DNA of 64,000 bases from Bradyrhizobium diazoefficiens (GTDB lineage Bacteria; Pseudomonadota; Alphaproteobacteria; Rhizobiales; Xanthobacteraceae), in NCBI RefSeq assembly GCF_016599855.1, contig NZ_CP067041.1, forward strand, positions 2,976,001 through 3,040,000, in the 5' to 3' direction. The notes under the pieces were generated by a model that did no database searches, had not been told where the DNA came from, and saw only the letters and a list, made by a program, of their open reading frames with translations. Shown piece after piece: positions 1 through 64,000 of the stretch. How positions within the stretch are numbered: the stretch's first letter is position 1; each line of letters starts with the position of its first letter. The translations under genes and the position numbers were made by a program.

Positions 1-1
1 G

Positions 2-1348
2 CACGTCGAGAATGTGGTGGAACTCGCCTGTCGCGCGGCACTTGCCTATCGTGGCGTCGCACACGTCACGGTTCCCGTCGATATGCAGTCTCAGCCCGTG
101 AGCGCAGGAAAGCGATCGGAACGCAATGTCCCGCATCATGTTTCTGAACTGATGGCCCGCTCGGCGCAAGCACCGAGCGATGAACAGATCGGCCGGGCTG
201 CTGCAATCCTCAATGCCGGCAAGAAGACGGCGATTCTCGCGGGCCGCGGCGCACTCGATGCGCGCGACCAGGTGCTCGCAGTCGCCGAGCGTCTCGGTGC
301 GCCGGTGATCAAGCCGCTGCTGGGCAAGGGCGTCATTCCTGATGATAGCGCGTTTTCAGCGGGCGGCATCGGTCTGCTCGGCACCAAGCCGGCTCAGGAG
401 ACACTGGAGAGTTGCGACACACTGCTGATCGCCGGCAGCACGTTTCCCTACATTGAGTTCTATCCCAAACCGGGCCAGGCGCAGGCCGTGCAAATCGAGA
501 TCGATCCAATGCGGATCGGCTTGCGATATCCCGTTGCGGCTGGTCTGGTCGGTGATACCGGCAAGGCGCTCCAGGCGTTGCTACCCCGATTGGATTACCG
601 GGACGATCGATCCTTCCTGGAGACCGCACAATCCGGCATGAAGGAATGGAACCAGTTGATGACGGAGCGGGGCACGCGGAACGACAAGCCCATGAAGCCC
701 GACGTCGTCGCTTACGAGCTCAACAAGCTCTTGTCCGACGATGCGATCGTTTCAACCGATTCCGGAACGATCACCACCTGGATCGCCCGTCACCTCGTGA
801 TGCGCGGAAACATGATGTTCTCATGCTCGGGCAATCTGGCGACCATGGCCTGCGGCTTACCCTATGCAATCGCCGCCGCGGTCGCCCACCCGGGCAGGCA
901 GGTTGTGGCCTTTGTCGGTGATGGCGGCCTCACCATGTTGATGGGTGAGCTGGCGACTTGCATCAAATACGATCTGGACGTGAAGGTCGTGGTGATCAAG
1001 AACAACGCGCTCGGCCAGATCAAATGGGAGCAGATGGTCTTCCTGGGCAACCCGGAATATGTCTGCGACCTCCAGCCGATCGACTTTGCCGCCGTGGCGC
1101 GCGGCTTTGGCGTCAGTGCCTTCAGTGTCGACGATCCCTCACGCTGCGGCGAGGTGCTGCGCGAGGCGCTGAACACGCGCGGCCCGGTCCTGATCGAGGC
1201 GGTCGTTGATCCGCACGAGCCGCCGATGCCGCCTAAGGCAACAATGAAGCAGGTCAAGAACTTCGCCGAGTCGCTCGCCCGCGGCACGCCGGCAGGCGGG
1301 AAAATCGCCTGGACGGTGGCCTCGGACATCGTTCGCGAAATTACCTGA
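2..1348 (+). CDS. TPP-dependent pyruvate oxidase-like enzyme, 5' partial
   Basis: The reading frame is open to the left edge, so the N-terminal part (most of the pyrimidine-binding domain) is outside the window; 448 residues are visible. The middle is a TPP-enzyme central domain (AILAGRGAL, then GSTFPYIEF). The C-terminal domain has the TPP/Mg motif GDGGLTMLMGELA followed about 25 residues later by NNALGQIKWEQ. The family covers pyruvate oxidase/PoxB, acetolactate synthase and related decarboxylases; the long form without a membrane tail seen here is usually annotated only as a thiamine-pyrophosphate-requiring protein. The substrate is not readable from sequence. The next gene, a FAD/Fe-S dehydrogenase on the same strand, suggests 2-oxo/2-hydroxy acid metabolism; that is inference. 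Confidence 0.85.
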   Translation, partial: HVENVVELACRAALAYRGVAHVTVPVDMQSQPVSAGKRSERNVPHHVSELMARSAQAPSDEQIGRAAAILNAGKKTAILAGRGALDARDQVLAVAERLGAPVIKPLLGKGVIPDDSAFSAGGIGLLGTKPAQETLESCDTLLIAGSTFPYIEFYPKPGQAQAVQIEIDPMRIGLRYPVAAGLVGDTGKALQALLPRLDYRDDRSFLETAQSGMKEWNQLMTERGTRNDKPMKPDVVAYELNKLLSDDAIVSTDSGTITTWIARHLVMRGNMMFSCSGNLATMACGLPYAIAAAVAHPGRQVVAFVGDGGLTMLMGELATCIKYDLDVKVVVIKNNALGQIKWEQMVFLGNPEYVCDLQPIDFAAVARGFGVSAFSVDDPSRCGEVLREALNTRGPVLIEAVVDPHEPPMPPKATMKQVKNFAESLARGTPAGGKIAWTVASDIVREIT

Positions 1349-1491
1349 GGGCGCGCAGCGCCTCGCGCATTGTGGCGGAGGCGCCGCTCGCGATGAAGCG
1401 ATAGCGCGCCAGAGTGAAGCGCCGCCTTGCTTGGGCGGAAGCGGACTGCGCGGCTCGCGTCCGGACGTCGTCCTGCGGCAGAGGACATCTG

Positions 1492-4485
1492 ATGAGTCAT
1501 ATTCTTGAAGTCGATCATGGCAAGGCGCGCGGTTCGCAGCGCCGTATCGAGCGTGCGCCCGACGGCAGGATCATCAGCGCGGAAAGTGCTCCTGCTGCTC
1601 CCGGACAGTTCGAAGATCTCGGTCGCGAGCTTGCCGGCGCGGTGGATGGTGAAGTGCGGTTTAGCAGGGGTGACCGGGCTCTCTATGCGACTGACGCATC
1701 GAATTATCGGCAGGTGCCGATCGGTGTGGTGATCCCGCGTTCGGCCGCAGCGATTGCCAGAGCCGTCGAGCTCTGTCGCAAGTTCGAGGCTCCCATCGTC
1801 ATGCGCGGCGGCGGGACGAGTCTTGCCGGCCAGGGCTGCAACTTCGCCGTCCTGATCGATTGCTCGAAATACCTCAACCGCGTGATCGCCATCGATACAG
1901 TTTCGCGGATCGCGGAAGTCGAGCCCGGCTGCATCCTGGACAATCTGCGCGCGACGGCTGAACGCAATCACCTTACCTTCGGGCCGGATCCTGCCACGCA
2001 TGACCACAATACCCTCGGCGGCATGATCGGCAACAATTCCTGCGGCGTTCACTCGGTGATGGCGGGCCGCACGTCGGACAACGTCGATTCGATGGACATT
2101 CTCACCTATGACGGCGTTCGCCTCGAGGTCGGCCGCACCGGAGAAAACGAATTCCGGCAGCATCTCGCAGCCGGCGGGCGCCGGGCCGAGATCTTCCGGC
2201 AACTCGACGACTTTCGCAGCCGCTATCGTGACCTCATCCTGGCAAAATATCCGAAAATTCCGCGCCGGGTCTCCGGCTATGAGAATCTGGATGAACTCAT
2301 GCCGGAGCGCGGGTTCAATGTTGCGCGGGCGCTCGTCGGAACCGAAGGCACATGCGCGGTCGTTCTCCGTGCCAGGCTAAATCTGGTGCCAAGCCCAAGA
2401 CGCCGCGTGCTCGTCATCATCGGGTTCGACGATGTCTATAGCGCCGCCGATGCCGTGCCCGATGTGCTGGCCTACGAGCCGATCGGGCTCGAAGGCTTTG
2501 ACAGCCTGCTCGTGGAATTCGTCCAGCGCAAGCACCTTCACCCCGAAGACGTCAAGGTGCTGCCGGCCGGAGGCGGATGGCTGATTGCGGAATTCGGCGC
2601 CGATACCAGTGACGATGCGACGGCCAAGGGCAATCCGCTGGCCAGGGAATTCAGGCGGCGCGGGCGCGACGCGAAGCTGGTCGTCGATCCCGAGCAGCAA
2701 GCGAAGATCTGGGAGGTCCGCGAGGCGGCACTGGCGGCAACCGCGCATGTGCCCGACTTTCCGGAAACCCATCCCGGATGGGAGGACAGCGCCGTCAGCC
2801 GGGAAAATCTCGGCCGCTACCTGCGCGAGCTCAAGGCGCTCTATCACAAGCATGGCTACGAAGCCTCCGTCTACGGCCACTTCGGCGACGGGCTCGTGCA
2901 TTGCCGCGTGCCGTTTGATCTGCGCACCGAGTCTGGTCTCGCCAATTGGCAGCGCTTCCTCGACGAAGCCGCCGATCTCGTCGTGCGCTATGGCGGCTCG
3001 CTTTCGGGCGAGCACGGCGACGGCCAGGCACGCGCGAGCCTGCTGGAGAAGATGTATGGGCCCGAGCTGATGCGGGCCTTCCGTGAGTTCAAGGCGATCT
3101 GGGATCCGGCCGGCAAGATGAATCCGGGAAAGGTGATCGATCCGTTCCCGCCAACGTCGAACTTGCGGATCGGCCCCGATTATCAGCCGCCGGAGCTGCG
3201 GACGTATTTTTCCTACAAGGAGGACTCCAACAGTTTTGGCAAGGCGACGCGCCGCTGCGTGGGTGTTGGCGCCTGCCGCCGCCGCGACAGCAACAAGGGG
3301 GTCATGTGCCCGAGTTACATGGCGACCAATGAGGAGAAGCACTCGACGCGCGGCCGCGCACGCCTGCTGTTCGAGATGCTGCATGGCGGACCGATCGACG
3401 ACCTCTGGCGAAGTGCGGAGGTGGAGGAGGCGCTCGATCTCTGCCTCGGTTGCAAGGGCTGCAAGAGTGACTGCCCCGTGCAAGTGGACATGGCGACCTA
3501 CAAGGCGGAATTTCGGGCGCATCACTATAAAGGCCGCCTGCGCCCGCGTGCCGCCTATTCCATGGGGCTGATCCATGAATGGTCGCGCCTTGCCAGCTCC
3601 GCACCATGGCTCGCCAACGCCGTCTTCCAATGGCCGGGACTCTCCGCGGCCGCCAAATGGGCGGGAGGAATTGCGCCGCAGCGCAGGATCCCAAGCTATG
3701 CGCGCCAGTCGTTCGTCCAGTGGTTTCACGCGCGTGGCGCGCGCAGGAGCGGTAATCCCGTCATGCTGTGGCCGGACACGTTCAACAATTTTTTCAGACC
3801 TCAGACAGCAATCGCGGCCACCGAGGTCCTCGAGTCGCTCGGCTACTCCGTGACAATTCCCGACCGCATCCTTTGCTGCGGTCGGCCACTTTACGACTGG
3901 GGCATGCTCGACCGCGCGAAAAAGCTTTGGGAGCGCACATTCATTGCGCTCGCTCCCGCGATGAAGGCAGGCATGCCGATCGTCGGTCTTGAGCCGGCTT
4001 GCGTCAGCGCCTTCCGAGACGAGCTTCCAGGCCTCTTCCCCGGTCACGAGCATGCCGAACGCCTTTCGCACCAGACCCTGTTCTTCACCGAGTTTCTCGC
4101 TCGGCATGTTCCAGATCGAGAGTTCGGCCGTGCCTCGGGCGAGGCCTTGGTGCAGTTTCACTGCCATCATCATGCGGTTCTCGAGCCGGAGGCGGAGCAG
4201 CACGTTCTTGATCAACTCAAGCTCAACTACGAGATCATGAAATCCGGCTGTTGCGGGATGGCCGGGGCGTTCGGGTTCGAGCGCGACAAATATGACGTGT
4301 CCATCACGGCGGCCGAACGCGCCATGTTGCCCCTGATCCGGGAGGCCGCCTCCAATGCGATTATTCTGGCCGATGGATTCAGCTGCCGCGAGCAGATCGA
4401 GCAGTGCACCGGCCGGAGGACCCGGCACATCGCCGAGTTGCTTTCCGATGTGGTCGCGCCAAAGGAACGACATGCGAGTTCGTAA
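1492..4485 (+). CDS. FAD-linked oxidase / Fe-S D-2-hydroxyacid dehydrogenase (YdiJ-like)
   Basis: A 997-residue protein close in length to E. coli YdiJ (about 1018). The order is a PCMH-type FAD-binding domain (about residues 60-260, with the motif RGGGTSLAGQGCN), a FAD-oxidase C-terminal domain (HFGDGLVHCR, SGEHGDGQAR), a ferredoxin-like region with CLGCKGCKSDCP, then two CCG domains (CCGRPLYDW and CCGMAGAFGF) as in GlpC/LutA proteins. Family knowledge points to oxidation of D-2-hydroxy acids (D-lactate or D-2-hydroxyglutarate) with electrons passed through Fe-S centres. The ATG at 1492 is preferred over a GTG at 1414 because GAGGA lies about 8 bases upstream and homology-like sequence starts after it. 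It lies about 140 bp after the TPP enzyme and may be co-transcribed. Confidence 0.88.
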   Translation: MSHILEVDHGKARGSQRRIERAPDGRIISAESAPAAPGQFEDLGRELAGAVDGEVRFSRGDRALYATDASNYRQVPIGVVIPRSAAAIARAVELCRKFEAPIVMRGGGTSLAGQGCNFAVLIDCSKYLNRVIAIDTVSRIAEVEPGCILDNLRATAERNHLTFGPDPATHDHNTLGGMIGNNSCGVHSVMAGRTSDNVDSMDILTYDGVRLEVGRTGENEFRQHLAAGGRRAEIFRQLDDFRSRYRDLILAKYPKIPRRVSGYENLDELMPERGFNVARALVGTEGTCAVVLRARLNLVPSPRRRVLVIIGFDDVYSAADAVPDVLAYEPIGLEGFDSLLVEFVQRKHLHPEDVKVLPAGGGWLIAEFGADTSDDATAKGNPLAREFRRRGRDAKLVVDPEQQAKIWEVREAALAATAHVPDFPETHPGWEDSAVSRENLGRYLRELKALYHKHGYEASVYGHFGDGLVHCRVPFDLRTESGLANWQRFLDEAADLVVRYGGSLSGEHGDGQARASLLEKMYGPELMRAFREFKAIWDPAGKMNPGKVIDPFPPTSNLRIGPDYQPPELRTYFSYKEDSNSFGKATRRCVGVGACRRRDSNKGVMCPSYMATNEEKHSTRGRARLLFEMLHGGPIDDLWRSAEVEEALDLCLGCKGCKSDCPVQVDMATYKAEFRAHHYKGRLRPRAAYSMGLIHEWSRLASSAPWLANAVFQWPGLSAAAKWAGGIAPQRRIPSYARQSFVQWFHARGARRSGNPVMLWPDTFNNFFRPQTAIAATEVLESLGYSVTIPDRILCCGRPLYDWGMLDRAKKLWERTFIALAPAMKAGMPIVGLEPACVSAFRDELPGLFPGHEHAERLSHQTLFFTEFLARHVPDREFGRASGEALVQFHCHHHAVLEPEAEQHVLDQLKLNYEIMKSGCCGMAGAFGFERDKYDVSITAAERAMLPLIREAASNAIILADGFSCREQIEQCTGRRTRHIAELLSDVVAPKERHASS

Positions 4486-4654
4486 ATCCGACAAGACCCG
4501 CAAGGGACGACCCGCAGTATCGAGACAAGCGGAATCTGCGCGACATTCAAATGAGAGCTCGACGGAGCAGCCATCGTCAGGCGAAACCCCGCCCAGTCAC
4601 GAAGTGCATGAAGGCAAGCTGATCGATAAGCCGGCCAAGGAGAACGGCAGGTAA
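4472..4654 (+). CDS. small basic hydrophilic protein, unknown
   Basis: A 60-residue ORF whose start overlaps the last 14 bases of the dehydrogenase gene, with AAGGAA 5 bases upstream of its ATG, a spacing typical of translational coupling. It is rich in Arg/Lys in the first third and Ser/Glu/Pro afterwards, with no membrane segment, cysteine or recognisable motif, and looks disordered. No function can be assigned. The coupling to the upstream stop and the Shine-Dalgarno-like site are the only support. Confidence 0.4.
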   Translation: MRVRKSDKTRKGRPAVSRQAESARHSNESSTEQPSSGETPPSHEVHEGKLIDKPAKENGR

Positions 4655-4656
4655 TT

Positions 4657-4962
4657 TTACCCGAAAGTCGGGAGCAGAGCCGGCTTGCCGGGCATCGCGA
4701 ACCGGTCAGGGCGCTCCAGTGGACGACAGTAGCGTACTGAAAGCGAATTTGTCTTCAAGTCTAGGTTGATGGCATCGGCAGTGTAGCGAAGCCCGTCCGC
4801 AGCATGGCGCAAGACAGCTCGAGCTCGCAGATTGTTCGGCGCAATGCTCTGCGCGCGCCGTCTTGTCCCGAGCACAAGAGCTAAACTGCTCGAGAGTGCC
4901 GCCATCGAATGCTCCCGGGTGCTGACGGGAGCGGCGCCCCGCTCCCGTCGATCTGCGCTCAT
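4657..4962 (-). CDS. hypothetical ORF coupled to hsp20
   Basis: A 101-residue ORF that starts in an ATGA overlap with the stop of the hsp20 gene, so it could be translated by coupling. Residues are Arg-rich with no motif, signal peptide or strong hydrophobic segment. The composition resembles out-of-frame reading of GC-rich DNA, so it may not be a gene. It is listed because of the precise overlap and because nothing else occupies these 300 bases. Confidence 0.25.
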   Translation of the reverse strand: MSADRRERGAAPVSTREHSMAALSSSLALVLGTRRRAQSIAPNNLRARAVLRHAADGLRYTADAINLDLKTNSLSVRYCRPLERPDRFAMPGKPALLPTFG

Positions 4963-5456
4963 TTCGAGTTGATCGCGATACGCTTCACCTTGGATTCAGC
5001 TTGCGGCAGCTTTGGCATGGTGACCGTCAGTACGCCGTTCTTGAACGCGGCAGAGATCTTGTCCTGATCCACGTCTTCGATCGGGATGCGCCGTTCAAAC
5101 CTGCCATAGTAGCGCTCGCTGAACTTGCGATCCTTGTCTTCCGTCTCGGTCTTCTTCTCTCCCTTGATCGAGAGAGCGCCGTTGGCGAGTTCGACCTGGA
5201 CGTCTTTCTCCTCAAGTCCCGGCAATTCCGCCGTGACCTTTACGTCCTTGTCGGTCTCATTAACCTCGATACTCGGCCACCTCGCCGACTGCTCGAAGAG
5301 GCTACCGCTGGCGGGGGCGAGATCGAAACCTCGGAAAGCGTCATCGAACAGGCGATTCATCTCCCGATGGAGTGTCAGGAACGGATTGTAATCTTCGCTG
5401 CGGCTCGTGCTCAGATCACGATCACGGCCCCAGGGGATAAGATTGGTCCTAGCCAT
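4959..5456 (-). CDS. small heat-shock protein, Hsp20/alpha-crystallin family
   Basis: A 165-residue ATP-independent holdase chaperone. After a short N-terminal arm (about residues 1-55) comes the alpha-crystallin domain (about 58-150) with the typical run VTAELPGLEEKDVQVEL and the conserved ENGVLTV-like stretch FKNGVLTVTMPK. The C-terminal tail carries the IXI-type motif IAI that docks between dimers. The ATG at 5456 is chosen over an in-frame TTG at 5576 because AAGGAG stands 7-8 bases upstream. Bradyrhizobium is known for several hsp20 genes controlled by RNA thermometers (ROSE elements); the leader here has a duplicated Shine-Dalgarno hairpin, described separately. Confidence 0.93.
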   Translation of the reverse strand: MARTNLIPWGRDRDLSTSRSEDYNPFLTLHREMNRLFDDAFRGFDLAPASGSLFEQSARWPSIEVNETDKDVKVTAELPGLEEKDVQVELANGALSIKGEKKTETEDKDRKFSERYYGRFERRIPIEDVDQDKISAAFKNGVLTVTMPKLPQAESKVKRIAINSK

Positions 5457-5462
5457 TGTTGT

Positions 5463-5494
5463 CTCCTTTTTAAGAGGGCTCCTTTTCAAGAGGG
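5463..5494 (-). promoter_or_regulatory. tandem 16-bp Shine-Dalgarno hairpin in hsp20 leader
   Basis: Read on the minus strand, CCCTCTTGAAAAGGAG (5494-5479) is followed directly by CCCTCTTAAAAAGGAG (5478-5463), matching at 15 of 16 bases. The second unit contains the hsp20 ribosome-binding site. Within each unit CUCUU can pair with AAGGAG around a 3-4 base loop (one G-U pair), so each unit is a small hairpin that hides an AGGAG. This is the logic of an RNA thermometer, although it does not match the classical ROSE layout as far as I can judge. The thermosensor role is inference. Confidence 0.5.
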
Positions 5495-5548
5495 CGTCCG
5501 CGGCCGCTGGCACCCGGTCCTTCACGATTGCTCGTGCGTACAGCCATG

Positions 5549-5576
5549 GAATTAGAAACAGCACGCGTTGATTCAA
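5549..5576 (-). promoter_or_regulatory. candidate promoter for hsp20
   Basis: On the minus strand TTGAAT (5576-5571) is separated by 16 bases from TAATTC (5554-5549). The preceding CC makes the upstream box CTTGAA, which also resembles an RpoH -35 element. Transcription from here would give a leader of about 85 bases containing the tandem hairpin. The call is from pattern only. Confidence 0.35.
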
Positions 5577-5793
5577 GGGCTACTCCAATGGGTACGAACG
5601 GCAATACCCGCCCAGCTCCGCTCGACGCATGTGCGCCGGAGCACGACGAACGGTTCTGGACGAACTGTGTGTTGGGAGAACATAGTGACGACCATCCGCA
5701 GTTGGCGGGATGGAACTCCCGAACGGCAATAGCGGTTCTCGCATCCGAGCAGGCGAGAAATCGGTCGGCCTTCGGGCCGCAACTTTCAGGGCC
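5577..5793. other. gene-free stretch upstream of hsp20
   Basis: This lies between the candidate hsp20 promoter and the end of the winged-helix gene. Short ORFs exist on both strands, but none has a ribosome-binding site or recognisable composition. No repeat or terminator was seen. Confidence 0.4.
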
Positions 5794-6198
5794 TCAAGAA
5801 GCGTTCGCCCTCGTGCGTTCGCGGGAAATGCGTCGGCGCTGTCGGCGTTCGATCCGACCGGGGCGCGCCAGCAACGTAACCGCTGGCGCGGCCGCGGGTC
5901 CGGAGCACTCGGGTTGAGCGTTTTGGGTCGCCGACTCCGAATGCTCGGGACGCGCTTCCATGAATTCCAATACGGCGCGGCCCTTTTCGGTTATGCGCCA
6001 ACCGCCGTTCATGCGTACGATCAGGCCCTGCGAGAAAATGTCGAGTTCGGGCACACGCGAAGCCAGCCGTCGGGTGCGCTCGGCCCAGTCTCGCCCGCTG
6101 GTCGCCAGAATCGCCATGTCGCGCTTGAGATCCGCCATCACGGCGACCCCACCCGGATAGCTCACCAGGATCTTGAGCACGGTGACCTGGAAGTTCAC
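5794..6198 (-). CDS. conserved winged-helix-like protein, unknown
   Basis: A 134-residue protein starting at GTG 6198, preceded by GAGGAGGA at good spacing. The first 85 residues look like a winged helix: VTVLKILVSYPGG, then an RRLASRVPELDIF segment, then a wing-like strand ending GWRITEKGRAVLEFME. This resembles the C-terminal half of replication/restriction-associated and PadR-like wHTH folds. The tail after residue 90 is Arg/Ala-rich and probably disordered. It follows the 66-residue gene by 16 bases and is probably co-transcribed. A DNA-binding role is inferred from the fold impression only. Confidence 0.65.
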   Translation of the reverse strand: MNFQVTVLKILVSYPGGVAVMADLKRDMAILATSGRDWAERTRRLASRVPELDIFSQGLIVRMNGGWRITEKGRAVLEFMEARPEHSESATQNAQPECSGPAAAPAVTLLARPGRIERRQRRRISRERTRANAS

Positions 6199-6214
6199 CC
6201 GGTCCTCCTCGCGA

Positions 6215-6415
6215 TCACCGCCACATCGTCGGCGCCTCCGAGAGCGCTTCGCGGCCGACCTCCCGGAGGCTGTCAAGAGACGTTTCGCCTCTGGTAGCGG
6301 CTTCCAGGATTTTCGAGGCCACGTGGGTACGAGCACTGGTCTCGTGACGGGACACAGTTTCGCAGACCTCGTCGAGCACCGCGCGCAAAAGCGCGGTGGT
6401 AGCGGTATCGAACAT
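6215..6415 (-). CDS. small conserved hypothetical protein
   Basis: A 66-residue protein beginning MFDTATTALLRAVLDEVC and ending APTMWR, predicted to be mostly helical. I recognise this type of short protein from Bradyrhizobium genomes, where it is annotated as hypothetical. The ATG at 6415 has a GGGGG stretch about 6 bases upstream; an in-frame ATG nine codons earlier lacks one. It immediately precedes the winged-helix gene. No enzymatic motif is visible. Confidence 0.65.
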   Translation of the reverse strand: MFDTATTALLRAVLDEVCETVSRHETSARTHVASKILEAATRGETSLDSLREVGREALSEAPTMWR

Positions 6416-6631
6416 GGGAGACCCCCAAGCGGAAAAACACATTCTAGAGCAGGTTCTTCGCCCTGAGATTTAACTGTGTTAATCGGTCGAGGAATCTTGG
6501 CGGCGGCTCTGGCCTCGGCCGCCCATGATGCGGGTTCGAGTTTTGCTACTGTTCACCAGGCTTCCTTGACTTGCGCGCCAAGTTTGATCGCAGCGGTGTT
6601 CAGCTTCAGGCTACTGCCTCCAGAGTCGAAT

Positions 6632-7957
6632 TCACGCCGGCGCCTGCCTTTGGCGGGTGAGATTTGCGCGACGCAACAATTGGATGACCTCACCGTCGGA
6701 GGTCTGTCTGAAATCCCGATAGTGCATGCCGACTGCAAAGAACGGATCGGGAGTGATCAGGCAAATGATCTCGTCGGCATCCGCACTCAGGCTGGCAATT
6801 GAGTCACCGGGCGCGACCGGAATTGCAAGCACCAAACGAGCGGCTTTCGCGCTCGAAACGGCCTTGAGCACGGCCTTCATGGTGCCGCCGGTCGCAATGC
6901 CGTCGTCGACCACGATGACGGTGCGGCCGGTTACCTCGAGGGGGGCTTCGCCGCCGCGGTAGATGCGACGGCGACGCTCGATCTCGGCGAGTTGCCGCGA
7001 CGTCTCGCCTTCCAGATAGCCGCTTGGCGGCTGAACCGCGCGAACGATTTCTTCGTTCATGACGACCTGCGGATGCGCGCCGTCCACGACGGCACCGAGT
7101 CCGAGCTCCTCGTGTCCGGGCGCCCCGATCTTGCGAACAAGGACTACATCAAGGGGTGCGTTCAGCGCCTGTGCGACTTCGAACGCGACGGGCACGCCGC
7201 CACGTGGCAGCGCGAGCACGATCGGGTTCAGGTCCTTGAACTTCGACAGAGCTGGGACGAGCCTGCGTCCGGCTTCATGTCGGTCGGCGAAAACCGTGGA
7301 GCCGGGGTCCCGTAGCGGCGAGGAGAGGAATCGTTGAAACCATCGCTTCGCGTGTTGCACGACCTGCTCAAGCGTACCGGGTTCTTCGAAGAGGTGCGTC
7401 GCTCCGGGAACGATAACGAATTCCTTCTCGCAAGCCAGCTGCGCAAGCGCCGAGCGGTTGAGCGGGATGACCGCGAGATCGGCTCCGCCGACGATCAAGA
7501 GCGTCGGGGCGTTGACGGCGCGCAGTGCGTCTGCGGCAAGCTCTGGTCGGCCGCCTCGCGACACCACGGCGGCGACATCCTGCCGCTTGGCCGCAGAAAC
7601 CAGTGCAACTGCGGCACCGGTGCTCGCGCCGAAGTAACCGATCGGAAGCGTATCGAGCTCTCGCCTGTCGCGGGTCCAGTCGGCTGCTTCGGAGAGCCGT
7701 GACGCCAAAAGCGGAATGTCGAAGACATTGCGGCGGTCGCGTTCCTCTTTCGGGCTCAGAAGATCGAGCAATAACGTCGCAAAACCAGCCTCGCGCAGGC
7801 CGGCGGCCACCTCGTTGTTGCGCGGGCTCAGGCGGCCGCTACCGCTTCCATGGGCGAAGATCACGATCCCGGCAGCGCCTTCCGGGATGCCCAGAATCCC
7901 TGCTAGGCCGTGTGGTCCGATGGAGACTTCGCTGAGCTGCTCTGGTGCGCTTCTCAT
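6632..7957 (-). CDS. alpha/beta-hydrolase fused to phosphoribosyltransferase
   Basis: A 441-residue two-domain protein. Residues about 1-215 are a dienelactone-hydrolase-like alpha/beta hydrolase: oxyanion region HGSGSG, nucleophile elbow GYFGASTGAA (Ser), acidic residue region GGADLAV and the catalytic His in GATHLFEEPG. Residues about 225-441 are a type I phosphoribosyltransferase: LPRGGVPVAFEVA near its start and the PRPP loop VIVVDDGIATGGTM. The two families often occur as neighbouring genes and sometimes as fusions beside erythromycin-esterase homologues. It starts 4 bases after the erythromycin-esterase-like gene stops, so the two form one operon. The substrates are unknown; nucleobase salvage or stress metabolism is a guess. 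Confidence 0.88.
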   Translation of the reverse strand: MRSAPEQLSEVSIGPHGLAGILGIPEGAAGIVIFAHGSGSGRLSPRNNEVAAGLREAGFATLLLDLLSPKEERDRRNVFDIPLLASRLSEAADWTRDRRELDTLPIGYFGASTGAAVALVSAAKRQDVAAVVSRGGRPELAADALRAVNAPTLLIVGGADLAVIPLNRSALAQLACEKEFVIVPGATHLFEEPGTLEQVVQHAKRWFQRFLSSPLRDPGSTVFADRHEAGRRLVPALSKFKDLNPIVLALPRGGVPVAFEVAQALNAPLDVVLVRKIGAPGHEELGLGAVVDGAHPQVVMNEEIVRAVQPPSGYLEGETSRQLAEIERRRRIYRGGEAPLEVTGRTVIVVDDGIATGGTMKAVLKAVSSAKAARLVLAIPVAPGDSIASLSADADEIICLITPDPFFAVGMHYRDFRQTSDGEVIQLLRRANLTRQRQAPA

Positions 7958-7960
7958 CGA

Positions 7961-9298
7961 TCAGAACCCGAATGGATAGGTCTCGGCGGCGCCGTGGGAG
8001 CCCCTCGTCGCAAGCGGGGTCACGGCCCGCGTTTCCTCGAACCAGACGAATGCGTCGAACTGTTCGGCCAGCACCGCCTCGAAATAGTGGCTGAGAAATT
8101 CCGTCTCCGGGCGGTATACGACCCCAATGGCCCGTTCAAGCCGCGAAGCGGCTAGGGCGTCACGCACAGCGCTGCGGCCGGGTGTCCGCCAGTCTGTCAA
8201 CGACCGAGCGAGCCCCGTGCGCCGGAACAGATGCTCGTAAGAGTCCTCGCGTGCTGGCCGTACCGACTTGATCTGCATTTCGCCGCCCCAGTCGGTCGCT
8301 GCCGCGACCGTACCGCGGTCGGTGCCGAAGCCGATCAACACGGCATCATCGCCATATGCATTGCGCGTCAATTCGCCGATGTTGAACTCGCCGGCCCAAC
8401 CCATGGCGGTTGCCGCGGCGTTGCCGATATGCGAATTGTGCGCCCATACGACGGCCTTCGCGTTTGGTCCGCGCTGCTTGACTACGTATTGTAGCGTGTC
8501 GAACATGTGCCGGTCCCGGAGATTCCAGGATTCCGTCGAGCCGCGATACATGATCCTGTAATAGCGTTCGGCTGCGCGCACGATGCGTGCGTTCTGCGCC
8601 GCGTCGAAGAACGCCTCGCCATCGCGCTGGGTATATGCAAGGCGACGGTCGAGCAACTCCCGAAGCTGAGCAACCACGTCATCCTCGCAGGTATCGCGGC
8701 CGGACAGGACCGCATGTCCATAGCGGGGCGGGTCCGATTGCCACGGCGTCAGGCAGCCGTAACGCTCGCGCGCTTCGCGGGCGCGCTCTGGATCGACGCG
8801 GTCGAGATAATCGATCACGGCCGTGATTGAGCTGCCGAGGCTGTAGACGTCGAGACCTCGCAGCTCGACCTGCTGATCCATTGCGCAGCCGTCGTTGTGG
8901 ATGCGCAGAAAATCGATGAATTGTTTGACTTCCAGATTGCGCCACATCCAGACCGGGAAGCGCTGAAACGGCGGCTCCTTGGGCTGTGCGGACGGCAATT
9001 GCCGTACGAGGTGGTCGAGTGCCGCGATGTCGGGCCAGTCGGCTTCGACTGCCACGACATTGAACCCATGGCGCTCGATAAGCTGCCGCGTGATGGCAGC
9101 CCGAGCACGATAGAATTCCGATGTGCCGTGGCTCGATTCCCCGAGCAATACGATTTTTGCACGGCCGAACCGATCGAAATAGGCCCCAAAGTCCTCCCGT
9201 TCAGGCGCGGGAAGAGGCTCGCCCGCGACGTGCAGGAGATCGATCAACTCGCGATCGCTGCTCTCGCGAATGCGCTCGGCGGCGGGCGAAAGCGGCAT
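7961..9298 (-). CDS. erythromycin esterase family protein
   Basis: A 445-residue member of the EreA/EreB superfamily. Visible landmarks are the conserved GESSHGTSEFYRAR near residue 55, VEADWPD about 40 residues later and WAHNSHIGN near residue 270, which carry the catalytic His/Glu set of this fold. Characterised members hydrolyse the macrolide lactone, but most chromosomal homologues outside resistance elements have unknown substrates. A GGAGGA site precedes the ATG by 9 bases. It heads a two-gene operon with the hydrolase-phosphoribosyltransferase fusion. A resistance function should not be assumed. Confidence 0.88.
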   Translation of the reverse strand: MPLSPAAERIRESSDRELIDLLHVAGEPLPAPEREDFGAYFDRFGRAKIVLLGESSHGTSEFYRARAAITRQLIERHGFNVVAVEADWPDIAALDHLVRQLPSAQPKEPPFQRFPVWMWRNLEVKQFIDFLRIHNDGCAMDQQVELRGLDVYSLGSSITAVIDYLDRVDPERAREARERYGCLTPWQSDPPRYGHAVLSGRDTCEDDVVAQLRELLDRRLAYTQRDGEAFFDAAQNARIVRAAERYYRIMYRGSTESWNLRDRHMFDTLQYVVKQRGPNAKAVVWAHNSHIGNAAATAMGWAGEFNIGELTRNAYGDDAVLIGFGTDRGTVAAATDWGGEMQIKSVRPAREDSYEHLFRRTGLARSLTDWRTPGRSAVRDALAASRLERAIGVVYRPETEFLSHYFEAVLAEQFDAFVWFEETRAVTPLATRGSHGAAETYPFGF

Positions 9299-9654
9299 AT
9301 CAAGTTCCTCCGATCTCGCATGTGGGGCGTCACTGCCAGGTTCTGGAGCCCGTTACCTGAACGGTCGGGGCGAACCGGAGACGGCAATGTCGTCACTTGA
9401 AAACGCAACTCATGCGCTTGTCGGGCGTTCCTCCGACGTCGCCAGCCAAGGCCCTGTGGCTGGCGAAGTTACGAGAGTTTAGGAACAACGCGGGATTGGG
9501 TGGTGTTTGGCATTAATTGGGTTCAATGAACCCGAACAGCACCGGCGTCGCCACTGATCCGCATCAGTTCTGGCAACTTACGATCTGATTTCCGCATCCC
9601 GCGGGATCCGAGATGCGTAGCCAAGCCCGGCAGCGCAGGAACCGTGAGTTCATC
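9299..9654. other. divergent intergenic region with short inverted repeat
   Basis: 356 bases lie between the erythromycin-esterase-like gene (minus) and nuoD (plus). The one notable element is an inverted repeat, GGGTTC-AAT-GAACCC, at 9519-9533, about 120 bp before the nuoD start. It could be an operator or a weak hairpin. No coding sequence is convincing here. Confidence 0.35.
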
Positions 9655-10845
9655 ATGCCAGAAGCCGGCCTTCGCAATTTCACCATCAATTTTGGCCCGC
9701 AGCATCCTGCGGCTCACGGCGTGCTCCGGCTCGTGCTGGAACTTGACGGTGAGGTTGTCCGCCGCGTCGATCCTCATATTGGCCTGCTTCATCGCGGCAC
9801 CGAAAAGCTGATTGAACACAAGACCTATTTGCAGGCGATTGGATATTTCGACCGGCTCGACTATGTCGCGCCGATGAACCAGGAGCACGCGTTCTGCCTG
9901 GCGGCAGAAAAGCTGCTCGGGATTGAAGTGCCGCGACGAGGCCAATTGATCCGCGTGCTGTTCTGTGAAATCGGACGCCTGCTTTCGCATCTTCTCAATA
10001 TCACGACCCAAGCGATGGATGTTGGCGCGCTCACGCCACCGCTATGGGGATTCGAAGAGCGCGAGAAGCTCATGGTATTCTACGAACGCGCTTCCGGGGC
10101 CCGGATGCATGCAAATTACTTCCGTGTCGGCGGCGTGCATCAAGATCTTCCCGCCAAGCTGATCGACGACATTGAAGCCTTTTGCGATCCATTCCTGCGC
10201 GTGGTGGACGATCTGGATCGGCTGCTCACGGAAAATCGCATCTTCAAGCAGCGTAATGTCGACATCGGAAAAGCGACGTTAAAGGAAGCCTGGGAGTGGG
10301 GCTTTTCCGGCGTCATGGTGCGCGGTTCGGGTGCGACCTGGGATCTGCGCAAGGCGCAGCCCTATGAGTGTTACCCGGAGATGGATTTCGACATTCCGAT
10401 CGGCAAGAACGGCGACTGCTATGACCGCTATCTGATCCGCATGGAAGAAATGCGCCAGTCGGTGCGCATCATGAGGCAGTGTATCGCCAAGCTCCGCGCT
10501 GCTGACGGAGAGGGGCCGGTCGCGGTGCAAGACAACAAGATCTTCCCTCCGCGCCGCGGCGAGATGAAGCGCTCGATGGAAGCCTTGATCCATCACTTCA
10601 AGCTCTACACGGAGGGATTTCGCGTACCTGCCGGCGAGGTCTATGCGGCGGTGGAAGCTCCCAAGGGCGAGTTCGGCGTCTACCTGGTCTCCGACGGCAC
10701 GAACCAGCCTTATAAGTGCAAGATACGCGCCCCCTCGTTCGCACATCTGCAAGCTATGGACATGCTCTGCCGCGGGCACTTGCTGGCCGATGTCTCGGCG
10801 ATCATCGGTTCGCTCGACATCGTGTTTGGGGAGATCGATCGATAA
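9655..10845 (+). CDS. nuoD: NADH-quinone oxidoreductase subunit D (stand-alone copy)
   Basis: A 396-residue, full-length homologue of the 49-kDa subunit of complex I, which lines the quinone pocket. Motifs in order: [13 protein letters not shown] (residues 10-22), [23 protein letters not shown], the [16 protein letters not shown] region, [14 protein letters not shown] and the canonical C-terminus FGEIDR. The ATG at 9655 gives the expected N-terminus. Unusually, none of the other nuo genes flank it: upstream is the divergent erythromycin-esterase gene, downstream a 258-bp gap and an acyltransferase. It is probably a second nuoD, with the main nuo operon elsewhere. Whether it assembles into complex I is unknown. 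Confidence 0.93.
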
Positions 10846-11103
10846 CGCCCCGAAGAAGGGGTGGCATGCCGCAGATCCGGGTCGACGACCTCCATCGGGA
10901 GAACCAGGAGCAGCGATACTGCATCAATTCGTGCGCTGCTAGAAATGTGATTGCGGAAACGGATCTGGCGCGTCCACGTCGTTATGGCGAGCGACGGCAA
11001 CGCACGAACGGCCGTGATCTCGGGAGCGGCAATCCTCCGGTTAGGAACCCGCTGGTCGCCTCCAAGTTGGTTCCAACCATGTTCCATGTGCTTGGGCCGT
11101 CGC

Positions 11104-12327
11104 ATGACTGCGAGCGTGAACGTTCCATTCAGTAATCTGCGTGCTGTCGTCATCGTGATTGTAGTCGCGTTTCATGCGGCACTGCCGTACCTCGCTTCGC
11201 AGCCGCCCATCCCATTCCAATTTGATGCGCGGCCTTATCGCTGGATCGCGTTCCCGATCATCGATCCGCACCGGTGGTTTGGCTTTGATCTGTTTTGTGC
11301 CTGGCAAGATATCAGCTTGATGACGCTGATGTTTTTTCTCGCTGGCCTGTTCGCGCCGGCGAGTCTCGCCCACAAGGGAAGCATTGCCTACCTCTCGGAG
11401 CGCTGGTGGCGGATCGGCCTGCCGTTCGTGCTCGCGGTCGCGATTCTTAGTCCGCTCGCCTATTACGCCTCCTATCGTGTGACTGCGGCGGACCCCTCGC
11501 TCGGCGCCTTCTGGCAGCATTGGCGCGCGCTGCCGATGTGGCCTGCGGGGCCGCAATGGTTTCTGTGGCAGCTGTTTGTCTTGAGCGCGCTGGCAGCGGC
11601 CCTGCATGGGCTCGCGCCGCAATGGCGAGATCGCCTGAGCCGTCTCGCCGGACGCGTGAGCGATCGTCCGCTGATCTTCTTCGCCGGACTGACGGCGCTT
11701 TCGTGTCTGGCCTACGTCCCATTCGCGATGGCCTTTACGCCATGGGAGTGGACCTATCTCGGTCCGTTCTCGCTGCAGCTCAGCCGGCCTGTGCACTATC
11801 TCGTCTATTTCCTGGCGGCCTTCGCCATCGGCGACTACGGCCGCGACCGCGGCGTGCTCCGCAGCGATGGGCGCATCGCAAGGCATTCGCTGGCCTGGCT
11901 CGCCGCGGCCATCGTCTGCTTCGGCGTGTGGGGCGGACTGACGTCGCTGACCCTGCCGGATTTCAATGCAAGCCCCCTGATCTATCGGCTGGGCGCGGCT
12001 TTCGCCTTTCCGTTGGCCTGCGCGACCGGCGTTATCGCCTACCTGGCGATCGCGCTCCGTCTCCTGTGCACGCGCGACCGCATCCTCGACAGCCTTTCAA
12101 ATAACGCTTATGGCATCTATCTCGTGCATTATGTTTTCGTGCTGTGGCTGCAATATGCGCTACTGCAAACGAACCTGAACGCCGTCGGGAAAGTGATCAT
12201 CGTTCTCGTCGTTGGGCTTGCACTCAGTTGGGGCGTGAGTGCCGGCGCGAAGGCAGCGATCAGACTGTTTGCGCGCCGGCCAGCCGGGATCGCCCGCAAG
12301 GGCGTGATCGCCGATCAACGGCGGTAG
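11104..12327 (+). CDS. acyltransferase 3 family membrane protein
   Basis: A 407-residue polytopic membrane protein of the acyltransferase-3/OpgC type, with about ten hydrophobic segments. The first helix carries VVAFHAALPYLA, containing the His typical of the family near the membrane face. The C-terminal part has the NNAYGIYLVHYVFVLWLQY signature region. Such enzymes acylate sugars, glucans, lipopolysaccharide or antibiotics at the cytoplasmic membrane. The start is uncertain: no good ribosome-binding site precedes ATG 11104, and an upstream start near 10951 is possible but adds non-family sequence. It ends 11 bp before the ABC permease gene, suggesting a shared transcript. Confidence 0.8.
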   Translation: MTASVNVPFSNLRAVVIVIVVAFHAALPYLASQPPIPFQFDARPYRWIAFPIIDPHRWFGFDLFCAWQDISLMTLMFFLAGLFAPASLAHKGSIAYLSERWWRIGLPFVLAVAILSPLAYYASYRVTAADPSLGAFWQHWRALPMWPAGPQWFLWQLFVLSALAAALHGLAPQWRDRLSRLAGRVSDRPLIFFAGLTALSCLAYVPFAMAFTPWEWTYLGPFSLQLSRPVHYLVYFLAAFAIGDYGRDRGVLRSDGRIARHSLAWLAAAIVCFGVWGGLTSLTLPDFNASPLIYRLGAAFAFPLACATGVIAYLAIALRLLCTRDRILDSLSNNAYGIYLVHYVFVLWLQYALLQTNLNAVGKVIIVLVVGLALSWGVSAGAKAAIRLFARRPAGIARKGVIADQRR

Positions 12328-12337
12328 AGGAGCGCTC

Positions 12338-13471
12338 ATGTCCCTGGTCTTGACGCTTGCCTCCCGCAATCTCTTCCATGACCGGCTGCGTTTCGTCGCG
12401 ACGATGGTCGGCATCGTGTTTTCGGTCGTGCTGGTGATGATTCAGATGGGCCTGTTCCTGGGCTTCGGTCGCATGGTGACGACCATGATCGACCATGCCT
12501 CCGCCGACCTTTGGGTGCTGCCGAAGGGCGCGAAATGCTTCGAGGATCCGTCACTGCTCGACGCGAAGCTGCGCGACAAGGTCGCGTCCGTTGCCGGCGT
12601 TGCCTCCGTGGTGCCGCTGGTGATCGGCTTTTCCGACTGGCGGCTCGACAGCGGCGAGATGACGCCGGTCTTTATCGTCGGCGCCGATCTGAAGGATGGT
12701 GCACTGCAGCCGTGGAATGTCGACGAGGGTGACGTCAAGGCCCTAGCGCAGACGGGTGCTGTTGCGGTCGATCGCTCCTATTTCGATCGGCTCGGTATCA
12801 ATCGTATTGGGGACACTGCCGAAATCCGCGGCCATCGCGTCAAGGTCGTCGCCCTCACCGACGGCATTCGCTCCTTCACCACGACGCCTTATGTCTTCGT
12901 CGATTTGAAAAACGCGCGGCTTTACACCGGAACGTTTCCCGATCGGGCCAGCGATCTGATCGTCCGGCTCAAGCCGGACGCAGATCGCGGCAAGGTCATG
13001 GAGGCGATCCGCGCGCAGGCAGGCGATGCCGAAGTGCTGAGCTCGGACGAATTCCGCAGCCGCAGTCGTTCGTTCTGGTTGTTCGGCACCGGAGCCGGAG
13101 CGGCACTGTTTGCCGGCGCCCTGCTTGGGGTGATCGTCGGCACCATCATTGTCGCGCAGACCCTTTATTCATCCACCAAGGATCACCTGCCTGAATTCGC
13201 CACGCTCCGGGCCATGGGTTCGTCGAACAGTTACATCTATACCGTGATCATCTACCAGGCACTGATCAATGCGGCGATCGGGTTCGTCATCGCCGCCGGC
13301 ATCGGCTACGTCGTCGTGGAGATGACGGCCAAGAGCGCACTGCCGATCGTGATCACGTCCTGGCTCGTCGCTGCGCTTCTTGCACTGACGATCGTCATGT
13401 GCGTCGCCTCGGGTATCGGGGCGATCGTTCGCGTTGTCCGCATCGATCCTGCCACGGTGTTCATGCGATGA
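12338..13471 (+). CDS. ABC exporter permease, DevC/MacB-FtsX type
   Basis: A 377-residue permease with an N-terminal membrane helix (about residues 20-45), a roughly 220-residue extracytoplasmic domain, and three C-terminal helices that make up the FtsX/MacB_PCD fold. The N-terminus, LASRNLFHDRLRFVATMVGI, is typical of DevC proteins, the permease partner in heterocyst glycolipid and related exporters. GAGGAGC precedes the ATG. It overlaps the ATPase gene by 4 bases (ATGA). DevC systems normally also have a DevB membrane-fusion protein; none is seen nearby. Confidence 0.88.
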   Translation: MSLVLTLASRNLFHDRLRFVATMVGIVFSVVLVMIQMGLFLGFGRMVTTMIDHASADLWVLPKGAKCFEDPSLLDAKLRDKVASVAGVASVVPLVIGFSDWRLDSGEMTPVFIVGADLKDGALQPWNVDEGDVKALAQTGAVAVDRSYFDRLGINRIGDTAEIRGHRVKVVALTDGIRSFTTTPYVFVDLKNARLYTGTFPDRASDLIVRLKPDADRGKVMEAIRAQAGDAEVLSSDEFRSRSRSFWLFGTGAGAALFAGALLGVIVGTIIVAQTLYSSTKDHLPEFATLRAMGSSNSYIYTVIIYQALINAAIGFVIAAGIGYVVVEMTAKSALPIVITSWLVAALLALTIVMCVASGIGAIVRVVRIDPATVFMR

Positions 13472-14202
13472 AAGACGTCATCATCGAGGCCAGAGCTGTC
13501 AAGAAGACGCTTGGTAAAGGCGCGGGAGAGGTGCAGGCGCTGCGCGGCGTCGATCTCGTACTTCGCCGCGGCGAGCTCACGCTTCTGATGGGACCGTCGG
13601 GCAGCGGTAAGACCACGCTGCTCCTGATCCTCGGTTGCATGCTGGCGCCGAGCGCGGGCGTGGTCAACGTGTGCGGCACGTCCACCGCAGATGCCGACAA
13701 GGAAGGGCTCGCCGGCATCCGGCGCGACCATATCGGCTTTGTGTTTCAGTCCTATCATCTGTTCCCGACATTGACGGCGGTGCAGAACGTGCAGCTCGCG
13801 CTCGATATCCGCGGCGAGTACGGCAGGCGCGCGGCCAAGAAGGCCCATGAGGCGCTGAAGCTGGTCGGGCTCGAGCAAAAGGCAACGGCGCCGCCGGGGG
13901 GCCTGAGCGGTGGCGAGCAACAGCGGGTCGCCATTGCGCGAGCCTTCGTCGCCAATCCCTCCGCTATTCTCGCCGACGAACCCACCGCAGCGCTCGACGG
14001 CGATAATGGGCGCACCATCATGCGCATCCTCGCCGATGCCGCGCATCAGCGCGACAGGGCCGTTCTGGTGGTGACCCATGATCCGCGCGTCGTCCCGTTC
14101 GCCGATCGCATCATCCAGATCGAGGACGGCCTTCTGGTCGACGAGAAATCCGGTGGACCGGAGCACCAGCGCATGCCGAAGGCAGCCGCCTTCAGGGCCT
14201 GA
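13468..14202 (+). CDS. ABC exporter ATP-binding protein, DevA/LolD type
   Basis: A 244-residue ATPase with Walker [10 protein letters not shown] (about residue 40), the Q-loop in [13 protein letters not shown], signature [15 protein letters not shown] and Walker [13 protein letters not shown]. It is the energy subunit for the preceding permease, to which it is translationally coupled through ATGA. The MacB/LolD/DevA family supports export or extraction of lipids and peptides rather than import. An esterase gene follows after 17 bp on the same strand. Confidence 0.9.
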
Positions 14203-14219
14203 AATCATGAGGATGCATC

Positions 14220-15149
14220 ATGAGCTTCCGCGGCGAATTGCTGCGATTGGGTTTGCGCCTGTTCCTGAAGCGGCACAGTGAACCGTTCGACCTCGAAGCC
14301 TGGCGCGACAACATGCGCGGCATGGAGCGGCTTGTCCCGCGCCCGCCGCCGAGTACCGAAACGACCGTAATCAACGCAGGCCGGCTCCGGTTTCATCGCA
14401 CCACGACGCCTGCGTCCCTCCCGGGACGTAACATGCTCTACCTGCACGGCGGGGCCTACATCTCGGGCGCGCCGGTCTACTACCGACATTTCTTCTGGCG
14501 CGTTGCCAATGCGACCAAAGCCCGTATCTGGGCGCTCGAGTATCGCCTGGCGCCAGAACACCCGTTGCCGGCGGCGCTCGACGATGCGGTTGCAGGCTTT
14601 ACCTGGCTCCTCGATGACGTAGGCGACGCTCGCGATCTGTTCGTGATGGGCGATTCGGCCGGAGGCGGGCTCGCGCTGTGCCTGCTGTTGAAGCTGCGCG
14701 ATGAGGGCAGGGTGCTCCCCCGCGCCGCGATCGCTATGTCGCCGTGGACCGATCTCGCACTGACCGGCGCGTCGCTCGTCGAAAACGCTACTGCCGATCC
14801 GATGCTGAATACGAAAGACCTGCCGGACTTTGTCCGCTGCTATCTCGCCGGTGGTGATCCCAGAAATCCCTATGCATCGCCGCTCTATGGCGATCCGTCC
14901 GGCTTACCTCCTGTGCTGATTCAGGTCGGCAGCGACGAGATCTTGCGGGACGACGCCGTACGCATGGCCGAGAAGCTGCAACACGGCAATCCGGGCAGTC
15001 GGTTGCAGATCTGGCCGCGCATGCCCCACGTGTTTCAACTGTTCGTCCCAATCTTGCCGGAAGCCCATGCCGCGATCGCGGAGATCGGCGAGTTCATTTT
15101 GCAGCTCGGGAGCGGGCTCACGGCCAGGGAGGGGCTGCCTTGCGTCTGA
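14220..15149 (+). CDS. alpha/beta-hydrolase, hormone-sensitive-lipase family
   Basis: A 309-residue esterase of the HSL family. The oxyanion motif is YLHGGAYISG (about residue 78), the nucleophile elbow GDSAGGGLAL (Ser about 144), the acidic residue lies in the SDEILRDD region and the catalytic His in MPHVFQLF. Members hydrolyse short-chain acyl esters or lactones. The gene follows the ABC exporter genes closely and precedes a P450 remnant, so it may act on the same lipid or secondary metabolite; that is inference. Confidence 0.88.
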   Translation: MSFRGELLRLGLRLFLKRHSEPFDLEAWRDNMRGMERLVPRPPPSTETTVINAGRLRFHRTTTPASLPGRNMLYLHGGAYISGAPVYYRHFFWRVANATKARIWALEYRLAPEHPLPAALDDAVAGFTWLLDDVGDARDLFVMGDSAGGGLALCLLLKLRDEGRVLPRAAIAMSPWTDLALTGASLVENATADPMLNTKDLPDFVRCYLAGGDPRNPYASPLYGDPSGLPPVLIQVGSDEILRDDAVRMAEKLQHGNPGSRLQIWPRMPHVFQLFVPILPEAHAAIAEIGEFILQLGSGLTAREGLPCV

Positions 15150-15375
15150 TTTCGTCCGGGGCGACCGCACTGAGACTTGCGTTGGCCCCGCTCTTCGACG
15201 CGACCGCTGTCTCGGGCCTGTCCTGTGGTCTGCCGATGGTATCGCGACGCAGACGATCACCCGACGCGCTGCATTGATCTACTGGGAACCAATTGCACAT
15301 TTTCCCGTTATCGGCTGTGCCCGAGACCGCCTGGCGGTCGAAGGACGCAACCACTGCGGGAGCCGACGCACCTTG

Positions 15376-16775
15376 ATGCTGTATCGTCCAGGACCTGCCG
15401 ATTATCGCCCGCCGAGACCGGAGCCCTTGGAGCAACGACCGGGATTGCTGGAGCTTCTCAGGAGGCTTCGGCGCAATCCGCTCGAGTGCTGGAGCGCTGA
15501 ATTCTTCGACCAGCCAATCATTCAAATCAAGCTCCCGTTGATGAGCGCATTTGTCGTGAACGAGCCTGAGGCGACCAGGCGCGTGCTGATGGATAACGCA
15601 GACAAATTACCGCAAAGACCCGATCCAGCGCCGGATTCTGTCTAGCGGTCTTGCGGACGGCCTCTTGAGCGTGGAAGGCGAGCGTTGGCAAACGCAGCGC
15701 CGCATGCTCGCACCCATCTTCGCAAGACGAACGGTGAACTCGTTCGCTGCGGCGATGCTGAATGTCGCCGAGCAGCTCGCGGATGAATGGACCAGGTTGG
15801 GCAACGGAGCGGTTCTCGACATTGCGGCAGAGATGACCCTCATTACCCTCAATGTGCTGGCGGCGACCATCTTCTCGTTCCGTTCAGCCATGAACGCCTA
15901 TCTCGGCGTGATCGGGCGCATAGGTGCGCTCGATCTCCTCGGGCTGCCGCCGGCCATACCGCGACCGGGGGCGCGCGCGCTTGCGACGGACGATGGGGTA
16001 CTTCGAAAGCATCATCGATGAAATCATCGAGAAGCGAAGACGCCGAATGTCGGTCGGTTCGGAACAGCCGAGCGATCTCCTTTCGTTGCTTCTCCGCGCA
16101 CTCGATCCGTCGATCGGCGAGCTGATGAGCCTCGACGAGGTGCGCTCCAATATTCTGACATTCCTATCGGCAGGTCACGAGACCACCGCCAATACTTTGG
16201 CCTGGTCTATCTTCTTGCTGTCGCAATCGCCGGAATGGAGCGCGCATGTGCAGGAGGAAGCCGAACGCGAGCTGGATGGGCCGGTCAATGGTCTTGCGGA
16301 GCGGCTCATCGCGACCAGGGCGGTGGTGGAGGAGGCGCTGCGGCTTTACCCGCCTATCGCCGCGATCAGCCGGACTGCACATCGAGCCGACACGCTCGGG
16401 GATCTGTACGTCAAATCCGGGTCGCTGGTTGTGATCGCGCCATATGTATTGCACCGCCACTGGCGGCTCTGGGAGCGACCCGACGTGTTCGATCCGGCTC
16501 GGTTTCTGCCGGAGGCGAGAAGTGCAATTCCTCGTTTTGCTTATCTGCCTTTCGGTGTAGGTCCGAGGACCTGCATTGGCGCCTCCTTTGCGCTGCAGGA
16601 GGCAACCATCGTTCTTGCCGTTCTCATCCGACGGTTCGACCTGAAGCTCATGTCCAATGCCAGAGTCTGGCCCGTGCAGAAGATCACCTTGCGTCCGGCA
16701 ACTGGCCTGCCGATGCGGGTGGCCTCAAGGGCCGCCAAACAGGCGCGATTGTCCTCGCCCCGATATGTGGGATGA
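15376..16775 (+). pseudogene. cytochrome P450 with two +1 frameshifts
   Basis: Three consecutive frames together give a complete P450. Frame 1 runs from ATG 15376 to about 15605 and stops at 15645. Frame 2 continues with NYRKDPIQRRILSSG and EGERWQTQRRML to about 15975. Frame 3 then carries YFESIIDEIIEKRRRR, the I-helix AGHETTANTL, the K-helix EEALRLYPP and the haem-binding loop FGVGPRTCIGASFAL. Both breaks are explained by one extra base: in the AAA run at 15604-15606, and in the GC-rich run near 15966-15978 that begins with GGGGG. Family substrates are fatty acids or terpenes. Real pseudogenisation and sequencing error in low-complexity runs are both possible. Confidence 0.8.
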
Positions 16776-16783
16776 ATAGCAAG

Positions 16784-16810
16784 GGCTCGCCTGCCGGCGG
16801 CGAGCCTTTA
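16784..16810. terminator. bidirectional terminator between P450 remnant and convergent gene
   Basis: The arms GGCTCGCC (16784-16791) and GGCGAGCC (16799-16806) form an 8-bp stem with a 7-base GC-rich loop, followed by TTTA. It sits between the P450 remnant (plus) and the convergent 137-residue gene (minus). Confidence 0.6.
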
Positions 16811-16837
16811 CGACGACGGATTTTCTGCGCCCGAAGA

Positions 16838-17251
16838 TTAGACTACGCCTGCACCAAGATGCTGGACAGCAGTTTTGCGCTCGACCGTATCGGCGGCTTT
16901 AGCCGGAAGCTGCAATACGCGCGCGTGCTGATTTCTTACCAGCAGATTGAGGAGAATCCTGGTCCCGTCCGGAAAGCCGAGCGCGTCATGGTGCTCCGAC
17001 TGGCTCTCAAGGTTTACTTTGCAGAATTGTGCCACACTGAACGGCACGGAATACGACCCGAACCATTTTCCGCGATATCTGACATTTTTCTCGAAAGCGA
17101 GCTCCGTTCCCGGAAGAAGGCACACGGCGAACTCCATCTCTGCCGGGTTGGCAAAACCGCGTGTGCTGGTTCCCCGAAAATCAGTCGATACAAGAGTTTC
17201 GCCCAGTTGGGCGGGGCGAGACGCCACAGCGTGCAAACTATAGTCGCACAT
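16838..17251 (-). CDS. conserved hypothetical protein
   Basis: A 137-residue protein starting MCDYSLHAVASRPA with an AGGAG site 7 bases upstream. It has conserved-looking stretches (TTRGFA-like STRGFANP, VCLLPGTELAFEKNVRY, HHDALGFPDG) and no membrane segment. I recognise this as a lineage-conserved hypothetical of Bradyrhizobium and relatives; no function is known to me. It is a convergent neighbour of the P450 remnant. Confidence 0.7.
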   Translation of the reverse strand: MCDYSLHAVASRPAQLGETLVSTDFRGTSTRGFANPAEMEFAVCLLPGTELAFEKNVRYRGKWFGSYSVPFSVAQFCKVNLESQSEHHDALGFPDGTRILLNLLVRNQHARVLQLPAKAADTVERKTAVQHLGAGVV

Positions 17252-17546
17252 GCGAGCTCCTATTGCTGGACGCAGCTCCCATCATGAGGCTGCACATGCC
17301 AACGCAGCCCTGTGTTGGACTGTTCCTAAATGGGAAGCGTATCGCACGCGGCGGTCGCGCGCGGCGCCGCACGAGTCTATCGACGCCAATCGACAGCACG
17401 TCATCGCGCCGCGTGATGATCGCCGATCGTTGTCCTGAAGTGAGCAAAGGCCCGAAGATCCGGAAGATGGCTCAAAAAACGACAGGCGAACAAGAGAAGG
17501 AGTTCAAGCAGCTTCAGGCTTGGCTCTCAAAACGTGGAGGTTAGCC

Positions 17547-18071
17547 ATGTCCGCTGCGACACCGGACGCGACCATGCAGCACGATGAGAAGCTCGATAAG
17601 ATCTGGCGCCTGATCAGCGAGGCCCATTCCGCCCTTCTGGTGACTGCCACCAGCGATGGCACGCTTGACTCCCGCCCGATGGAATGCGTCCAACACGGCT
17701 TCCAAGGAACGGTCTGGTTTCTCACGTTCGCAAATTCGTCGAAGGTGAAGGAAATCGCCGACGACAGCCACGTTCTGGTGTCCTACGCGCGTCCTGCCGA
17801 ATACGAATACGTATCGCTGCCGGGGCGCGCGCGAGTCACCAGAGACAATCGAAAGGCGAGGGAGCTTTGGTCGGAAGCCTTCCGTGTCTGGTTTCGGTCG
17901 GGTCCCGATGATCCCGACCTTGTGGTCCTTTCCGTGGATGTCGACGAGGTAAAATACTGGACGGATGCCGCTTCCGTCGTGACGTACGCGTGGGCGTACG
18001 TCAAAGCTCGCGTGGTTGGTGAACGTCCAAGAGCCGAACAGATAGCCGATGTCGGTTCGATCAAATTATAG
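17547..18071 (+). CDS. pyridoxamine-phosphate-oxidase-like split-barrel protein (general stress protein 26 type)
   Basis: A 174-residue flavin-binding split-barrel protein. It has the motif LLVTATSDGTLDSRPM near residue 40, VWFLTFANSSKVKEIADD, and the EYEYVSLPGRARVTRDN region, as in GSP26/YzzA-type proteins. These bind FMN or F420-like cofactors and are linked to stress responses, with no firm substrate. The start at 17547 is preferred because GGAGG lies 9 bases upstream; an upstream TTG adds nine non-family residues. It is monocistronic, with no close neighbour on its strand. Confidence 0.85.
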   Translation: MSAATPDATMQHDEKLDKIWRLISEAHSALLVTATSDGTLDSRPMECVQHGFQGTVWFLTFANSSKVKEIADDSHVLVSYARPAEYEYVSLPGRARVTRDNRKARELWSEAFRVWFRSGPDDPDLVVLSVDVDEVKYWTDAASVVTYAWAYVKARVVGERPRAEQIADVGSIKL

Positions 18072-18261
18072 CAACGACGATCGATGCAAAGAGAGCCGAT
18101 GGCAAGCAACGCCGGACTCGGCGGCTACGGCGGAGTGCTACCAGCTAATTCCGCCAGCGAGGCATAATCTTGGTGGAGCGGCTCTTCAGGGTACGGCTAT
18201 GAGCACCGGCAGGCGTGTCTTATTCCAGCCGGTGTGAGCGCGGGCCACTGGTGTTTCTCGG

Positions 18262-19134
18262 CTAAAGTACCTCGGCCAGCGAATGGCCTTGCAGTTCGAT
18301 GTTCAATCCCTGCATGCCGAGATCGTTGATCTCGCCGCCCATCGCCTTCAGACTTTCCTCCCGGATCAAGGACATCAGGCCGCGGCGCAGCGCCAGGAAT
18401 TCAGATGACATCATCATCGATTGCTGTCGGGGGCGCTCTAAGGGTATCGGGATCTCCGCCTTGATTGAGCCGGGGCGGGCGGTCATGCAGTAGACGCGGT
18501 CCGACAGGAAGATCGCCTCATCGATGTCGTGGGTGACGAACAGCACTGAGATTTTCAGCCGCTGCCACATGTTGGTGAGGATCTGCTGCATGATGACCCG
18601 GGTCTGCGCGTCGAGCGCGCCGAAGGGTTCGTCCAGCAGCAACACCTTTGGGCCCGTCGCAAGCGCACGGACGATGCCGACGCGCTGCTTCATGCCGCCC
18701 GAGAGCTTTTCCGGATAATGCTTCTCGAAAGCGTCTAGGCCCGCGAGCCCGAGCAGCGTGCGCGCGGCGCGCTCGCGCTGCGAGCGCGGCATGCCGCGCA
18801 TCTTCAGGCCGAACTCGACGTTCTCCCGCACCGTCTTCCAGGGGAACAGCGAATATTGCTGGAACACCATGCCCCTCTCGGCGCTGGGGCCGTTCACGCG
18901 CTCGCCGTCAACGGTAACGATGCCCGTAGTCGGCTTGAGGAAGCCCGCGACCGCATTGAGTAGTGTCGACTTTCCGCAGCCGGAGGGGCCGACGATCGAG
19001 ACGAACTCGCCCGGCTTCACATGGATCTGCGTGTCGGTGACGGCCTCAACCGCTCCCTCGATGCTGTCGTAGCTGAGGGAAAAATTCCTGACCTCGACCT
19101 GGCCTTGCGGTGCCTTGGCGACGATCTCGCTCAT
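18262..19134 (-). CDS. ABC importer ATP-binding protein (Tau/Ssu/Nrt type)
   Basis: A 290-residue ATPase: Walker A GPSGCGKST (about residue 50), Q-loop MVFQQYSLFPWKTV, signature LSGGMKQRVGIVRAL, Walker B VLLLDEPFGALDAQTR and switch His in FVTHDIDEA. The family energises uptake of taurine, alkanesulfonates, nitrate or cyanate. The start at 19134 overlaps the permease stop (ATGA) and has GGAGG about 8 bases upstream; an in-frame ATG 12 bases earlier is possible. It is the last gene of a three-gene minus-strand operon. Confidence 0.92.
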   Translation of the reverse strand: MSEIVAKAPQGQVEVRNFSLSYDSIEGAVEAVTDTQIHVKPGEFVSIVGPSGCGKSTLLNAVAGFLKPTTGIVTVDGERVNGPSAERGMVFQQYSLFPWKTVRENVEFGLKMRGMPRSQRERAARTLLGLAGLDAFEKHYPEKLSGGMKQRVGIVRALATGPKVLLLDEPFGALDAQTRVIMQQILTNMWQRLKISVLFVTHDIDEAIFLSDRVYCMTARPGSIKAEIPIPLERPRQQSMMMSSEFLALRRGLMSLIREESLKAMGGEINDLGMQGLNIELQGHSLAEVL

Positions 19135-20039
19135 CTCGACCTCCATGGCATCACCAATTGTCCGGCGCCCCGGATCAACAGGCTTGATCCAAGTCCGAGC
19201 ACGCCGATCGCGATCATGCCGAGCGCGATGTCGGCATACTGGACCAGCGAATAGGCCTCCCAGGTGAAATAGCCGATGCCATATTGGCCCGAGATCATCT
19301 CGGCCGCGATCAGCGATACCCAGGCGACGCCCATGCCGACGGTGAGGCCGGTGAAGATGTGCGGCAGCGATGCCGGGAAATACACCTCGGGGAAGATCGA
19401 GCGTTCGCGGGCTCCGAGACATTGCGCGGCGCGCACCAGCACGGGATCCACCAAGGACATGCCGTGCAGGGTGTTGACCAGGATCGGGAAGAATGAGCCG
19501 AGGAAGGTGATGAAGACGATGCTCTGCTCGTTGGTCGGCCACAGCATGATCGCCATCGGCACCCAGGCGATCGCCGGGATGGGCCGCAGCACTTCGGCGA
19601 CAGGGAAGACGATCTCATGCACCAGCTTGAAGCGGCCCATGATCAGGCCGAGCGGCACGCCACCGATCGCCGCGAGCGAGAAGCCGATGAAGATGCGCCG
19701 GCAGCTCAAGAGCACGTGCAGCAGGAATTTGGGATCGTGGATCGCCTTGGTGAAACTCGCATAGACCGCGACCGGTGAGGGCACGTTGGTGAAGCGCACG
19801 AAGAACACGACGCGGTAAGTCGTCAGCAGATGCCAGACCAGCAGGAAGGCGAGCAGGGAGATGATGCCGATGGCGGTCGCGCGCAGCCGGCCGTGATTCA
19901 GCCGGTACCAGCGTAGTGCGAGCGCGCCGAAAGAGGGCGGTGTGGCCGGAGGCGTGACGGTGGGCAAGGGGCCCGCCTCGGCAATGGCTGCTGGCATGCT
20001 GCTGTCCTCTGAATGTCTGAGGATGGCGGGGCTGCTCAC
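19131..20039 (-). CDS. ABC importer permease (Tau/Ssu/Nrt type)
   Basis: A 302-residue inner-membrane permease with six predicted helices and the EAA-loop sequence RAAQCLGARERSIFPEVYFP that docks the ATPase. The first about 45 residues are a Pro/Ala-rich cytoplasmic arm. The GTG at 20039 overlaps the binding-protein stop (GTGA) and has GGAGG upstream; ATG 19997 also has a GAGGA and is an alternative. It is the partner of the flanking ATPase and binding protein. Confidence 0.9.
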   Translation of the reverse strand: MSSPAILRHSEDSSMPAAIAEAGPLPTVTPPATPPSFGALALRWYRLNHGRLRATAIGIISLLAFLLVWHLLTTYRVVFFVRFTNVPSPVAVYASFTKAIHDPKFLLHVLLSCRRIFIGFSLAAIGGVPLGLIMGRFKLVHEIVFPVAEVLRPIPAIAWVPMAIMLWPTNEQSIVFITFLGSFFPILVNTLHGMSLVDPVLVRAAQCLGARERSIFPEVYFPASLPHIFTGLTVGMGVAWVSLIAAEMISGQYGIGYFTWEAYSLVQYADIALGMIAIGVLGLGSSLLIRGAGQLVMPWRSR

Positions 20040-21457
20040 GTCTTGCCTCCGCCGACTGCCGCTTTTACTGCTTCCTCGAAACCGAGCACCTTGCCGCTGA
20101 TCTTGGCGGCGTAGGCCTCGGCGTCCTTCTTGAGCAGGAACGGCGCGAGGTCGCCATTGCCGACCGCGAAGAAGGCTTGGTCGGCGAACAGCTTGATGCC
20201 GCGGGTGGTGTCGAAGACATAGGCGACGTTGAGCTTCTTGCCCTTCGCTTTGAAGTCGGCGTAAGCCGCTAACGTGCAGGCGGCGGACGAGAACGGCATG
20301 ATGCCGGCATCGTCGACCCAGACCTCGCCCGCCTTGCGCGGATCGGTGATCTGTTTCTTGCAGAAGGCGTCGTCGCCGGTGATTTCATAATTCTTGGTGC
20401 TGCCAAGCTGCGCGTCATAATCGAGCTTCATCTCGGCATAGGCTTTGCGGATGTAGCTGTCGTCGACCCATTTCTTCGGATCGAACTCCTTCATGCGGCC
20501 GAGGTTCTGCAGCACCTTGACATCGGTTGCGGCCGCATCGATCAGTGCCGGCTTGACCGTCGGGTCGGTGGTCATGTTGCCGCTGGGGCCGAGAAAGATG
20601 TAGACGACTTCCTTGTTGATGCCGGTCCATTCCTGGATCTTCTCGGAAGCAAGCTTGGGATCGTCGCGCAGCCACTGATTGGCCGCGATCAGCGCCTTGA
20701 AGTAGGCGACTATGACCTCGGGGTATTTCTCGGCAAAGTCGGTGCGGACGACGATGCCGTGGAAGGTCGGCAGATTGGTCTCCACGCCGTCAAAGATTTT
20801 TCGCGCGTAGCCGCGGAAGGGAAGCAATTCGGCGAAGGGGACGAAGTCGGCATGCGCGTCGATCTTCTTCTCCTGGAGGTTGGTCGAGCCGACCTCGGGA
20901 CTCTGGCTGACGAGCTGGAAGAAATCGGCCGTGTAGCCGCGGTCCTGCATCGCCTTCAACACCATGCCGTGTGCGGCGGAGCCGAAGGGCACGCTGACGA
21001 GCTTGCCCTTGAGATCGGCGAGATCGTAGTAGGGCGAGTCCTTGTGAACAACGATGCCGTTGCCGGAGCCGGACAGGCTGTAGGCGGCAATGCCGATCAG
21101 CCGGCTCTTGCTCTCTGGGTTGCTGTCGAAGGTGAAGCCGTTCACGATCAGCGGATAGTCGCCCATCATGCCGATCTGCAGCTTGTTTGCCATCATCGCG
21201 TTGGTGACGGGCGGGCCTGATGTAAAGTTTTGCCACTCCAGCTCGAACTTGATGTTGGCATATTTGCCGTCTTTTGGCAGGTATTTTTCCAGGAGGTGCA
21301 GCTGGCGGATGACGACGCCCGCCGTCACCGTGTTGGTCGTGGTGTCCTGCGTTCCGATGCCGAGCGTGACGGTTTCCGCTGAGGCCGGCTGCGCCAGGAA
21401 TAGTGCCAGCGACGTCACCGACATCGCGATCGAGAGCGTGGGAAGATGGCGGACCAT
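20036..21457 (-). CDS. ABC substrate-binding protein with NosL-like C-terminal extension
   Basis: A 473-residue exported protein. After a signal peptide (about residues 1-27, ending QPASA) comes an NMT1/TauA-type periplasmic-binding fold (about 30-330: GTQDTTTNTVTAGVVIRQL, MMGDYPLIVNGF, VSVPFGSAAHGMVLKAM). Family members of this type are usually about 320 residues. The extra 120-140 residues (VWVDDAGIMPFSSAA, VAYVFDTTRGIKLF, FLLKKDAEAYAAKISG, KVLGFEEAV) resemble the NosL copper-chaperone fold, especially the DAEAYA...GKVLGFEEA ending. The NosL resemblance is pattern recognition without a search and lacks an obvious Cys-x-x-Cys copper site. The ATG at 21457 follows a GAGG. A CAACTAATCGAC motif lies 84 bp upstream. 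The ligand is unknown. Confidence 0.85.
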   Translation of the reverse strand: MVRHLPTLSIAMSVTSLALFLAQPASAETVTLGIGTQDTTTNTVTAGVVIRQLHLLEKYLPKDGKYANIKFELEWQNFTSGPPVTNAMMANKLQIGMMGDYPLIVNGFTFDSNPESKSRLIGIAAYSLSGSGNGIVVHKDSPYYDLADLKGKLVSVPFGSAAHGMVLKAMQDRGYTADFFQLVSQSPEVGSTNLQEKKIDAHADFVPFAELLPFRGYARKIFDGVETNLPTFHGIVVRTDFAEKYPEVIVAYFKALIAANQWLRDDPKLASEKIQEWTGINKEVVYIFLGPSGNMTTDPTVKPALIDAAATDVKVLQNLGRMKEFDPKKWVDDSYIRKAYAEMKLDYDAQLGSTKNYEITGDDAFCKKQITDPRKAGEVWVDDAGIMPFSSAACTLAAYADFKAKGKKLNVAYVFDTTRGIKLFADQAFFAVGNGDLAPFLLKKDAEAYAAKISGKVLGFEEAVKAAVGGGKT

Positions 21458-21540
21458 TCTCATCCTCATTCGGTTGGATGTGCTGTGGTTGCCATGATTG
21501 GGTGAGGCCACCGGCAGGGCAAATCCGGAATGATGACCGT

Positions 21541-21557
21541 AGTCGATTAGTTGCCGG
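21541..21557 (-). promoter_or_regulatory. conserved motif, site 1 (upstream of binding-protein operon)
   Basis: The minus strand reads CCGGCAACTAATCGACT. It shares AACTAATCGAC with site 2b (22871-22881) and the CAACTAAT core with the other sites in this cluster. It lies about 84 bp upstream of the binding-protein ATG. It is a candidate operator for the Crp/Fnr-type regulator encoded next door; the binding assignment is inference. Confidence 0.5.
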
Positions 21558-21638
21558 GAAAAGTTGATTGCATACTCCTTGGGCAGTCCTGCACGATAAA
21601 GCCGCTTGCCTGCGCACCGGCTTTACTTGCAAATTCTC

Positions 21639-22412
21639 TTAGTCGGATGCGTGGCCGCGCATCTCCTCCAGCACGTCGGCCCGGCACACCACGATCTGCG
21701 AGCGCTTGGTTAGGACGATTCCCTTCTCCTGCATCCGCTTCAAACTGATCGTGACCCACTGCCGGGTGGCGCCGACCATGTGGGCGATGTCGGCATGGGT
21801 GAAGGCGGCCGCAATCACGCGCCCGTCGGCGTCCTCGACGCCATAGAGATCGACGAGATGCAGCAGGAGGTGCGCGAGGCGCTGCGTGATCGAGCGTGTC
21901 CCCAGCATCTGGGCCAGCGCAGAATAGCACTTGCCCTTGAAGGTCAGGCCTTCAATGAGACCGATCGCGAGGTTCGGGATCTCTGCGGCAAGGGATCGCA
22001 ATTCCTTTCCAGGCAGGTGCACCACGCTGCAATTGCTGGATGCGACGCCGGACCATTGATGCGCAGTGCCTTCGAACACTTCGGGCCCGCCGACGAAATT
22101 GCCGACATGCCAGTAGGCGAGCGTAATCTCGCGACCGAGCGGCGAGGTGTAGAACACTCTGATACGGCCGCTTTCGATCAGCCAGATTCCATCGTGCTTG
22201 CCGCCCTGGCTGAACAGCGTCTGGCCGCGGTTCAGCACTTTTCGCCGGCCCTGCTTCAGCACCATTTCGCGTTCCCGCTGGCTGAGCTTGTCCATCAGCG
22301 GCGGCGGGCCGCCGATCCATTGCTGGTTCTCGGTGAGCAGCAACGAGGAACTGCCCGCAGGCCGGACTGCCGGGGAAACACTACCGCGAACCGCATTCGC
22401 CGCCTGCAACAT
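21639..22412 (-). CDS. Crp/Fnr family transcriptional regulator
   Basis: A 257-residue regulator. A cyclic-nucleotide-binding-type beta-roll occupies about residues 40-160 (LNRGQTLFSQGGKHDGIWLIESGRIRVF is its start, spread over positions 55-82), followed by the dimerisation helix and a C-terminal winged helix with recognition segment HADIAHMVGATRQWVTISL. No Fnr-type N-terminal cysteine cluster is seen, so O2 sensing through Fe-S is unlikely. The ATG at 22412 has GGAGG 6 bases upstream. It lies immediately upstream of the ABC operon (180-bp gap) and is the obvious candidate regulator of the surrounding genes. Confidence 0.9.
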   Translation of the reverse strand: MLQAANAVRGSVSPAVRPAGSSSLLLTENQQWIGGPPPLMDKLSQREREMVLKQGRRKVLNRGQTLFSQGGKHDGIWLIESGRIRVFYTSPLGREITLAYWHVGNFVGGPEVFEGTAHQWSGVASSNCSVVHLPGKELRSLAAEIPNLAIGLIEGLTFKGKCYSALAQMLGTRSITQRLAHLLLHLVDLYGVEDADGRVIAAAFTHADIAHMVGATRQWVTISLKRMQEKGIVLTKRSQIVVCRADVLEEMRGHASD

Positions 22413-22482
22413 CGTCTGCCTCCGGAACGTTGAAACCGCTCTTAGGAGGAGCAATGTCCGTGCCAGATGGCGAGGCGGCCGC

Positions 22483-22785
22483 CTACCGCCCCGCCAGGCT
22501 CAGCAGGTACGGCTTGGGGTAAATCCCGCGATTATGGCCGTCAGAGAACGAGATGTTCAGCCCATAGCCGAGATCGCCGATCTCAGTGATGGCGATGCCC
22601 GGAAAGCGCTCGGGGAATCGGCCATCGAAACGGGCGCGGGTGCAGTGGGCGCATTTGCAGGAGAGGCGGAGTCTTTCGGCGGGAACGCTGAGCGCGTCGC
22701 CTTCGGTCGTGCGGACGAGGAGTGTCGCCAGATCGGGGCTTGCCTCATAGTTGGCCACGGTCGGTGCCACCAAGGTCATGGTCAT
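22483..22785 (-). CDS. DUF971 / gamma-butyrobetaine-hydroxylase-like N-terminal domain protein
   Basis: A 100-residue single-domain protein. Cysteines in LRLSCKCAHCTRARF and the final SFSDGHNRGIYPKPYLLSL match DUF971, a zinc-binding domain. The domain is found N-terminal in gamma-butyrobetaine hydroxylases and as a partner of Mrp/ApbC-type Fe-S carriers. With no oxygenase domain attached, a role in Fe-S assembly or as an accessory to the neighbouring Fe-S flavoprotein system is plausible but inferred. The start at 22785 follows GGAGA at 7 bases. It diverges from the ferredoxin-NADP reductase gene. Confidence 0.85.
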   Translation of the reverse strand: MTMTLVAPTVANYEASPDLATLLVRTTEGDALSVPAERLRLSCKCAHCTRARFDGRFPERFPGIAITEIGDLGYGLNISFSDGHNRGIYPKPYLLSLAGR

Positions 22786-22832
22786 GACGAATCTCCGGCT
22801 TCTCTCTACGTCGGCGCGACACCCGCGGATAG

Positions 22833-22843
22833 CAACTAATTGC
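22833..22843. promoter_or_regulatory. conserved motif, site 2 (upstream of DUF971 gene)
   Basis: CAACTAATTGC on the plus strand. Read on the minus strand with its flanks (22851-22829) it matches site 3 at about 18 of 23 positions, including the CTATC after the palindrome. It lies 48 bp before the DUF971 start. Confidence 0.5.
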
Positions 22844-22870
22844 CGACGCGCCACTGCGGGCGAAATGTGA

Positions 22871-22882
22871 AACTAATCGACC
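22871..22882. promoter_or_regulatory. conserved motif, site 2b (upstream of ferredoxin-NADP reductase)
   Basis: AACTAATCGACC, sharing AACTAATCGAC with site 1. It is 37 bp from site 2, in the same divergent intergenic region, and about 76 bp before the reductase ATG. Confidence 0.45.
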
Positions 22883-22957
22883 GGGAATTTCACTTCCGCA
22901 TTGCCGAAGTGCCGTCTCTCCGAAACCTTGTGCGCCATCGAGGGCCAAGGAGACGTC

Positions 22958-23731
22958 ATGAGCGCATTTCAGAAGGAAACCATTTTGTCGGTCAGGCACT
23001 GGACCGATTCCTTGTTCAGCTTCACCGCAACGCGCGATCCCGGCTTCCGCTTCCAGAACGGCCAGTTCGCCATGATCGGCCTCGAGGTCAATGGCAAGCC
23101 GTTGATGCGGGCCTACAGCATGGCCAGCGCCAATCACGAGGAAGCGCTCGAATTCTTCTCGATCAAGGTGCAGGACGGGCCGCTGACCTCGCGTTTGCAG
23201 ACAATCGAGCAAGGCGATATCATCCTGGTCGGCCGCAAGGCGACGGGCACGCTGATCACCGGCAACCTCATTGCGGGCAAGCGCCTGCTGCTGCTCTCGA
23301 CCGGCACGGGCCTCGCGCCGTTCGCGAGCCTGATCAAGGATCCCGACGTCTACGAGAATTACGAGACCATTGTGCTCGCCCATGGCTGCCGCCAGGTCTC
23401 CGAGCTCGCCTATGGCGAGCAGCTCGTCGACGGCCTGCGCGATCATGAATTCTTCGGACCGCTGATCCGCGACAAGCTCGTCTACTACCCGACCGTCACC
23501 CGCGAGTCGTTCCGGAATCGCGGCCGCATCACCGATCTGATCGCCTCGAACCAGCTGTTCGACGATATCGGCCAGCCCGGCCTCGATGTCGAGACCGACC
23601 GCATCATGCTGTGCGGCAGCCCGGCGATGCTCGAGGAGCTCCCCGCGATGTTTTCCGCGCGCGGCTTCGTCGAGGGCAATCACAGCCAGCCCGGCCATTT
23701 CGTCATCGAGAAGGCCTTCGTCGCGCGCTGA
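22958..23731 (+). CDS. ferredoxin--NADP(+) reductase
   Basis: A 257-residue FAD enzyme of the bacterial (Fpr-like) ferredoxin reductase family. It has the FAD-binding motif RAYSMAS (about residue 50), the IKVQDGPLTSRL phosphate-region segment, the nicotinamide-binding LLLSTGTGLAPFASLI, and MLCGSPAMLEELPAM, ending VEKAFVAR-like (VIEKAFVAR). It would pass electrons between NADPH and a ferredoxin. The next genes encode an AprA-like flavoprotein and a two-cluster ferredoxin, so it is likely their electron donor. AAGGAG is 6 bases upstream of the ATG. Confidence 0.92.
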   Translation: MSAFQKETILSVRHWTDSLFSFTATRDPGFRFQNGQFAMIGLEVNGKPLMRAYSMASANHEEALEFFSIKVQDGPLTSRLQTIEQGDIILVGRKATGTLITGNLIAGKRLLLLSTGTGLAPFASLIKDPDVYENYETIVLAHGCRQVSELAYGEQLVDGLRDHEFFGPLIRDKLVYYPTVTRESFRNRGRITDLIASNQLFDDIGQPGLDVETDRIMLCGSPAMLEELPAMFSARGFVEGNHSQPGHFVIEKAFVAR

Positions 23732-23753
23732 GGCGCAAATCGCTTCCTGGCGA

Positions 23754-23764
23754 CAACTAATTGC
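23754..23764. promoter_or_regulatory. conserved motif, site 3 (upstream of AprA-like gene)
   Basis: CAACTAATTGC on the plus strand, within the longer CGACAACTAATTGCTATC context that also occurs, inverted, at site 2. It lies about 71 bp before the flavoprotein ATG, inside the 103-bp gap after the reductase gene. This suggests the flavoprotein operon has its own regulated promoter. Confidence 0.5.
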
Positions 23765-23834
23765 TATCGCCGGAAGGCCCCCTGAACAAAGCTGGTGCGG
23801 AGGCGCCGGTGCGCCGGCGAACCAGGAGCAAGCG

Positions 23835-25583
23835 ATGGCACTAGATCAGATCGTCGACGGACTTTCGGAGGTTTCCTGCGATGTGCTCGTGATCGGTGGC
23901 GGAACGGCCGGCCCGATGGCGGCGCTGAAGGCGAAGCTGAAGAACCCGAAGGCCAATGTCGTCCTACTCGAAAAGGCCAACGTCAAGCGCTCCGGCGCAA
24001 TCTCGATGGGCATGGACGGGCTGAACAACGCCGTCATTCCCGGCTATGCGACTCCGGAGCAGTACACCAAGGAAATCACCATCGCCAACGACGGCATCGT
24101 CGACCAGAAGGCGGTCTACAAATACGCGCAGAACTGCTTTGACATCATCGAGGAGCTCGACAGTTTCGGCATCCGCTTCCTGAAGAACGAGAACGGCGAC
24201 TACGCCGTCAAGAAGGTGCACCACATCGGCACCTATGTGCTGCCGATGCCGAATGGCGAGACCGTGAAGAAGGCGCTGTACCGCCAGCTCCGCCGCGCGC
24301 GCATCCTGATCTCCAACCGCTACATGGCGACGCGGCTGCTGAAATCCCCCGGCGGTCGCATTGCCGGTGCGATCTCCGTCAACACCCGCACTGCCGAAAT
24401 TCTTGTGATCAAGGCCAAGGCGGTGATCCTTTGCATGGGCGCCGCCGGCCGCCTCGGCCTGCCAACCTCCGGCTACATGTTCGGCACCTATGAGAATGCG
24501 GCCAATTCCGGCGACGGCTATGCGATGGCCTATCACGCCGGCGCCGCGCTCGCGAATCTCGAATGTTACCAGATCAATCCGCTGATCAAGGACTATAACG
24601 GCCCGGCATGCGCCTATGTCGCCGGTCCTTTTGGCGCGTTTACGGCGAACAACGAGGGTTCGCGCTTCATCGAATGCGACTACTGGTCGGGACAGATGAT
24701 GCTGGAGTTCTACAACGAGCTGTTGTCCGGCAAGGGCCCGGTGTTCCTCCAGCTGAAGCATCTCCACCCCGATACCATCTCGGAGATCGAATCCACGTTG
24801 CACAAGGTGGAGCGGCCGACGCGCGGCCTGTTCCAGCAGGGGCGCGGGGTCGATTATCGCAACGACTCGATCGAGATGCACATCTCCGAGATCGGCTTCT
24901 GCTCCGGCCACAGCGCCTCCGGCGTGTTCGTCGACGACAATGCCCGCACCACGGTGCCGGGCCTCTACGCCGCGGGGGACATGGCGAGCGTGCCGCACAA
25001 CTACATGCTGGGTGCGTTCACCAACGGCTCGGTCGCCGGCATCGACGCAATGGAGTTCGCCGACAACCATGATGTTGCGGAATTTGATGCGGCCGATGTG
25101 GCCAAGGAACGCGACCGCGTGCTGGCGCCGACCAGGCGCGAGGACGGCATTCCGCCGAACCAGGTCGAATACAAGACTCGCCGCCTGGTGAACGACTATC
25201 TCCAGCCGCCAAAGGTGACGCGCAAATACGAGCTCGGCATGCGCCGCCTCGCCGAGGTGCGGGAGGACATGCAGGAGCACATGATGGCACGCAACGCGCA
25301 TGAGCTTCTTCGCGCGCTCGAAGTGCAGTCGATCATGGACTGCGCCGACATGGCCGTGCATGCCTCGCTCTATCGGGAGGAGAGCCGTTGGGGTCTCTAC
25401 CACTGGCGCACGGATTTCCCGGAGAAGGACGATGAGAACTGGTTCTGCCACACGCTGCTGTCGAAGCAGAACGGCAAGATGACCAGCGAGAAGCGCGCGG
25501 TCGAGCCCTACGTCGTACCAATCGCCGACGACGAGAAGGACCTCTACGACAAGCAGCGCATCCGCATCCGGGCCACCGCCTGA
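23835..25583 (+). CDS. AprA-like FAD flavoprotein (fumarate reductase/adenylylsulfate reductase family)
   Basis: A 582-residue flavoprotein. The dinucleotide fold starts at residue 16 (CDVLVIGGGTAGPMAALKA), the FAD contact is LLEKANVKRSG, and the capping and substrate domain follows (SGAISMGMDGLNN, then GLFQQGRGVDYR). The second FAD half contains GLYAAGDMASVPHNYMLGA. The helical C-terminal domain (about 440-582) and the two-cluster ferredoxin encoded next make it closer to AprA than to succinate dehydrogenase. It is shorter than dissimilatory AprA, and no sulfate adenylyltransferase or QmoABC genes are nearby. The likely role is a cytoplasmic two-electron redox step on an imported substrate; which one is unknown. 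GGAG is 7 bases upstream. Confidence 0.85.
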   Translation: MALDQIVDGLSEVSCDVLVIGGGTAGPMAALKAKLKNPKANVVLLEKANVKRSGAISMGMDGLNNAVIPGYATPEQYTKEITIANDGIVDQKAVYKYAQNCFDIIEELDSFGIRFLKNENGDYAVKKVHHIGTYVLPMPNGETVKKALYRQLRRARILISNRYMATRLLKSPGGRIAGAISVNTRTAEILVIKAKAVILCMGAAGRLGLPTSGYMFGTYENAANSGDGYAMAYHAGAALANLECYQINPLIKDYNGPACAYVAGPFGAFTANNEGSRFIECDYWSGQMMLEFYNELLSGKGPVFLQLKHLHPDTISEIESTLHKVERPTRGLFQQGRGVDYRNDSIEMHISEIGFCSGHSASGVFVDDNARTTVPGLYAAGDMASVPHNYMLGAFTNGSVAGIDAMEFADNHDVAEFDAADVAKERDRVLAPTRREDGIPPNQVEYKTRRLVNDYLQPPKVTRKYELGMRRLAEVREDMQEHMMARNAHELLRALEVQSIMDCADMAVHASLYREESRWGLYHWRTDFPEKDDENWFCHTLLSKQNGKMTSEKRAVEPYVVPIADDEKDLYDKQRIRIRATA

Positions 25584-25614
25584 GCCACCGCACCATAGCA
25601 ATAGGAGACATAAA

Positions 25615-25848
25615 ATGCCTCTCGCGTCCTATCAGACATCGGTTCCGGTGGTCGTCGACGACGCCAAATGCATCGCCGACAAGGGCTGCACCGTGTGCGT
25701 CGACGTCTGCCCGCTCGACGTGCTGCGCATCAGCGACATGACTGGCAAGGCCTACATGGCCTATGACGAATGCTGGTACTGCATGCCCTGCGAGGCTGAT
25801 TGCCCGACCGGCGCCGTCACCGTCAACATTCCCTATCTGTTGAGGTGA
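25615..25848 (+). CDS. AprB-like ferredoxin with two [4Fe-4S] clusters
   Basis: A 77-residue ferredoxin with eight cysteines: C19, C25, C28, C32 and C53, C56, C59, C63. The second set, in CWYCMPCEADCP, has the Trp-containing spacing seen in adenylylsulfate reductase beta subunits (AprB). It follows the flavoprotein by 31 bp with a strong AGGAG, and would carry electrons to its FAD. AprB of sulfate reducers has a longer C-terminal tail that is absent here. Confidence 0.88.
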   Translation: MPLASYQTSVPVVVDDAKCIADKGCTVCVDVCPLDVLRISDMTGKAYMAYDECWYCMPCEADCPTGAVTVNIPYLLR

Positions 25849-25850
25849 TC

Positions 25851-26828
25851 ATGTCGAGCCCGTTCGAATCCTACGACGATCTCGAAGACGCCGACGAGCG
25901 GCTTCAGGCCGCCGATCCCGCCGAGCGCCGCGTCGCCATCATCACACTCGGTCATTCCGGCGATCCCGCGGCCGTCGCCCATCTCGCCAACATGGTCGCC
26001 GATCCCGATGCCGGCGTGCGCCAACAGGTTGCCATGGCGCTCGGCGAATTCGACGGGCCGGAAGCCGCAAGCGCGTTGGTGAAGCTGCTGGTCGACCCCG
26101 AGAGGATCGTTGCGGCAGCCGCGGCGGACAGCATGGCCGAGTTCAAGGATCCTGCCTGCGCCGATATCATCCTGCCTTTGATCAAGCACGCCCACGCCTT
26201 CGTCCGCACGGGCGCGTTGCGGGCGCTCAAGGAGTTGCGGCGCAAGGATACGCTCAAGCCCGCGCTGGAAGCGCTGCAGGATTCCGACGCCGCCGTGCGC
26301 GTGCAGGCGATCGGCGTGATCGGGTTTCTCAAGCTGGAAGAATCCATTCCCGCGCTGACCGCGGCGATCAACGATCCCGACGCCCATGTGCGCCGTGCCG
26401 CGGTGAGTGCGCAGGCGTTCTCGCAGATGAAGTCCGCGGCGGAGACCATCACCCGCGCGTTGAAGGACACCGATTGGATGGTCCGCGAGATGGCTGCGGA
26501 GACGCTCGGTCTCAATGTCAACGGTTCGCTCGCGGCCGATCAGCTCATAGGCTCGCTTGCCGACGAATTCTGGCAGGTACGCCTGAAGGCGATCCGCAGC
26601 CTGGGCAAGATGAAGGTCGAGGGCGCTGTGCGCGCGATCGGCAACTGCATCAACCACGAGCAAGCGAATTTGCGGAAGGAGGCGGCTGCCGCGCTCGGCG
26701 AGATCGCCGTCCCCGAGGGTGAGGCGTACCTCGCGGTGATTGCCAACGATCCAGATCCCGACGTTCGCAAAAACGCGCGCTGGGCGCTCCAGCAGATCGC
26801 CGCGCGAAAGGGGAAGGCAAGGCCGTAG
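25851..26828 (+). CDS. HEAT-repeat protein
   Basis: A 325-residue protein built almost wholly of HEAT/PBS-lyase-like repeats of about 31 residues. Examples are DPAERRVAIITLGHSGDPA, DPDAGVRQQVAMALGEFDG, DSDAAVRVQAIGVIGFL, DPDAHVRRAAVSAQAF and DPDPDVRKNARWALQQI, perhaps nine units. It starts 2 bases after the ferredoxin stop, so it is tightly coupled to the AprAB-like pair. HEAT proteins are scaffolds or lyase-like maturation factors; here a chaperone or assembly role for the flavoprotein complex is inferred from position. No catalytic residues can be named. Confidence 0.9.
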   Translation: MSSPFESYDDLEDADERLQAADPAERRVAIITLGHSGDPAAVAHLANMVADPDAGVRQQVAMALGEFDGPEAASALVKLLVDPERIVAAAAADSMAEFKDPACADIILPLIKHAHAFVRTGALRALKELRRKDTLKPALEALQDSDAAVRVQAIGVIGFLKLEESIPALTAAINDPDAHVRRAAVSAQAFSQMKSAAETITRALKDTDWMVREMAAETLGLNVNGSLAADQLIGSLADEFWQVRLKAIRSLGKMKVEGAVRAIGNCINHEQANLRKEAAAALGEIAVPEGEAYLAVIANDPDPDVRKNARWALQQIAARKGKARP

Positions 26829-26889
26829 GGCGGAGAGGAGCGGGTTCGGTACGGCAACGTAAAGTGCCGTCCGCAAGAGGTTTTCCCGC

Positions 26890-28016
26890 CGTGCGTCGCG
26901 GCGGAGAATTCTCTCGCCGCGCGCGAGGCCTGCAACGCGGTGGTGACGCCGATGTACGAGCAGGCGAGGGCGGAGGCCGATCGTCTCACCATGGAGATGC
27001 GTGCGGGCGAAGCAAAGGGACCGCTCGCCGGCGTGCCCGTCACGATCAAGGATCTTGTCTTCGTTTCGGGTGTGCCGGCCTATGGCGGCTCGCCGATGAA
27101 CAGGACATTCGTGCCCGACATCGATGCTGCGGTCGCCTCGGCGCAAGGCGTCGGGTGCGATTATCACCTGCAAGACGACGACCTGTGAGTCCGGCTACAA
27201 GCTGACGGCGGACAGCCCGGTCACGCGCACGGTCGCGGATGCCGCGCTGATTTTCGAGATCATCGCCGGCTACGATCTGCGTGATCCCGCAGGCCTGCCG
27301 GTCTCGCCGCGCCGCTTCGATACCAACGCCGCTTCGTTGAACGGTATTCGCATCGGTGCGAGCGCCGATCTCGGTTATGCAGCCGTCAGCCCAGATGTCC
27401 GCGCGGCTTTCAATAGGGCGTTGGCCATTCTCGACACTTGCGGTGCGCAGGTCACCATCGATGACCCGGGCCTCGATCCCGCATTCTCGAGCATACGCTG
27501 AAGCCGATCGCTTTCATCGAGCAGGCCGCGGCAGTCGCGACCAAGACTGCTGCCGATGTTGCAAGCTCCGAGCCGGACTATCGCGACGTCGTGACCGCCG
27601 GCCGTCGCTACAGCGGTACTGACTATATCGAAGCCGGCTACCGGCGCGGCCAAACGCGCAACGCCTTTCTGAAACTGTTCGAGCGCGTCGATGCGCTGGT
27701 AACGCCGACCGTCGCGGTGACCGCGTTCGAGGCCGGCGAGCTTGGCGTCGGCACAATCGATGGCAGCAGGGTCGACCCGCATCTCGGCTGGTCGCCGTTC
27801 ACCTGGCCGATCAATCTGGTTGGCCTTCCGGCAGCTACGCTGCCCTGCGAATTCGATCACGAGGGCATGCCGATCCGCCTTCAGATCGTCGCGCCTTGGC
27901 TCGACGAGCCAGCCATCTTCCGCATCGCTGCCGCTTTCGAGCGGGCGCAGCCTTGGTCGAGTTTCTGGCCGTCGCTGGCGCTGCGCGAGAACGGACGGGC
28001 ACGAGCGAAGGGGTGA
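26890..28016 (+). pseudogene. amidase-signature enzyme, decayed
   Basis: Fragments in several frames resemble a GatA-type amidase. At 26940-27188 there is LAGVPVTIKDLVF with the catalytic-type Lys. At 27190-27501, SPVTRTVADAALIFEIIAGYD and DVRAAFNRALAILD. At 27591-28016, NAFLKLFERVDALVTPTV and PINLVGLPAATLPCEF. The part that should hold the GGSSGG Ser-cisSer motif is missing between GSPMNR... and the SGYKLTADSP segment, and the N-terminus is also absent. It is therefore deleted and frameshifted, and non-functional. Confidence 0.8.
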
Positions 28017-28018
28017 GC

Positions 28019-28913
28019 TCACGACAGCTCGATCGGCACACCTCTGCCGCTGAGCTCTTCATCGAGATGCAAATAGTGCGCGAGATAGTCGTGCAGCGCG
28101 GTGACGGCTTTCGAAGTCGCGCCGCTGGATTTGTAGAGCAGGAGCTCGATCTTCGGCAGCGGCGGCAGGCCCTCATTCAGCCCGATTCCACGCATCGCCG
28201 GTGCCAGTGCGCTGCGGCCGAGCACGGTGACCGCCATCCCGGCAAAAGTGGCGGCTTGAAGTCCGCCGACGCTTTCGCTGACGCAAGCGATGCGCCAGCG
28301 CAGGTTCGCACGTTCCAGCATATCGATCGCGTAGTCGCGATAGATGTTGCCGGGCGGCAACAGCGCCAGCGGGACCGGGCGTTCCTGGTGCGCGGCGGAT
28401 TGCTCGCCCGTGATCCAGACCAGCTGCTCGCGCCGCACCACTTGGCCGCCAGTAAAATCGTTCATGCGCGTGACGAGCGCGATGTCGATGTCGCCGCGCT
28501 TGACAAGTCCGACCAACGGCGTCGATAGCGCGCAATTCAGCTCGACCTGGACACGCGGAAAGGACTTTCGAAACACGCTGAGGATCGACGGCAGCATGAA
28601 CGCCGCGTAGAGATCGGGCGTGCCGAGCACGACCTGACCCTCGATCTCTTGCGAAGCCAGCTGCGAAATCAGCTCGTCATGCAACCGCAGGATGGATTTG
28701 GCGTAGGTGAGAACCGTGGTGCCATCCTCGGTCAGTATCAGCCGTCGCCCGGCGTGCTCGAACAATTGCTTGCCGGTCAGCTCCTCCAGCCGCTTGCAGG
28801 GTGATCGCCGGCTGGGGACGGCCCAGCCGTCGCGCGGTCTCGGTGATGCTGCCGGTGTCGACCACCGGGATCAGCGAGCGAAACATGCGGATGTCGAGGC
28901 TGATAAGGTTCAT
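28019..28913 (-). pseudogene. LysR-family regulator, frameshifted
   Basis: The N-terminal HTH (MFRSLIPVVDTGSITETARRLGRPQPAITLQ, from ATG 28913) is in one frame. The rest (KRLEELTGKQLFEHAGRRLILTEDG, then the effector domain to 28019) is in another. The switch is at about 28795-28803, where ACCCTGCAAGCGG has apparently lost about five bases compared with the usual coding for ITLQIKRLEE. The gene faces the amidase remnant tail to tail, and both are decayed, consistent with loss of one regulated function. Confidence 0.8.
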
Positions 28914-29357
28914 GAGCCGTCCCCTTCGCCCAGAATTTACGCAATTTTCGTGCTACGCGGTGCATAGCTATCTCATCGGCCGGTTCGCGCGTGGCCCAGG
29001 TCAGCGATGTGGAATGGCAGCGAGTTGAGCCGTTGTTGCTACGGCCCACAATGTGGTGGTCGGCCGAGTAGTCAAACTTGATTTCCAAGTCGATGAATTC
29101 GCTTTTCTGTTAATCAGCATGTCTGGGAGCTCTGAGACGCTTGCATCGAAGAACCAGATAAGGCCGCTTGCAATGTTTAGTAAATGATGGTTCACTAAAC
29201 AAATCGAGCCTGCCGGGCCTCTAGAATCCGGGTGGCGCGAGGAAACGCCAGTTTAGTTATTCAGCCGATCAAGGACTGTGTTGCTCTGCTCGAAGCATTC
29301 GAGCGGGTAGGAAAGCCGCGCCATGTCGATGGCCGGCCCACTCGGAGGGAACGCGTA
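28914..29357. other. intergenic region upstream of polyol importer operon
   Basis: 444 bases with no convincing gene; parts are AT-richer than the surroundings. It holds the inverted repeat at 29174-29201 and a third half-site at 29251-29257, and probably the operon promoter. A GGAGG precedes the ATG at 29358. Confidence 0.5.
29174..29201. promoter_or_regulatory. inverted-repeat operator candidate, TGTTTAGT-N12-ACTAAACA
   Basis: Two perfect 8-bp arms, TGTTTAGT (29174-29181) and ACTAAACA (29194-29201), are separated by 12 bases; adjacent AA/TT extend the symmetry after one mismatch. GTTTAGT recurs at 29251-29257. The spacing suits a dimeric HTH repressor. It lies about 160 bp before the binding-protein gene. 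The regulator could be the HTH protein encoded at 37946-38377, but that is inference. Confidence 0.5.
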
Positions 29358-30704
29358 ATGAAACGGACATTGAGATCGTTTGTTGTTGCATGCGGGGTCG
29401 TTGTCTCCGCATTCGGTGTCGGAGCGGGGACCACGCCCGCGCAGGCACAGGGCAAGACCATCACGCTGTGCTGGGCCGCATGGGATCCTGCCAACGCGCT
29501 GGTCGAACTTTCGAAGGACTTCACCGCCAAATCGGGCATTGGCATGAAGTTCGAGTTCGTGCCGTGGACCAATTACGCCGATCGTTTCCTGAACGAGCTC
29601 AATTCGCACGGGTCGTTGTGCGATCTCATCATCGGTGATTCCCAGTGGATCGGCGGCGCTGCGGAGAACGGACAGTACGTCAAGCTCAACGATTTCTTCA
29701 AGAAGGAAGGAATCAGCATGGATGACTACATGCCGGCAACGGTGGTCGGTTATTCCGAGTGGCCGAAGAACACGCCGAACTATTGGGCGCTGCCGGCGAT
29801 GGGTGATGCGGTGGGCTGGACCTATCGCAGGGACTGGTTTGCGCGGCCGGACGTGCAGAAGGACTTCAAGGCGAAGTACGGTCGCGATCTCGCCGTGCCA
29901 AAGACGCTCGATGAGCTCCGCGATATCGCGCAATTCTTCCAGGGCCGCGAGATCGACGGCAAGAAGGTCTATGGCGCCTCGATCTACACCGAGCGTGGCT
30001 CCGAAGGCATCACCATGGGCGTCTCGAACTATCTCTACGACTACGGCTTCAAATACGATGATCCGAAGAAGCCCTATGCGATGGATGGGTTCGTGAACTC
30101 GGCCAGCGCGGTGAAGGGGCTCGAGGCCTACAGGGAGCTCTACAAGTGCTGCACGCCGCCCGGCGCCTCCAACTCCTACATGTCGGAGGGGCTTGATGCC
30201 TTCAAGTCCGGCCAGGTCGCGCTGCAGATGAACTTCTTCGCCTTCTTCCCGGGTCTCTACAAGGACCCGAATGTCGGCGGCGACAAGATCGGCTTCTTCG
30301 TCAATCCGGCCGGTCCTGCGGCGCAGGCGACGCAGCTCGGCGGACAGGGCATTTCGGTCGTCTCTTACTCCAAGAACCAGGCCGAGGCGCTGCAATACAT
30401 CAAGTGGTTCTCCGGCGGCGACGTTCAGAAGAAGTGGTGGGCGCTCGGCGGCTATTCCTGCGCCAAGTCCGTGCTGAACGATCCGAGCTTCCCGAACAGC
30501 GCGCCCTTTGCGAAGGAGTTTCTGCAGTCGATGGGAATGGTCGTCGATTTCTGGGCCGAGCCTTCCTACGCCCAGCTGCTGCAGGCGGAGCAGAAGCGCG
30601 TGCATGACTATGTGGTGGCCGACAAAGGAACCGCACAGGAAGCGCTCGACGGTCTGGTGAAGGACTGGAAGGCGATCTTCAAGGAAGAAGGCAAGAAGTT
30701 CTAA
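29358..30704 (+). CDS. ABC sugar/polyol substrate-binding protein
   Basis: A 448-residue family-1 extracellular binding protein. The signal peptide covers about residues 1-31 (ending TTPAQAQG), and the mature part starts KTITLCWAAWDPANALVEL. Domain features include FEFVPWTNYADRFLNEL and WALPAMGDAVGWTYRRDWF in the ligand cleft, and SYMSEGLDAFKSGQVALQM. The type belongs with glycerol/polyol and sugar importers of rhizobia. It is separated from the permease genes by a strong hairpin (30714-30743), the usual device for making more binding protein than membrane components. Neighbouring Dha genes point to glycerol, dihydroxyacetone or a related polyol as ligand; that is inference. Confidence 0.9.
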   Translation: MKRTLRSFVVACGVVVSAFGVGAGTTPAQAQGKTITLCWAAWDPANALVELSKDFTAKSGIGMKFEFVPWTNYADRFLNELNSHGSLCDLIIGDSQWIGGAAENGQYVKLNDFFKKEGISMDDYMPATVVGYSEWPKNTPNYWALPAMGDAVGWTYRRDWFARPDVQKDFKAKYGRDLAVPKTLDELRDIAQFFQGREIDGKKVYGASIYTERGSEGITMGVSNYLYDYGFKYDDPKKPYAMDGFVNSASAVKGLEAYRELYKCCTPPGASNSYMSEGLDAFKSGQVALQMNFFAFFPGLYKDPNVGGDKIGFFVNPAGPAAQATQLGGQGISVVSYSKNQAEALQYIKWFSGGDVQKKWWALGGYSCAKSVLNDPSFPNSAPFAKEFLQSMGMVVDFWAEPSYAQLLQAEQKRVHDYVVADKGTAQEALDGLVKDWKAIFKEEGKKF

Positions 30705-30713
30705 AGACAAGCC

Positions 30714-30750
30714 GTCCGGAGCGCGCGCGCTCGCGCTCCGGACTTTCTTT
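30714..30750 (+). terminator. intra-operon hairpin after binding-protein gene
   Basis: The arms GTCCGGAGCGCG (30714-30725) and CGCGCTCCGGAC (30732-30743) form a perfect 12-bp stem with a 6-base loop, followed by TTTCTTT. It lies 10 bases after the binding-protein stop. It probably causes partial termination and/or protects the upstream mRNA. Confidence 0.75.
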
Positions 30751-30808
30751 CGAGATGACCGGAATCTGTCGCATTGTCGATGCCCCGGTGCCAGGATCGG
30801 CCAACGCA

Positions 30809-31768
30809 ATGAATGAACTGAGTGCCTCCTCGCAGATCACGTATCGGGCCGTCATGGTCCGGCCAGGCGCGGCGCGTCGTATCCGGGGCCTGTCTGACAG
30901 GACGCTCGCCTGGCTCTTCATCACGCCGACAATCGTGCTGCTGCTGGCGATCAATATCTTCCCGCTGCTCTGGACGATCTATCTGTCGTTCACGAATTAC
31001 CGCGCCAACCGTGCAAACGTGCCGACGATATGGCTGGGCGCCGACTGGTATCAGTCGATCCTGACCGATCCCGATATCTGGGCGGCGATGCAGGTGACGG
31101 CGCATTTCGTGATCTGGACGGTGGTGATCGAGACGGTGCTTGGATTCGGGCTTGCCTACCTCATTGACAAGAAGTTCCGCGGTCATGGCCTATGGACCAC
31201 GATCATCCTGCTGCCGATGATGCTTTCGCCGGCCGTGGTCGGCAATTTCTGGACGTTTCTCTACCAGCCTCAGATCGGATTGTTCAACTACGTGGTCGCG
31301 TTCTTTACCGGCCGTGATGCCTCGTCCTTCCAGATGCTGGGCGACGTCACACTGAGCCCTTGGGCCATCGTCATCGTCGATGCCTGGATGTGGACGCCCT
31401 ATGTGATGCTGATTTGTCTGGCTGGCCTGCGTTCGATTCCGGACTACATCTATGAGGCGGCGGAGGTCGATCGCGCGTCGAAATGGCGACAGTTCTGGTC
31501 GATCACGCTGCCGATGGCGTTGCCATTCATCATGCTGGCGGTGCTCTTCCGCGGCATCGAGAATTTCAAGATGTTCGACATGGTGAATCTGCTCACCGGC
31601 GGCGGGCCCGGCTCAACCACGGAAGTCGCCTCGATCACGCTCAAGCGTGCGGCGTTCGAGAGCTGGCGCACCGGCTATTCCTCGGCCTTCGCGATCATCC
31701 TCTTCGTGACGGTCTTCGGCCTCGCCAACATCTATGTGAAGGCGCTGAACAAGGTGAAAAGCCGATGA
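30809..31768 (+). CDS. ABC sugar/polyol permease, MalF/UgpA type
   Basis: A 319-residue inner-membrane permease with six helices; the first is LAWLFITPTIVLLLAINIF. The EAA loop reads YEAAEVDRASKWRQFWSITL, the ATPase-docking element. The ATG at 30809 is chosen as the more typical N-terminus; ATG 30755 in the same frame would add 18 residues, and neither has a strong ribosome-binding site. It overlaps the next permease by 4 bases (ATGA). Confidence 0.88.
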   Translation: MNELSASSQITYRAVMVRPGAARRIRGLSDRTLAWLFITPTIVLLLAINIFPLLWTIYLSFTNYRANRANVPTIWLGADWYQSILTDPDIWAAMQVTAHFVIWTVVIETVLGFGLAYLIDKKFRGHGLWTTIILLPMMLSPAVVGNFWTFLYQPQIGLFNYVVAFFTGRDASSFQMLGDVTLSPWAIVIVDAWMWTPYVMLICLAGLRSIPDYIYEAAEVDRASKWRQFWSITLPMALPFIMLAVLFRGIENFKMFDMVNLLTGGGPGSTTEVASITLKRAAFESWRTGYSSAFAIILFVTVFGLANIYVKALNKVKSR

Positions 31769-32718
31769 CCTCAGCCACCACAGCCCATTCGATCGTCGAG
31801 CCGTCGGCCACTACGCGGCGTTTTGCCGGCTCGCTCGTCGTGCTCTATGCCATCATCACCATGATTCCGCTGGTGTGGATCATGCTCACCGCGTTCAAGT
31901 CGCCGGATGATGCGATCTCCTATCCGCCCAAGGTGATGTTCAAGCCGTCGCTCGAAGGCTTCTGCAACCTTTTCACCACACGCTCGCGCCAGACGCCGGA
32001 GTTCATCCGCTCGCTTGGACCGCCGCAGGGGCTTTGCGACAGCATCGCACGCGACCGCAACATGGTGGTCGCCGGTCCCTCGAACTATGTGCCACGCTTC
32101 ATCAACTCGCTGATCATTGCGTTCGGTTCGACCGTGCTCGCCGTCGCGCTCGGCACCTTGTCGGCTTACGGCTTTTCGCGCTTCCGCGTGCCCCTGAAGG
32201 ATGATCTGCTGTTCTTCATCCTGTCGACGAGGATGATGCCGCCGATCGCTGTCGCCATCCCGATCTATCTGATGTACCGCACCATCGGTCTGTCGGACAC
32301 CAGGCTCGGGATGATCCTGCTCTATACCTCGGTCAACGTCTCGCTCGCGGTCTGGCTGCTCAAGGGGTTCATCGACGAAATCCCACGGGAATACGAGGAA
32401 GCCGCGATGGTCGATGGATACACTCGCTTCCAGGCCTTCGTGAAGGTGGTGCTGCCGCAGGCCACCACGGGAATCGCGGCGACGGCAATCTTCTGCTTGA
32501 TCTTCGCCTGGAACGAATACGCCTTTGCAGTGCTTCTCACTTCAGGCAACGCGCAGACGGCACCACCCTTCATTCCGATCATCATCGGCGAGGGCGGACA
32601 GGACTGGCCCGCGGTGGCCGCCGGCACGACGCTGTTTCTGGTGCCGATCGTGGTGTTCACGGTACTTCTGCGCAGGCATCTGCTGCGCGGCATCACTTTT
32701 GGGGCTGTCCGCAAATGA
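31765..32718 (+). CDS. ABC sugar/polyol permease, MalG/UgpE type
   Basis: A 317-residue permease, longer than the usual 270-280 because of a segment at about residues 60-105 (SLEGFCNLFTTRSRQTPEF and following) between the first helix and the conserved core. The same kind of loop is seen in mannitol/polyol and glycerol-type importers. The EAA loop is YEEAAMVDGYTRFQAFVKVV. It is coupled to both neighbours by 4-base overlaps. Confidence 0.88.
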   Translation: MTSATTAHSIVEPSATTRRFAGSLVVLYAIITMIPLVWIMLTAFKSPDDAISYPPKVMFKPSLEGFCNLFTTRSRQTPEFIRSLGPPQGLCDSIARDRNMVVAGPSNYVPRFINSLIIAFGSTVLAVALGTLSAYGFSRFRVPLKDDLLFFILSTRMMPPIAVAIPIYLMYRTIGLSDTRLGMILLYTSVNVSLAVWLLKGFIDEIPREYEEAAMVDGYTRFQAFVKVVLPQATTGIAATAIFCLIFAWNEYAFAVLLTSGNAQTAPPFIPIIIGEGGQDWPAVAAGTTLFLVPIVVFTVLLRRHLLRGITFGAVRK

Positions 32719-32927
32719 GTGTCGATATCACCCCAGCCACTGCGCGACGCGGTCTTGCGGATCGCGTTCTGCGCCGCGGCCCGCTCGAAGCGGTGGCGAC
32801 CACGCTCATCGCGGCCGGTGTCGTGATGCTGATGCAGCCATTCTCCTTGACGCTGTATTCCTGGTCGTTTGCGACGACTCTGCTCGGCACGGTGATGTTT
32901 ACCATCGTGTCGAAGGTCCGGGAGTAG
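32715..32927 (+). CDS. small membrane protein of ABC importer operon (GlpU-like position)
   Basis: A 70-residue protein with two hydrophobic segments (AVATTLIAAGVVMLMQPF and SWSFATTLLGTVMFTIVS). Its ATG overlaps the permease stop (ATGA) and it ends 5 bases before the first ATPase. Rhizobial glycerol ABC operons (glpSTPQUV) also contain a short membrane protein of unknown role between these genes, and the position here matches. An accessory role in the importer is inferred. Confidence 0.75.
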   Translation: MSVDITPATARRGLADRVLRRGPLEAVATTLIAAGVVMLMQPFSLTLYSWSFATTLLGTVMFTIVSKVRE

Positions 32928-32932
32928 GCGCG

Positions 32933-34030
32933 ATGGCTCAGATCAAAGTCGAGGCGCTCGACAAATCCTTCGGTGCGTTCCACGCGGTCAAGGCTGCCAG
33001 TTTCACGGTGGAGGATGGCCAGTTCCTCTGCCTGCTGGGACCTTCCGGCTGCGGCAAGACGACCACGCTCCGCATGATCGCGGGCCTGGAACTGCCGACA
33101 TCAGGCACGATCCGGCTCGATGGCGAGGACGTGACGATGAACCGCGCATCGGAGCGCGACATCGCTTTCGTGTTCCAGCTCTTCGCGCTCTATCCGCACA
33201 TGAATGTTCGGCGCAACATCGGCTTTCCCCTGAAATGCGAAGGTATCGGTGCGGCCGAACGCGACCGTCGCGTCGTCGAGGCCGCGCGTATCTTGCGGAT
33301 CTCGCACCTTCTCCACCGGTCGGTGTCAGGGCTTGCTGGCGGCGACCGGCAGCGCGTTGCGCTTGGACGGGCCATTGTACGAAAGCCGAAGTGTTTTCTG
33401 ATGGACGAGCCGCTCGGCGCGCTCGATACCGAGATGCGGGAGGCCATGATTCATGAGCTGCGGGCTCTGCATGACCGGCTGGGAGCAACGACCGTCTATG
33501 TCACGCATGACCAACTCGAGGCGATGGCGATGGCGGACAGGATCGCCGTAATGAACAATGGCGTCGTCGAGCAGGTCGCAAGCCCGCGCGACATTTATGA
33601 CCGTCCGGCGTCGCTGTTCGTCGCCGATTTCATCGGTTCGCCGCCCATGAACTTCCTCCCGTTCCGTGGTGGCTTGCAGCCCGGCGCAAAGGCGATCCGG
33701 CTCGGCGAGCGCGACGTTGCAATTCCTGCCGCGCGCGAGGCGATGGTGGAGAGCGAGCTCGTGCTCGGCGTGCGGCCCGAGCATGTGCGGTTCGCGGATC
33801 GCGGCATGGTGCGCGGCGAAGTCTATGGGACGGAGTATCTGGGAACGACGCAGATCGTGACTGTCACGACGCACTACGGCGCACTCAAGGCCCGCTCAGC
33901 CAGCAGCCGATCCTTTCGCACTGGTGAGAGTGTCGGCCTCGACTTCCGGCCCGACACGCTGTCGATCTTCGACAAGGCCTCGGGCCGGGCCATACGCACC
34001 GCACTGCATGAGGGAGGCGCACATGGCTGA
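32933..34030 (+). CDS. ABC importer ATP-binding protein, variant signature motif
   Basis: A 365-residue MalK/UgpC-type ATPase. Walker A is GPSGCGKTT (residues 38-46), the Q-loop VFQLFALYPHM, Walker B CFLMDEPLGALD and the switch His in YVTHDQLEAMAMA. The ABC signature reads SGLAGGDRQRVALGRA, where LAGGD replaces the canonical LSGGQ. The C-terminal TOBE region has LGVRPEHVRFAD. It is paired with a second, canonical ATPase directly downstream, so the importer probably uses a heterodimer with one unusual site, as in glycerol-type GlpST pairs. Confidence 0.9.
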   Translation: MAQIKVEALDKSFGAFHAVKAASFTVEDGQFLCLLGPSGCGKTTTLRMIAGLELPTSGTIRLDGEDVTMNRASERDIAFVFQLFALYPHMNVRRNIGFPLKCEGIGAAERDRRVVEAARILRISHLLHRSVSGLAGGDRQRVALGRAIVRKPKCFLMDEPLGALDTEMREAMIHELRALHDRLGATTVYVTHDQLEAMAMADRIAVMNNGVVEQVASPRDIYDRPASLFVADFIGSPPMNFLPFRGGLQPGAKAIRLGERDVAIPAAREAMVESELVLGVRPEHVRFADRGMVRGEVYGTEYLGTTQIVTVTTHYGALKARSASSRSFRTGESVGLDFRPDTLSIFDKASGRAIRTALHEGGAHG

Positions 34031-35030
34031 GGTCGAGATCAACGCCGTCTCCAAGGCCTTCGGCAAGACGCAGGCCGTGAGCGATCTGTCGCTAAGAATT
34101 GGCGACGGCGAATTCGTCGCACTACTCGGGCCGACGGGCGCTGGCAAGACGACGGCGTTGCGCTTGATCGCCGGGCTGGAGCAGCCGGATAGCGGTTCGA
34201 TCCGGATCGACGGGCGCGACGTAACCGGCGATGCACCGGCCGATCGCGATGTCGCTTTTGTCTTCCAGCAATATTCGCTGTATCCGCACCTGACCGTGTT
34301 CGAGAACATGGCATTCGCGTTGCGTGCGCCGACCCGCCGCGTGCCCGAAGCCGATATCCACGCCAAGGTGCGGGAGGTCGCGCGTCTCCTTCACATCGAG
34401 TCCAAGCTGGACAACAAAGCGACGCAGCTGTCGGGCGGGCAGATGCAGCGCGTCGCGATCGGCCGGGCCCTGGTCCGTTCGCCCTCGATCTATCTGATGG
34501 ACGAGCCGCTCTCCTCGCTGGATGCCAAGTTGCGCGGCCAGCTGCGTCTCGAGCTCAAGCGGATCCAGGTCGATCTCGGCGCGACGATCCTCTATGTCAC
34601 CCACGATCAGACCGAGGCGATGACCATGGCCTCGCGTATAGGCGTGATCGAAGGCGGGCGGTTGATGCAGATCGGATCGCCGCGCGAGATCTACGAGAAC
34701 CCGATCAACGCCCATGTCGCGGCGCGGCTGGGGCAGCCAACGATCAATCTGTTGCCGGCGGCTTTGTTCGGCGGCGCACCTGATGGTGCTGAGACGATCG
34801 GTGCGCGGACCGAGCACCTGACGATTGCGCGTGGCGGCGGCGATGTCTCGGCGACCGTCAAGCGGGTCGAGCACCTCGGCGACCAGAGCCATCTCCACCT
34901 CGATCTCGCCGGCCGGCCGGTTGTGACCCTGGCGGATCCCGAGGCGGGCTTCGGCGCCGGGGATGTCGTGTCGCTCCGGCTCAACAAACCGCTGTTTTTC
35001 GATTCAAAGGGCTGGAGGGTAGCGGCATGA
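34023..35030 (+). CDS. ABC importer ATP-binding protein, canonical partner
   Basis: A 335-residue MalK/UgpC-type ATPase overlapping the preceding ATPase gene by 8 bases. Walker A is GPTGAGKTT, the signature LSGGQMQRVAIGRAL, Walker B IYLMDEPLSSLD, and the switch His lies in YVTHDQTEAMTMA. The C-terminal regulatory domain is shorter than in MalK. It differs from its partner in retaining LSGGQ. It is coupled to dhaL by an ATGA overlap, tying transport to the kinase system. Confidence 0.92.
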   Translation: MAEVEINAVSKAFGKTQAVSDLSLRIGDGEFVALLGPTGAGKTTALRLIAGLEQPDSGSIRIDGRDVTGDAPADRDVAFVFQQYSLYPHLTVFENMAFALRAPTRRVPEADIHAKVREVARLLHIESKLDNKATQLSGGQMQRVAIGRALVRSPSIYLMDEPLSSLDAKLRGQLRLELKRIQVDLGATILYVTHDQTEAMTMASRIGVIEGGRLMQIGSPREIYENPINAHVAARLGQPTINLLPAALFGGAPDGAETIGARTEHLTIARGGGDVSATVKRVEHLGDQSHLHLDLAGRPVVTLADPEAGFGAGDVVSLRLNKPLFFDSKGWRVAA

Positions 35031-35641
35031 GCCTTGATCGGGTAGCCAGGGAAAGATTGGTGCGAGCGCTGGCCGGTTCAGTGATCGAACACGCTGACGA
35101 ACTGACGAGCCTCGACCAGGCGATTGGCGATGGGGATCACGGGCTGAACATGAAGCGCGGTTTCGAGGCGGTGCTTGCGGCACTGCCGGGCCTTGCCGAC
35201 AAGTCGCTCCCGGAAATGCTGAAGGCGATCGGAATGACGTTGGTGATGAAGGTCGGCGGCGCATCAGGGCCGCTGGTCGGAACTTTCTTCATGGAACTCG
35301 GCAAGGCCCTTCCGGAGCAGCCGAGCCGGGCCGATCTTGTGACGGCGACAGAGAAGGCGATAGAGGCCGTCAAGGCGCGCGGCCGTTCCGAAGCGGGGCA
35401 GAAGACGCTGCTGGATGTCCTGGTGCCGGTTCACGCGGTCCTTGCGGGAGGCGGTGATGCCAAGGCGATCGCGGCCGAGGCTGCCCAAGCGGCCGATCGC
35501 ACCACGCCGATGCAGGCGATCCGCGGTCGCGCGTCGTTCCTTGGCGAACGTTCCATCGGTCATATGGACCCCGGTTCGCGCTCGGCGTCCCTTCTGATCG
35601 GCGCAGCAGTTGAGACACTGGAGTTCGAGGTCAATACATGA
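35027..35641 (+). CDS. dhaL: dihydroxyacetone kinase ADP-binding subunit DhaL
   Basis: A 204-residue protein with the ADP/Mg-binding motif LDQAIGDGDHGLNMKRGFEAV near residue 26, GGASGPLVGTFF near 76 and PGSRSASLLIGAAVE near the C-terminus. In PTS-dependent Dha kinases DhaL holds a permanently bound ADP that is rephosphorylated by DhaM, and it passes the phosphate to dihydroxyacetone bound on DhaK. The length matches the stand-alone E. coli-type subunit, not the ATP-dependent fused kinases. Coupled at both ends by ATGA. Confidence 0.94.
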   Translation: MSLDRVARERLVRALAGSVIEHADELTSLDQAIGDGDHGLNMKRGFEAVLAALPGLADKSLPEMLKAIGMTLVMKVGGASGPLVGTFFMELGKALPEQPSRADLVTATEKAIEAVKARGRSEAGQKTLLDVLVPVHAVLAGGGDAKAIAAEAAQAADRTTPMQAIRGRASFLGERSIGHMDPGSRSASLLIGAAVETLEFEVNT

Positions 35642-36039
35642 GCAGTTTACGTCCCGGCAATGTTGGAATTGTCATCGTATCGCATTCGCCGAAGATCGCG
35701 GAAGGTGCGGCCGATATGGTGCGCCAGATGGTCGGAGACGCCGTGCCGCTGGCATGGACCGGTGGTGATGTCGATGGTGGGCTCGGTACCAATGTTGCGG
35801 GGATACTCGAAGCGATCGAGACGGCCTGGTCACCGGCAGGCGTCGCGATCCTCGTCGATCTCGGCGGAGCCGAGACCAATTCGGAGATGGCGGTGGAGAT
35901 GCTACCTGAGGATCGGCGCGCGCGCGTCCTGGTCTGCAATGCCCCCGTGGTCGAGGGTGCTGTAATCGCTGCGACCGAGTCTTCGGGCGGCTCGTCGCTG
36001 GCCGCCGTCAAGCGCAGTGCGGAGGAATTCTATGCATGA
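35638..36039 (+). CDS. dhaM: PTS-dependent dihydroxyacetone kinase phosphotransferase DhaM (EIIA domain only)
   Basis: A 133-residue mannose-class EIIA-like protein starting GIVIVSHSPKIAEGAADMVRQM, with the phosphoacceptor His in SHS. It relays phosphate from HPr to DhaL-ADP. In E. coli DhaM is a fusion of EIIA, HPr and an EI fragment; here these three parts are separate consecutive genes. It overlaps the HPr gene by 8 bases. Confidence 0.92.
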   Translation: MSSLRPGNVGIVIVSHSPKIAEGAADMVRQMVGDAVPLAWTGGDVDGGLGTNVAGILEAIETAWSPAGVAILVDLGGAETNSEMAVEMLPEDRRARVLVCNAPVVEGAVIAATESSGGSSLAAVKRSAEEFYA

Positions 36040-36346
36040 TGCCAACGCCAGCCGCGCGGCTCAGACATTTGCGCCGCTGACCGCCTCCGCGGTCCTGGTC
36101 AATCCGGTCGGCCTGCATGCGCGGCCGTCGGTGAAGCTCACGCAATGCGCGAAGGGCTTTGCCGCAAAGATCGAAATTGCGCTTGTTGCCGATGGACCCT
36201 GGACCGATGCCAAGAGCCCGGTGAAGGTGATGCGCGTGAAGGCGCCGCAGGGCGCAACGCTGCATTTCCGGGTCGCAGGTCCAGATGGCGAGGCGGCGCT
36301 CGCGGCCATGCTGGCGCTGGTGCATGACGGTTTCGGCGAGGCGTGA
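36032..36346 (+). CDS. HPr-like phosphocarrier protein
   Basis: A 104-residue HPr with about 13 extra N-terminal residues. The active-site segment is NPVGLHARPSVKL with His29. The position of the regulatory Ser region (DAKSPVKVMRVKAPQG) keeps a Ser but not the exact HPr-kinase site sequence. GGAGG precedes ATG 36032. Placed between DhaM and enzyme I, it forms a private phosphorelay for the Dha kinase. Confidence 0.92.
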   Translation: MHDANASRAAQTFAPLTASAVLVNPVGLHARPSVKLTQCAKGFAAKIEIALVADGPWTDAKSPVKVMRVKAPQGATLHFRVAGPDGEAALAAMLALVHDGFGEA

Positions 36347-36350
36347 GATC

Positions 36351-37949
36351 GTGGGCGAGATCCATCTTACCGGCCATCCCGCCTCGCCAGGCCTCGCCAT
36401 CGGCCCGGTCGCTGTGCTGACGACGAAAGTGGTGAGCAGGGTGACGAAGGGCGATCCTGCGCAGGAGGCTGCAGCGCTGAACGCGGCGATCAAGGGAGCC
36501 GCCGCGGAGCTCGCCGGACTGATCGCGACGGTTCATGGCGAAGCCGCGGAGATCCTGGAATTTCAGGTCGCGATGCTGGGTGACGATGCGCTTGCTGAGG
36601 CGGCTTACGAAGCTATTGCGGGCGGCGCGGCTGCCGATGCGGCCTGGTGTGCCGCACTCGACGCGGAGATCGCCGGCTATCGCGCCGCGAACGAGGAATA
36701 TTTCCGGGCCCGTGCCGCGGATCTGATCGACATCCGCGACCGCGTGCTCGCGGGACTGAATGGTGCGGATCCGATCGCAAAGATCTCCGGCGATTCCGTC
36801 GTCATAGGGGATGATATTTCGCCATCGACATTCCTCGCCGTTGATTGGACCCGCGGCGGTGCCATCGCGCTGGCCGCCGGATCGCCCTCCTCGCATGTCG
36901 CCATGCTCGCGCGGGCGCGCGGCGCTCCCATGGTAGTCGGATTGGGACCGTTGCCATGGAACGGACAGCCGCCGTCATTGGCGCTGGTCGACGGTGACGC
37001 CGGGACCGTGATCTTCGATCCGAAGCCCGAAACGCGTCGTCTGTTCGAGCGTCGCATGGCGACGGCGAACGCCGCACAGATTGCGGCCGATGCCGGCCGC
37101 CTCAAACCGGCAGTGACGGCGGATGGCCGGCGCATCGCCATTCTTCTTAATATTGCCGCGCCCGAAGATCTCGCGGGCCTCGATCCCGCCATCTGCGACG
37201 GCATCGGCCTCGTGCGGACGGAGTTTCTGTTCGAGGGTTCAAGGGGCCTGCCGGGCGAGGATGCGCAATATGCGGTCTATCAGCGCATTCTCGAATGGGC
37301 CGCAGGACGGCCGGTGACAATCCGCACGCTCGATGCCGGCGGCGACAAGCCGATTGCCGGCTTGACGATCGATGGCGAGCGCAATCCTTTCCTGGGTCTG
37401 CGCGGGATCCGACTCTCGCTGGCGCGGCCGGAGGTGTTTCGCGTGCAGTTGCGCGCGCTGTGCCGAGCGGCCGTCCATGGGACCCTGAAGGTGATGTTGC
37501 CGATGATCGCGGTCCCCTCAGAGCTCGATCGCGCCAACGCCATGCTGGATGCGGAGTTCGCAGCGCTCAGGGCGGAGGGGATCGCCTGCGCCAGGCCGCC
37601 GCTCGGCATCATGGTCGAGGTTCCGGCGGCAGCGCTATGCGCGGCGGACTTTGGTGCGGCGTTCTATTCCATCGGGTCGAACGACCTAACCCAGTACACA
37701 ATGGCTGCGGCGCGCGACATCGGCGCCGTCGCCGACCTCAACGATGCCGGTCATCCGGCGGTGCTGGCATTGATCGCGCGGACAGTCGAAGCCGGACGCA
37801 CGCGCGGCGTCGAAGTCTCGCTCTGCGGCGATGCCGCGGCCGATACCCGCTTGACGAAAGCATTGCTGGCGGCGGGCCTGACGACCCTCTCGGTCTCGCC
37901 AATTGCGGTGGCCCGGCTCAAGGCTGGTATCGCCGGGGTGACCGCATGA
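36351..37949 (+). CDS. PTS enzyme I (phosphoenolpyruvate-protein phosphotransferase)
   Basis: A 532-residue enzyme I that takes phosphate from PEP to start the relay. The N-terminal region begins LTGHPASPGLAIGPV. The phospho-His segment is LAAGSPSSHVAMLARARG. The PEP-binding barrel has RTEFLFEGSRGLPGEDAQ, TIRTLDAGGDKP, PFLGLRGIRLSL and FYSIGSNDLTQYTMA. The start is GTG 36351, the codon that gives the expected N-terminus; there is no GAF domain, so it is a PtsI-type and not a PtsP-type protein. It is coupled to the regulator by an ATGA overlap. Confidence 0.92.
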   Translation: MGEIHLTGHPASPGLAIGPVAVLTTKVVSRVTKGDPAQEAAALNAAIKGAAAELAGLIATVHGEAAEILEFQVAMLGDDALAEAAYEAIAGGAAADAAWCAALDAEIAGYRAANEEYFRARAADLIDIRDRVLAGLNGADPIAKISGDSVVIGDDISPSTFLAVDWTRGGAIALAAGSPSSHVAMLARARGAPMVVGLGPLPWNGQPPSLALVDGDAGTVIFDPKPETRRLFERRMATANAAQIAADAGRLKPAVTADGRRIAILLNIAAPEDLAGLDPAICDGIGLVRTEFLFEGSRGLPGEDAQYAVYQRILEWAAGRPVTIRTLDAGGDKPIAGLTIDGERNPFLGLRGIRLSLARPEVFRVQLRALCRAAVHGTLKVMLPMIAVPSELDRANAMLDAEFAALRAEGIACARPPLGIMVEVPAAALCAADFGAAFYSIGSNDLTQYTMAAARDIGAVADLNDAGHPAVLALIARTVEAGRTRGVEVSLCGDAAADTRLTKALLAAGLTTLSVSPIAVARLKAGIAGVTA

Positions 37950-38377
37950 GCGACGATGCAGGCGAAGACACAAGCCGGCCCGACGACAGCAATGTCGCGG
38001 ATTACAAGCTCATCCTGCGGCGGGCCTTGGACAACCGGCCATCCGGGACCCGGTTGAAGCTCGCGGCGGCGCTCGGCAAGAACCGCTCCTTCGTCAGCCA
38101 GATCACCAATCCGGCCTATCTGGTGCCGATCCCGGCAAAGCATGTGGCGATCATCTTCGAGGTCTGCCATCTCTCGGGCGCCGAGCGTGCGGCATTCATC
38201 GAAGCTTATGGTCGTGCGCATCCGGGGCGGCTGCGCGGCGCCCACCGCGAGGCGCGCACGCGCACAGTTATGGTGACGGTGCCAGATCTCGGTGACGACA
38301 AGAAGAATCGCGCGCTCGAGCAGCTCATCATCGACTTAGCCGCTCAGCTCGCGCGCTACGCCGAAACCATCGGCTGA
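37946..38377 (+). CDS. putative HTH transcriptional regulator
   Basis: A 143-residue protein with an XRE-like helix-turn-helix at about residues 33-60 (SGTRLKLAAALGKNRSFVSQ, then ITNPAYLVPIPAKH) and a basic linker (GAHREARTRTVMV). The C-terminal helix (ALEQLIIDLAAQLARYAET) could dimerise. Its place inside the Dha operon, between enzyme I and dhaK, suggests it controls this operon, perhaps at the inverted repeat near 29174. I do not recognise a named family. Confidence 0.7.
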   Translation: MSDDAGEDTSRPDDSNVADYKLILRRALDNRPSGTRLKLAAALGKNRSFVSQITNPAYLVPIPAKHVAIIFEVCHLSGAERAAFIEAYGRAHPGRLRGAHREARTRTVMVTVPDLGDDKKNRALEQLIIDLAAQLARYAETIG

Positions 38378-38414
38378 CGAATTCGGACTGCAAAGAGATA
38401 ACCGGGAGGACGCG

Positions 38415-39404
38415 ATGAAAAAGCTGATCAACAGCGCCGACACGGTGCTCGAAGAGAGTCTCGACGGACTCGCGGCTGCACATGCCGATATTCTGCTGCT
38501 CGGTGCTGACAGGAAGTTCGTGCGCCGCCGCACCCTGAATCCGGGCAAGGTCGCGCTCATCTCGGGCGGCGGCTCCGGGCACGAGCCGCTCCATGCCGGC
38601 TTTGTCGGCCACGGCATGCTTGATGCCGCATGTCCCGGCCAGGTGTTCACGTCGCCGACGCCGGATCAGATGATCGAGGCGGCGGAGGCCGTCGACACCC
38701 GGGCAGGCGTGCTCTTCATCGTCAAGAATTACGAAGGCGATGTGATGAATTTCACCATGGCCGCCGAGATGGCGGGGCGGGAGGTCGCGAGCGTGGTGAC
38801 CAACGACGACGTCGCGGTCGAGAAATCGACCTACACGACCGGCCGTCGCGGCGTCGCAGGGACGCTGATCGTGGAAAAAATGGTCGGCGCCGCGGCCGAA
38901 ACCGGAATGCCGCTCGCCGCTCTCAAAGCGCTCGGCGATGATGTCAACCGGCGCACCCGCTCGATGGGCGTGGCGCTCTCGCCGTGCACTGTTCCGGCGG
39001 CGGGCCGGCCGAATTTCACCCTGACTGACAACGAGATGGAAATGGGTGTCGGCATTCATGGCGAGCCGGGTCGCCGCAGGGTGCCGCTGGCATCCGCCGA
39101 TGACATTGCTGCCGAGATGCTCAACGCCATCCTGGGCGATCTCGCGCCGAGCAAGGGCAGCGAGGTCCTGCTTCTCATTAACGGGTTCGGCGCGACGCCG
39201 CTGATCGAACTCTATCTGATGGCCAACAGCGCCAAGCGAATTCTGGATGGCGCCGGGATCACGGCGACACGCTTCCTGACCGGTTCTTATGTGACATCGC
39301 TCGATATGGCGGGTGCGTCCATCACCGTCTCCGTGCTCGATGGTCAGGCGACGAAATTGTGGGACGCCCCTGTGCACACCGCAGCTTTGCGTTGGGGTGT
39401 TTGA
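38415..39404 (+). CDS. dhaK: dihydroxyacetone kinase substrate-binding subunit DhaK
   Basis: A 329-residue subunit that binds dihydroxyacetone covalently through a hemiaminal to a His; the expected His is His215 in [10 protein letters not shown]. Other landmarks are [17 protein letters not shown] (residues 49-65), [18 protein letters not shown] and [23 protein letters not shown] precedes the ATG by 6 bases. It is the last gene of the operon and is unusual in standing after the PTS genes and not directly before dhaL. Homologous kinases act on tetritols such as erythritol or threitol, so the substrate may be a C3 or C4 polyol derivative. Confidence 0.94.
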
Positions 39405-39546
39405 TCCCAACTCTCGGCTCGGTTTTTCTTACAGGCGAAGACGTATCGGCTCGGCCCGCCGAGGCGCTGAGGCCTCCGCATCAACCTCCCTGCACCGATG
39501 AGACGTGCCTCGGCCTGCCAAGTCGAGCTTGAACCCATATTGGCGA

Positions 39547-39596
39547 TTGACACGCAATTATTACATGTCTAAAAATATGCAAATTCATACAATTTG
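39547..39596 (+). promoter_or_regulatory. promoter with MarR-type operator for Rieske oxygenase operon
   Basis: TTGACA (39547-39552), a 17-base spacer and TAAAAA (39570-39575) form a good sigma-70 promoter. Directly downstream, AAATATG (39573-39579), six bases, then CATACAATTT (39586-39595) form a palindromic element covering the start site. The same AAATATG-N6-CATAC element overlaps the -10 of the iorA promoter. A transcript would start about 27 bases before the reductase gene. Confidence 0.6.
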
Positions 39597-39608
39597 TGAG
39601 ATGCCTGA

Positions 39609-40559
39609 ATGGACGCGCATCCGCTCAAGCTCAAGGTGAGGTCGTATGCCGCGGAGACGCCGCTCATACGGAGCCTTGTGTTTGACGTGGAGAACGGCGT
39701 TGTGCCGCGATGGCAGCCAGGCGCACATATCCGCGTGGCGCTGCCGAATGGAGGAGACCGGCCGTACTCGCTGATGGCTTTGCCGGGCCTCCGCGGGGGA
39801 ACGCTGGCACTCGGGGTGCTGCGCGAGGAAACTTCGACCGGCGGCTCGCAGTTCATGCACGCCCTGAAGATCGGCGACGTCGTGAAGGCGAGTGCACCGG
39901 TCAACAATTTTCAGCTGCACGAGGGGACAGCGCCGGCGCTGCTGTTTGCGGGCGGCATCGGTGTCACGCCGATCCTGTCGATGGCGGCGGAGCTCACGGC
40001 CCGCGCAGGTCCGTTTCGCTTGCACTGTTGTGGTCGCGCGCAAGGACTGCTGGCTTTCCTGCCGCAGTTGCAGGAGATTTGCGCCAAGGATCTATCCATT
40101 CACTACGACAGCGACGAGTCCCGACTGGACATTGCAGCAGCGCTCGGCCATGCCGCCGCAAACGCCCACGTCTATGTCTGCGGCCCTTCGGGCATGATCG
40201 ACGCAGTGAAGGCGGCCGCGCCTGCCGCCGGTGTGGCAGCGGACCGCATCCACTACGAGCTCTTTAGGGCGGAGCAGCCATCGCCGTCCGACGTGCCGTT
40301 CGAGGTCGAGCTCAAATCGACCGGGCAGGTCGTCGCCGTCGCGGCCGGTCAGACCATCATCCAGGCGCTGGAGGCGGCGGGGCTCGACGTGCTCTACGAC
40401 TGCCAGCGCGGCGACTGCGGCATCTGCCAATGCGGCGTGATCGAAGGGGTGCCCGACCATCGCGACGTCATCCTCAGCGACGACGAAAAGGCGTCCAACA
40501 AGGTCATGCAGATCTGCGTGTCACGCGCGAAGTCGGAACGGCTGGTGCTGGATCTATGA
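39609..40559 (+). CDS. Rieske oxygenase reductase (vanillate O-demethylase/phthalate reductase type)
   Basis: A 316-residue class IA reductase. The flavin-binding part has RPYSLMALPG (about residue 52), the NAD part LLFAGGIGVTPILSMA (about 112), and the C-terminal plant-type [2Fe-2S] domain CQRGDCGICQCGV with a fourth Cys in MQICVSRAKSE. It takes electrons from NADH and feeds the oxygenase encoded immediately downstream, so no separate ferredoxin is needed. It is the first gene of the plus-strand catabolic operon. In iad-type indole-acetate loci a reductase of this kind is part of the first enzyme. Confidence 0.92.
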   Translation: MDAHPLKLKVRSYAAETPLIRSLVFDVENGVVPRWQPGAHIRVALPNGGDRPYSLMALPGLRGGTLALGVLREETSTGGSQFMHALKIGDVVKASAPVNNFQLHEGTAPALLFAGGIGVTPILSMAAELTARAGPFRLHCCGRAQGLLAFLPQLQEICAKDLSIHYDSDESRLDIAAALGHAAANAHVYVCGPSGMIDAVKAAAPAAGVAADRIHYELFRAEQPSPSDVPFEVELKSTGQVVAVAAGQTIIQALEAAGLDVLYDCQRGDCGICQCGVIEGVPDHRDVILSDDEKASNKVMQICVSRAKSERLVLDL

Positions 40560-40576
40560 GAGAGGGGAGGGACGCC

Positions 40577-41917
40577 ATGACGAAATACGGACGGAATGCC
40601 CACGCGATCGCGGCGCTGGTGCGCGAGGCCGAGGTGCATCGCGACGTCTATGTCGACCCCGAGATCTTCGAGCTCGAGATGGAGCATCTGTTCCCGAACA
40701 GCTGGGTTTATGTTGGGCATGCGAGCCAGTTGTCGAAGCCCGGCGATTTCATCACCGCCAACATCGGCCGGCAGCCGGTGCTGGCGAGCCGCCACAGCGA
40801 CGGCTCCATCCACGTGTTCTACAACCGCTGTCCGCACAAGGGCGTGAAGATCGCGTCCGAACCATGCGGCAGCACCGGAAAGTTCTTCCGCTGCCCCTAT
40901 CACGCCTGGTCGTTCAAGACCGACGGCTCGTTGCTCGCGATTCCTCTCAAGAAGGGATACGAGGGCACCGGCTTCGGCGACACCCAGGCGAGTGAGGGAC
41001 TGTCGAAGGTCAGGAACGTCGTCATCTATCGCGATTTCATTTTCGCGCGGCTGAACGATGACGGCGTCTCCTTTGAGGATTATTTCGGCGAAAGCCTTTC
41101 AACGATCGACAACATGGTCGATCGCTCGCCGGAGGGGAAGCTCGCAGTCGAGGCCACGCCGATCCGCTACATGCACACCTGCAATTGGAAGATGCTGGTC
41201 GAGAACCAGACCGACACCTGCCATCCGATGGTGGCGCATGAGAGCTCGGCCGGCACCGCGGTCAGGGTCTGGAAGCGCGAGCAGGGTGATTCCACGGAGG
41301 TGCCGATGGCGGTGCAGCTCTACGGTCCCTTCATGAGCCCGTACGAGTTCTACGAGCAGAGCGGCATCAGGATCTGGCCGAATGGCCACGGCCACACCGG
41401 CGTCGCCAACTCCATCCATTCGAACTATCAGGACATCCCAGGCTATCTTCACCAGATGGTCGCGGCCTATGGCGAGACGCGGGCGCACGAGATCCTCGGC
41501 GAGATCAGGCACAACACCGTGTATTTCCCGAACATCATGGTCAAGGGCGCGGTCCAGATCCTGCGCAACTTCGTCCCGATCGCGGTCGACAAGACCCTGG
41601 TCGAGAGCTGGGTCTATCGCCTGGTCGGCGCGCCCGACAAGCTCTACGAGCGCGCCTTGATGTATAACCGATTCATCAATGCTCCGACCTCGATCGTGGG
41701 CCATGACGATCTCGAGATGTACGAGCGAGCGCAGGAGGGGCTGAAGTCCAATGGCAATCATTGGGTCAATCTGCGGCGCCTCTATGAGAGCCATGAAGAG
41801 CAGGACGTCACGGCGGTCATCAACGGTACGTCCGAGCGCCAGATGCGGAACCAGTTTTATGCCTGGGCGAAATTCATGACCATGGACATGGACAAGCGCG
41901 TCGAGGCCGCGGAATGA
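40577..41917 (+). CDS. Rieske non-haem iron oxygenase, alpha subunit
   Basis: A 446-residue catalytic subunit. The Rieske [2Fe-2S] ligands are C85, H87, C106 and H109 (CPH...CPYH). The mononuclear iron site has D213, H216 and H221 in QTDTCHPMVAHE. GGGAGG precedes ATG 40577, 18 bases after the reductase stop. A beta subunit follows, so the enzyme is an alpha/beta oligomer like other aromatic-ring dioxygenases. From the surrounding CoA ligase, IorAB and MarR genes, the likely substrate is an indolic or other aromatic acid such as indole-3-acetate; the sequence alone does not prove it. Confidence 0.92.
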   Translation: MTKYGRNAHAIAALVREAEVHRDVYVDPEIFELEMEHLFPNSWVYVGHASQLSKPGDFITANIGRQPVLASRHSDGSIHVFYNRCPHKGVKIASEPCGSTGKFFRCPYHAWSFKTDGSLLAIPLKKGYEGTGFGDTQASEGLSKVRNVVIYRDFIFARLNDDGVSFEDYFGESLSTIDNMVDRSPEGKLAVEATPIRYMHTCNWKMLVENQTDTCHPMVAHESSAGTAVRVWKREQGDSTEVPMAVQLYGPFMSPYEFYEQSGIRIWPNGHGHTGVANSIHSNYQDIPGYLHQMVAAYGETRAHEILGEIRHNTVYFPNIMVKGAVQILRNFVPIAVDKTLVESWVYRLVGAPDKLYERALMYNRFINAPTSIVGHDDLEMYERAQEGLKSNGNHWVNLRRLYESHEEQDVTAVINGTSERQMRNQFYAWAKFMTMDMDKRVEAAE

Positions 41918-42390
41918 TCAGCGAGAAGACCATCACGGATTTTATCTACCGGGAGGCCGAGCTTCTCGACACGATGCAGTGGCAAGCCTGGCTCGATCTG
42001 TTTCACCCGGAGGGACGTTACTGGATTCCGCTGGAATGGCAGCAGCAGGATCCGGTGCTCCAGCCTTCGTTGATGTACGAGGACCTGCTGCTGCTTAAGG
42101 TGCGGGTCGAGCGTCTGGCGGGCGAGCGGACCTTCAGCCAGAAGCCGAAGAGCCGTTGCCATCATCTGCTGCAGGCGCCGCAGATCGTGGCGTGCGATAC
42201 GACTGCGGGCATCTTCAAGGCGCGGACGTCCTATATCTACACCGAAACGCGCGGTGACATGCTGGAGCGGTATTCGGGATGGGCCTCGCACGACCTCGTT
42301 GAGGTCGGCGATGCCCTCAAGATCAAGCTCAAGCGCGTCGATCTCGTCAATTTCGACGCGCCGTTCGGCAACATTCAGCTCTTCATGTGA
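41914..42390 (+). CDS. aromatic-ring oxygenase beta (small) subunit
   Basis: A 158-residue SnoaL-like small subunit overlapping the alpha-subunit gene by ATGA. It has the family pattern IYREAELLDTMQWQAWLDLF near the start and RSRCHHLLQ-like (KSRCHHLLQAPQI) in the middle. It is structural in most ring-hydroxylating dioxygenases. Confidence 0.9.
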   Translation: MISEKTITDFIYREAELLDTMQWQAWLDLFHPEGRYWIPLEWQQQDPVLQPSLMYEDLLLLKVRVERLAGERTFSQKPKSRCHHLLQAPQIVACDTTAGIFKARTSYIYTETRGDMLERYSGWASHDLVEVGDALKIKLKRVDLVNFDAPFGNIQLFM

Positions 42391-42397
42391 GATTGAC

Positions 42398-44014
42398 TTG
42401 ACCGCAGCGACCACAGTTTACGCCCGCTTTCGCGAGACCGCCCTTCGCCGGGGGGAGGCGGGCTTCCTCAACGTGCTGCCGGAGACGGCCGACATCTATG
42501 GCATCTCGGCAGGCGAGATGTCCTATCGCGCCATGCTCGATCGGGTCGAGCGCCGGCGGACAGCGTTTGCGAGCCGGGGCTATGGCGAAGGCCACAGGGT
42601 CGGGCTGCTGCTCCAGAACAGGCCGGCGTTCGTCGAGCTGTGGTTCGCGCTCAATGCGCTTGGCGTCTCCGTGGTGCCGATCAATCCGGACCTGCGGATC
42701 AGCGAGCTCGAATACATCATTGCGCATTCCGAGATGAACGCGGCGTTCGTCCTCGCCGAGCGTCGTGGCGAAATGGAGACGGCGGCACGTCAGGCCGGTC
42801 GGCCGATCTCGGTCGTGACCGGCGAGGACGACGTCCCCGCGCCACTCGGTGGCGCGCGGGCGGCGAGCGAAGGCGACGGCTCGACCGAATGCGCGCTGCT
42901 CTACACGTCCGGAACGACAGGTCAGCCCAAGGGCTGCGTGCTCACCAACACCTATTTCCTGCATTCCGGCAACTGGTATCGCGACGCCGGCGGGCTGATT
43001 GATCTCAAGCCGGACGGCGAACGCATGATCACGCCGCTGCCGCTGTTCCACATGAATGCGATGGCGGTGTCGCTGATGGCGATGCTGTCGGTCGGTGGCA
43101 GCCTGACCATGCTCGATCGCTTCCATCCGCGCACCTGGTGGGCTTCCGTGCGCGACAGCCGCGCGACCTGCCTGCATTATCTCGGCGTGATGCCCTCGAT
43201 GCTGATGAGCGCGCCGGCATCGGCGCTGGATCGCGCGCACGCCGTGCGCTTCGGGTTCGGCGCCGGCGTCGACAAGCTCCTGCATGCGCCGTTCGAGGAG
43301 CGCTTCGGTTTTCCGCTGCTGGAAGCCTGGGCGATGACCGAGACGGGCAGCGGCGGCGTCATCGCCGCCAATGTCGAACCGCGCAAGATCGGCACCAGCT
43401 GTTTTGGCCGTCCCGCGCCCGAAGTCGACGTTCGGATCGTCGATGATAGCGGAAACGACGCGGCGGCCGGGACGCCGGGCGAACTCCTGGTGCGGCGCGC
43501 CGGCGCCGATCCACGCTACGGCTTCTTCCGGGAATACCTGAAGAATCCGACCGCCACCGCCGAGGCGTGGGAGGGCGGCTGGCTGCATACCGGCGACATC
43601 GTGTCGCGCGATGGGGACGGCGATCTGCACTTCGTCGATCGCAAGAAGAACGTGATCCGCCGTTCCGGCGAGAACATTGCCGCAGTCGAGGTCGAGTCCG
43701 TCCTCAATCGCCATCCCGCGATCAGGCAGGCTGCGGTTGCGGCGACGCCCGATCAGGTGCGCGGCGACGAGGTTGCCGCCGTCATCATCACCGAGGAGGC
43801 CGGCGCTGACCGCGCGCTGGCCGAGGACATCGTCCGCTGGAGCCTGGAGCAGATGGCCTATTACAAGGCGCCGGGATGGATCTGCTTCGTCGAGAGCCTG
43901 CCGCTGACGGCAACCGAGAAGATCCAGCGCGGCGGGTTGAAGGATTTTGTCGCCAGGCTGATGCGCGATGGGGCGTTCGTTGATCTCCGCGATCTCAAGA
44001 AGCGGCAGGTTTGA
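42398..44014 (+). CDS. AMP-dependent acid--CoA ligase
   Basis: A 538-residue ANL-superfamily ligase. The P-loop is LLYTSGTTGQPKGCVLTN (about residue 170), LPLFHMNAMA follows, then the hinge region GWLHTGDIVSRDGDGDLHF, DRKKNVIRRSGENI, and the C-terminal catalytic Lys in LTATEKIQRG. It would activate an aromatic or indolic carboxylate as its CoA thioester. The start is probably TTG 42398, 7 bases after the beta-subunit stop; no ATG is placed better. Confidence 0.9.
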   Translation: MTAATTVYARFRETALRRGEAGFLNVLPETADIYGISAGEMSYRAMLDRVERRRTAFASRGYGEGHRVGLLLQNRPAFVELWFALNALGVSVVPINPDLRISELEYIIAHSEMNAAFVLAERRGEMETAARQAGRPISVVTGEDDVPAPLGGARAASEGDGSTECALLYTSGTTGQPKGCVLTNTYFLHSGNWYRDAGGLIDLKPDGERMITPLPLFHMNAMAVSLMAMLSVGGSLTMLDRFHPRTWWASVRDSRATCLHYLGVMPSMLMSAPASALDRAHAVRFGFGAGVDKLLHAPFEERFGFPLLEAWAMTETGSGGVIAANVEPRKIGTSCFGRPAPEVDVRIVDDSGNDAAAGTPGELLVRRAGADPRYGFFREYLKNPTATAEAWEGGWLHTGDIVSRDGDGDLHFVDRKKNVIRRSGENIAAVEVESVLNRHPAIRQAAVAATPDQVRGDEVAAVIITEEAGADRALAEDIVRWSLEQMAYYKAPGWICFVESLPLTATEKIQRGGLKDFVARLMRDGAFVDLRDLKKRQV

Positions 44015-44016
44015 TC

Positions 44017-44745
44017 ATGAGCGAGATCCGTACGACACTCATCACCGGGGGGAATTCGGGGATCGGCGAGGCCCTCGCGAAAAAGCTCATCGAGAAGGGG
44101 CAGCGCGTGGTTACGGTCGGGCTGGAGAAGCCGGGCTGGACGCATGATCTTCTCGCGGCCTATCGCGCCGATCTGACCAGCATCGAGGCGACGCGCGCGA
44201 TCGCGCAGGAGATCTGTCGGGATCACGCCGTCGATTGTCTCGTGCACAATGCGGGCACCATCCTGCCGAACCTGCTGCCGGACGCGAGGCCGGAAGACAT
44301 TCTGATGCTGGCGCAGTTGCACCTGGGCGCGCCGATGCTCTTGACCCAGGCCGCACTGGACGGGATGCGTGCGCGCGGCTTCGGGCGCATCGTGTTCGTG
44401 AGCTCGCGCGCCGCGATGGGCGCGGCCACGCGCTCAGCCTATTCCGCCACCAAGGCCGGCATGCACGGTATGGCGCGGACCTGGGCGCTGGAGCTTGCCG
44501 CGAGCGGCATCACGGTGAACGTGGTCGCACCGGGGCCGATTCTGACCGACAATTTCTGGGGCATCATCCCAAAGGGTTCCGAGCAGCAGGAGCGGATGGC
44601 GCGGAACGTGCCGGTCGGGCGGCTCGGCTCGCGCGAGGACGTGGCGCACGCGATCGAATTTTTCCTCGACGAGCGCTCCGACTTTGTGACGGGACAGGTG
44701 CTCTATGTCTGCGGCGGCACCAGCCTGGTCGGCCTCGGGCCGTAG
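44017..44745 (+). CDS. short-chain dehydrogenase/reductase
   Basis: A 242-residue classical SDR: cofactor motif TGGNSGIGEALA, structural VHNAGT, and catalytic Ser in VFVSSRAAMG with YSATK. C-terminal PG-motif region VVAPGPILTDNF. It starts 2 bases after the CoA-ligase stop and ends inside a repeat element that probably terminates the operon. It may oxidise a hydroxyl formed by the Rieske oxygenase or a hydroxyacyl-CoA intermediate; that is inference. Confidence 0.9.
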   Translation: MSEIRTTLITGGNSGIGEALAKKLIEKGQRVVTVGLEKPGWTHDLLAAYRADLTSIEATRAIAQEICRDHAVDCLVHNAGTILPNLLPDARPEDILMLAQLHLGAPMLLTQAALDGMRARGFGRIVFVSSRAAMGAATRSAYSATKAGMHGMARTWALELAASGITVNVVAPGPILTDNFWGIIPKGSEQQERMARNVPVGRLGSREDVAHAIEFFLDERSDFVTGQVLYVCGGTSLVGLGP

Positions 44746-44814
44746 AGCATGATCCGGACCCGGAGGGCCGCGTTAGCGCAAAGTGTGAAGCGATTTTCCG
44801 AAAAGATCATGCTC
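44745..44814. repeat. intergenic palindromic repeat with GAGCATGATC ends
   Basis: GAGCATGATC (44745-44754) and GATCATGCTC (44805-44814) are perfect inverted 10-bp ends of a 70-bp element whose inner part contains AAGCGATTTTCCGAAAAG. Elements with these ends are widespread between genes in Bradyrhizobium, to my recollection. The SDR stop codon lies in its first base. It separates the convergent catabolic operon and marR genes and probably acts as a bidirectional terminator. Confidence 0.7.
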
Positions 44815-44827
44815 CAAACAAACAGAG

Positions 44828-45310
44828 TCAGATCTGGTTCTGGCGGATGTTGTCGACCATCTTGGCGAGCACGCGTGCGCACACCTCGATGTCGTCGGGG
44901 TCGATGCCTGCGGTCAGCCGTTCATAGTTCTTTTCCATGATCGGCCAGATCTTGCGCAGCAGGGCCTCGCCCTCAGGTGTCAATCCCACGACGCGGCGAC
45001 GCTGGTCCTCTTCTGCGATCTCGCGTTTGACGAGGCCCGAGGACACCATGGATTCGACCATGCGGCTGGCGGTCGACTGCTCGGTCACCGCAAGAACGGC
45101 GACCTCGTTGACGGTCAGGGTCCTGTAGATGAACAGGACCGACAGCGTTCGGAACACGACGTTATTGATGCCGTGCTCACTTAGATCCCGGTTCTGGTCG
45201 AGGTTCCAGCGATTGGCGAGCCGATTGAACAGATATGGGATGTAGGTTTGCAGTTGATCCCTGGTCCTCGGCGGACCCGACTTCCATCTGCTCTTGGATT
45301 CTCTGGCCAT
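44828..45310 (-). CDS. MarR family transcriptional regulator (first of pair)
   Basis: A 160-residue MarR protein with winged helix at about residues 60-125: LTVNEVAVLAVTEQSTASRMVESMV as helix-turn-helix, then KREIAEEDQRRRVVGLTPEGEALL as wing. The N-terminus is basic. Its ATG overlaps the last base of the preceding marR stop (TAATG), so both are made from one transcript. MarR proteins control auxin catabolism loci in plant-associated bacteria by binding the pathway substrate; this is the likely role here. Confidence 0.9.
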   Translation of the reverse strand: MARESKSRWKSGPPRTRDQLQTYIPYLFNRLANRWNLDQNRDLSEHGINNVVFRTLSVLFIYRTLTVNEVAVLAVTEQSTASRMVESMVSSGLVKREIAEEDQRRRVVGLTPEGEALLRKIWPIMEKNYERLTAGIDPDDIEVCARVLAKMVDNIRQNQI

Positions 45311-45804
45311 TATCTCTTGCGACTTTGCTTCTTGCTCTCGGTACGAATTTTTGAAGAGAGGGATTTCAACACCGACAATGCGATGTCCAGCTCCTGGGCC
45401 GGAACGTTCTCGAGCCGTTTGCCGAGATGTTTCTTGTGGACGGCGGCTGCCTTCCTGAACAGCGCTTCACCCTTCGGCGTGAGGCGCACAATGAACGACC
45501 GGCGGTCCTCGCTCGACATCTCCCTGCTAATGAGATCGTCGGCGAGCAGGCGCTGCACCAGCCCCGAGACATTGCCGCCGGTGACCTTCAGATTTTGCGA
45601 CAATTGCCCGAGCGCAAGGCCGTCGCTGTAGCGATCGAGCTGGGCCAGCACGTCGAACTTTGCGAGCGACAGGCCAAACTCGGAGTTCAGCATCGAATTC
45701 AGCGAGGCGAACAGCTCGCCATGCAGCGACAGCAATTGAAGCCAGAGCCGGGTTTCGATCTGCCCAGGGACGGAAACAATGTTCTCTTTGAGTGCTGCCG
45801 GCAT
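45310..45804 (-). CDS. MarR family transcriptional regulator (second of pair)
   Basis: A 164-residue MarR protein from ATG 45804; a TTG at 45837 would add eleven residues. Winged helix: LALGQLSQNLKVTGGNVSGLVQRLL, then SREMSSEDRRSFIVRLTPKGEALF. The C-terminus is Lys/Arg-rich. It is only distantly similar to its operon partner, so the two probably answer to different ligands or form a cascade. It lies 120 bp downstream of iorB. Confidence 0.88.
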   Translation of the reverse strand: MPAALKENIVSVPGQIETRLWLQLLSLHGELFASLNSMLNSEFGLSLAKFDVLAQLDRYSDGLALGQLSQNLKVTGGNVSGLVQRLLADDLISREMSSEDRRSFIVRLTPKGEALFRKAAAVHKKHLGKRLENVPAQELDIALSVLKSLSSKIRTESKKQSRKR

Positions 45805-45958
45805 CGCATGACCATCGAGTACAAAGTGTCTCGTCAATTGAGGGGATTATCGCGGGTCTTTCGCTCCGATTAGCAACCTCAGAATCGTAGTCAAGCCGCC
45901 TGATCCTGACGTCCTTCAATCCGTACGGCAATCGAATCCTGTGCCGGGCGCGATCGCA

Positions 45959-47524
45959 TCATGCGAAGGTCTTGATGGTCTGGATCACGCCGTCGAGCGC
46001 CGTGCCGGCGCTGTCCTTCAGTGCGGCCTCCCGCAGGCGGCGCGCCCAATCGGCGGCATCATCGCGTTTCTCGATCAGCTTGATCGCTGCCAGCGTCTTG
46101 TCGAACTTCGACAGCCCCCGGCTGTGGGTATCGGAATAGCCTTTCACCAGGCGGCGGCATTGCAGGATTTCGACACCGAGCTGGTAATTGGTGCCGACTG
46201 CCTCGGTTGCGACCTTGAGCCATGCGTCCCGGTGCGCCGTCTCGACGGCGTGACGCAGCGAGCGCCGGCGCAGGCCGCGCATCCCGCCCACGACATAAAG
46301 CGCCAGGAACCACGGCAGCGAATAGGTCCGCACCCGGCGTCCTTTGTTGACGCGGCGATCGAGCCAGCCAAGGAGGCGCGGCCGCGCGCCCAGCCAGCGG
46401 CCGAGGCCGGCCGGCAGCATGCCCATCACCTCCTCCATGCGGGGATGCATGAATTCGGTGGTCTGGAGCACCTGTCCTTCGGACATCTCGAGCTCGCTCT
46501 CGATGCGCGCACGCCGACCTGCGCGCGTCTTGAGGTCGGCGACGCGGATGACGTCGTCGTAGGTCATGGCGTTGGCGAGGTACTTTGCCGCGGTCTGCGT
46601 GAAGGTATAGCCCCGCGTGCCACCGCCGGCGTTTCGGTCGGCCGCGTGCAGCGCCTTGAGGATGTCGAGATATTCGCCGCCATAGGCGACGTCCTGGAAG
46701 TCGACGATCTTCCTCAAGCCGGCGCGGGCCATGGCGAGCGCGGGCTCGGGCAGATCCTGATTCAATCTCGCAACAAGCGCGGCGAGATGCGGATCGGGCG
46801 TTGCGGGAGAGGGGATATTATCCGCCCGTTTCGGTTGCGTCGGCGCTGCAACCTCGGCCCGGCCGGTCTTGACCCGTTCAAAGGCGGCCTCGAACGTCTC
46901 GACGCTGGCCTTCGCGCCTTTGCCGCCGGCGCGGATGACGTCGAGATAGCTGTCGCGGCCGAACGGCAGCACATCGGTGGCCGCGAGCGCGCCGAGCATC
47001 GCAGCCGAGATGACGCTGCCATGCGCGATCGCCAGCGCGTTCAAATCGAAGATGATCTCGGTCTTGGCGGCGACCCCGATGGCGCCGGTGACGGCGCCAT
47101 CGTCGGCGATGCCGTTGCCCGGCGCGATCTTCTCGCCGATCGCAAACGACCGGTGGTTGGACGCGATCAGCGTGGTGCGATCCGGTGTCACGAGGCCGCG
47201 CAGGATCGATCGACCGGCTTCCATGAACTCCGCCGCCATCACCACGTCGACATCGCCGGGCGTCGGCATCAGCGACAGGATCGGCTTGCGGCCGGCGAGC
47301 GGCGGCATCGCCTCGATGTAGTAGATCGTGGCGCCGGTGCGCTGGGCGACGCCGGGCACCGAGGTCGACTGCGCGACCCAGCCCTGGTTTTCGGCGAGCT
47401 GGACGATCCAGTCGGTCAGAACACCGCCGCCCTGGCCGCCCATCGCGACGATCGCGATCGAGATCGGCCGCTCGGTGGCTTCACCTGCGGCGGGAAGCGC
47501 CAGTCGGACCGTTTCGTCTCTCAT
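45959..47524 (-). CDS. iorB: indolepyruvate ferredoxin oxidoreductase beta subunit with extended C-terminus
   Basis: A 521-residue protein. The gamma-type 2-oxoacid oxidoreductase domain covers about residues 20-215 (IAIVAMGGQGGGVLTDWIV, PGVAQRTGATIYYIE, NHRSFAIGEKIAPGNG). The remaining about 300 residues form the helical domain (DUF6537-like) often fused to aerobic IorB homologues. Together with IorA it would oxidatively decarboxylate an aryl-pyruvate to an aryl-acetyl-CoA with ferredoxin, or catalyse a related 2-oxoacid step. It overlaps iorA by ATGA. Confidence 0.9.
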   Translation of the reverse strand: MRDETVRLALPAAGEATERPISIAIVAMGGQGGGVLTDWIVQLAENQGWVAQSTSVPGVAQRTGATIYYIEAMPPLAGRKPILSLMPTPGDVDVVMAAEFMEAGRSILRGLVTPDRTTLIASNHRSFAIGEKIAPGNGIADDGAVTGAIGVAAKTEIIFDLNALAIAHGSVISAAMLGALAATDVLPFGRDSYLDVIRAGGKGAKASVETFEAAFERVKTGRAEVAAPTQPKRADNIPSPATPDPHLAALVARLNQDLPEPALAMARAGLRKIVDFQDVAYGGEYLDILKALHAADRNAGGGTRGYTFTQTAAKYLANAMTYDDVIRVADLKTRAGRRARIESELEMSEGQVLQTTEFMHPRMEEVMGMLPAGLGRWLGARPRLLGWLDRRVNKGRRVRTYSLPWFLALYVVGGMRGLRRRSLRHAVETAHRDAWLKVATEAVGTNYQLGVEILQCRRLVKGYSDTHSRGLSKFDKTLAAIKLIEKRDDAADWARRLREAALKDSAGTALDGVIQTIKTFA

Positions 47525-49680
47525 GCCAGCGCCTCGAGTGCCGGCCGCCGGCGGTCGCGCCGCCGTTGCAGCCAGCCGATCACGGTCATGGCGATTTTGG
47601 ATTTGAAAGTGTCCCAGCGGGTCGGGTTATGGATGACGTCGGCGCGATAGAACGACGGGCACAGCACGGCAGCCTCCGCGACCTCGCCGCAATTACCGCA
47701 ACCGACGCAGGAATTGTCGATCGCCGCGACAGGGTCATCGCGCAAGGGATCGTCGAGCTGCTTCACCGAGAGCGAGGGACAGCCGGAGAGCCGGATGCAG
47801 GCATGGTCGCCGGTGCAGACGTCCTCGTCGACGCCGAAACGCTCCTTGACGATGCGCAACCCGTCCTTGATCGCCTTGGTCATCTGCGGCTTCACGCGGC
47901 GCTGCTTATTTAGCATGCATTCGGAGGAGGCGACGATGACTTTGGGGCCTTCGTCCCTGGTCGTCAGCGCTTCCTTCAACGTGTCGCGCATCTTGCCGAC
48001 GTCATAGGTGCGGTCGATCTGCCGCACCCATTGGCCGCCGATGCCCTTCACGGCCTTGACGATCGAATTATTGGTGTCGCGCCGCTTATTGATCGCGCGC
48101 GAGGACAGGATGTCCTGACCGCCGGTCGCCGAGGTGTAGTAATTGTCGACGATGACGAACACGCCGTCATGCTTGTTGAACACGGCATTGCCGATGCCGC
48201 TCGTCAGTCCGTTGTGCCAGAAGCCGCCGTCGCCCATCACCGCGATCGAGCGTTTGTCGGCCTTGACGTTGAAGGCCGAGGTCGAGGCCGGGCCAAGGCC
48301 GAAGCCCATGGTGGTCGCGCCGATGTTGAAGGGCGGCAGGATCGAGAACAGATGGCAGCCGATGTCGGCCGAGACGTGGTGCTGGCCGAGCTCCTCCTCG
48401 ACGAGCTTCATGGCGGCGAAGATCGGCCGTTCCGGGCAGCCGGTGCAAAGCCCGGGCGGGCGCGCAGGCACCAACTGCTTGAGCTTCTCGACCGCGGGGT
48501 GATTGAGCACGGGCGCGGCATCCGGCGCCGGCGGCCGATTGCCGAGCAGCCGCGGCTCGGTCTTCTCCAGGAATTCCCTGACGCCGCCGAGCAGGACCTG
48601 CGCCGTGTAGTCGCCGCCCATCGGCAGCACGTCCTTGCCGTGGACGCGCGCGTTGAGGTCCTTGCGGCGCAAGATGGTATTGATCGCCTGCTCCAGATAT
48701 TCCGGCTGGCCTTCCTCGACGATCAGGACGGCGTCTTTGTCGAGGCAAAATTCTGCGACCTCGGCGTCGATCACGGGATAGGTGACGTTCATGACGTAAA
48801 GCGGCACCTGCGTGTTGCCGTAGGCATCCGACAGCCCGAGATATTGCAGCGCGCGGATGACATTGTTGTACATGCCGCCCTGCATGATGATGCCGACCTT
48901 GCCCTGCTTCGGCCCCATCCACTCATTCAACTTGTTGTCTCTGACGAAGCCGATCGCCGCGGGCATCCGCGTCTTGATCTTCTCCTGCTCGTGCTCATAG
49001 GCCGCCGGCGGCAGCACGATGCGATTGACGTCCCGCTTGGGGTTGTTGAGCGCATCCTTGATGGTGTGAGCCGGCCGGACATTGTCCTTGCACGCAAAGC
49101 TGCCGTGCATGTGACAGGCGCGGACGCGGATCTCCAGCATCACCGGGGTGTTCGAGACCTCGGAGAGCTCAAACCCCTTCTCGATCAAATTGACGATGCA
49201 CTCATGGTCGGGGCGGGGATCGAGCAGCCACATCTGCGACTTCATCGCAAAGGCGTGGGTGCGCTCCTGCATGATGGAGGATCCCTCGCCATAGTCCTCG
49301 CCGACGATGATCATGGTGCCGCCGGTGACGCCGCCCGACGCGAGATTGGCGAGCGCGTCCGAGGCGACGTTGGTGCCGACCGTCGACTTCCAAGCCACCG
49401 CGCCGCGCAGCGGATACATCACCGAAGCCGACAGCATCGCTGCAGCCGCCGCTTCATTGGCGGAGCTCTGAAAGACGACGCCGAGATCGTCGAGCACGTC
49501 CTTGGCGTCGGCCAGCACGTCCATCAGGTGCGAGATCGGAGAACCCTGATAGCCGCCGACATAGGCGACGCCGGATTGCAGAAGTGCCTTGGTGATGGCG
49601 AGGATGCCTTCGCCGCGGAACGTGTCGCCATCGCCGAGCCGGAGATCCTCGACTTCGCGAGCAAAAGACCGTTCAGCCAT
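47521..49680 (-). CDS. iorA: indolepyruvate ferredoxin oxidoreductase alpha subunit
   Basis: A 719-residue TPP enzyme. The N-terminal pyrimidine-binding domain has VAYVGGYQGSPISHLMDVL. The TPP-binding C-domain has GLCTGCPERPIFAAMKL, ADIGCHLFSILPPF and MGDGGFWHNGLTSGI with NYYTSATGGQ. The end carries Fe-S motifs, CVGCGNCGEVAEAAVLCPSF preceded by CTGDHACIRLSGCP. GGAGG is 6 bases upstream of ATG. Its promoter carries the same TATG-N6-CATA element as the Rieske operon, tying the two units to one regulator. Confidence 0.92.
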   Translation of the reverse strand: MAERSFAREVEDLRLGDGDTFRGEGILAITKALLQSGVAYVGGYQGSPISHLMDVLADAKDVLDDLGVVFQSSANEAAAAAMLSASVMYPLRGAVAWKSTVGTNVASDALANLASGGVTGGTMIIVGEDYGEGSSIMQERTHAFAMKSQMWLLDPRPDHECIVNLIEKGFELSEVSNTPVMLEIRVRACHMHGSFACKDNVRPAHTIKDALNNPKRDVNRIVLPPAAYEHEQEKIKTRMPAAIGFVRDNKLNEWMGPKQGKVGIIMQGGMYNNVIRALQYLGLSDAYGNTQVPLYVMNVTYPVIDAEVAEFCLDKDAVLIVEEGQPEYLEQAINTILRRKDLNARVHGKDVLPMGGDYTAQVLLGGVREFLEKTEPRLLGNRPPAPDAAPVLNHPAVEKLKQLVPARPPGLCTGCPERPIFAAMKLVEEELGQHHVSADIGCHLFSILPPFNIGATTMGFGLGPASTSAFNVKADKRSIAVMGDGGFWHNGLTSGIGNAVFNKHDGVFVIVDNYYTSATGGQDILSSRAINKRRDTNNSIVKAVKGIGGQWVRQIDRTYDVGKMRDTLKEALTTRDEGPKVIVASSECMLNKQRRVKPQMTKAIKDGLRIVKERFGVDEDVCTGDHACIRLSGCPSLSVKQLDDPLRDDPVAAIDNSCVGCGNCGEVAEAAVLCPSFYRADVIHNPTRWDTFKSKIAMTVIGWLQRRRDRRRPALEALA

Positions 49681-49692
49681 TGCACCCTCCAG

Positions 49693-49732
49693 AAATATGC
49701 GATAGCATACGTTTATATGTGAAGTAAGTCAA
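49693..49732 (-). promoter_or_regulatory. iorAB promoter overlapped by shared operator
   Basis: On the minus strand TTGACT (49732-49727), a 17-base spacer and TATGCT (49709-49704) form a sigma-70 promoter about 24 bases before iorA. The palindrome TATG (49696-49699), N6, CATA (49706-49709) covers the -10. Flanks AAATATGC and CATAC match the element at 39573-39590. Confidence 0.6.
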
Positions 49733-49807
49733 CGCCGCGCCATGCTAGCACGCTTGCGAATCCTCTTTCCGGCAAGGCGGCCATGAGCCGGCGACAGGGT
49801 AGGGCCG

Positions 49808-50830
49808 ATGCTGAAGCTGCCTCGCTTTAGAGCCGCCGCCGTCCAGGCTTCACCAGTCTATCTCAATGCCAGCGCGACCGCCGAGAAGGCAGCCTCACTG
49901 GTGCGTGAGGCGGCGGCCAATGGCGCAAGGCTCGTCGCCTTCCCCGAGGTGTTCGTGCCCGGCTACCCCTACTGGAACTGGATCACCGATCCCGTCACCG
50001 GCAGCGCGTGGTTCGAAAAGCTCGCAAAAGCATCGGTGCTGGTGCCGGGTCCGGAGGTTGATATCGTCCGGAATGCGGCGCGCGATAGCGGATGCTATGT
50101 CGTGCTCGGCGTCAACGAGCGCAGCCCGGTCTCGCTCGGCACGATCTACAATACGCTCGTCTTCATCGGGCCGGACGGTGCATTGTTGGGCAAGCACCGC
50201 AAGCTGGTTCCGACTTGGGCAGAGAAGCTGACCTGGACCGGCGGTGACGGGTCGAGCCTGCGCGTCTACGATACCGAGATCGGGCGTCTCGGCGGCCTTG
50301 CCTGCGGCGAGAACACCAACACGCTCGCGCGTTTTGCGCTGCTGGGCCAAGGTGAGCTCGTACATGTCGCGAGCTACATCTCGCTTCCCGTGGCGCCGCC
50401 GGACTACGACATGGCGGAGGCGATCAAGTTGCGCGCGATTGCCCACTCTTTCGAAGGGAAGATCTTCACGGTCGTCTCCTGCTCGACGGTGTCGGAGGAG
50501 ATCATCACCGCGATGGAGAGCGTCGTTCCCGACGCACGCGCGCGTCTGCAACGGAAGTCGAGCGCGTTCTCCGGGATCATCGGTCCCGATGGGCGCGTGG
50601 TCGGCGCAGCACTGATCGACGACGAAGGCATCGTCTACGCCGACATCGACCTTGATCGCTGCATCCAGCCGAAGCAGATGCATGACATCGTCGGGCACTA
50701 CAACCGGTTCGACATTTTCGATCTGCGGGTCAATCGCCGTCCGCTCGCGCCGCTGGGCCTCGGTGAGCGCATGGCGGGCGAGGCGGCGGAGCAGGGCTTC
50801 ACGCCGATCCCACTCAATTCGGAAGCTTGA
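49808..50830 (+). CDS. nitrilase
   Basis: A 340-residue nitrilase-branch member of the CN-hydrolase superfamily. The catalytic triad is readable as E47 (FPEVFVPGYP), K132 (KHRKLVPTW) and C166 (LACGENTNTL), with the nitrilase-type CGEN at the nucleophile. Length and the HYNRFDIF C-terminal region fit arylacetonitrilases and aliphatic nitrilases. It diverges from iorA. In this locus a plausible reaction is indole-3-acetonitrile to indole-3-acetate; that is inference from context. Confidence 0.92.
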   Translation: MLKLPRFRAAAVQASPVYLNASATAEKAASLVREAAANGARLVAFPEVFVPGYPYWNWITDPVTGSAWFEKLAKASVLVPGPEVDIVRNAARDSGCYVVLGVNERSPVSLGTIYNTLVFIGPDGALLGKHRKLVPTWAEKLTWTGGDGSSLRVYDTEIGRLGGLACGENTNTLARFALLGQGELVHVASYISLPVAPPDYDMAEAIKLRAIAHSFEGKIFTVVSCSTVSEEIITAMESVVPDARARLQRKSSAFSGIIGPDGRVVGAALIDDEGIVYADIDLDRCIQPKQMHDIVGHYNRFDIFDLRVNRRPLAPLGLGERMAGEAAEQGFTPIPLNSEA

Positions 50831-50870
50831 TGAGATGAAGTCTGGCTGCGAGCCGCGAAGAAGGTGCACT

Positions 50871-51035
50871 CCCTCCCCCGCTTGCGGGGGAGGGCTGGGG
50901 AGAGGGTGTGTCCGCGTCGGGATTGTCAGGGATTGCGGAGGACGTGCCAGCGTGGCGAGAGCCCTCACCCGCCGCGCTCGGGACGATGCTTCGCATCGCC
51001 CGGGGCGCGTCGGCCTCTCCCGCAAGCGGGAGAGG
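50871..51035. repeat. complex palindromic repeat element between nitrilase and dioxygenase genes
   Basis: It starts with an 11-bp-arm hairpin (CCCTCCCCCGC, TT, GCGGGGGAGGG, 50871-50894). In the middle is CGATGC-TTC-GCATCG. It ends with a 10-bp-arm hairpin (CCTCTCCCGC, AA, GCGGGAGAGG, 51014-51035). The outer arms are related in sequence, as in REP/BIME-type elements. Such GC-rich 'ccctcccc...gcgggag' repeats are common between genes in Bradyrhizobium, from memory. It may also stabilise or terminate the nitrilase mRNA. Confidence 0.65.
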
Positions 51036-51116
51036 CGGAGCCCGCCGCGGCCCAATCAACTCAGCCCAAACTCATTGGGCTTTAGGCGAAGCCACGAGAC
51101 AGGACTTGGAGGTAGC

Positions 51117-52223
51117 ATGCGCGAGAACGTGATCGGCCGGGCCAATGTCGAGGATACGCCCGAGCTCAAGGCCTATTACAAGGATCTCGAAAAGCACGAA
51201 GCGGGTGCGCTCTGGACGGTCGCCAACAAGATCGAGCCATGGGCGCCGCAATCGACCTCAGTTCCCGTGCTGTGGCGCTACAAGGATCTGCGCGAGCACG
51301 TGCTGCGATCGGTCGAGCTGGTCTCGCCGGAGAAGGCGGGACGGCGGGTGATCTACCTCAACAATCCCGGCCGCCGCGACGTGTCGGCCGCGGTCGGCTG
51401 GCTCTATTCGGGATTGCAGGTGATGCATCCTGGCGAAGTGGCCACGGCCCATGCCCATTCGGCCTCGGCGCTCCGCTTTATCATGGAAGGGGCGGGCGCC
51501 TACACCATCGTCGACGGTCACAAAATGACGCTGGGTGCGCGAGATTTCGTGCTGACGCCGAACGGCACCTGGCACGAGCACGGTGTCGAAGGCAACGGCT
51601 CGGTCTGCATCTGGCAGGATGGTCTCGACATTCCGCTGGTCAACGCGCTGGAAGCCAATTTCTTCGCCGTGCATCCAAAAATCCAGCAGGAGCCATCCGG
51701 CTATCCCGTGGACGACATGAGCAGGACCTGGGGCAATCCCGGTCTTCGGCCGGCCGACTCGCGCTGGTCGAAGGGCTATTCCCCCATGTTCAAATACGAG
51801 TGGGAGCCGACTTATGACTCCTTGCAAAAATATGCGGCGGCGACGGATGGCTCGCCTTACGACGGCATCCTCATGAACTACGTCAATCCGGTCACCGGAG
51901 GGCATGTGATGCAGACGATCGGCGCGAGCATGCAGTTGCTGCGGCCGGGTGAAAAGACCAAGTCGCACCGCCACACCGGCAGCTTCATCTACCAGGTCGC
52001 CAAGGGGCAAGGCTATTCGATCATCGGCGGCAAGCGGCTCGAATGGGAGGAGCGCGACATCTTTTGCGTTCCCTCCTGGGCCTGGCACGAGCACGGCAAT
52101 GCCTCAGCGAACGAAGACGCCTGCCTCTTCTGCTTCAACGATCTGCCCGTCATCGAAGGCCTCGGACTCTATCGGGAAGAGGCCTATGGCGACAACGGCG
52201 GCTACCAATCGGCGGCGGCCTGA
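51117..52223 (+). CDS. gentisate 1,2-dioxygenase-like bicupin
   Basis: A 368-residue bicupin. The N-terminal cupin carries the iron-binding-type His set in ATAHAHSASALRFIMEG and GTWHEHG; the C-terminal cupin has KSHRHTGSFIYQVAKG and SWAWHEHG. Both cupins retain His-rich motifs. Family members cleave gentisate, salicylate, 1-hydroxy-2-naphthoate or 5-nitrosalicylate next to the carboxylate. GGAGG precedes ATG 51117 by 4 bases. The following FAH-family gene fits cleavage of a gentisate-type product. Confidence 0.88.
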   Translation: MRENVIGRANVEDTPELKAYYKDLEKHEAGALWTVANKIEPWAPQSTSVPVLWRYKDLREHVLRSVELVSPEKAGRRVIYLNNPGRRDVSAAVGWLYSGLQVMHPGEVATAHAHSASALRFIMEGAGAYTIVDGHKMTLGARDFVLTPNGTWHEHGVEGNGSVCIWQDGLDIPLVNALEANFFAVHPKIQQEPSGYPVDDMSRTWGNPGLRPADSRWSKGYSPMFKYEWEPTYDSLQKYAAATDGSPYDGILMNYVNPVTGGHVMQTIGASMQLLRPGEKTKSHRHTGSFIYQVAKGQGYSIIGGKRLEWEERDIFCVPSWAWHEHGNASANEDACLFCFNDLPVIEGLGLYREEAYGDNGGYQSAAA

Positions 52224-52268
52224 GACGTCCTTGCAGAATTCAACCAGGATAGCCGGATAAAAGCTTCC

Positions 52269-53177
52269 ATGCGTCTCGTCACCTACACCTTGGGCTCCAG
52301 CGGAGCCCGTCTCGGCGTTCTCGTCAACGGATTGGTCGTCGATGTCGAGCACCTCGGTGCGTCCAGCGGCGTGACATGGTCGAGCGATATGCTGTCCTTC
52401 ATCGACAACAGTGTGACCCTGCTGCCAGCGCTCAGGGCTCGTTTGGAGGAGGCCAACGGTCGCTTCCCGGCCGGTTCCGCCGTTGCAATCGAGGACGTCA
52501 AGCTGCAAGCCCCGATCCCGCGGCCCCGAAAAAACATCTTCGGTATAGGGCTGAACTATCGCGCGCATGTGGCGGAATCGGCCAAGAGCCTCGATACGAG
52601 CAAGGACCTGCCGAAGCAGCCGGTGGTCTTCTCCAAGCCGCCGACCTGCGTGATCGGCCTCGGCGCGGCGATCCAGCACAACGCGAAGATGACGCAGCAG
52701 CTCGACTGGGAAGTCGAGCTCGCCGTCATCATCGGCAAGACGGCAACGCGCATCTCGACCGAGAGGGCGATGGACCACGTCTTCGGCTATTCCGTGATGA
52801 TCGATATTTCCGCGCGCGACAATCGCCGCGCCGGCCAATGGATCTTCTCCAAGGGCATGGACACCTATGCGCCGTTCGGCCCCTGCATCGTCACCGCGGA
52901 CGAGATTCCCAATCCGCATGATCTGCGGCTCTGGCTGACCAAGAATGGGATTATGAAGCAGGACTCCAACACCAAATACATGATCTTCGACATCCCGGTT
53001 CTGATATCGGACATTTCGTCCGGCATCACGCTTGAGCCAGGCGACATCATTGCAACGGGAACGCCGGAAGGCGTTGGCGCCGGCATGAGCCCGCAGGAAT
53101 GGCTGTGGCCAGGTGACGTGGTCGAGGCCGGGGTCGACGGTGTCGGTGTCCTCAGGCATCCCGTTGTTGCGATCTGA
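52269..53177 (+). CDS. fumarylacetoacetate hydrolase family protein (fumarylpyruvate-hydrolase-like)
   Basis: A 302-residue FAH-fold enzyme: GIGLNYRAHVAES, VFSKPPTCVIGLG, LDWEVELAVIIGK (metal-binding Glu pair), FGYSVMIDISARD and TGTPEGVGAGM. It would hydrolyse a ring-cleavage product such as fumarylpyruvate or maleylpyruvate to pyruvate and a C4 diacid. No maleylpyruvate isomerase is seen nearby, so direct hydrolysis is possible. It ends one base into the thioesterase start (TGATG). Confidence 0.9.
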   Translation: MRLVTYTLGSSGARLGVLVNGLVVDVEHLGASSGVTWSSDMLSFIDNSVTLLPALRARLEEANGRFPAGSAVAIEDVKLQAPIPRPRKNIFGIGLNYRAHVAESAKSLDTSKDLPKQPVVFSKPPTCVIGLGAAIQHNAKMTQQLDWEVELAVIIGKTATRISTERAMDHVFGYSVMIDISARDNRRAGQWIFSKGMDTYAPFGPCIVTADEIPNPHDLRLWLTKNGIMKQDSNTKYMIFDIPVLISDISSGITLEPGDIIATGTPEGVGAGMSPQEWLWPGDVVEAGVDGVGVLRHPVVAI

Positions 53178-53608
53178 TGACGAAGTTTTCGTTCGACCGC
53201 GAGCTCAGGTTTGGAGACTGCGATCCCTCCGGGATCGCGTACTTCCCGTCCTATCTGAACATCCTCAACGGCGTCGTCGAAGACTTCTGGGCGGCGATCG
53301 GCTTTCCGTGGCCGGAATTGATCACGGTCCGGAAGATCGGGACGCCGACGGTGCATCTGACTTGCGATTTCTCCCGGCCGTCGATGTTCGGCGATCTCCT
53401 GACCTTCAACTTGCGCATCGATCAGGTCGGCGGATCATCTCTCCATCTGGAGCACGTCGTTTCGGGCGCGAATGGCATGCGCTGGCGCGCGCGACAGATT
53501 CTGGCCGCGACCTCACTGGTGGGTCACCATGCGATCCCGTGGTCAGATGACATCCGCGCCGCGCTGATGGCGAATGTGGGCAAGGGTACCGAGGCAACGC
53601 CAGCATGA
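53177..53608 (+). CDS. hot-dog thioesterase, 4-hydroxybenzoyl-CoA thioesterase family
   Basis: A 143-residue single hot-dog domain with LRFGDCDPSGIAYFPSYLN near residue 10, whose second Asp (in DPSG) matches the catalytic Asp of 4-hydroxybenzoyl-CoA thioesterase. It would release an aromatic acid from CoA. Coupled to both neighbours (TGATG upstream, ATGA downstream). It complements the CoA ligase at 42398, suggesting the pathway passes through CoA esters and back. Confidence 0.88.
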   Translation: MTKFSFDRELRFGDCDPSGIAYFPSYLNILNGVVEDFWAAIGFPWPELITVRKIGTPTVHLTCDFSRPSMFGDLLTFNLRIDQVGGSSLHLEHVVSGANGMRWRARQILAATSLVGHHAIPWSDDIRAALMANVGKGTEATPA

Positions 53609-54327
53609 TCTCGCTGTTCATGACATTCTCCGATCCGGCAGGTGAGCGGCGAGTTCATCCTGACGAGGTTGCAGTCGTGGCGGAGCTGGTCGGATCGATC
53701 CCTGACATGACCGAGGGCCTGCTGTTCACGCCGCTCGAACAGTCGGTCGATCACCCCTACAAGGCCGACGGTTCTGGCCCGGTGTTCGCGCTCCAACTGC
53801 GGTTTCCCGACCTGTTCGCGTGCGAGGCAGCGATGGACCGCGATAGCATCCTTGTCCGCCTCGCGACGGGAGCCGGACTATCCGGCCTCACGGGATTGAA
53901 CGTCACCCACCAGGTGATGCTGACACGCGCGTTCCCCGTCGATGTCGCCGAACATCCTGCGGATACGACTGCTCCGTGCAGTTACCTCGTGCACTATCCC
54001 GGCCCGGCCGAGGACATGAACGCCTGGAATCTGCATTATCTGGAGCACCACCCGGCGATCATGCGGACCTTCCCCGATGTCCGCCAGATCGAAATCTACA
54101 CCCGCATCGACTGGGTCGACCGGCTGCCGTCGCAGCGCGTCGAGCACATGCAGCGCAACAAGCTGGTGTTCGATAGCCCCCAAGCCCTCGCGCGCGCGCT
54201 CGGCTCCGACGTAATCAAACGCATGCGCGCAGACTTCGTCCAGTTCCCGCCATTCACGGGCGGCAACAAGCATTTTCCGATGCTGACGCGGACGGTTATG
54301 TCTAAGCCTAGAAGGCCGAGAGCGTGA
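53605..54327 (+). CDS. EthD-like dimeric alpha/beta-barrel protein
   Basis: A 240-residue protein with two related halves of ferredoxin-like barrel type. The second has the EthD-like pattern WNLHYLEHHPAIMRTFPDV near residue 145; the first has RFPDLFACEAAM. EthD-like proteins are small accessory or degradative proteins in ether and aromatic catabolism with poorly defined chemistry. ATGA overlap with the thioesterase makes it the last gene of this plus-strand operon. Confidence 0.7.
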   Translation: MISLFMTFSDPAGERRVHPDEVAVVAELVGSIPDMTEGLLFTPLEQSVDHPYKADGSGPVFALQLRFPDLFACEAAMDRDSILVRLATGAGLSGLTGLNVTHQVMLTRAFPVDVAEHPADTTAPCSYLVHYPGPAEDMNAWNLHYLEHHPAIMRTFPDVRQIEIYTRIDWVDRLPSQRVEHMQRNKLVFDSPQALARALGSDVIKRMRADFVQFPPFTGGNKHFPMLTRTVMSKPRRPRA

Positions 54328-54979
54328 AAGAATATGGCGTGAGCCCGCAGGTTCAGATTGATCGCCGGATGTCCGCTTTGGCGGTCATTTCAGACTCGAG
54401 TTGCAGGTGACGGCACGTCCGAAAAGGGCCAACAGCGGACTAGATTAATCTAACCTAGCTGCTGTGGGCTACGAATGCTCGACGGGGACGCGGAACATGC
54501 GGGGCGAGGCGCATCGGTTCGCGTCGCAGGCATGCCCGGCAGCTCGACGCCCCGCAGGAAGGCCTGGCCCACCGTGACTCCATGCGCGCACCCAATCCGA
54601 GCGGCCTGGTGCACTTCAAAAGGGGTAATCACTTTGAATGGTTGGTTTCGACTATGTCGCGGCGCATGGTCCGATCAGTCAGCGGCAGGGCCGGATCAGG
54701 TGCGAATACGGTCGCGCTCCACTGCTCGGTGAAGTCTCCGCCGGTCCAAGGTTGGAGTGTAGGCTGGCCGCCAGAGAGCCACTGAGCGATGGATGTTCCA
54801 TTCACCATCGATTGCGTCACCGAGCTAAGCATCAGCGGCTCAGACTAGATTTACGGAATCTACTACTACAACGCCGTTTGCCGCGGCCCTATCTATAGCG
54901 GCAGCAGCTACACCACCGATGGTTCTTGTGAGAGCCTGTCACGCTCAGGCGAGGACCGGCCTGCAGAACAGGTTCGGCG
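54328..54979. other. gene-free region, possible remnants
   Basis: About 650 bases without a convincing gene. GTCCGCTTTGGC (from 54371) and the inverse of GCCAACAGCGGAC (ending 54440) make an imperfect inverted repeat of a kind common between Bradyrhizobium genes, from memory. A short stretch near 54855-54935 is less GC-rich and encodes a Tyr/Ser/Cys-rich string, interrupted by an upstream stop, possibly the end of a lost gene. Confidence 0.4.
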
Positions 54980-56161
54980 ATGATGGCCGCCGGAGCGGTT
55001 CGGGTCTGTTTCTTTGCATTGGTTGCAGCGGGCTCGTTCGGCGGAGATGTCGAGCTGTCCTTCGCGCAAACACGACCGGCCCTTTCCGCGAATGAACCCG
55101 CGAATGTGTCTCCGCGGAAGGAAAACGTCCCCAGGAAGGAAGCTGGACGATCTGAGAACCGGTACACAGTCGGACTTGTAGCCGGCGCACCGCACAGCAC
55201 CGAATTCGCCGCAGCTCAAGAAATGGCGACCACATTGGCCAGCGGCCAGGAGACCGGCCCTCGCGGCGGGGTCGCATTGCGGGTGATGCCCATCCCGGGA
55301 AATGGCGGCAGCGACAACATCCTGGACGTACTCACGCTAGCAGGTGCCGACATGGCGATCGCGCCTGTTGTCCTCGTCAACCGGCTACGGGATGCGCGGA
55401 CATTCGGGGATATTCGTAACAAGCTTGTCTACATCACTCCCTTTTTTACCCAAGAGTTCCATCTCCTCGTCCGCCCTGAGATCAGAAGTCTGACAGATCT
55501 TGCGGGAAAGACGGTCAATCTGGGTGAAGAAGGCAGCGCCAGCGCTGTACTTGGCCGTGAGGTGTTCAACAGTCTGGGCGTGAACATCAGCGAAAGGAAC
55601 CTGGGGCTGGACGCCGCACTGGATGGGATGCGGAACGGGCAAATCTTCGCCACCCTGCTGCTGTCGGGGAAGCCGGTCAACTTCCTGGCGCACTACCCGC
55701 AATCTGATGGCATTCGCGTCCTGCCGATCCCGTATCCTCCGGCACTGGAGCGTGATTACCTGCCTTCTGTTTTCCGTCACGAGGACTATCCAAACATCAT
55801 CGCAGAAGGTGAAAGCGTCGAGACGATCGCGATCCAGTCGGCTCTTTTCGCTTACAACTGGCCGGTCCGCAACGAGCGGTTCAGGCTGTTGGAATTCTTC
55901 GTGCGGACATTCTTTTCCCGTTTTCACGATTTTCTCGGTAACGGTCACCACCCGAAGTGGGATGAGATGAACTTGTCGGCGCGGCTGCCTGAGTGGCAGC
56001 GATTTCCTCCTGCAGAGCGCTGGCTCCAGCGCCAAACCGGGGCCGCACTCTCCAGCGCGTTTGACCAATTCATCAAAGAGAAATCGACCGGCAAACTGCC
56101 TGACCGCGAAGCCTTGTTGCAGGAGTTCCTGCGATGGCTAGAACGCAAGCAGGGCCGGTGA
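54980..56161 (+). CDS. TAXI-family TRAP transporter solute-binding protein
   Basis: A 393-residue exported protein: signal segment at residues 1-30 (FFALVAAGSFGGDVELSFAQ), a low-complexity Pro/Glu linker, then a TAXI binding domain from about residue 60 (YTVGLVAGAPHSTEFAAAQEM, LRVMPIPGNGGSDNILDVL, DLAGKTVNLGEEGSASAVL). The C-terminal about 80 residues (WQRFPPAERWLQRQ...) form a helical tail. TAXI proteins normally work with a fused TRAP permease; none is next to it, so it is an orphan or serves as a sensor. The ligand is unknown (glutamate/2-oxoacids in known cases). Confidence 0.85.
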   Translation: MMAAGAVRVCFFALVAAGSFGGDVELSFAQTRPALSANEPANVSPRKENVPRKEAGRSENRYTVGLVAGAPHSTEFAAAQEMATTLASGQETGPRGGVALRVMPIPGNGGSDNILDVLTLAGADMAIAPVVLVNRLRDARTFGDIRNKLVYITPFFTQEFHLLVRPEIRSLTDLAGKTVNLGEEGSASAVLGREVFNSLGVNISERNLGLDAALDGMRNGQIFATLLLSGKPVNFLAHYPQSDGIRVLPIPYPPALERDYLPSVFRHEDYPNIIAEGESVETIAIQSALFAYNWPVRNERFRLLEFFVRTFFSRFHDFLGNGHHPKWDEMNLSARLPEWQRFPPAERWLQRQTGAALSSAFDQFIKEKSTGKLPDREALLQEFLRWLERKQGR

Positions 56162-56181
56162 GCAAACGTTGGGAGATCTCA

Positions 56182-56742
56182 ATGCGTAGTCGAGTAGCCA
56201 CCACAGCACTAATTGTGTTGCTCGGGATGCTCGCCGACGTGAGCGGGCCTGCCCCGCAAGTTGCTCAAGCCAAACGCGCGGCGCGGGAGGCCCCCGCAAT
56301 GATGAGGTTGCACTCGGCCGACGATGTGCAGTCGAGGGTCGGTGGTCGCCGGGGGGAAAGAGCGCACAGGAAGCACCACGCCCTTCGTTCGCTCCCCAAT
56401 CAGCGGAAGATTGCCGAAAAGAATGGATACAAGCGGCTCAGTGACCTCGTGAACTTCCCGAAGTTCTTTCCTGAGCTCGGCATCCTGTTTGTTAAACCCG
56501 AAACCTTACCGGTAGGCCCTTTCCTGTGCTTCGATCGCGAGGATCGTTTGGTCGCGACCGTGTATATGGTCCCGATAAAAGACATCGACGATCACAAGCG
56601 ATTGGATGCGCCGGGGTTCGCCGGGCAAGTTGACCACATCAGCTTCTACTTTAACCCAGGTCACCCGGGAGCGGAGATGCCGCACTATCACTTCGTGATC
56701 TGGCATGTAACCAAGCAGCAGGAAGCGCGCGTAGCGAAATGA
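56182..56742 (+). CDS. secreted hypothetical protein
   Basis: A 186-residue protein with a signal peptide (TTALIVLLGMLADVSGPAPQVAQA, read in two parts across residues 7-30). A folded-looking domain spans about residues 95-180: PKFFPELGILFVKPETLPVGP, FDREDRLVATVYMVPIKDID, and GAEMPHYHFVIWHVT, in which several His could bind metal. GGGAGA precedes ATG 56182. It follows the TAXI gene by 20 bp, so the two may be co-expressed and secreted together. The domain was not recognised by name. Confidence 0.7.
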   Translation: MRSRVATTALIVLLGMLADVSGPAPQVAQAKRAAREAPAMMRLHSADDVQSRVGGRRGERAHRKHHALRSLPNQRKIAEKNGYKRLSDLVNFPKFFPELGILFVKPETLPVGPFLCFDREDRLVATVYMVPIKDIDDHKRLDAPGFAGQVDHISFYFNPGHPGAEMPHYHFVIWHVTKQQEARVAK

Positions 56743-57156
56743 GGCGCAACTTTCAGGCAAGACGCCACACGCGCGTAACGCGACGGCAAAAACCATAGAA
56801 AATGCCCGCTGTCGCTGTTAAAGCCGTGATGAGCTTTGCGCCAGAAATCGGTGCTTTGTCCGTGACGATCTGAAGGCTGTCGCGCTGCGCGGCCCCATCG
56901 TTTCGGTTCATTCAGCCACACACCGTCGTTTCTGCGGAAAGTCGAATCGCTCACGCCAAACCTTCGATTAGCAGTGCCGGCCGGCTTCTCACGCAAGACC
57001 GAGGCCGCAACGGCACTGTGCAAATTGCGGTCGAAGTGGGCAACTGAGCCGCCGGATGTCTCGTTTGGGTCAAAAGCCGGCATCGCTGGGACTGACTTCG
57101 TCTCCGCTAAGGGCCCCCATCCGGACATCTTGGAGAGGCCGCCAAATAACACAGAC
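56743..57156. other. gene-free region
   Basis: 414 bases with no supported gene. The stretch near 57057-57110 (starting GTCTCGTTTGGGTCAAAAG) resembles a family of intergenic sequences often mis-annotated as short 'MSALGQK'-like proteins in Bradyrhizobium; this is recollection, not a search result. Confidence 0.4.
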
Positions 57157-57339
57157 CTATTCTTCTGTCTCTACGTCGGGCGCTTTGGGAATATCCGGCG
57201 CGGGCAACTCGCCGACCTGTTCCTTAAGGCTGGCGGCCGCCTCAACAGCTCCCGCAACGAAAGCGGGGTCGGAAGCAGCCTTAGCCATCTTGAGTAGCGC
57301 CGCCGCCGCTAAGCGGGCGTGATAGTGATTTTGAGACAC
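57157..57339 (-). CDS. small conserved hypothetical protein
   Basis: A 60-residue protein from GTG 57339 with AAGGTG a few bases upstream. Helical Ala-rich N-terminal half (ARLAAAALLKMAKAA) and an acidic, Pro-rich end (APDIPKAPDVETEE). It resembles short Bradyrhizobium hypotheticals. No function is known. It diverges from the response-regulator gene. Confidence 0.5.
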   Translation of the reverse strand: MSQNHYHARLAAAALLKMAKAASDPAFVAGAVEAAASLKEQVGELPAPDIPKAPDVETEE

Positions 57340-57498
57340 GAAACACCTTTTTTCTCAAATCCAAGATTTGGGATTCCGTTCCGCAGCGAAAGTACAAAAG
57401 TGAACTATGCGGAGGATGGTTCGCGAGTTACAGTATTGCAGCTGGAACAAGCGTGCCCGTGTGACGCTCTATGCGGCATCTTGGAGAACCGTCAAACA

Positions 57499-57873
57499 AT
57501 GACTGCGCGCGCGGCTTCTGTTTTGGTGGTCGAGGATGAGGCTCTAATTCGCCCGATGCTGGTCGACATGCTTGAGGGTGGCCTTGGTCACCGTGTGGTT
57601 GCAGAGGCCGGAAACGTTCTCGAGGGCATGTCGCTCGCGGAGAATACTGAATTTGATCTGGCAGTCCTCAACATCAATGTCCGCAGGCGGAACGTTCTGC
57701 CGGTCGCGCAGGCCATCGAGAAACGGGGTTTGCCGTTCCTCTTTGTGAGCGGGTACAAGCGCACGGACCTTCCCGCGCTGTTTGGCGACCGGTTGTTAGT
57801 CGAAAAGCCGGTCGAGATTTCGAAGCTAAAGGCCGCGATTGGCACAGTTCTGGGCAGCCAAAGTGCCCGGTGA
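57499..57873 (+). CDS. receiver-domain protein with Asn at the phosphoacceptor position
   Basis: A 124-residue single receiver domain: acidic pocket VVEDEALIRPML (E12/D13), conserved Ser in FLFVSGYKR, and Lys in LVEKPVE. At the phosphorylation site the sequence is DLAVLNINV, with Asn58 (codon AAC, 57670-57672) where Asp is expected (homologues of this class read LDVNL). It therefore probably cannot be phosphorylated in the usual way and may act as a constitutive or phosphorylation-independent regulator, or be decaying. There is no output domain. The start was chosen at ATG 57499; longer in-frame starts add non-receiver sequence. Confidence 0.85.
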   Translation: MTARAASVLVVEDEALIRPMLVDMLEGGLGHRVVAEAGNVLEGMSLAENTEFDLAVLNINVRRRNVLPVAQAIEKRGLPFLFVSGYKRTDLPALFGDRLLVEKPVEISKLKAAIGTVLGSQSAR

Positions 57874-58026
57874 TCCCGGATTTGGTTCGCACCTCCACAC
57901 CGCAACCATGCTGGCTCTGGCCGCGGATACGTCTTGGCGGATGCCAGCCTGAATCAGCCAGTCGGCTGCCACGGACAGCACGATCAACGACGTAACAATC
58001 GCGATTGTGCTGGCTCTTCCTAGCAT
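57826..58026 (-). CDS. possible small membrane protein
   Basis: A 66-residue ORF starting MLGRASTIAIVTSLIVLSVA, giving one clear membrane helix, then a polar tail that overlaps the 3' end of the receiver gene by 48 bases. The hydrophobic N-terminus looks genuine. The C-terminal half is the antisense of coding DNA and may not be real. No good ribosome-binding site was seen. Confidence 0.25.
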   Translation of the reverse strand: MLGRASTIAIVTSLIVLSVAADWLIQAGIRQDVSAARASMVAVWRCEPNPGSPGTLAAQNCANRGL

Positions 58027-58037
58027 AGCCAAACTCG

Positions 58038-58235
58038 TCACTTCGGAGGCTGCAATCCGGGTGACGTAAGCCACTCCGTAATGTCGGAGGTGATTTCGAT
58101 CTGCCGGACTTTCCTAAGCAAGCTGTCTCGTTTGTGTCCCGGCGGGCATGACCTGGCCTCGTCGCGTAGCTGTTGAGCTTCTAAGTCAAGCCGGGCTTTC
58201 AAGGAGGCTTTCGGTCTGAACCGGAGGCGTTTCAT
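58038..58235 (-). CDS. small basic conserved protein
   Basis: A 65-residue protein, MKRLRFRPKASLKARLDLE..., ending EWLTSPGLQPPK, helical and Arg/Lys-rich with the repeated charge pattern LRDEARSCPPGHKRDSLLRK. I recognise this short family in Bradyrhizobium, always as a hypothetical. The ribosome-binding site is weak. No function known. Confidence 0.6.
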   Translation of the reverse strand: MKRLRFRPKASLKARLDLEAQQLRDEARSCPPGHKRDSLLRKVRQIEITSDITEWLTSPGLQPPK

Positions 58236-58313
58236 GACAGATAACCCACAACGGCCTGCTCCAGTCTTAAAACTCGGGAGGGGGCGCAATGGTTCAGAAC
58301 GTGATCTCATTCG

Positions 58314-58346
58314 CGAAATAAAAGAGGCCGCCAACTGAAGCGGCCT
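58314..58346 (-). terminator. Rho-independent terminator for small secreted protein
   Basis: On the minus strand AGGCCGC, an 8-base loop, GCGGCCT, then CTTTTATTT, about 70 bases after the stop at 58415. A second strong hairpin (CTCTGGCGCTC, TTGT, GAGCGCCAGAG, 58364-58389) lies just before it. Confidence 0.75.
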
Positions 58347-58414
58347 TATCCCAGTTCCTTCGGCTCTGGCGCTCTTGTGAGCGCCAGAGATCAATCTTTT
58401 CTAGTCCGGTCCCG

Positions 58415-58681
58415 CTAGTCGCAACGGCGGATTCTGCGGACTGAACCGTCGTCGCGCTCGATCGTGACGGTGCGGCATCCACCGCGATATCCGCGATCAT
58501 ATCCGTAGGCGCGATAAGCAGGTCGGTCGTACTCACGGTAGTAACGACGCTCCGGCCTCACTCTTACGCCGCCGAACGGAGTATCAACGGCAACTTGAGC
58601 TGACGCGGGTGCAATTGACATCGGCGTGGCGATAGCGAAACCGGCAACCGCCAGCACGCCAGCCAGTAACAGAGTTCTCAT
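58415..58681 (-). CDS. small secreted Tyr/Arg-rich protein
   Basis: An 88-residue exported protein: signal peptide at residues 1-28 (LLLAGVLAVAGFAIATPMS, ending APASA), then GGVRVRPERRYY, a Tyr/Arg/Gly-rich stretch, and CRTVTIERDDGSVRRIRRCD with two cysteines that could form a disulfide. GGAGGA lies 6-7 bases upstream of ATG 58681. The family is common in Bradyrhizobium and unnamed; a cell-envelope role is likely from the signal peptide. Confidence 0.75.
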   Translation of the reverse strand: MRTLLLAGVLAVAGFAIATPMSIAPASAQVAVDTPFGGVRVRPERRYYREYDRPAYRAYGYDRGYRGGCRTVTIERDDGSVRRIRRCD

Positions 58682-59116
58682 ACGAGTTCCTCCTGAGTTA
58701 TCGCTTCGCTTTCCAACATCCCAGGTAGGGCAAGGTTCCCGCACGAAATTCATCCAAACCGCCTGCGGCGGTATGGGCTTCGCATACGAGCCGAGCGCAA
58801 GGGTCAATGTTTTGGAGCTTTTGCCGTATGTGTGAAGGCCGCAGCACACCGAGACTGTTGTCATGGTGCAACAAGCTGGCGTTTGAGGTTCATATCGCAA
58901 ATCTGGAATGTCCAGATCGGCGGTCGAGGCGATCCGTTATCCATGGGCGGCGATGATGGCATTGTGCCACTGTTTTGCCCGACGGATCAAGTGATTTTCG
59001 TAAAATCCGTAGTGCCGGACGTTAAGCCGCTGATATCGCTATCACCGGCTACTGTGCATGGGGTTGTTTTCGCTGTTTTAGTGTGGCCGGCTCGCCGGGC
59101 CTGATTCACACGGGTT
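58682..59116. other. gene-free region
   Basis: 435 bases between the secreted-protein gene and livF. It presumably carries the secreted protein's promoter. No gene, repeat or terminator could be supported. Confidence 0.4.
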
Positions 59117-59826
<710 letters not shown>

Positions 59827-59830
<4 letters not shown>

Positions 59831-61596
59831 GCGACGCCTCCGAGATAGGCTTCTTGAACCCGCTCGTCACTGCGGATCTCACTCGGCACGCCTTCGCAGA
59901 GCTTGGAGCCGAAATCCAGCACCACGATGCGGTCGACCAGCGACATCACGAACTCCATGTCGTGCTCGACGATCAGGATGGTCAGATGGTCCGCCCGCAA
60001 CGACCTGAGCAGCTCCGCAAGCCGCAGCTTCTCCTGACGGCGCAGGCCCGCTGCTGGCTCGTCCAGCACCAGCAGCGCCGGGTCTGCGGCAAGGGCACGC
60101 GCGATCTCCAGGATCCGCTGGTTGCCGAGCGGCAGATTGCCAGCGAGCTCGAACGGCTTGTCACCGAGCCCGACGCGCTCGAGTTGCATCAGCGCCTCAT
60201 GGCGGGCGCTCGCCTCCTCGCGCTGGTTGAGCCGGAAGGCGCCGGCGAACAGGCCGGTGCTGGTACGGCCATAGGTTCCGAGCATGACGTTTTCCAAAAG
60301 GCCCATGCGCGGTCGCAGCTTCACGTGTTGAAAGGTCCGCGCGATCCCGGCCTTGGCGATGCGGGATTGCGCGTCGCCTGTGATCGGGTGTCCCGCAAAC
60401 ACGATCTCGCCCTTGTTGACGCGGAGCGCGCCGGTCAGGCAGTTGAACATCGTGCTCTTGCCGGCGCCGTTCGGGCCGATCACCGCGAGGATTTCGCCTG
60501 ATAGCACCTCGAAGCTGACATTGTTGACGGCGACGAGGCCGCCGAACCGGCGCTCGGCGCCATCCACCTTCAGAAGGAGCTCGCCCGGCTTCGGCTGGGG
60601 GCGGCGGGGCAGCGGCGGCGCGGCTAGCGGCCGCTCGCGCTTGATCTTCGGCAAGTAGCGCGCGACGAACGGCACGATGCCCTGCCGCGCCCATTGCAAG
60701 AACAGGATGAACAGCGCGGAGAAGGCGACGATCTCGAGTTGGCCGGATGCGCCCCTGGCGATGAGCGGCAGATAGTCCTGCACACTGTTCTTCAGCAGCG
60801 TCACGATGGCAGCTCCCACGACGCCGCCGAGCAGGCTGCCGGCGCCGCCGACCATCGACATCATCAGATATTCGATGCCCATGCCGGCATCGAACGGACC
60901 CGGGCTGATGAAGCGGCTCATATGGGCGTAGAGCCAGCCGGAGAGCGAGGCCAGGAAGGCCGCGATTACGAAGGTCGCGAGCTTGATCCGGAAGGCGTTG
61001 ATGCCGAGGCTCTCGACCAGCATATTGCCGCCGCGCAGTGCGCGCATGGCGCGTCCGAGCCGCGAGTCGAGGAGGTTGTAGCCGAGGACCAGAACGGCCG
61101 CGACGACGCCCCAGATCAGGAAATAGATCTGCACACTGGAGACCAGCGCGAACGATCCGATGCTGACCGGCGGGATCGACGAGATGCCGTTGAAGCGGCC
61201 GAGCCCCTCGACATTGCCGAACAGGAAGCCGATGGCGAGGCCCCAGGCAACGGTGCTGAGCGAGAGGAAATGACCCTGAAGCCGCAGGGTGACGACTCCG
61301 ATCACGGTCGCGACGCCGCAGGTCAGGGCGACGCCAAATAGGAGCCCGAGCCACGGCGAATATCCGTTCAGCGCCGAGACCCAGGCAGTGGCATAGGCCG
61401 CGATGCCGACGAAGGCAGCCTGTCCGAACGACACAATGCCGCCGACACCGGTGAGGACGGCCAGCCCAATGGCGACCAGCGAATAGATGCCGATGTAGTT
61501 CATCAGCGTGATGCTGAACGGGCTCAGGACGAGAGGCGCGAGCCCGAGGCACACCACCGCTGCCACCGCCGCGAGCTGAACGTGAACGCGCGTCAT
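59827..61596 (-). CDS. LivM permease fused to LivG ATPase
   Basis: A 589-residue fusion. Residues about 1-320 are LivM: about nine helices, VGGIVSFGQAAFVGIAAYA near 50, and GGAGSLLGGVVGAAIV near 255. After a Pro-rich linker (about 322-340) residues 345-589 are LivG: Walker A GPNGAGKST, the variant signature LPLGNQRILEIARAL, Walker B LLVLDEPAAGL and VEHDMEFV. Such fusions are known in rhizobia. It forms the transporter with LivH, LivF and the binding protein. Confidence 0.92.
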
Positions 61597-62636
61597 TCCT
61601 CGATCTCCTCCTCGGAATGCAGCGAGACGAGCGATCGCCAGATCAGGATCGGGATCAGCAGCGAGAACACGATAACGTCCTTCAGCGCACTGCTCTCGAA
61701 GGATGCGAAGCTTTCGAGAATGCCGACGCCGACGGCGCCGATCGCAGCTCCAGGATAGCTGGTCATGCCGCCGACGATGGCGCCGACGAACGCCTTGAGG
61801 CCGATCAGGAAGCCGGAATCGTAGAACACTGTGTTCACCGGCGCGATCAGGATACCGGAGACGCCGGCCATCAACGATCCCAGCAGATAGGCGATCGTGC
61901 CGGCGCGCTCGGGGCGTATGCCCATCAGGCGCGAGCCGGTCCGGTTGACGGCGGTGGCGCGGAGCGATTTACCCACTAGCGTGAAGTCGAAGAAGAGATA
62001 CAGCAGGCCAGAGAAGACGAGTGCTGCGATCACGATCAGCATGGTCTGGCCCGAAATCAGCACGCCCGCGAACTCGGTGGAGAACGAGGTCAGCGGCTCG
62101 GTCCGGACGCCTTCGGGACCGAAGAACAGCAGCCCAAGGCCAACCAGCGCGAAATGCAGGGCGACCGAGACGGTCAGGAGCAACAGCACCGTTCCATCCG
62201 CGATGGGGCGGAAGACGATCCGGTCCAGCAGCGGGGCGATCGGTGTGATCAGCATCAAGGCCAGGACGAGTCTGATGCCGAGCGGCGGCTCGGCGCGCAT
62301 CGTCAGCCAGGCGATGCCGACGACGGCCAGCGGAAGCGCGAGATAGAAGAACAGCGCACGCGGAAGCAGCCGAAGCTCGCTGGCGCGCAGCAACGAGATG
62401 ATCTCGATCAGGGTTGCTAGGCACGCGAGAATGACGACCAGCGTGCCCGTGCCAGGAAAGCGCTTTGCATCGAGCGCGGCAAGCGTCAGCGCGGTGAACG
62501 CCGCGATATCGCCAAAGGGAATGAAGATGACCCGCGTCACCGTGAAGATGAGGACGGTTCCGATTGCCACCAGCGCATAAACTGCGCCGGTGGCTATCCC
62601 GTCGATCCCAAGAATGGCCGCGATGTCGCTCGTCAT
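61593..62636 (-). CDS. livH: branched-chain amino acid-type ABC permease LivH
   Basis: A 347-residue permease, longer than typical LivH (about 290-300). It starts IDGIATGAVYALVAIGTVL and has the conserved RATAVNRTGSRLMGIRPERAG loop near residue 240 and KAFVGAIVGGMTSYPGAAIG near the end. The extra length is a hydrophobic segment at about residues 55-120. ATG 62636 has GGGAGA upstream; an in-frame upstream GTG-like start would add 33 residues. Confidence 0.88.
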   Translation of the reverse strand: MTSDIAAILGIDGIATGAVYALVAIGTVLIFTVTRVIFIPFGDIAAFTALTLAALDAKRFPGTGTLVVILACLATLIEIISLLRASELRLLPRALFFYLALPLAVVGIAWLTMRAEPPLGIRLVLALMLITPIAPLLDRIVFRPIADGTVLLLLTVSVALHFALVGLGLLFFGPEGVRTEPLTSFSTEFAGVLISGQTMLIVIAALVFSGLLYLFFDFTLVGKSLRATAVNRTGSRLMGIRPERAGTIAYLLGSLMAGVSGILIAPVNTVFYDSGFLIGLKAFVGAIVGGMTSYPGAAIGAVGVGILESFASFESSALKDVIVFSLLIPILIWRSLVSLHSEEEIEE

Positions 62637-62676
62637 TGAGACGCCGTTCTCCCGGTTTGATGGCCTGTCCTTTCGG

Positions 62677-63825
62677 CTACGGCGCGTATTTCCAGGCGCC
62701 GCCGGTGAGACGAACCACGACGAGCGAGCGCTCATCGACGCCGGTCACGGAACCCGGTTTGAAGTTGTAGACGGCATGGACCCCCGGCAATTCCTTGGTG
62801 CTGAGGATGGCATCCCGCAGCGCCGCGCGGAATTCGGCCGTGCCGGGCTTTGCGGTCTTGAGCGCGCGCTCGGCGGCGTTGGCGAATATCAACCAGGCGT
62901 CGAAGGAATAGGCGGAGAATCCGTCTGTGGTCGGAATGTTGTGGGTCTTCTGGTAGACGGCGCGGAAGTCCAGCGAGATCTTCTTGGCAAAGTGCCCGTC
63001 GGGCAGCTGCTCGGCGACGATCACGGGGCCGGCAGAGACCTGAATGCCCTCAGCCGCCTTGCCGCCGACATTGACGAAGTCCGGATTGACCAGCGCCACC
63101 GTGCCGTAAGTATTGCCCTTGAAGCCGCGCTCGGAGAGGGTGAGGAGGGGCAACGCACCTTGCGTCCCCGAGCCGCCGTCCAGGACGGCGTCCGGCCGTG
63201 CGGCAAGCACCTTCAGGATTTGCGCGGTCACCGAGGTGTCGGTGCGAGCATAGCGCTCGTTGGTCTGGATCTTGATGTCGTCGGCGGCTTCGGCGGCCTT
63301 GGCGCCGTTGTAGACGAGGTCGCCCCATGCGTCCGAGAAGCCGATGTAACCGATGTTCTTCTTGCCATCGCGCTTCATACGGTCGGCAACGATCTTGACG
63401 AGGAGGGATGCCGGCTGCGGCACCGAGACGACCCACTGCTCCGGCGATTCCGGCAGCTTACCGATCGGCGAGACCGCGATCATCGGCACCTTCAGTTCGC
63501 TCGCCACCGCCGCCATGGCGATGGTCGAGGGCGCCGTGGCCGTGCCGATGAGGAGGTCGACCTTCTCTTCCTCCACCAGCTTGCGCGCATTACGGGTCGC
63601 CGCCGACGGGTCGGAGCCGTCGTCGAGCTGGATTAGGCGGATCGTCTCGCCGTTGATCGTCTTCTTGTATTCGTAGGCGGCGTTGATGCCGCGCCCGTAG
63701 GGGATGCCGATTGACGAGCCGTTGCCACTCAAAGACGTGACGAAGCCGATGATGATGTCGGCCTGCGCGGGCGGTGCGACGAAGGCGCCGGCGACAAGTA
63801 CGAGTAAGCTCAGTGTCCTGCGCAT
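62677..63825 (-). CDS. branched-chain amino acid-type ABC substrate-binding protein
   Basis: A 382-residue periplasmic-binding protein (type I fold). The signal peptide is residues 1-22 (LLVLVAGAFVAPPAQA), then IIIGFVTSLSGNGSSIGIPYGRG. GGAGGAGA precedes the ATG. First gene of the importer operon, 40 bp before livH. Liv-type binding proteins in rhizobia bind many amides, aromatic acids and amino acids; the ligand is not predictable here. Its proximity to the aromatic locus makes an aromatic acid possible. Confidence 0.9.
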   Translation of the reverse strand: MRRTLSLLVLVAGAFVAPPAQADIIIGFVTSLSGNGSSIGIPYGRGINAAYEYKKTINGETIRLIQLDDGSDPSAATRNARKLVEEEKVDLLIGTATAPSTIAMAAVASELKVPMIAVSPIGKLPESPEQWVVSVPQPASLLVKIVADRMKRDGKKNIGYIGFSDAWGDLVYNGAKAAEAADDIKIQTNERYARTDTSVTAQILKVLAARPDAVLDGGSGTQGALPLLTLSERGFKGNTYGTVALVNPDFVNVGGKAAEGIQVSAGPVIVAEQLPDGHFAKKISLDFRAVYQKTHNIPTTDGFSAYSFDAWLIFANAAERALKTAKPGTAEFRAALRDAILSTKELPGVHAVYNFKPGSVTGVDERSLVVVRLTGGAWKYAP

Positions 63826-64000
63826 TTGCTCTCTCCTCCGTTGATGCTGGGTCTGAAGGCGTGGAAGCGGATCAGGAAGACCGAGTTGCCGAACCGATGG
63901 AAAGCATTGCTGCGGCGCCGAATGTCGGGCGCGACCAAAGAGAGTTCGCTCGGCCGGGCGTCAGCAGCCATGGCAAGGCGTGCCGCTCAAGTCGCGGGCC

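Follow-up and report, generated by a model that had tools for sequence, protein, structure and literature searches.

The nine-gene locus

The stretch of DNA analysed here (the window) spans 64 kb, in which a tRNA scan returned none, and carries a locus of nine genes. Each gene named in a preliminary description of the locus is an open reading frame where it had been placed, and profile searches confirmed the families. On the minus strand, an ABC importer is encoded by genes for an ATPase of the SsuB/TauB/NrtD type (18262..19146; PF00005, 4.5e-34), a permease (19131..20039; PF00528, 2.1e-24) and an NMT1-type binding protein (20036..21469). The top NCBIfam matches of the ATPase are SaoA, TauB and NtrCD, each below its cut-off, and a link to Sao suggested by the top ATPase and permease matches was set aside because both fall below cut-off. 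The binding protein consists of a domain with the SsuA/TauA fold and a C-terminal tail (about 20039-20377) with the NosL fold, both among the fold matches listed, and it scores below the family cut-offs (TIGR01728, 114.7 bits against 163.5; TIGR01729, 69.4 against 304.25). In its binding-domain fold and in its permease and ATPase types the importer resembles SsuABC and TauABC; it differs from them in the extra NosL-fold tail, and SsuD and TauD are not fixed parts of the cassette. The original assignment to a Tau/Ssu-type importer holds, but the NosL-fold domain had been missed. The copper chaperone NosL binds copper through Cys, Met and His residues; among 30 sequences the tail contains no invariant or nearly invariant Cys, Met or His. 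The tail is left unexplained by the desulfonation that we propose below, and counts against it.

The plus strand encodes a ferredoxin-NADP reductase of the Fpr type (22958..23731; PF00970/PF00175; 136 bits on NF008178, below the cut-off of 390), an FAD flavoprotein related to AprA and PAPS reductase and predicted to release sulfite (23835..25583), a two-[4Fe-4S] ferredoxin corresponding to the AprB core (25615..25848) and a HEAT-repeat protein (25851..26828; PF13646, 5.6e-65). The ferredoxin aligns with residues 1-65 of AprB (3gyx_B) and keeps the Trp of the AprB CWxCxxC motif; its eight Cys and a DECWYCxPC motif are invariant in 26 rows, in agreement with its initial description as an eight-Cys, AprB-like protein. 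With a chain of 77 aa against a model of 132 positions, it scores 32 bits on the AprB model TIGR02060 (cut-off 135.65). Positions 10-566 of NF010374, which models a flavoprotein-HEAT fusion, match the flavoprotein and positions 604-896 match the HEAT protein, and Nonomuraea has a 940-aa flavoprotein frame that we read as fusion support for this partnership; the HEAT protein is probably a scaffold or partner of the flavoprotein. A DUF971/GBBH-like_N protein (minus strand, 22483..22785, with the listed frame extending to 22854; PF06155, 3.5e-12) is possibly an Fe-S assembly helper. A start near 22785 is probable for its gene, as an operator lies downstream of the GTG at 22854. In two cyanobacterial loci, an Mrp/NBP35 gene follows the HEAT gene.

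The ninth gene encodes a Crp/Fnr-family regulator (21639..22454, minus strand) with cNMP-binding and Crp HTH domains (PF00027, PF13545). Two exact operator sites are present, CAATTAGTTGCTATC in the divergent DUF971/reductase promoter (22828..22842, minus strand), where it keeps the same place in related loci, and CAACTAATTGCTATC some 80 bp ahead of the ATG of the flavoprotein gene (23754..23768, plus strand), and these are the only exact full-length sites in the genome. The exact operator core was found in 56 of 79 Crp-bearing loci versus 0 of 28 loci with GntR only, an association suggesting that the Crp/Fnr-family regulator is the probable reader of the operator. A wide regulon was rejected: the lone genomic site with one mismatch (2414392) has no clear promoter context, and allowing up to two mismatches gave 11 genomic sites versus 15 for a reversed control. 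Within the window, GCAACTAATTGC with up to two mismatches gave 5 matches versus 3.15 expected, and 23 of 100 shuffles reached 5; therefore, only exact operator sites carry weight.

Conservation and spread of the cassette

Three samples of loci were compared, with the presence or absence of genes called by BLAST of open reading frames at thresholds that we chose. The main sample comprised the best 80 of 593 confirmed loci, is rich in Bradyrhizobium and includes some loci that stop at a contig edge; the second comprised 20 loci, from all other genomes above the NF006131 cut-off among 398 sampled; and the third comprised 19 plasmid loci, hand-picked from hit lists. Among the best 80 of 593, the ferredoxin was found at 79 loci, the HEAT protein at 78, the ATPase at 73, the permease at 71 and the reductase at 50. 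Where 7 kb or more of sequence was available on either side of the flavoprotein centre, which was so at 68 loci, a complete importer, the ferredoxin and the HEAT protein were found together in 63 cases. Clustering of the cassette genes is far above chance expectation. The grouping of an AprAB-like pair with a HEAT protein, reductase, DUF971 protein, regulator and importer is widely conserved and is neither confined to this strain nor without co-occurring neighbours; a strain-specific oddity is ruled out by the loci conserved among the best 80 of 593. The cassette is partly plasmid-borne and its carriers are soil and plant-associated bacteria; it also occurs in Acidithiobacillus and Thiobacillus. 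No description or name of this module was found in the open-access literature searched.

Relationships and active site of the flavoprotein

In profile searches the flavoprotein comprises FAD_binding_2 and Succ_DH_flav_C domains and reaches 1060 bits on NCBIfam NF006131 (PRK08275), above the cut-off of 587. Judged from the sequences compared, the name of this model, "fumarate reductase/succinate dehydrogenase", is unsupported by our tree, in which the window family is separated from SdhA and NadB with support of 100/97; the deep order is tentative, the outgroup branches are long and several outgroup rows have an uneven letter make-up. Identity as a fumarate reductase or succinate dehydrogenase was rejected on the tree, and identity as L-aspartate oxidase (NadB) on both the tree and the model cut-off (TIGR00551, 128 bits against 452.75). 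Placed against AprA, FrdA, SdhA and NadB, as the preliminary description had proposed, the flavoprotein falls outside any characterised clade. The split that sets the family apart from all other rows has low support (53/12), because its cyanobacterial and actinomycete members are placed close to the root, and this counts against the reading that we favour.

The best match among solved structures is MtPAPSR, the PAPS reductase of Methanothermococcus thermolithotrophicus (PDB 8a8o, 1.7e-62), which has a similar subunit size and, according to PMC10322725, puts the AprAB fold to assimilatory use; AprA (1jnr) matches at 2.8e-38. As in AprAB, an FAD subunit is paired with a two-[4Fe-4S] ferredoxin, and the RSG motif, Asn74, His398 and His446 of AprA are kept. 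The equivalents of Asn74 and His398, at the FAD N5/sulfate position, are N and H in 22 of 22 family rows (the conservation runs used chosen diverse rows, a subset of the loci: 21 named; 18-26; 22 family rows). Unlike AprAB, the locus includes an importer, a HEAT protein and a DUF971 protein, and the flavoprotein is 25-26% identical to AprA rows (L026-L033) and falls below the cut-offs of the AprA models (TIGR02061, 164.8 bits against 641.75; NF005331, 280.7 against 557). In AprA, Arg265 and Trp234 hold the sulfate or phosphate, and Arg317/Leu278 form the adenine clamp, according to the structural account in PMC2211403. These residues are absent from the flavoprotein: in 22 rows, the positions of Arg265, Trp234 and Arg317/Leu278 are Leu, Tyr, a gap and Ala/Gly/Thr (in the order listed). 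MtPAPSR retains Arg265, Trp234 and Arg317, whereas the window family lacks them and forms a separate branch.

A candidate desulfonation cassette and alternative readings

The preliminary description knew of no characterised pathway in which these genes come together. It overlooked AsfAB, which PMC4267179 presents as a reductase/ferredoxin pair that is needed, with an ABC importer, for arylsulfonate use and is controlled by a LysR regulator. The cassette resembles AsfRABC of Pseudomonas putida S-313 and Cupriavidus metallidurans in combining such a pair with a binding protein, an importer and a regulator. In C. metallidurans, whose record has no locus tags, we took the pair beside an SsuA-type importer for AsfAB by layout. 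This candidate AsfA shares about 25% identity with the flavoprotein, reaches only 56 bits on NF006131 and is placed with SdhA/NadB in the tree, so that direct orthology to this C. metallidurans pair was rejected, and its locus gave no HEAT or DUF971 bait match. The candidate AsfAB flavoprotein is thus of a different lineage.

We propose that the nine genes work together as a single self-sufficient, horizontally mobile cassette for sulfur scavenging, which would desulfonate an imported R-SO3- compound, a reading that we rate, from sequence comparisons, at about an even chance. The SsuA/TauA-like binding protein, permease and ATPase would import an organic R-SO3-, and electrons would pass from NADPH through the Fpr-type reductase, perhaps joined by the 7Fe ferredoxin FdxA that is present in some loci, to the two-cluster ferredoxin, whose conserved Trp would bridge to the FAD as in AprB. 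Reduced FAD N5 would then attack the sulfo sulfur, held by the Asn74 and His398 equivalents, R would be expelled and, as in the AprA mechanism, the FAD-sulfite adduct would decay to sulfite, which would enter cysteine synthesis with any surplus exported. The HEAT protein may hold or mature the flavoprotein, the DUF971 protein may serve Fe-S assembly, and the cassette-specific Crp/Fnr regulator would act on CAAYTARTTGCTATC and switch the cassette as a unit. On chemical grounds, good leaving groups (S-sulfo, N-sulfo, O-sulfo and activated aryl sulfonates) are likelier than plain alkyl sulfonates; we know of no case in which FAD N5 cleaves an unactivated C-S bond reductively, which counts against the proposal. 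That the flavoprotein represents a new enzyme class, a reductive desulfonase that works through flavin N5, is driven by ferredoxin and arose within the APS reductase lineage by dropping adenine recognition and keeping the sulfo chemistry, is a more tentative suggestion that we would sooner expect to fail than to hold. To our knowledge, the known assimilatory desulfonation routes of aerobes all use oxygenases. If our proposal is correct, aerobes could obtain sulfite from organic R-SO3 with no need for O2 or for ATP to activate sulfate, the AprAB fold would have been taken over from sulfate reduction for a new use, and a family misnamed fumarate reductase in public genomes would be accounted for. 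The way in which rhizobia and plants are supplied with sulfur would also be seen differently; by the account in PMC4267179, organic forms, mostly sulfate esters and sulfonates, make up about 95% of the sulfur in soil.

Alternatively, the flavoprotein and ferredoxin could only feed electrons to a separate sulfonate-cutting oxygenase, as has been proposed for AsfAB with SsuD. The Asf accounts in PMC4267179 and PMC2864759 take this view of the asf cluster, the former assigning the flavoprotein/ferredoxin pair to oxygenase electron supply, which counts against our reading; the C. metallidurans layout (flavoprotein, dicluster ferredoxin, SsuA-type importer) is alike, and flavin monooxygenase or TauD genes lie near some copies. 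An oxygenase is, however, not a fixed part of the cassette: five baits, which other oxygenase types would escape, match 6 of 80 (best 80 of 593), 6 of 19 and 2 of 20 loci. The substrate-site pattern of the flavoprotein, moreover, derives from AprA, and the tree places the protein apart from the AsfA candidate; we consider an electron-supply role unlikely. The nearest solved relative speaks for an assimilatory APS or PAPS reductase of the ordinary kind, but the loss of all four of the Arg265, Trp234, Leu278 and Arg317 equivalents, the dedicated organic-type importer and four PAPS_reduct-family matches elsewhere in the host speak against it; we find this scarcely credible, and the preliminary description, too, had set ordinary sulfate reduction aside.

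Two further alternatives concern the substrate. The cassette might serve chemistry between sulfur atoms or between copper and sulfur, importing thiosulfate, a Bunte salt (R-S-SO3-) or either of these ligands complexed with copper, with the S-SO3 bond reduced to thiol and sulfite. Thiolates leave readily, which would suit the AprA reaction, the cassette occurs in Acidithiobacillus and Thiobacillus, a rhodanese and a 3-mercaptopropionate dioxygenase adjoin one copy, and the binding protein has its NosL-fold tail. One operon type, moreover, carries genes for SCO, PCu(A)C, cytochrome c and a CC-containing membrane protein, and desulfonation leaves the first three unexplained. Against this, the tail lacks conserved Cys, Met or His, and SCO is found at 11 of 80 loci (best 80 of 593), ten of them of that one operon type; we judge such a substrate quite improbable. 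The substrate might also contain no sulfur, the flavoprotein reducing some organic acid or nitrogen compound brought in by the importer, as its fumarate reductase database name implies: by the fold list, nitrate, bicarbonate and pyrimidines are other ligands of NMT1-type binding proteins, and at many loci no other sulfur gene was found with the baits used, which counts against desulfonation as well. The preliminary description had inferred an organosulfur or other oxyanion-like substrate; sulfur is now supported by the SsuA/TauA-type fold seen in the binding protein and by sulfur genes that adjoin some of the copies. We think a sulfur-free substrate decidedly improbable.

For the export of surplus sulfite within the desulfonation proposal, the position of the exporter gene yeiH is unfavourable. 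In the host it lies ~179 kb from the window cassette, and its presence in 4 of 4 genomes that lack the cassette weakens the link further. It lies within 10 kb of the cassette in 6 of 21 cassette-bearing genomes, five of the six belonging to one genus, and was not found at any named beta- or gammaproteobacterial locus in the locus table. The Aquabacterium locus has a TauE/SafE gene.

The cassette and its distribution

The host genome is a single contig of 7.10 Mb, and its cassette lies at 18262..26828 of the window. Genes for the DUF971 protein, the Crp/Fnr regulator and the binding protein, permease and ATPase of the importer are on the minus strand, and those for the ferredoxin-NADP reductase, flavoprotein (582 aa), ferredoxin (77 aa) and HEAT protein (325 aa) are on the plus strand, with 31 bases between the flavoprotein and ferredoxin genes and 2 between the ferredoxin and HEAT genes. 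Open frames and family matches confirmed every component named in the preliminary description (AprA-like flavoprotein, ferredoxin, HEAT protein, reductase, DUF971 protein, Crp/Fnr regulator and importer), and its overall interpretation was supported in part and sharpened. Behind the HEAT gene, at 26864-28016, amidase-like pieces in different frames resemble a broken gene; amidase-like genes also adjoin the cassette elsewhere (e.g., comparison loci L064, L078 and L086). A cytochrome P450-like region at 15665-16775 spans two overlapping frames and appears interrupted or frameshifted.

The cassette is conserved and, in part, mobile. Among the best 80 of 593 loci confirmed in the genome collection, some of which stop at a contig edge, we found the ferredoxin in 79, HEAT protein in 78, ATPase in 73, binding protein in 72, permease in 71, DUF971 protein in 68, Crp in 60, ferredoxin reductase in 50, the 7Fe ferredoxin FdxA in 27 and a GntR regulator in 17; a flavoprotein in this set, from Bradyrhizobium sp. 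LTSP849, is 98% identical to that of the window, which makes Bradyrhizobium or a close relative the probable host. An even sample of 398 Pseudomonadota genomes, 21 of which (the window's own counted) exceeded the cut-off of the NCBIfam flavoprotein model NF006131, gave the same picture: the other 20 carry the ferredoxin (20/20), HEAT protein (20/20), binding protein (18/20) and DUF971 protein (18/20), and the regulators Crp and GntR occur in 10/20 each. Seven of ten sampled genomes of the host genus, its own counted, have a flavoprotein at the NF006131 level, indicating that the cassette is an accessory trait. Plasmid carriers include Mesorhizobium, Sinorhizobium, Rhizobium, Bradyrhizobium, Methylobacterium and Methylocystis, as well as Paraburkholderia, Cupriavidus, Aquabacterium, Acinetobacter, Acidithiobacillus and two cyanobacteria. 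Gene order is variable: the rhizobial plasmids have DUF971-flavoprotein-ferredoxin-HEAT-Crp-importer, and Paraburkholderia and Acinetobacter have GntR-flavoprotein-ferredoxin-importer-HEAT-DUF971. Ten loci (L070, L072, L074, L076, L078, L081, L082, L083, L087 and L094) form one operon type in which genes for SCO, a CC-containing membrane protein, cytochrome c and, mostly, PCu(A)C are interspersed with the importer and Crp genes.

Flavoprotein lineage and relation to Asf

The best solved match to the window flavoprotein is the alpha subunit of the Methanothermococcus thermolithotrophicus PAPS reductase (MtPAPSR; 1.7e-62, 214.7 bits), followed by AprA (135 bits), SdhA (94) and NadB (86). In a maximum-likelihood tree of 33 rows, with long outgroup branches and four rows of unusual letter composition, the window family groups with AprA and PAPSR, on the opposite side of a split (support 100/97) to SdhA, NadB and the AsfA candidate. 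AprA and PAPSR form their own group on a long branch (100/99); the window family is poorly supported (53/12) as one side of a branch. The cassette flavoprotein is a distinct branch of the AprA/PAPSR group. The tree gives no support to the public name of NF006131, “fumarate reductase/succinate dehydrogenase flavoprotein”, and many database entries under that name are probably misnamed.

According to PMC2211403, from which we took the roles of the active-site residues, Asn74 and His398 of AprA contact sulfate oxygens by the FAD N5; MtPAPSR carries out the matching reaction (PMC10322725). Columns were transferred via an AprA whose alignment with 1jnr reaches 3.9e-196. Asn74, His398 and His446 are kept uniformly in 22/22 family rows. 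Replacements at Arg265 (Leu), Trp234 (Tyr), Tyr95 (Glu) and Gly274 (Cys) are also uniform, those at Glu141 (Lys/Arg) and Leu278 (Ala/Gly/Thr) vary, and the Arg317 position is a gap in all 22. As judged from these residues, the portion of the site for sulfo-group handling is kept and the portion for adenylyl phosphate recognition is lost. The stretches that replace adenylyl recognition, KVHHxGxYVLPMP, QINPLIKDYNGPxCAYV, CDYWSGQMM and EMHISEIGxCSGHSASGV, are conserved over 21 rows; cyanobacterial and actinomycete rows deviate at a few positions.

The known system nearest by design is AsfAB of Pseudomonas putida S-313, whose cluster, according to PMC4267179, combines reductase/ferredoxin and a LysR regulator with a binding protein and ABC importer, and whose asfA mutants cannot use aromatic sulfonates. 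AsfA/AsfB of Cupriavidus metallidurans are given as Rmet_4334/5 (PMC2864759). The megaplasmid record of that species lacks gene tags, and the pair we found on it at about 928 kb, a 549-aa flavoprotein and an adjoining dicluster ferredoxin of 111 aa that neighbour an SsuA-type importer, is a candidate AsfA/AsfB; it corresponds to L164:6882-8863, a probable AsfA/AsfB pair made up of an SdhA/FrdA-superfamily flavoprotein and a dicluster ferredoxin. Unlike the cassette flavoprotein, this AsfA candidate scores 56 bits on NF006131 (cut-off 587) and branches with SdhA/NadB. The cassette thus resembles Asf in layout, and the C. metallidurans candidate appears to fall outside its flavoprotein lineage. 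The published assignment of AsfA/AsfB to an oxygenase electron chain may merit a second look. The earlier claim that no characterised pathway has this gene set leaves AsfAB, with its similar layout, out of account. We found no description of the cassette in the open-access literature, and it is apparently undescribed so far.

Electron supply, accessory proteins and operator

All 26 ferredoxin rows have eight Cys and an invariant DECWYCxPC, which matches the CWxCxxC of AprB, bearing out the description of an eight-Cys, AprB-like ferredoxin. In AprB, according to PMC2211403, the Trp sits between cluster I and the FAD. FdxA is also present in 2/19 hand-picked plasmid loci and 4/20 even-sample loci, and adjoins the reductase gene in an annotated Methylobacterium locus. 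In Acidithiobacillus and four Burkholderiales/Thiobacillus-type loci there follows a large FAD oxidoreductase, 1,187 aa long in L109, which by eye we take to combine NfnL-like and FNR-like parts; it and FdxA lie near the cassette in L107, L109, L110, L112 and L117. Together they could be a low-potential electron source in aerobes, and their presence would argue for low-potential reduction rather than oxidation.

In Nonomuraea, the flavoprotein frame is 940 aa and the locus has no separate HEAT match. This frame and the fusion model NF010374 suggest that flavoprotein and HEAT protein are a single chain in some actinomycetes, in which case both would work together. An Mrp/NBP35 Fe-S carrier ATPase gene behind HEAT in two cyanobacteria (L121:13099-14205; L122:12945-14054) fits a role of DUF971 in Fe-S assembly.

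The 64-kb window contains two copies of the putative operator CAACTAATTG, one at 22833 in the divergent promoter and one at 23754, 80 bases before the flavoprotein gene. For its longer form, CAAYTARTTGCTATC, a search of the 7.1-Mb genome gave just two perfect matches, and these are the ones at the cassette. Across all family loci there are 97 occurrences of CAACTAATTG, compared with 0, 1 and 3 in dinucleotide-Markov copies. The site is present in 52/73 Crp-only loci, 4/6 with Crp and GntR, 4/12 with neither and 0/28 GntR-only loci, many of the positive loci being near relatives, and this pattern makes the Crp-like protein the probable reader of the site. The exact 10-mer is absent from 21 Crp-only loci, including the rhizobial plasmids, five Rhodobacteraceae-type loci and some from Methylobacterium, which may use a variant site. 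In Rhodopseudomonas rhenobacensis (L062), a third gene with the site (13993) encodes a TauE/SafE-like exporter (13144-13911).

Proposed reaction and sulfur neighbours

The cassette is probably a sulfur cassette. Its gene set, homology, kept and lost residues, predicted binding-protein fold and operator sites were observed; substrate, reaction, order of electron flow and the roles of the HEAT and DUF971 proteins are inferred, and the mechanism is probably as follows. The importer would bring in an R-SO3 compound; electrons would pass from NADPH through the reductase and ferredoxin(s) to FAD, with HEAT and DUF971 proteins in putative supporting roles; the FAD N5 would attack the sulfo sulfur and R would leave; and the sulfite freed would feed cysteine synthesis, any surplus being exported. 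On chemical grounds, R would be expected to leave as a thiolate, amine, oxide or activated aryl, which makes S-sulfo and N-sulfo compounds candidate substrates alongside sulfonates. Elsewhere in the host genome there are four PAPS_reduct matches, presumably CysH and CysD.

In two cyanobacteria, a TauE/SafE sulfite exporter and a YeiH/putative sulfate exporter (by annotation) both lie directly behind the cassette. With BLAST baits, a YeiH-like gene was found near it in 30 of the best 80 of 593 loci, 2/19 plasmid loci and 6/20 even-sample loci, in at least three placements: convergent with the ATPase gene (Bradyrhizobium), between the DUF971 and reductase genes (another Bradyrhizobium/Afipia group) and behind the regulator (two Rhodobacteraceae). 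The 25 genomes searched have 0-2 YeiH copies each; one lies within 10 kb of the flavoprotein gene in 6/21 cassette-bearing genomes, five of the six from one genus, and YeiH also occurs in 4/4 genomes without the cassette. The window's own genome has no YeiH within 10 kb of the flavoprotein gene, its copy being ~179 kb away. Five oxygenase baits matched 6 of the best 80 of 593 loci, 6/19 and 2/20, so oxygenases of the kinds covered by the baits are not a constant component of the cassette. Other neighbours are sulfate and sulfonate importers with TauD on two Sinorhizobium plasmids, 3-mercaptopropionate dioxygenase and rhodanese in Paraburkholderia, and flavin monooxygenases in Sinorhizobium fredii and Cupriavidus.
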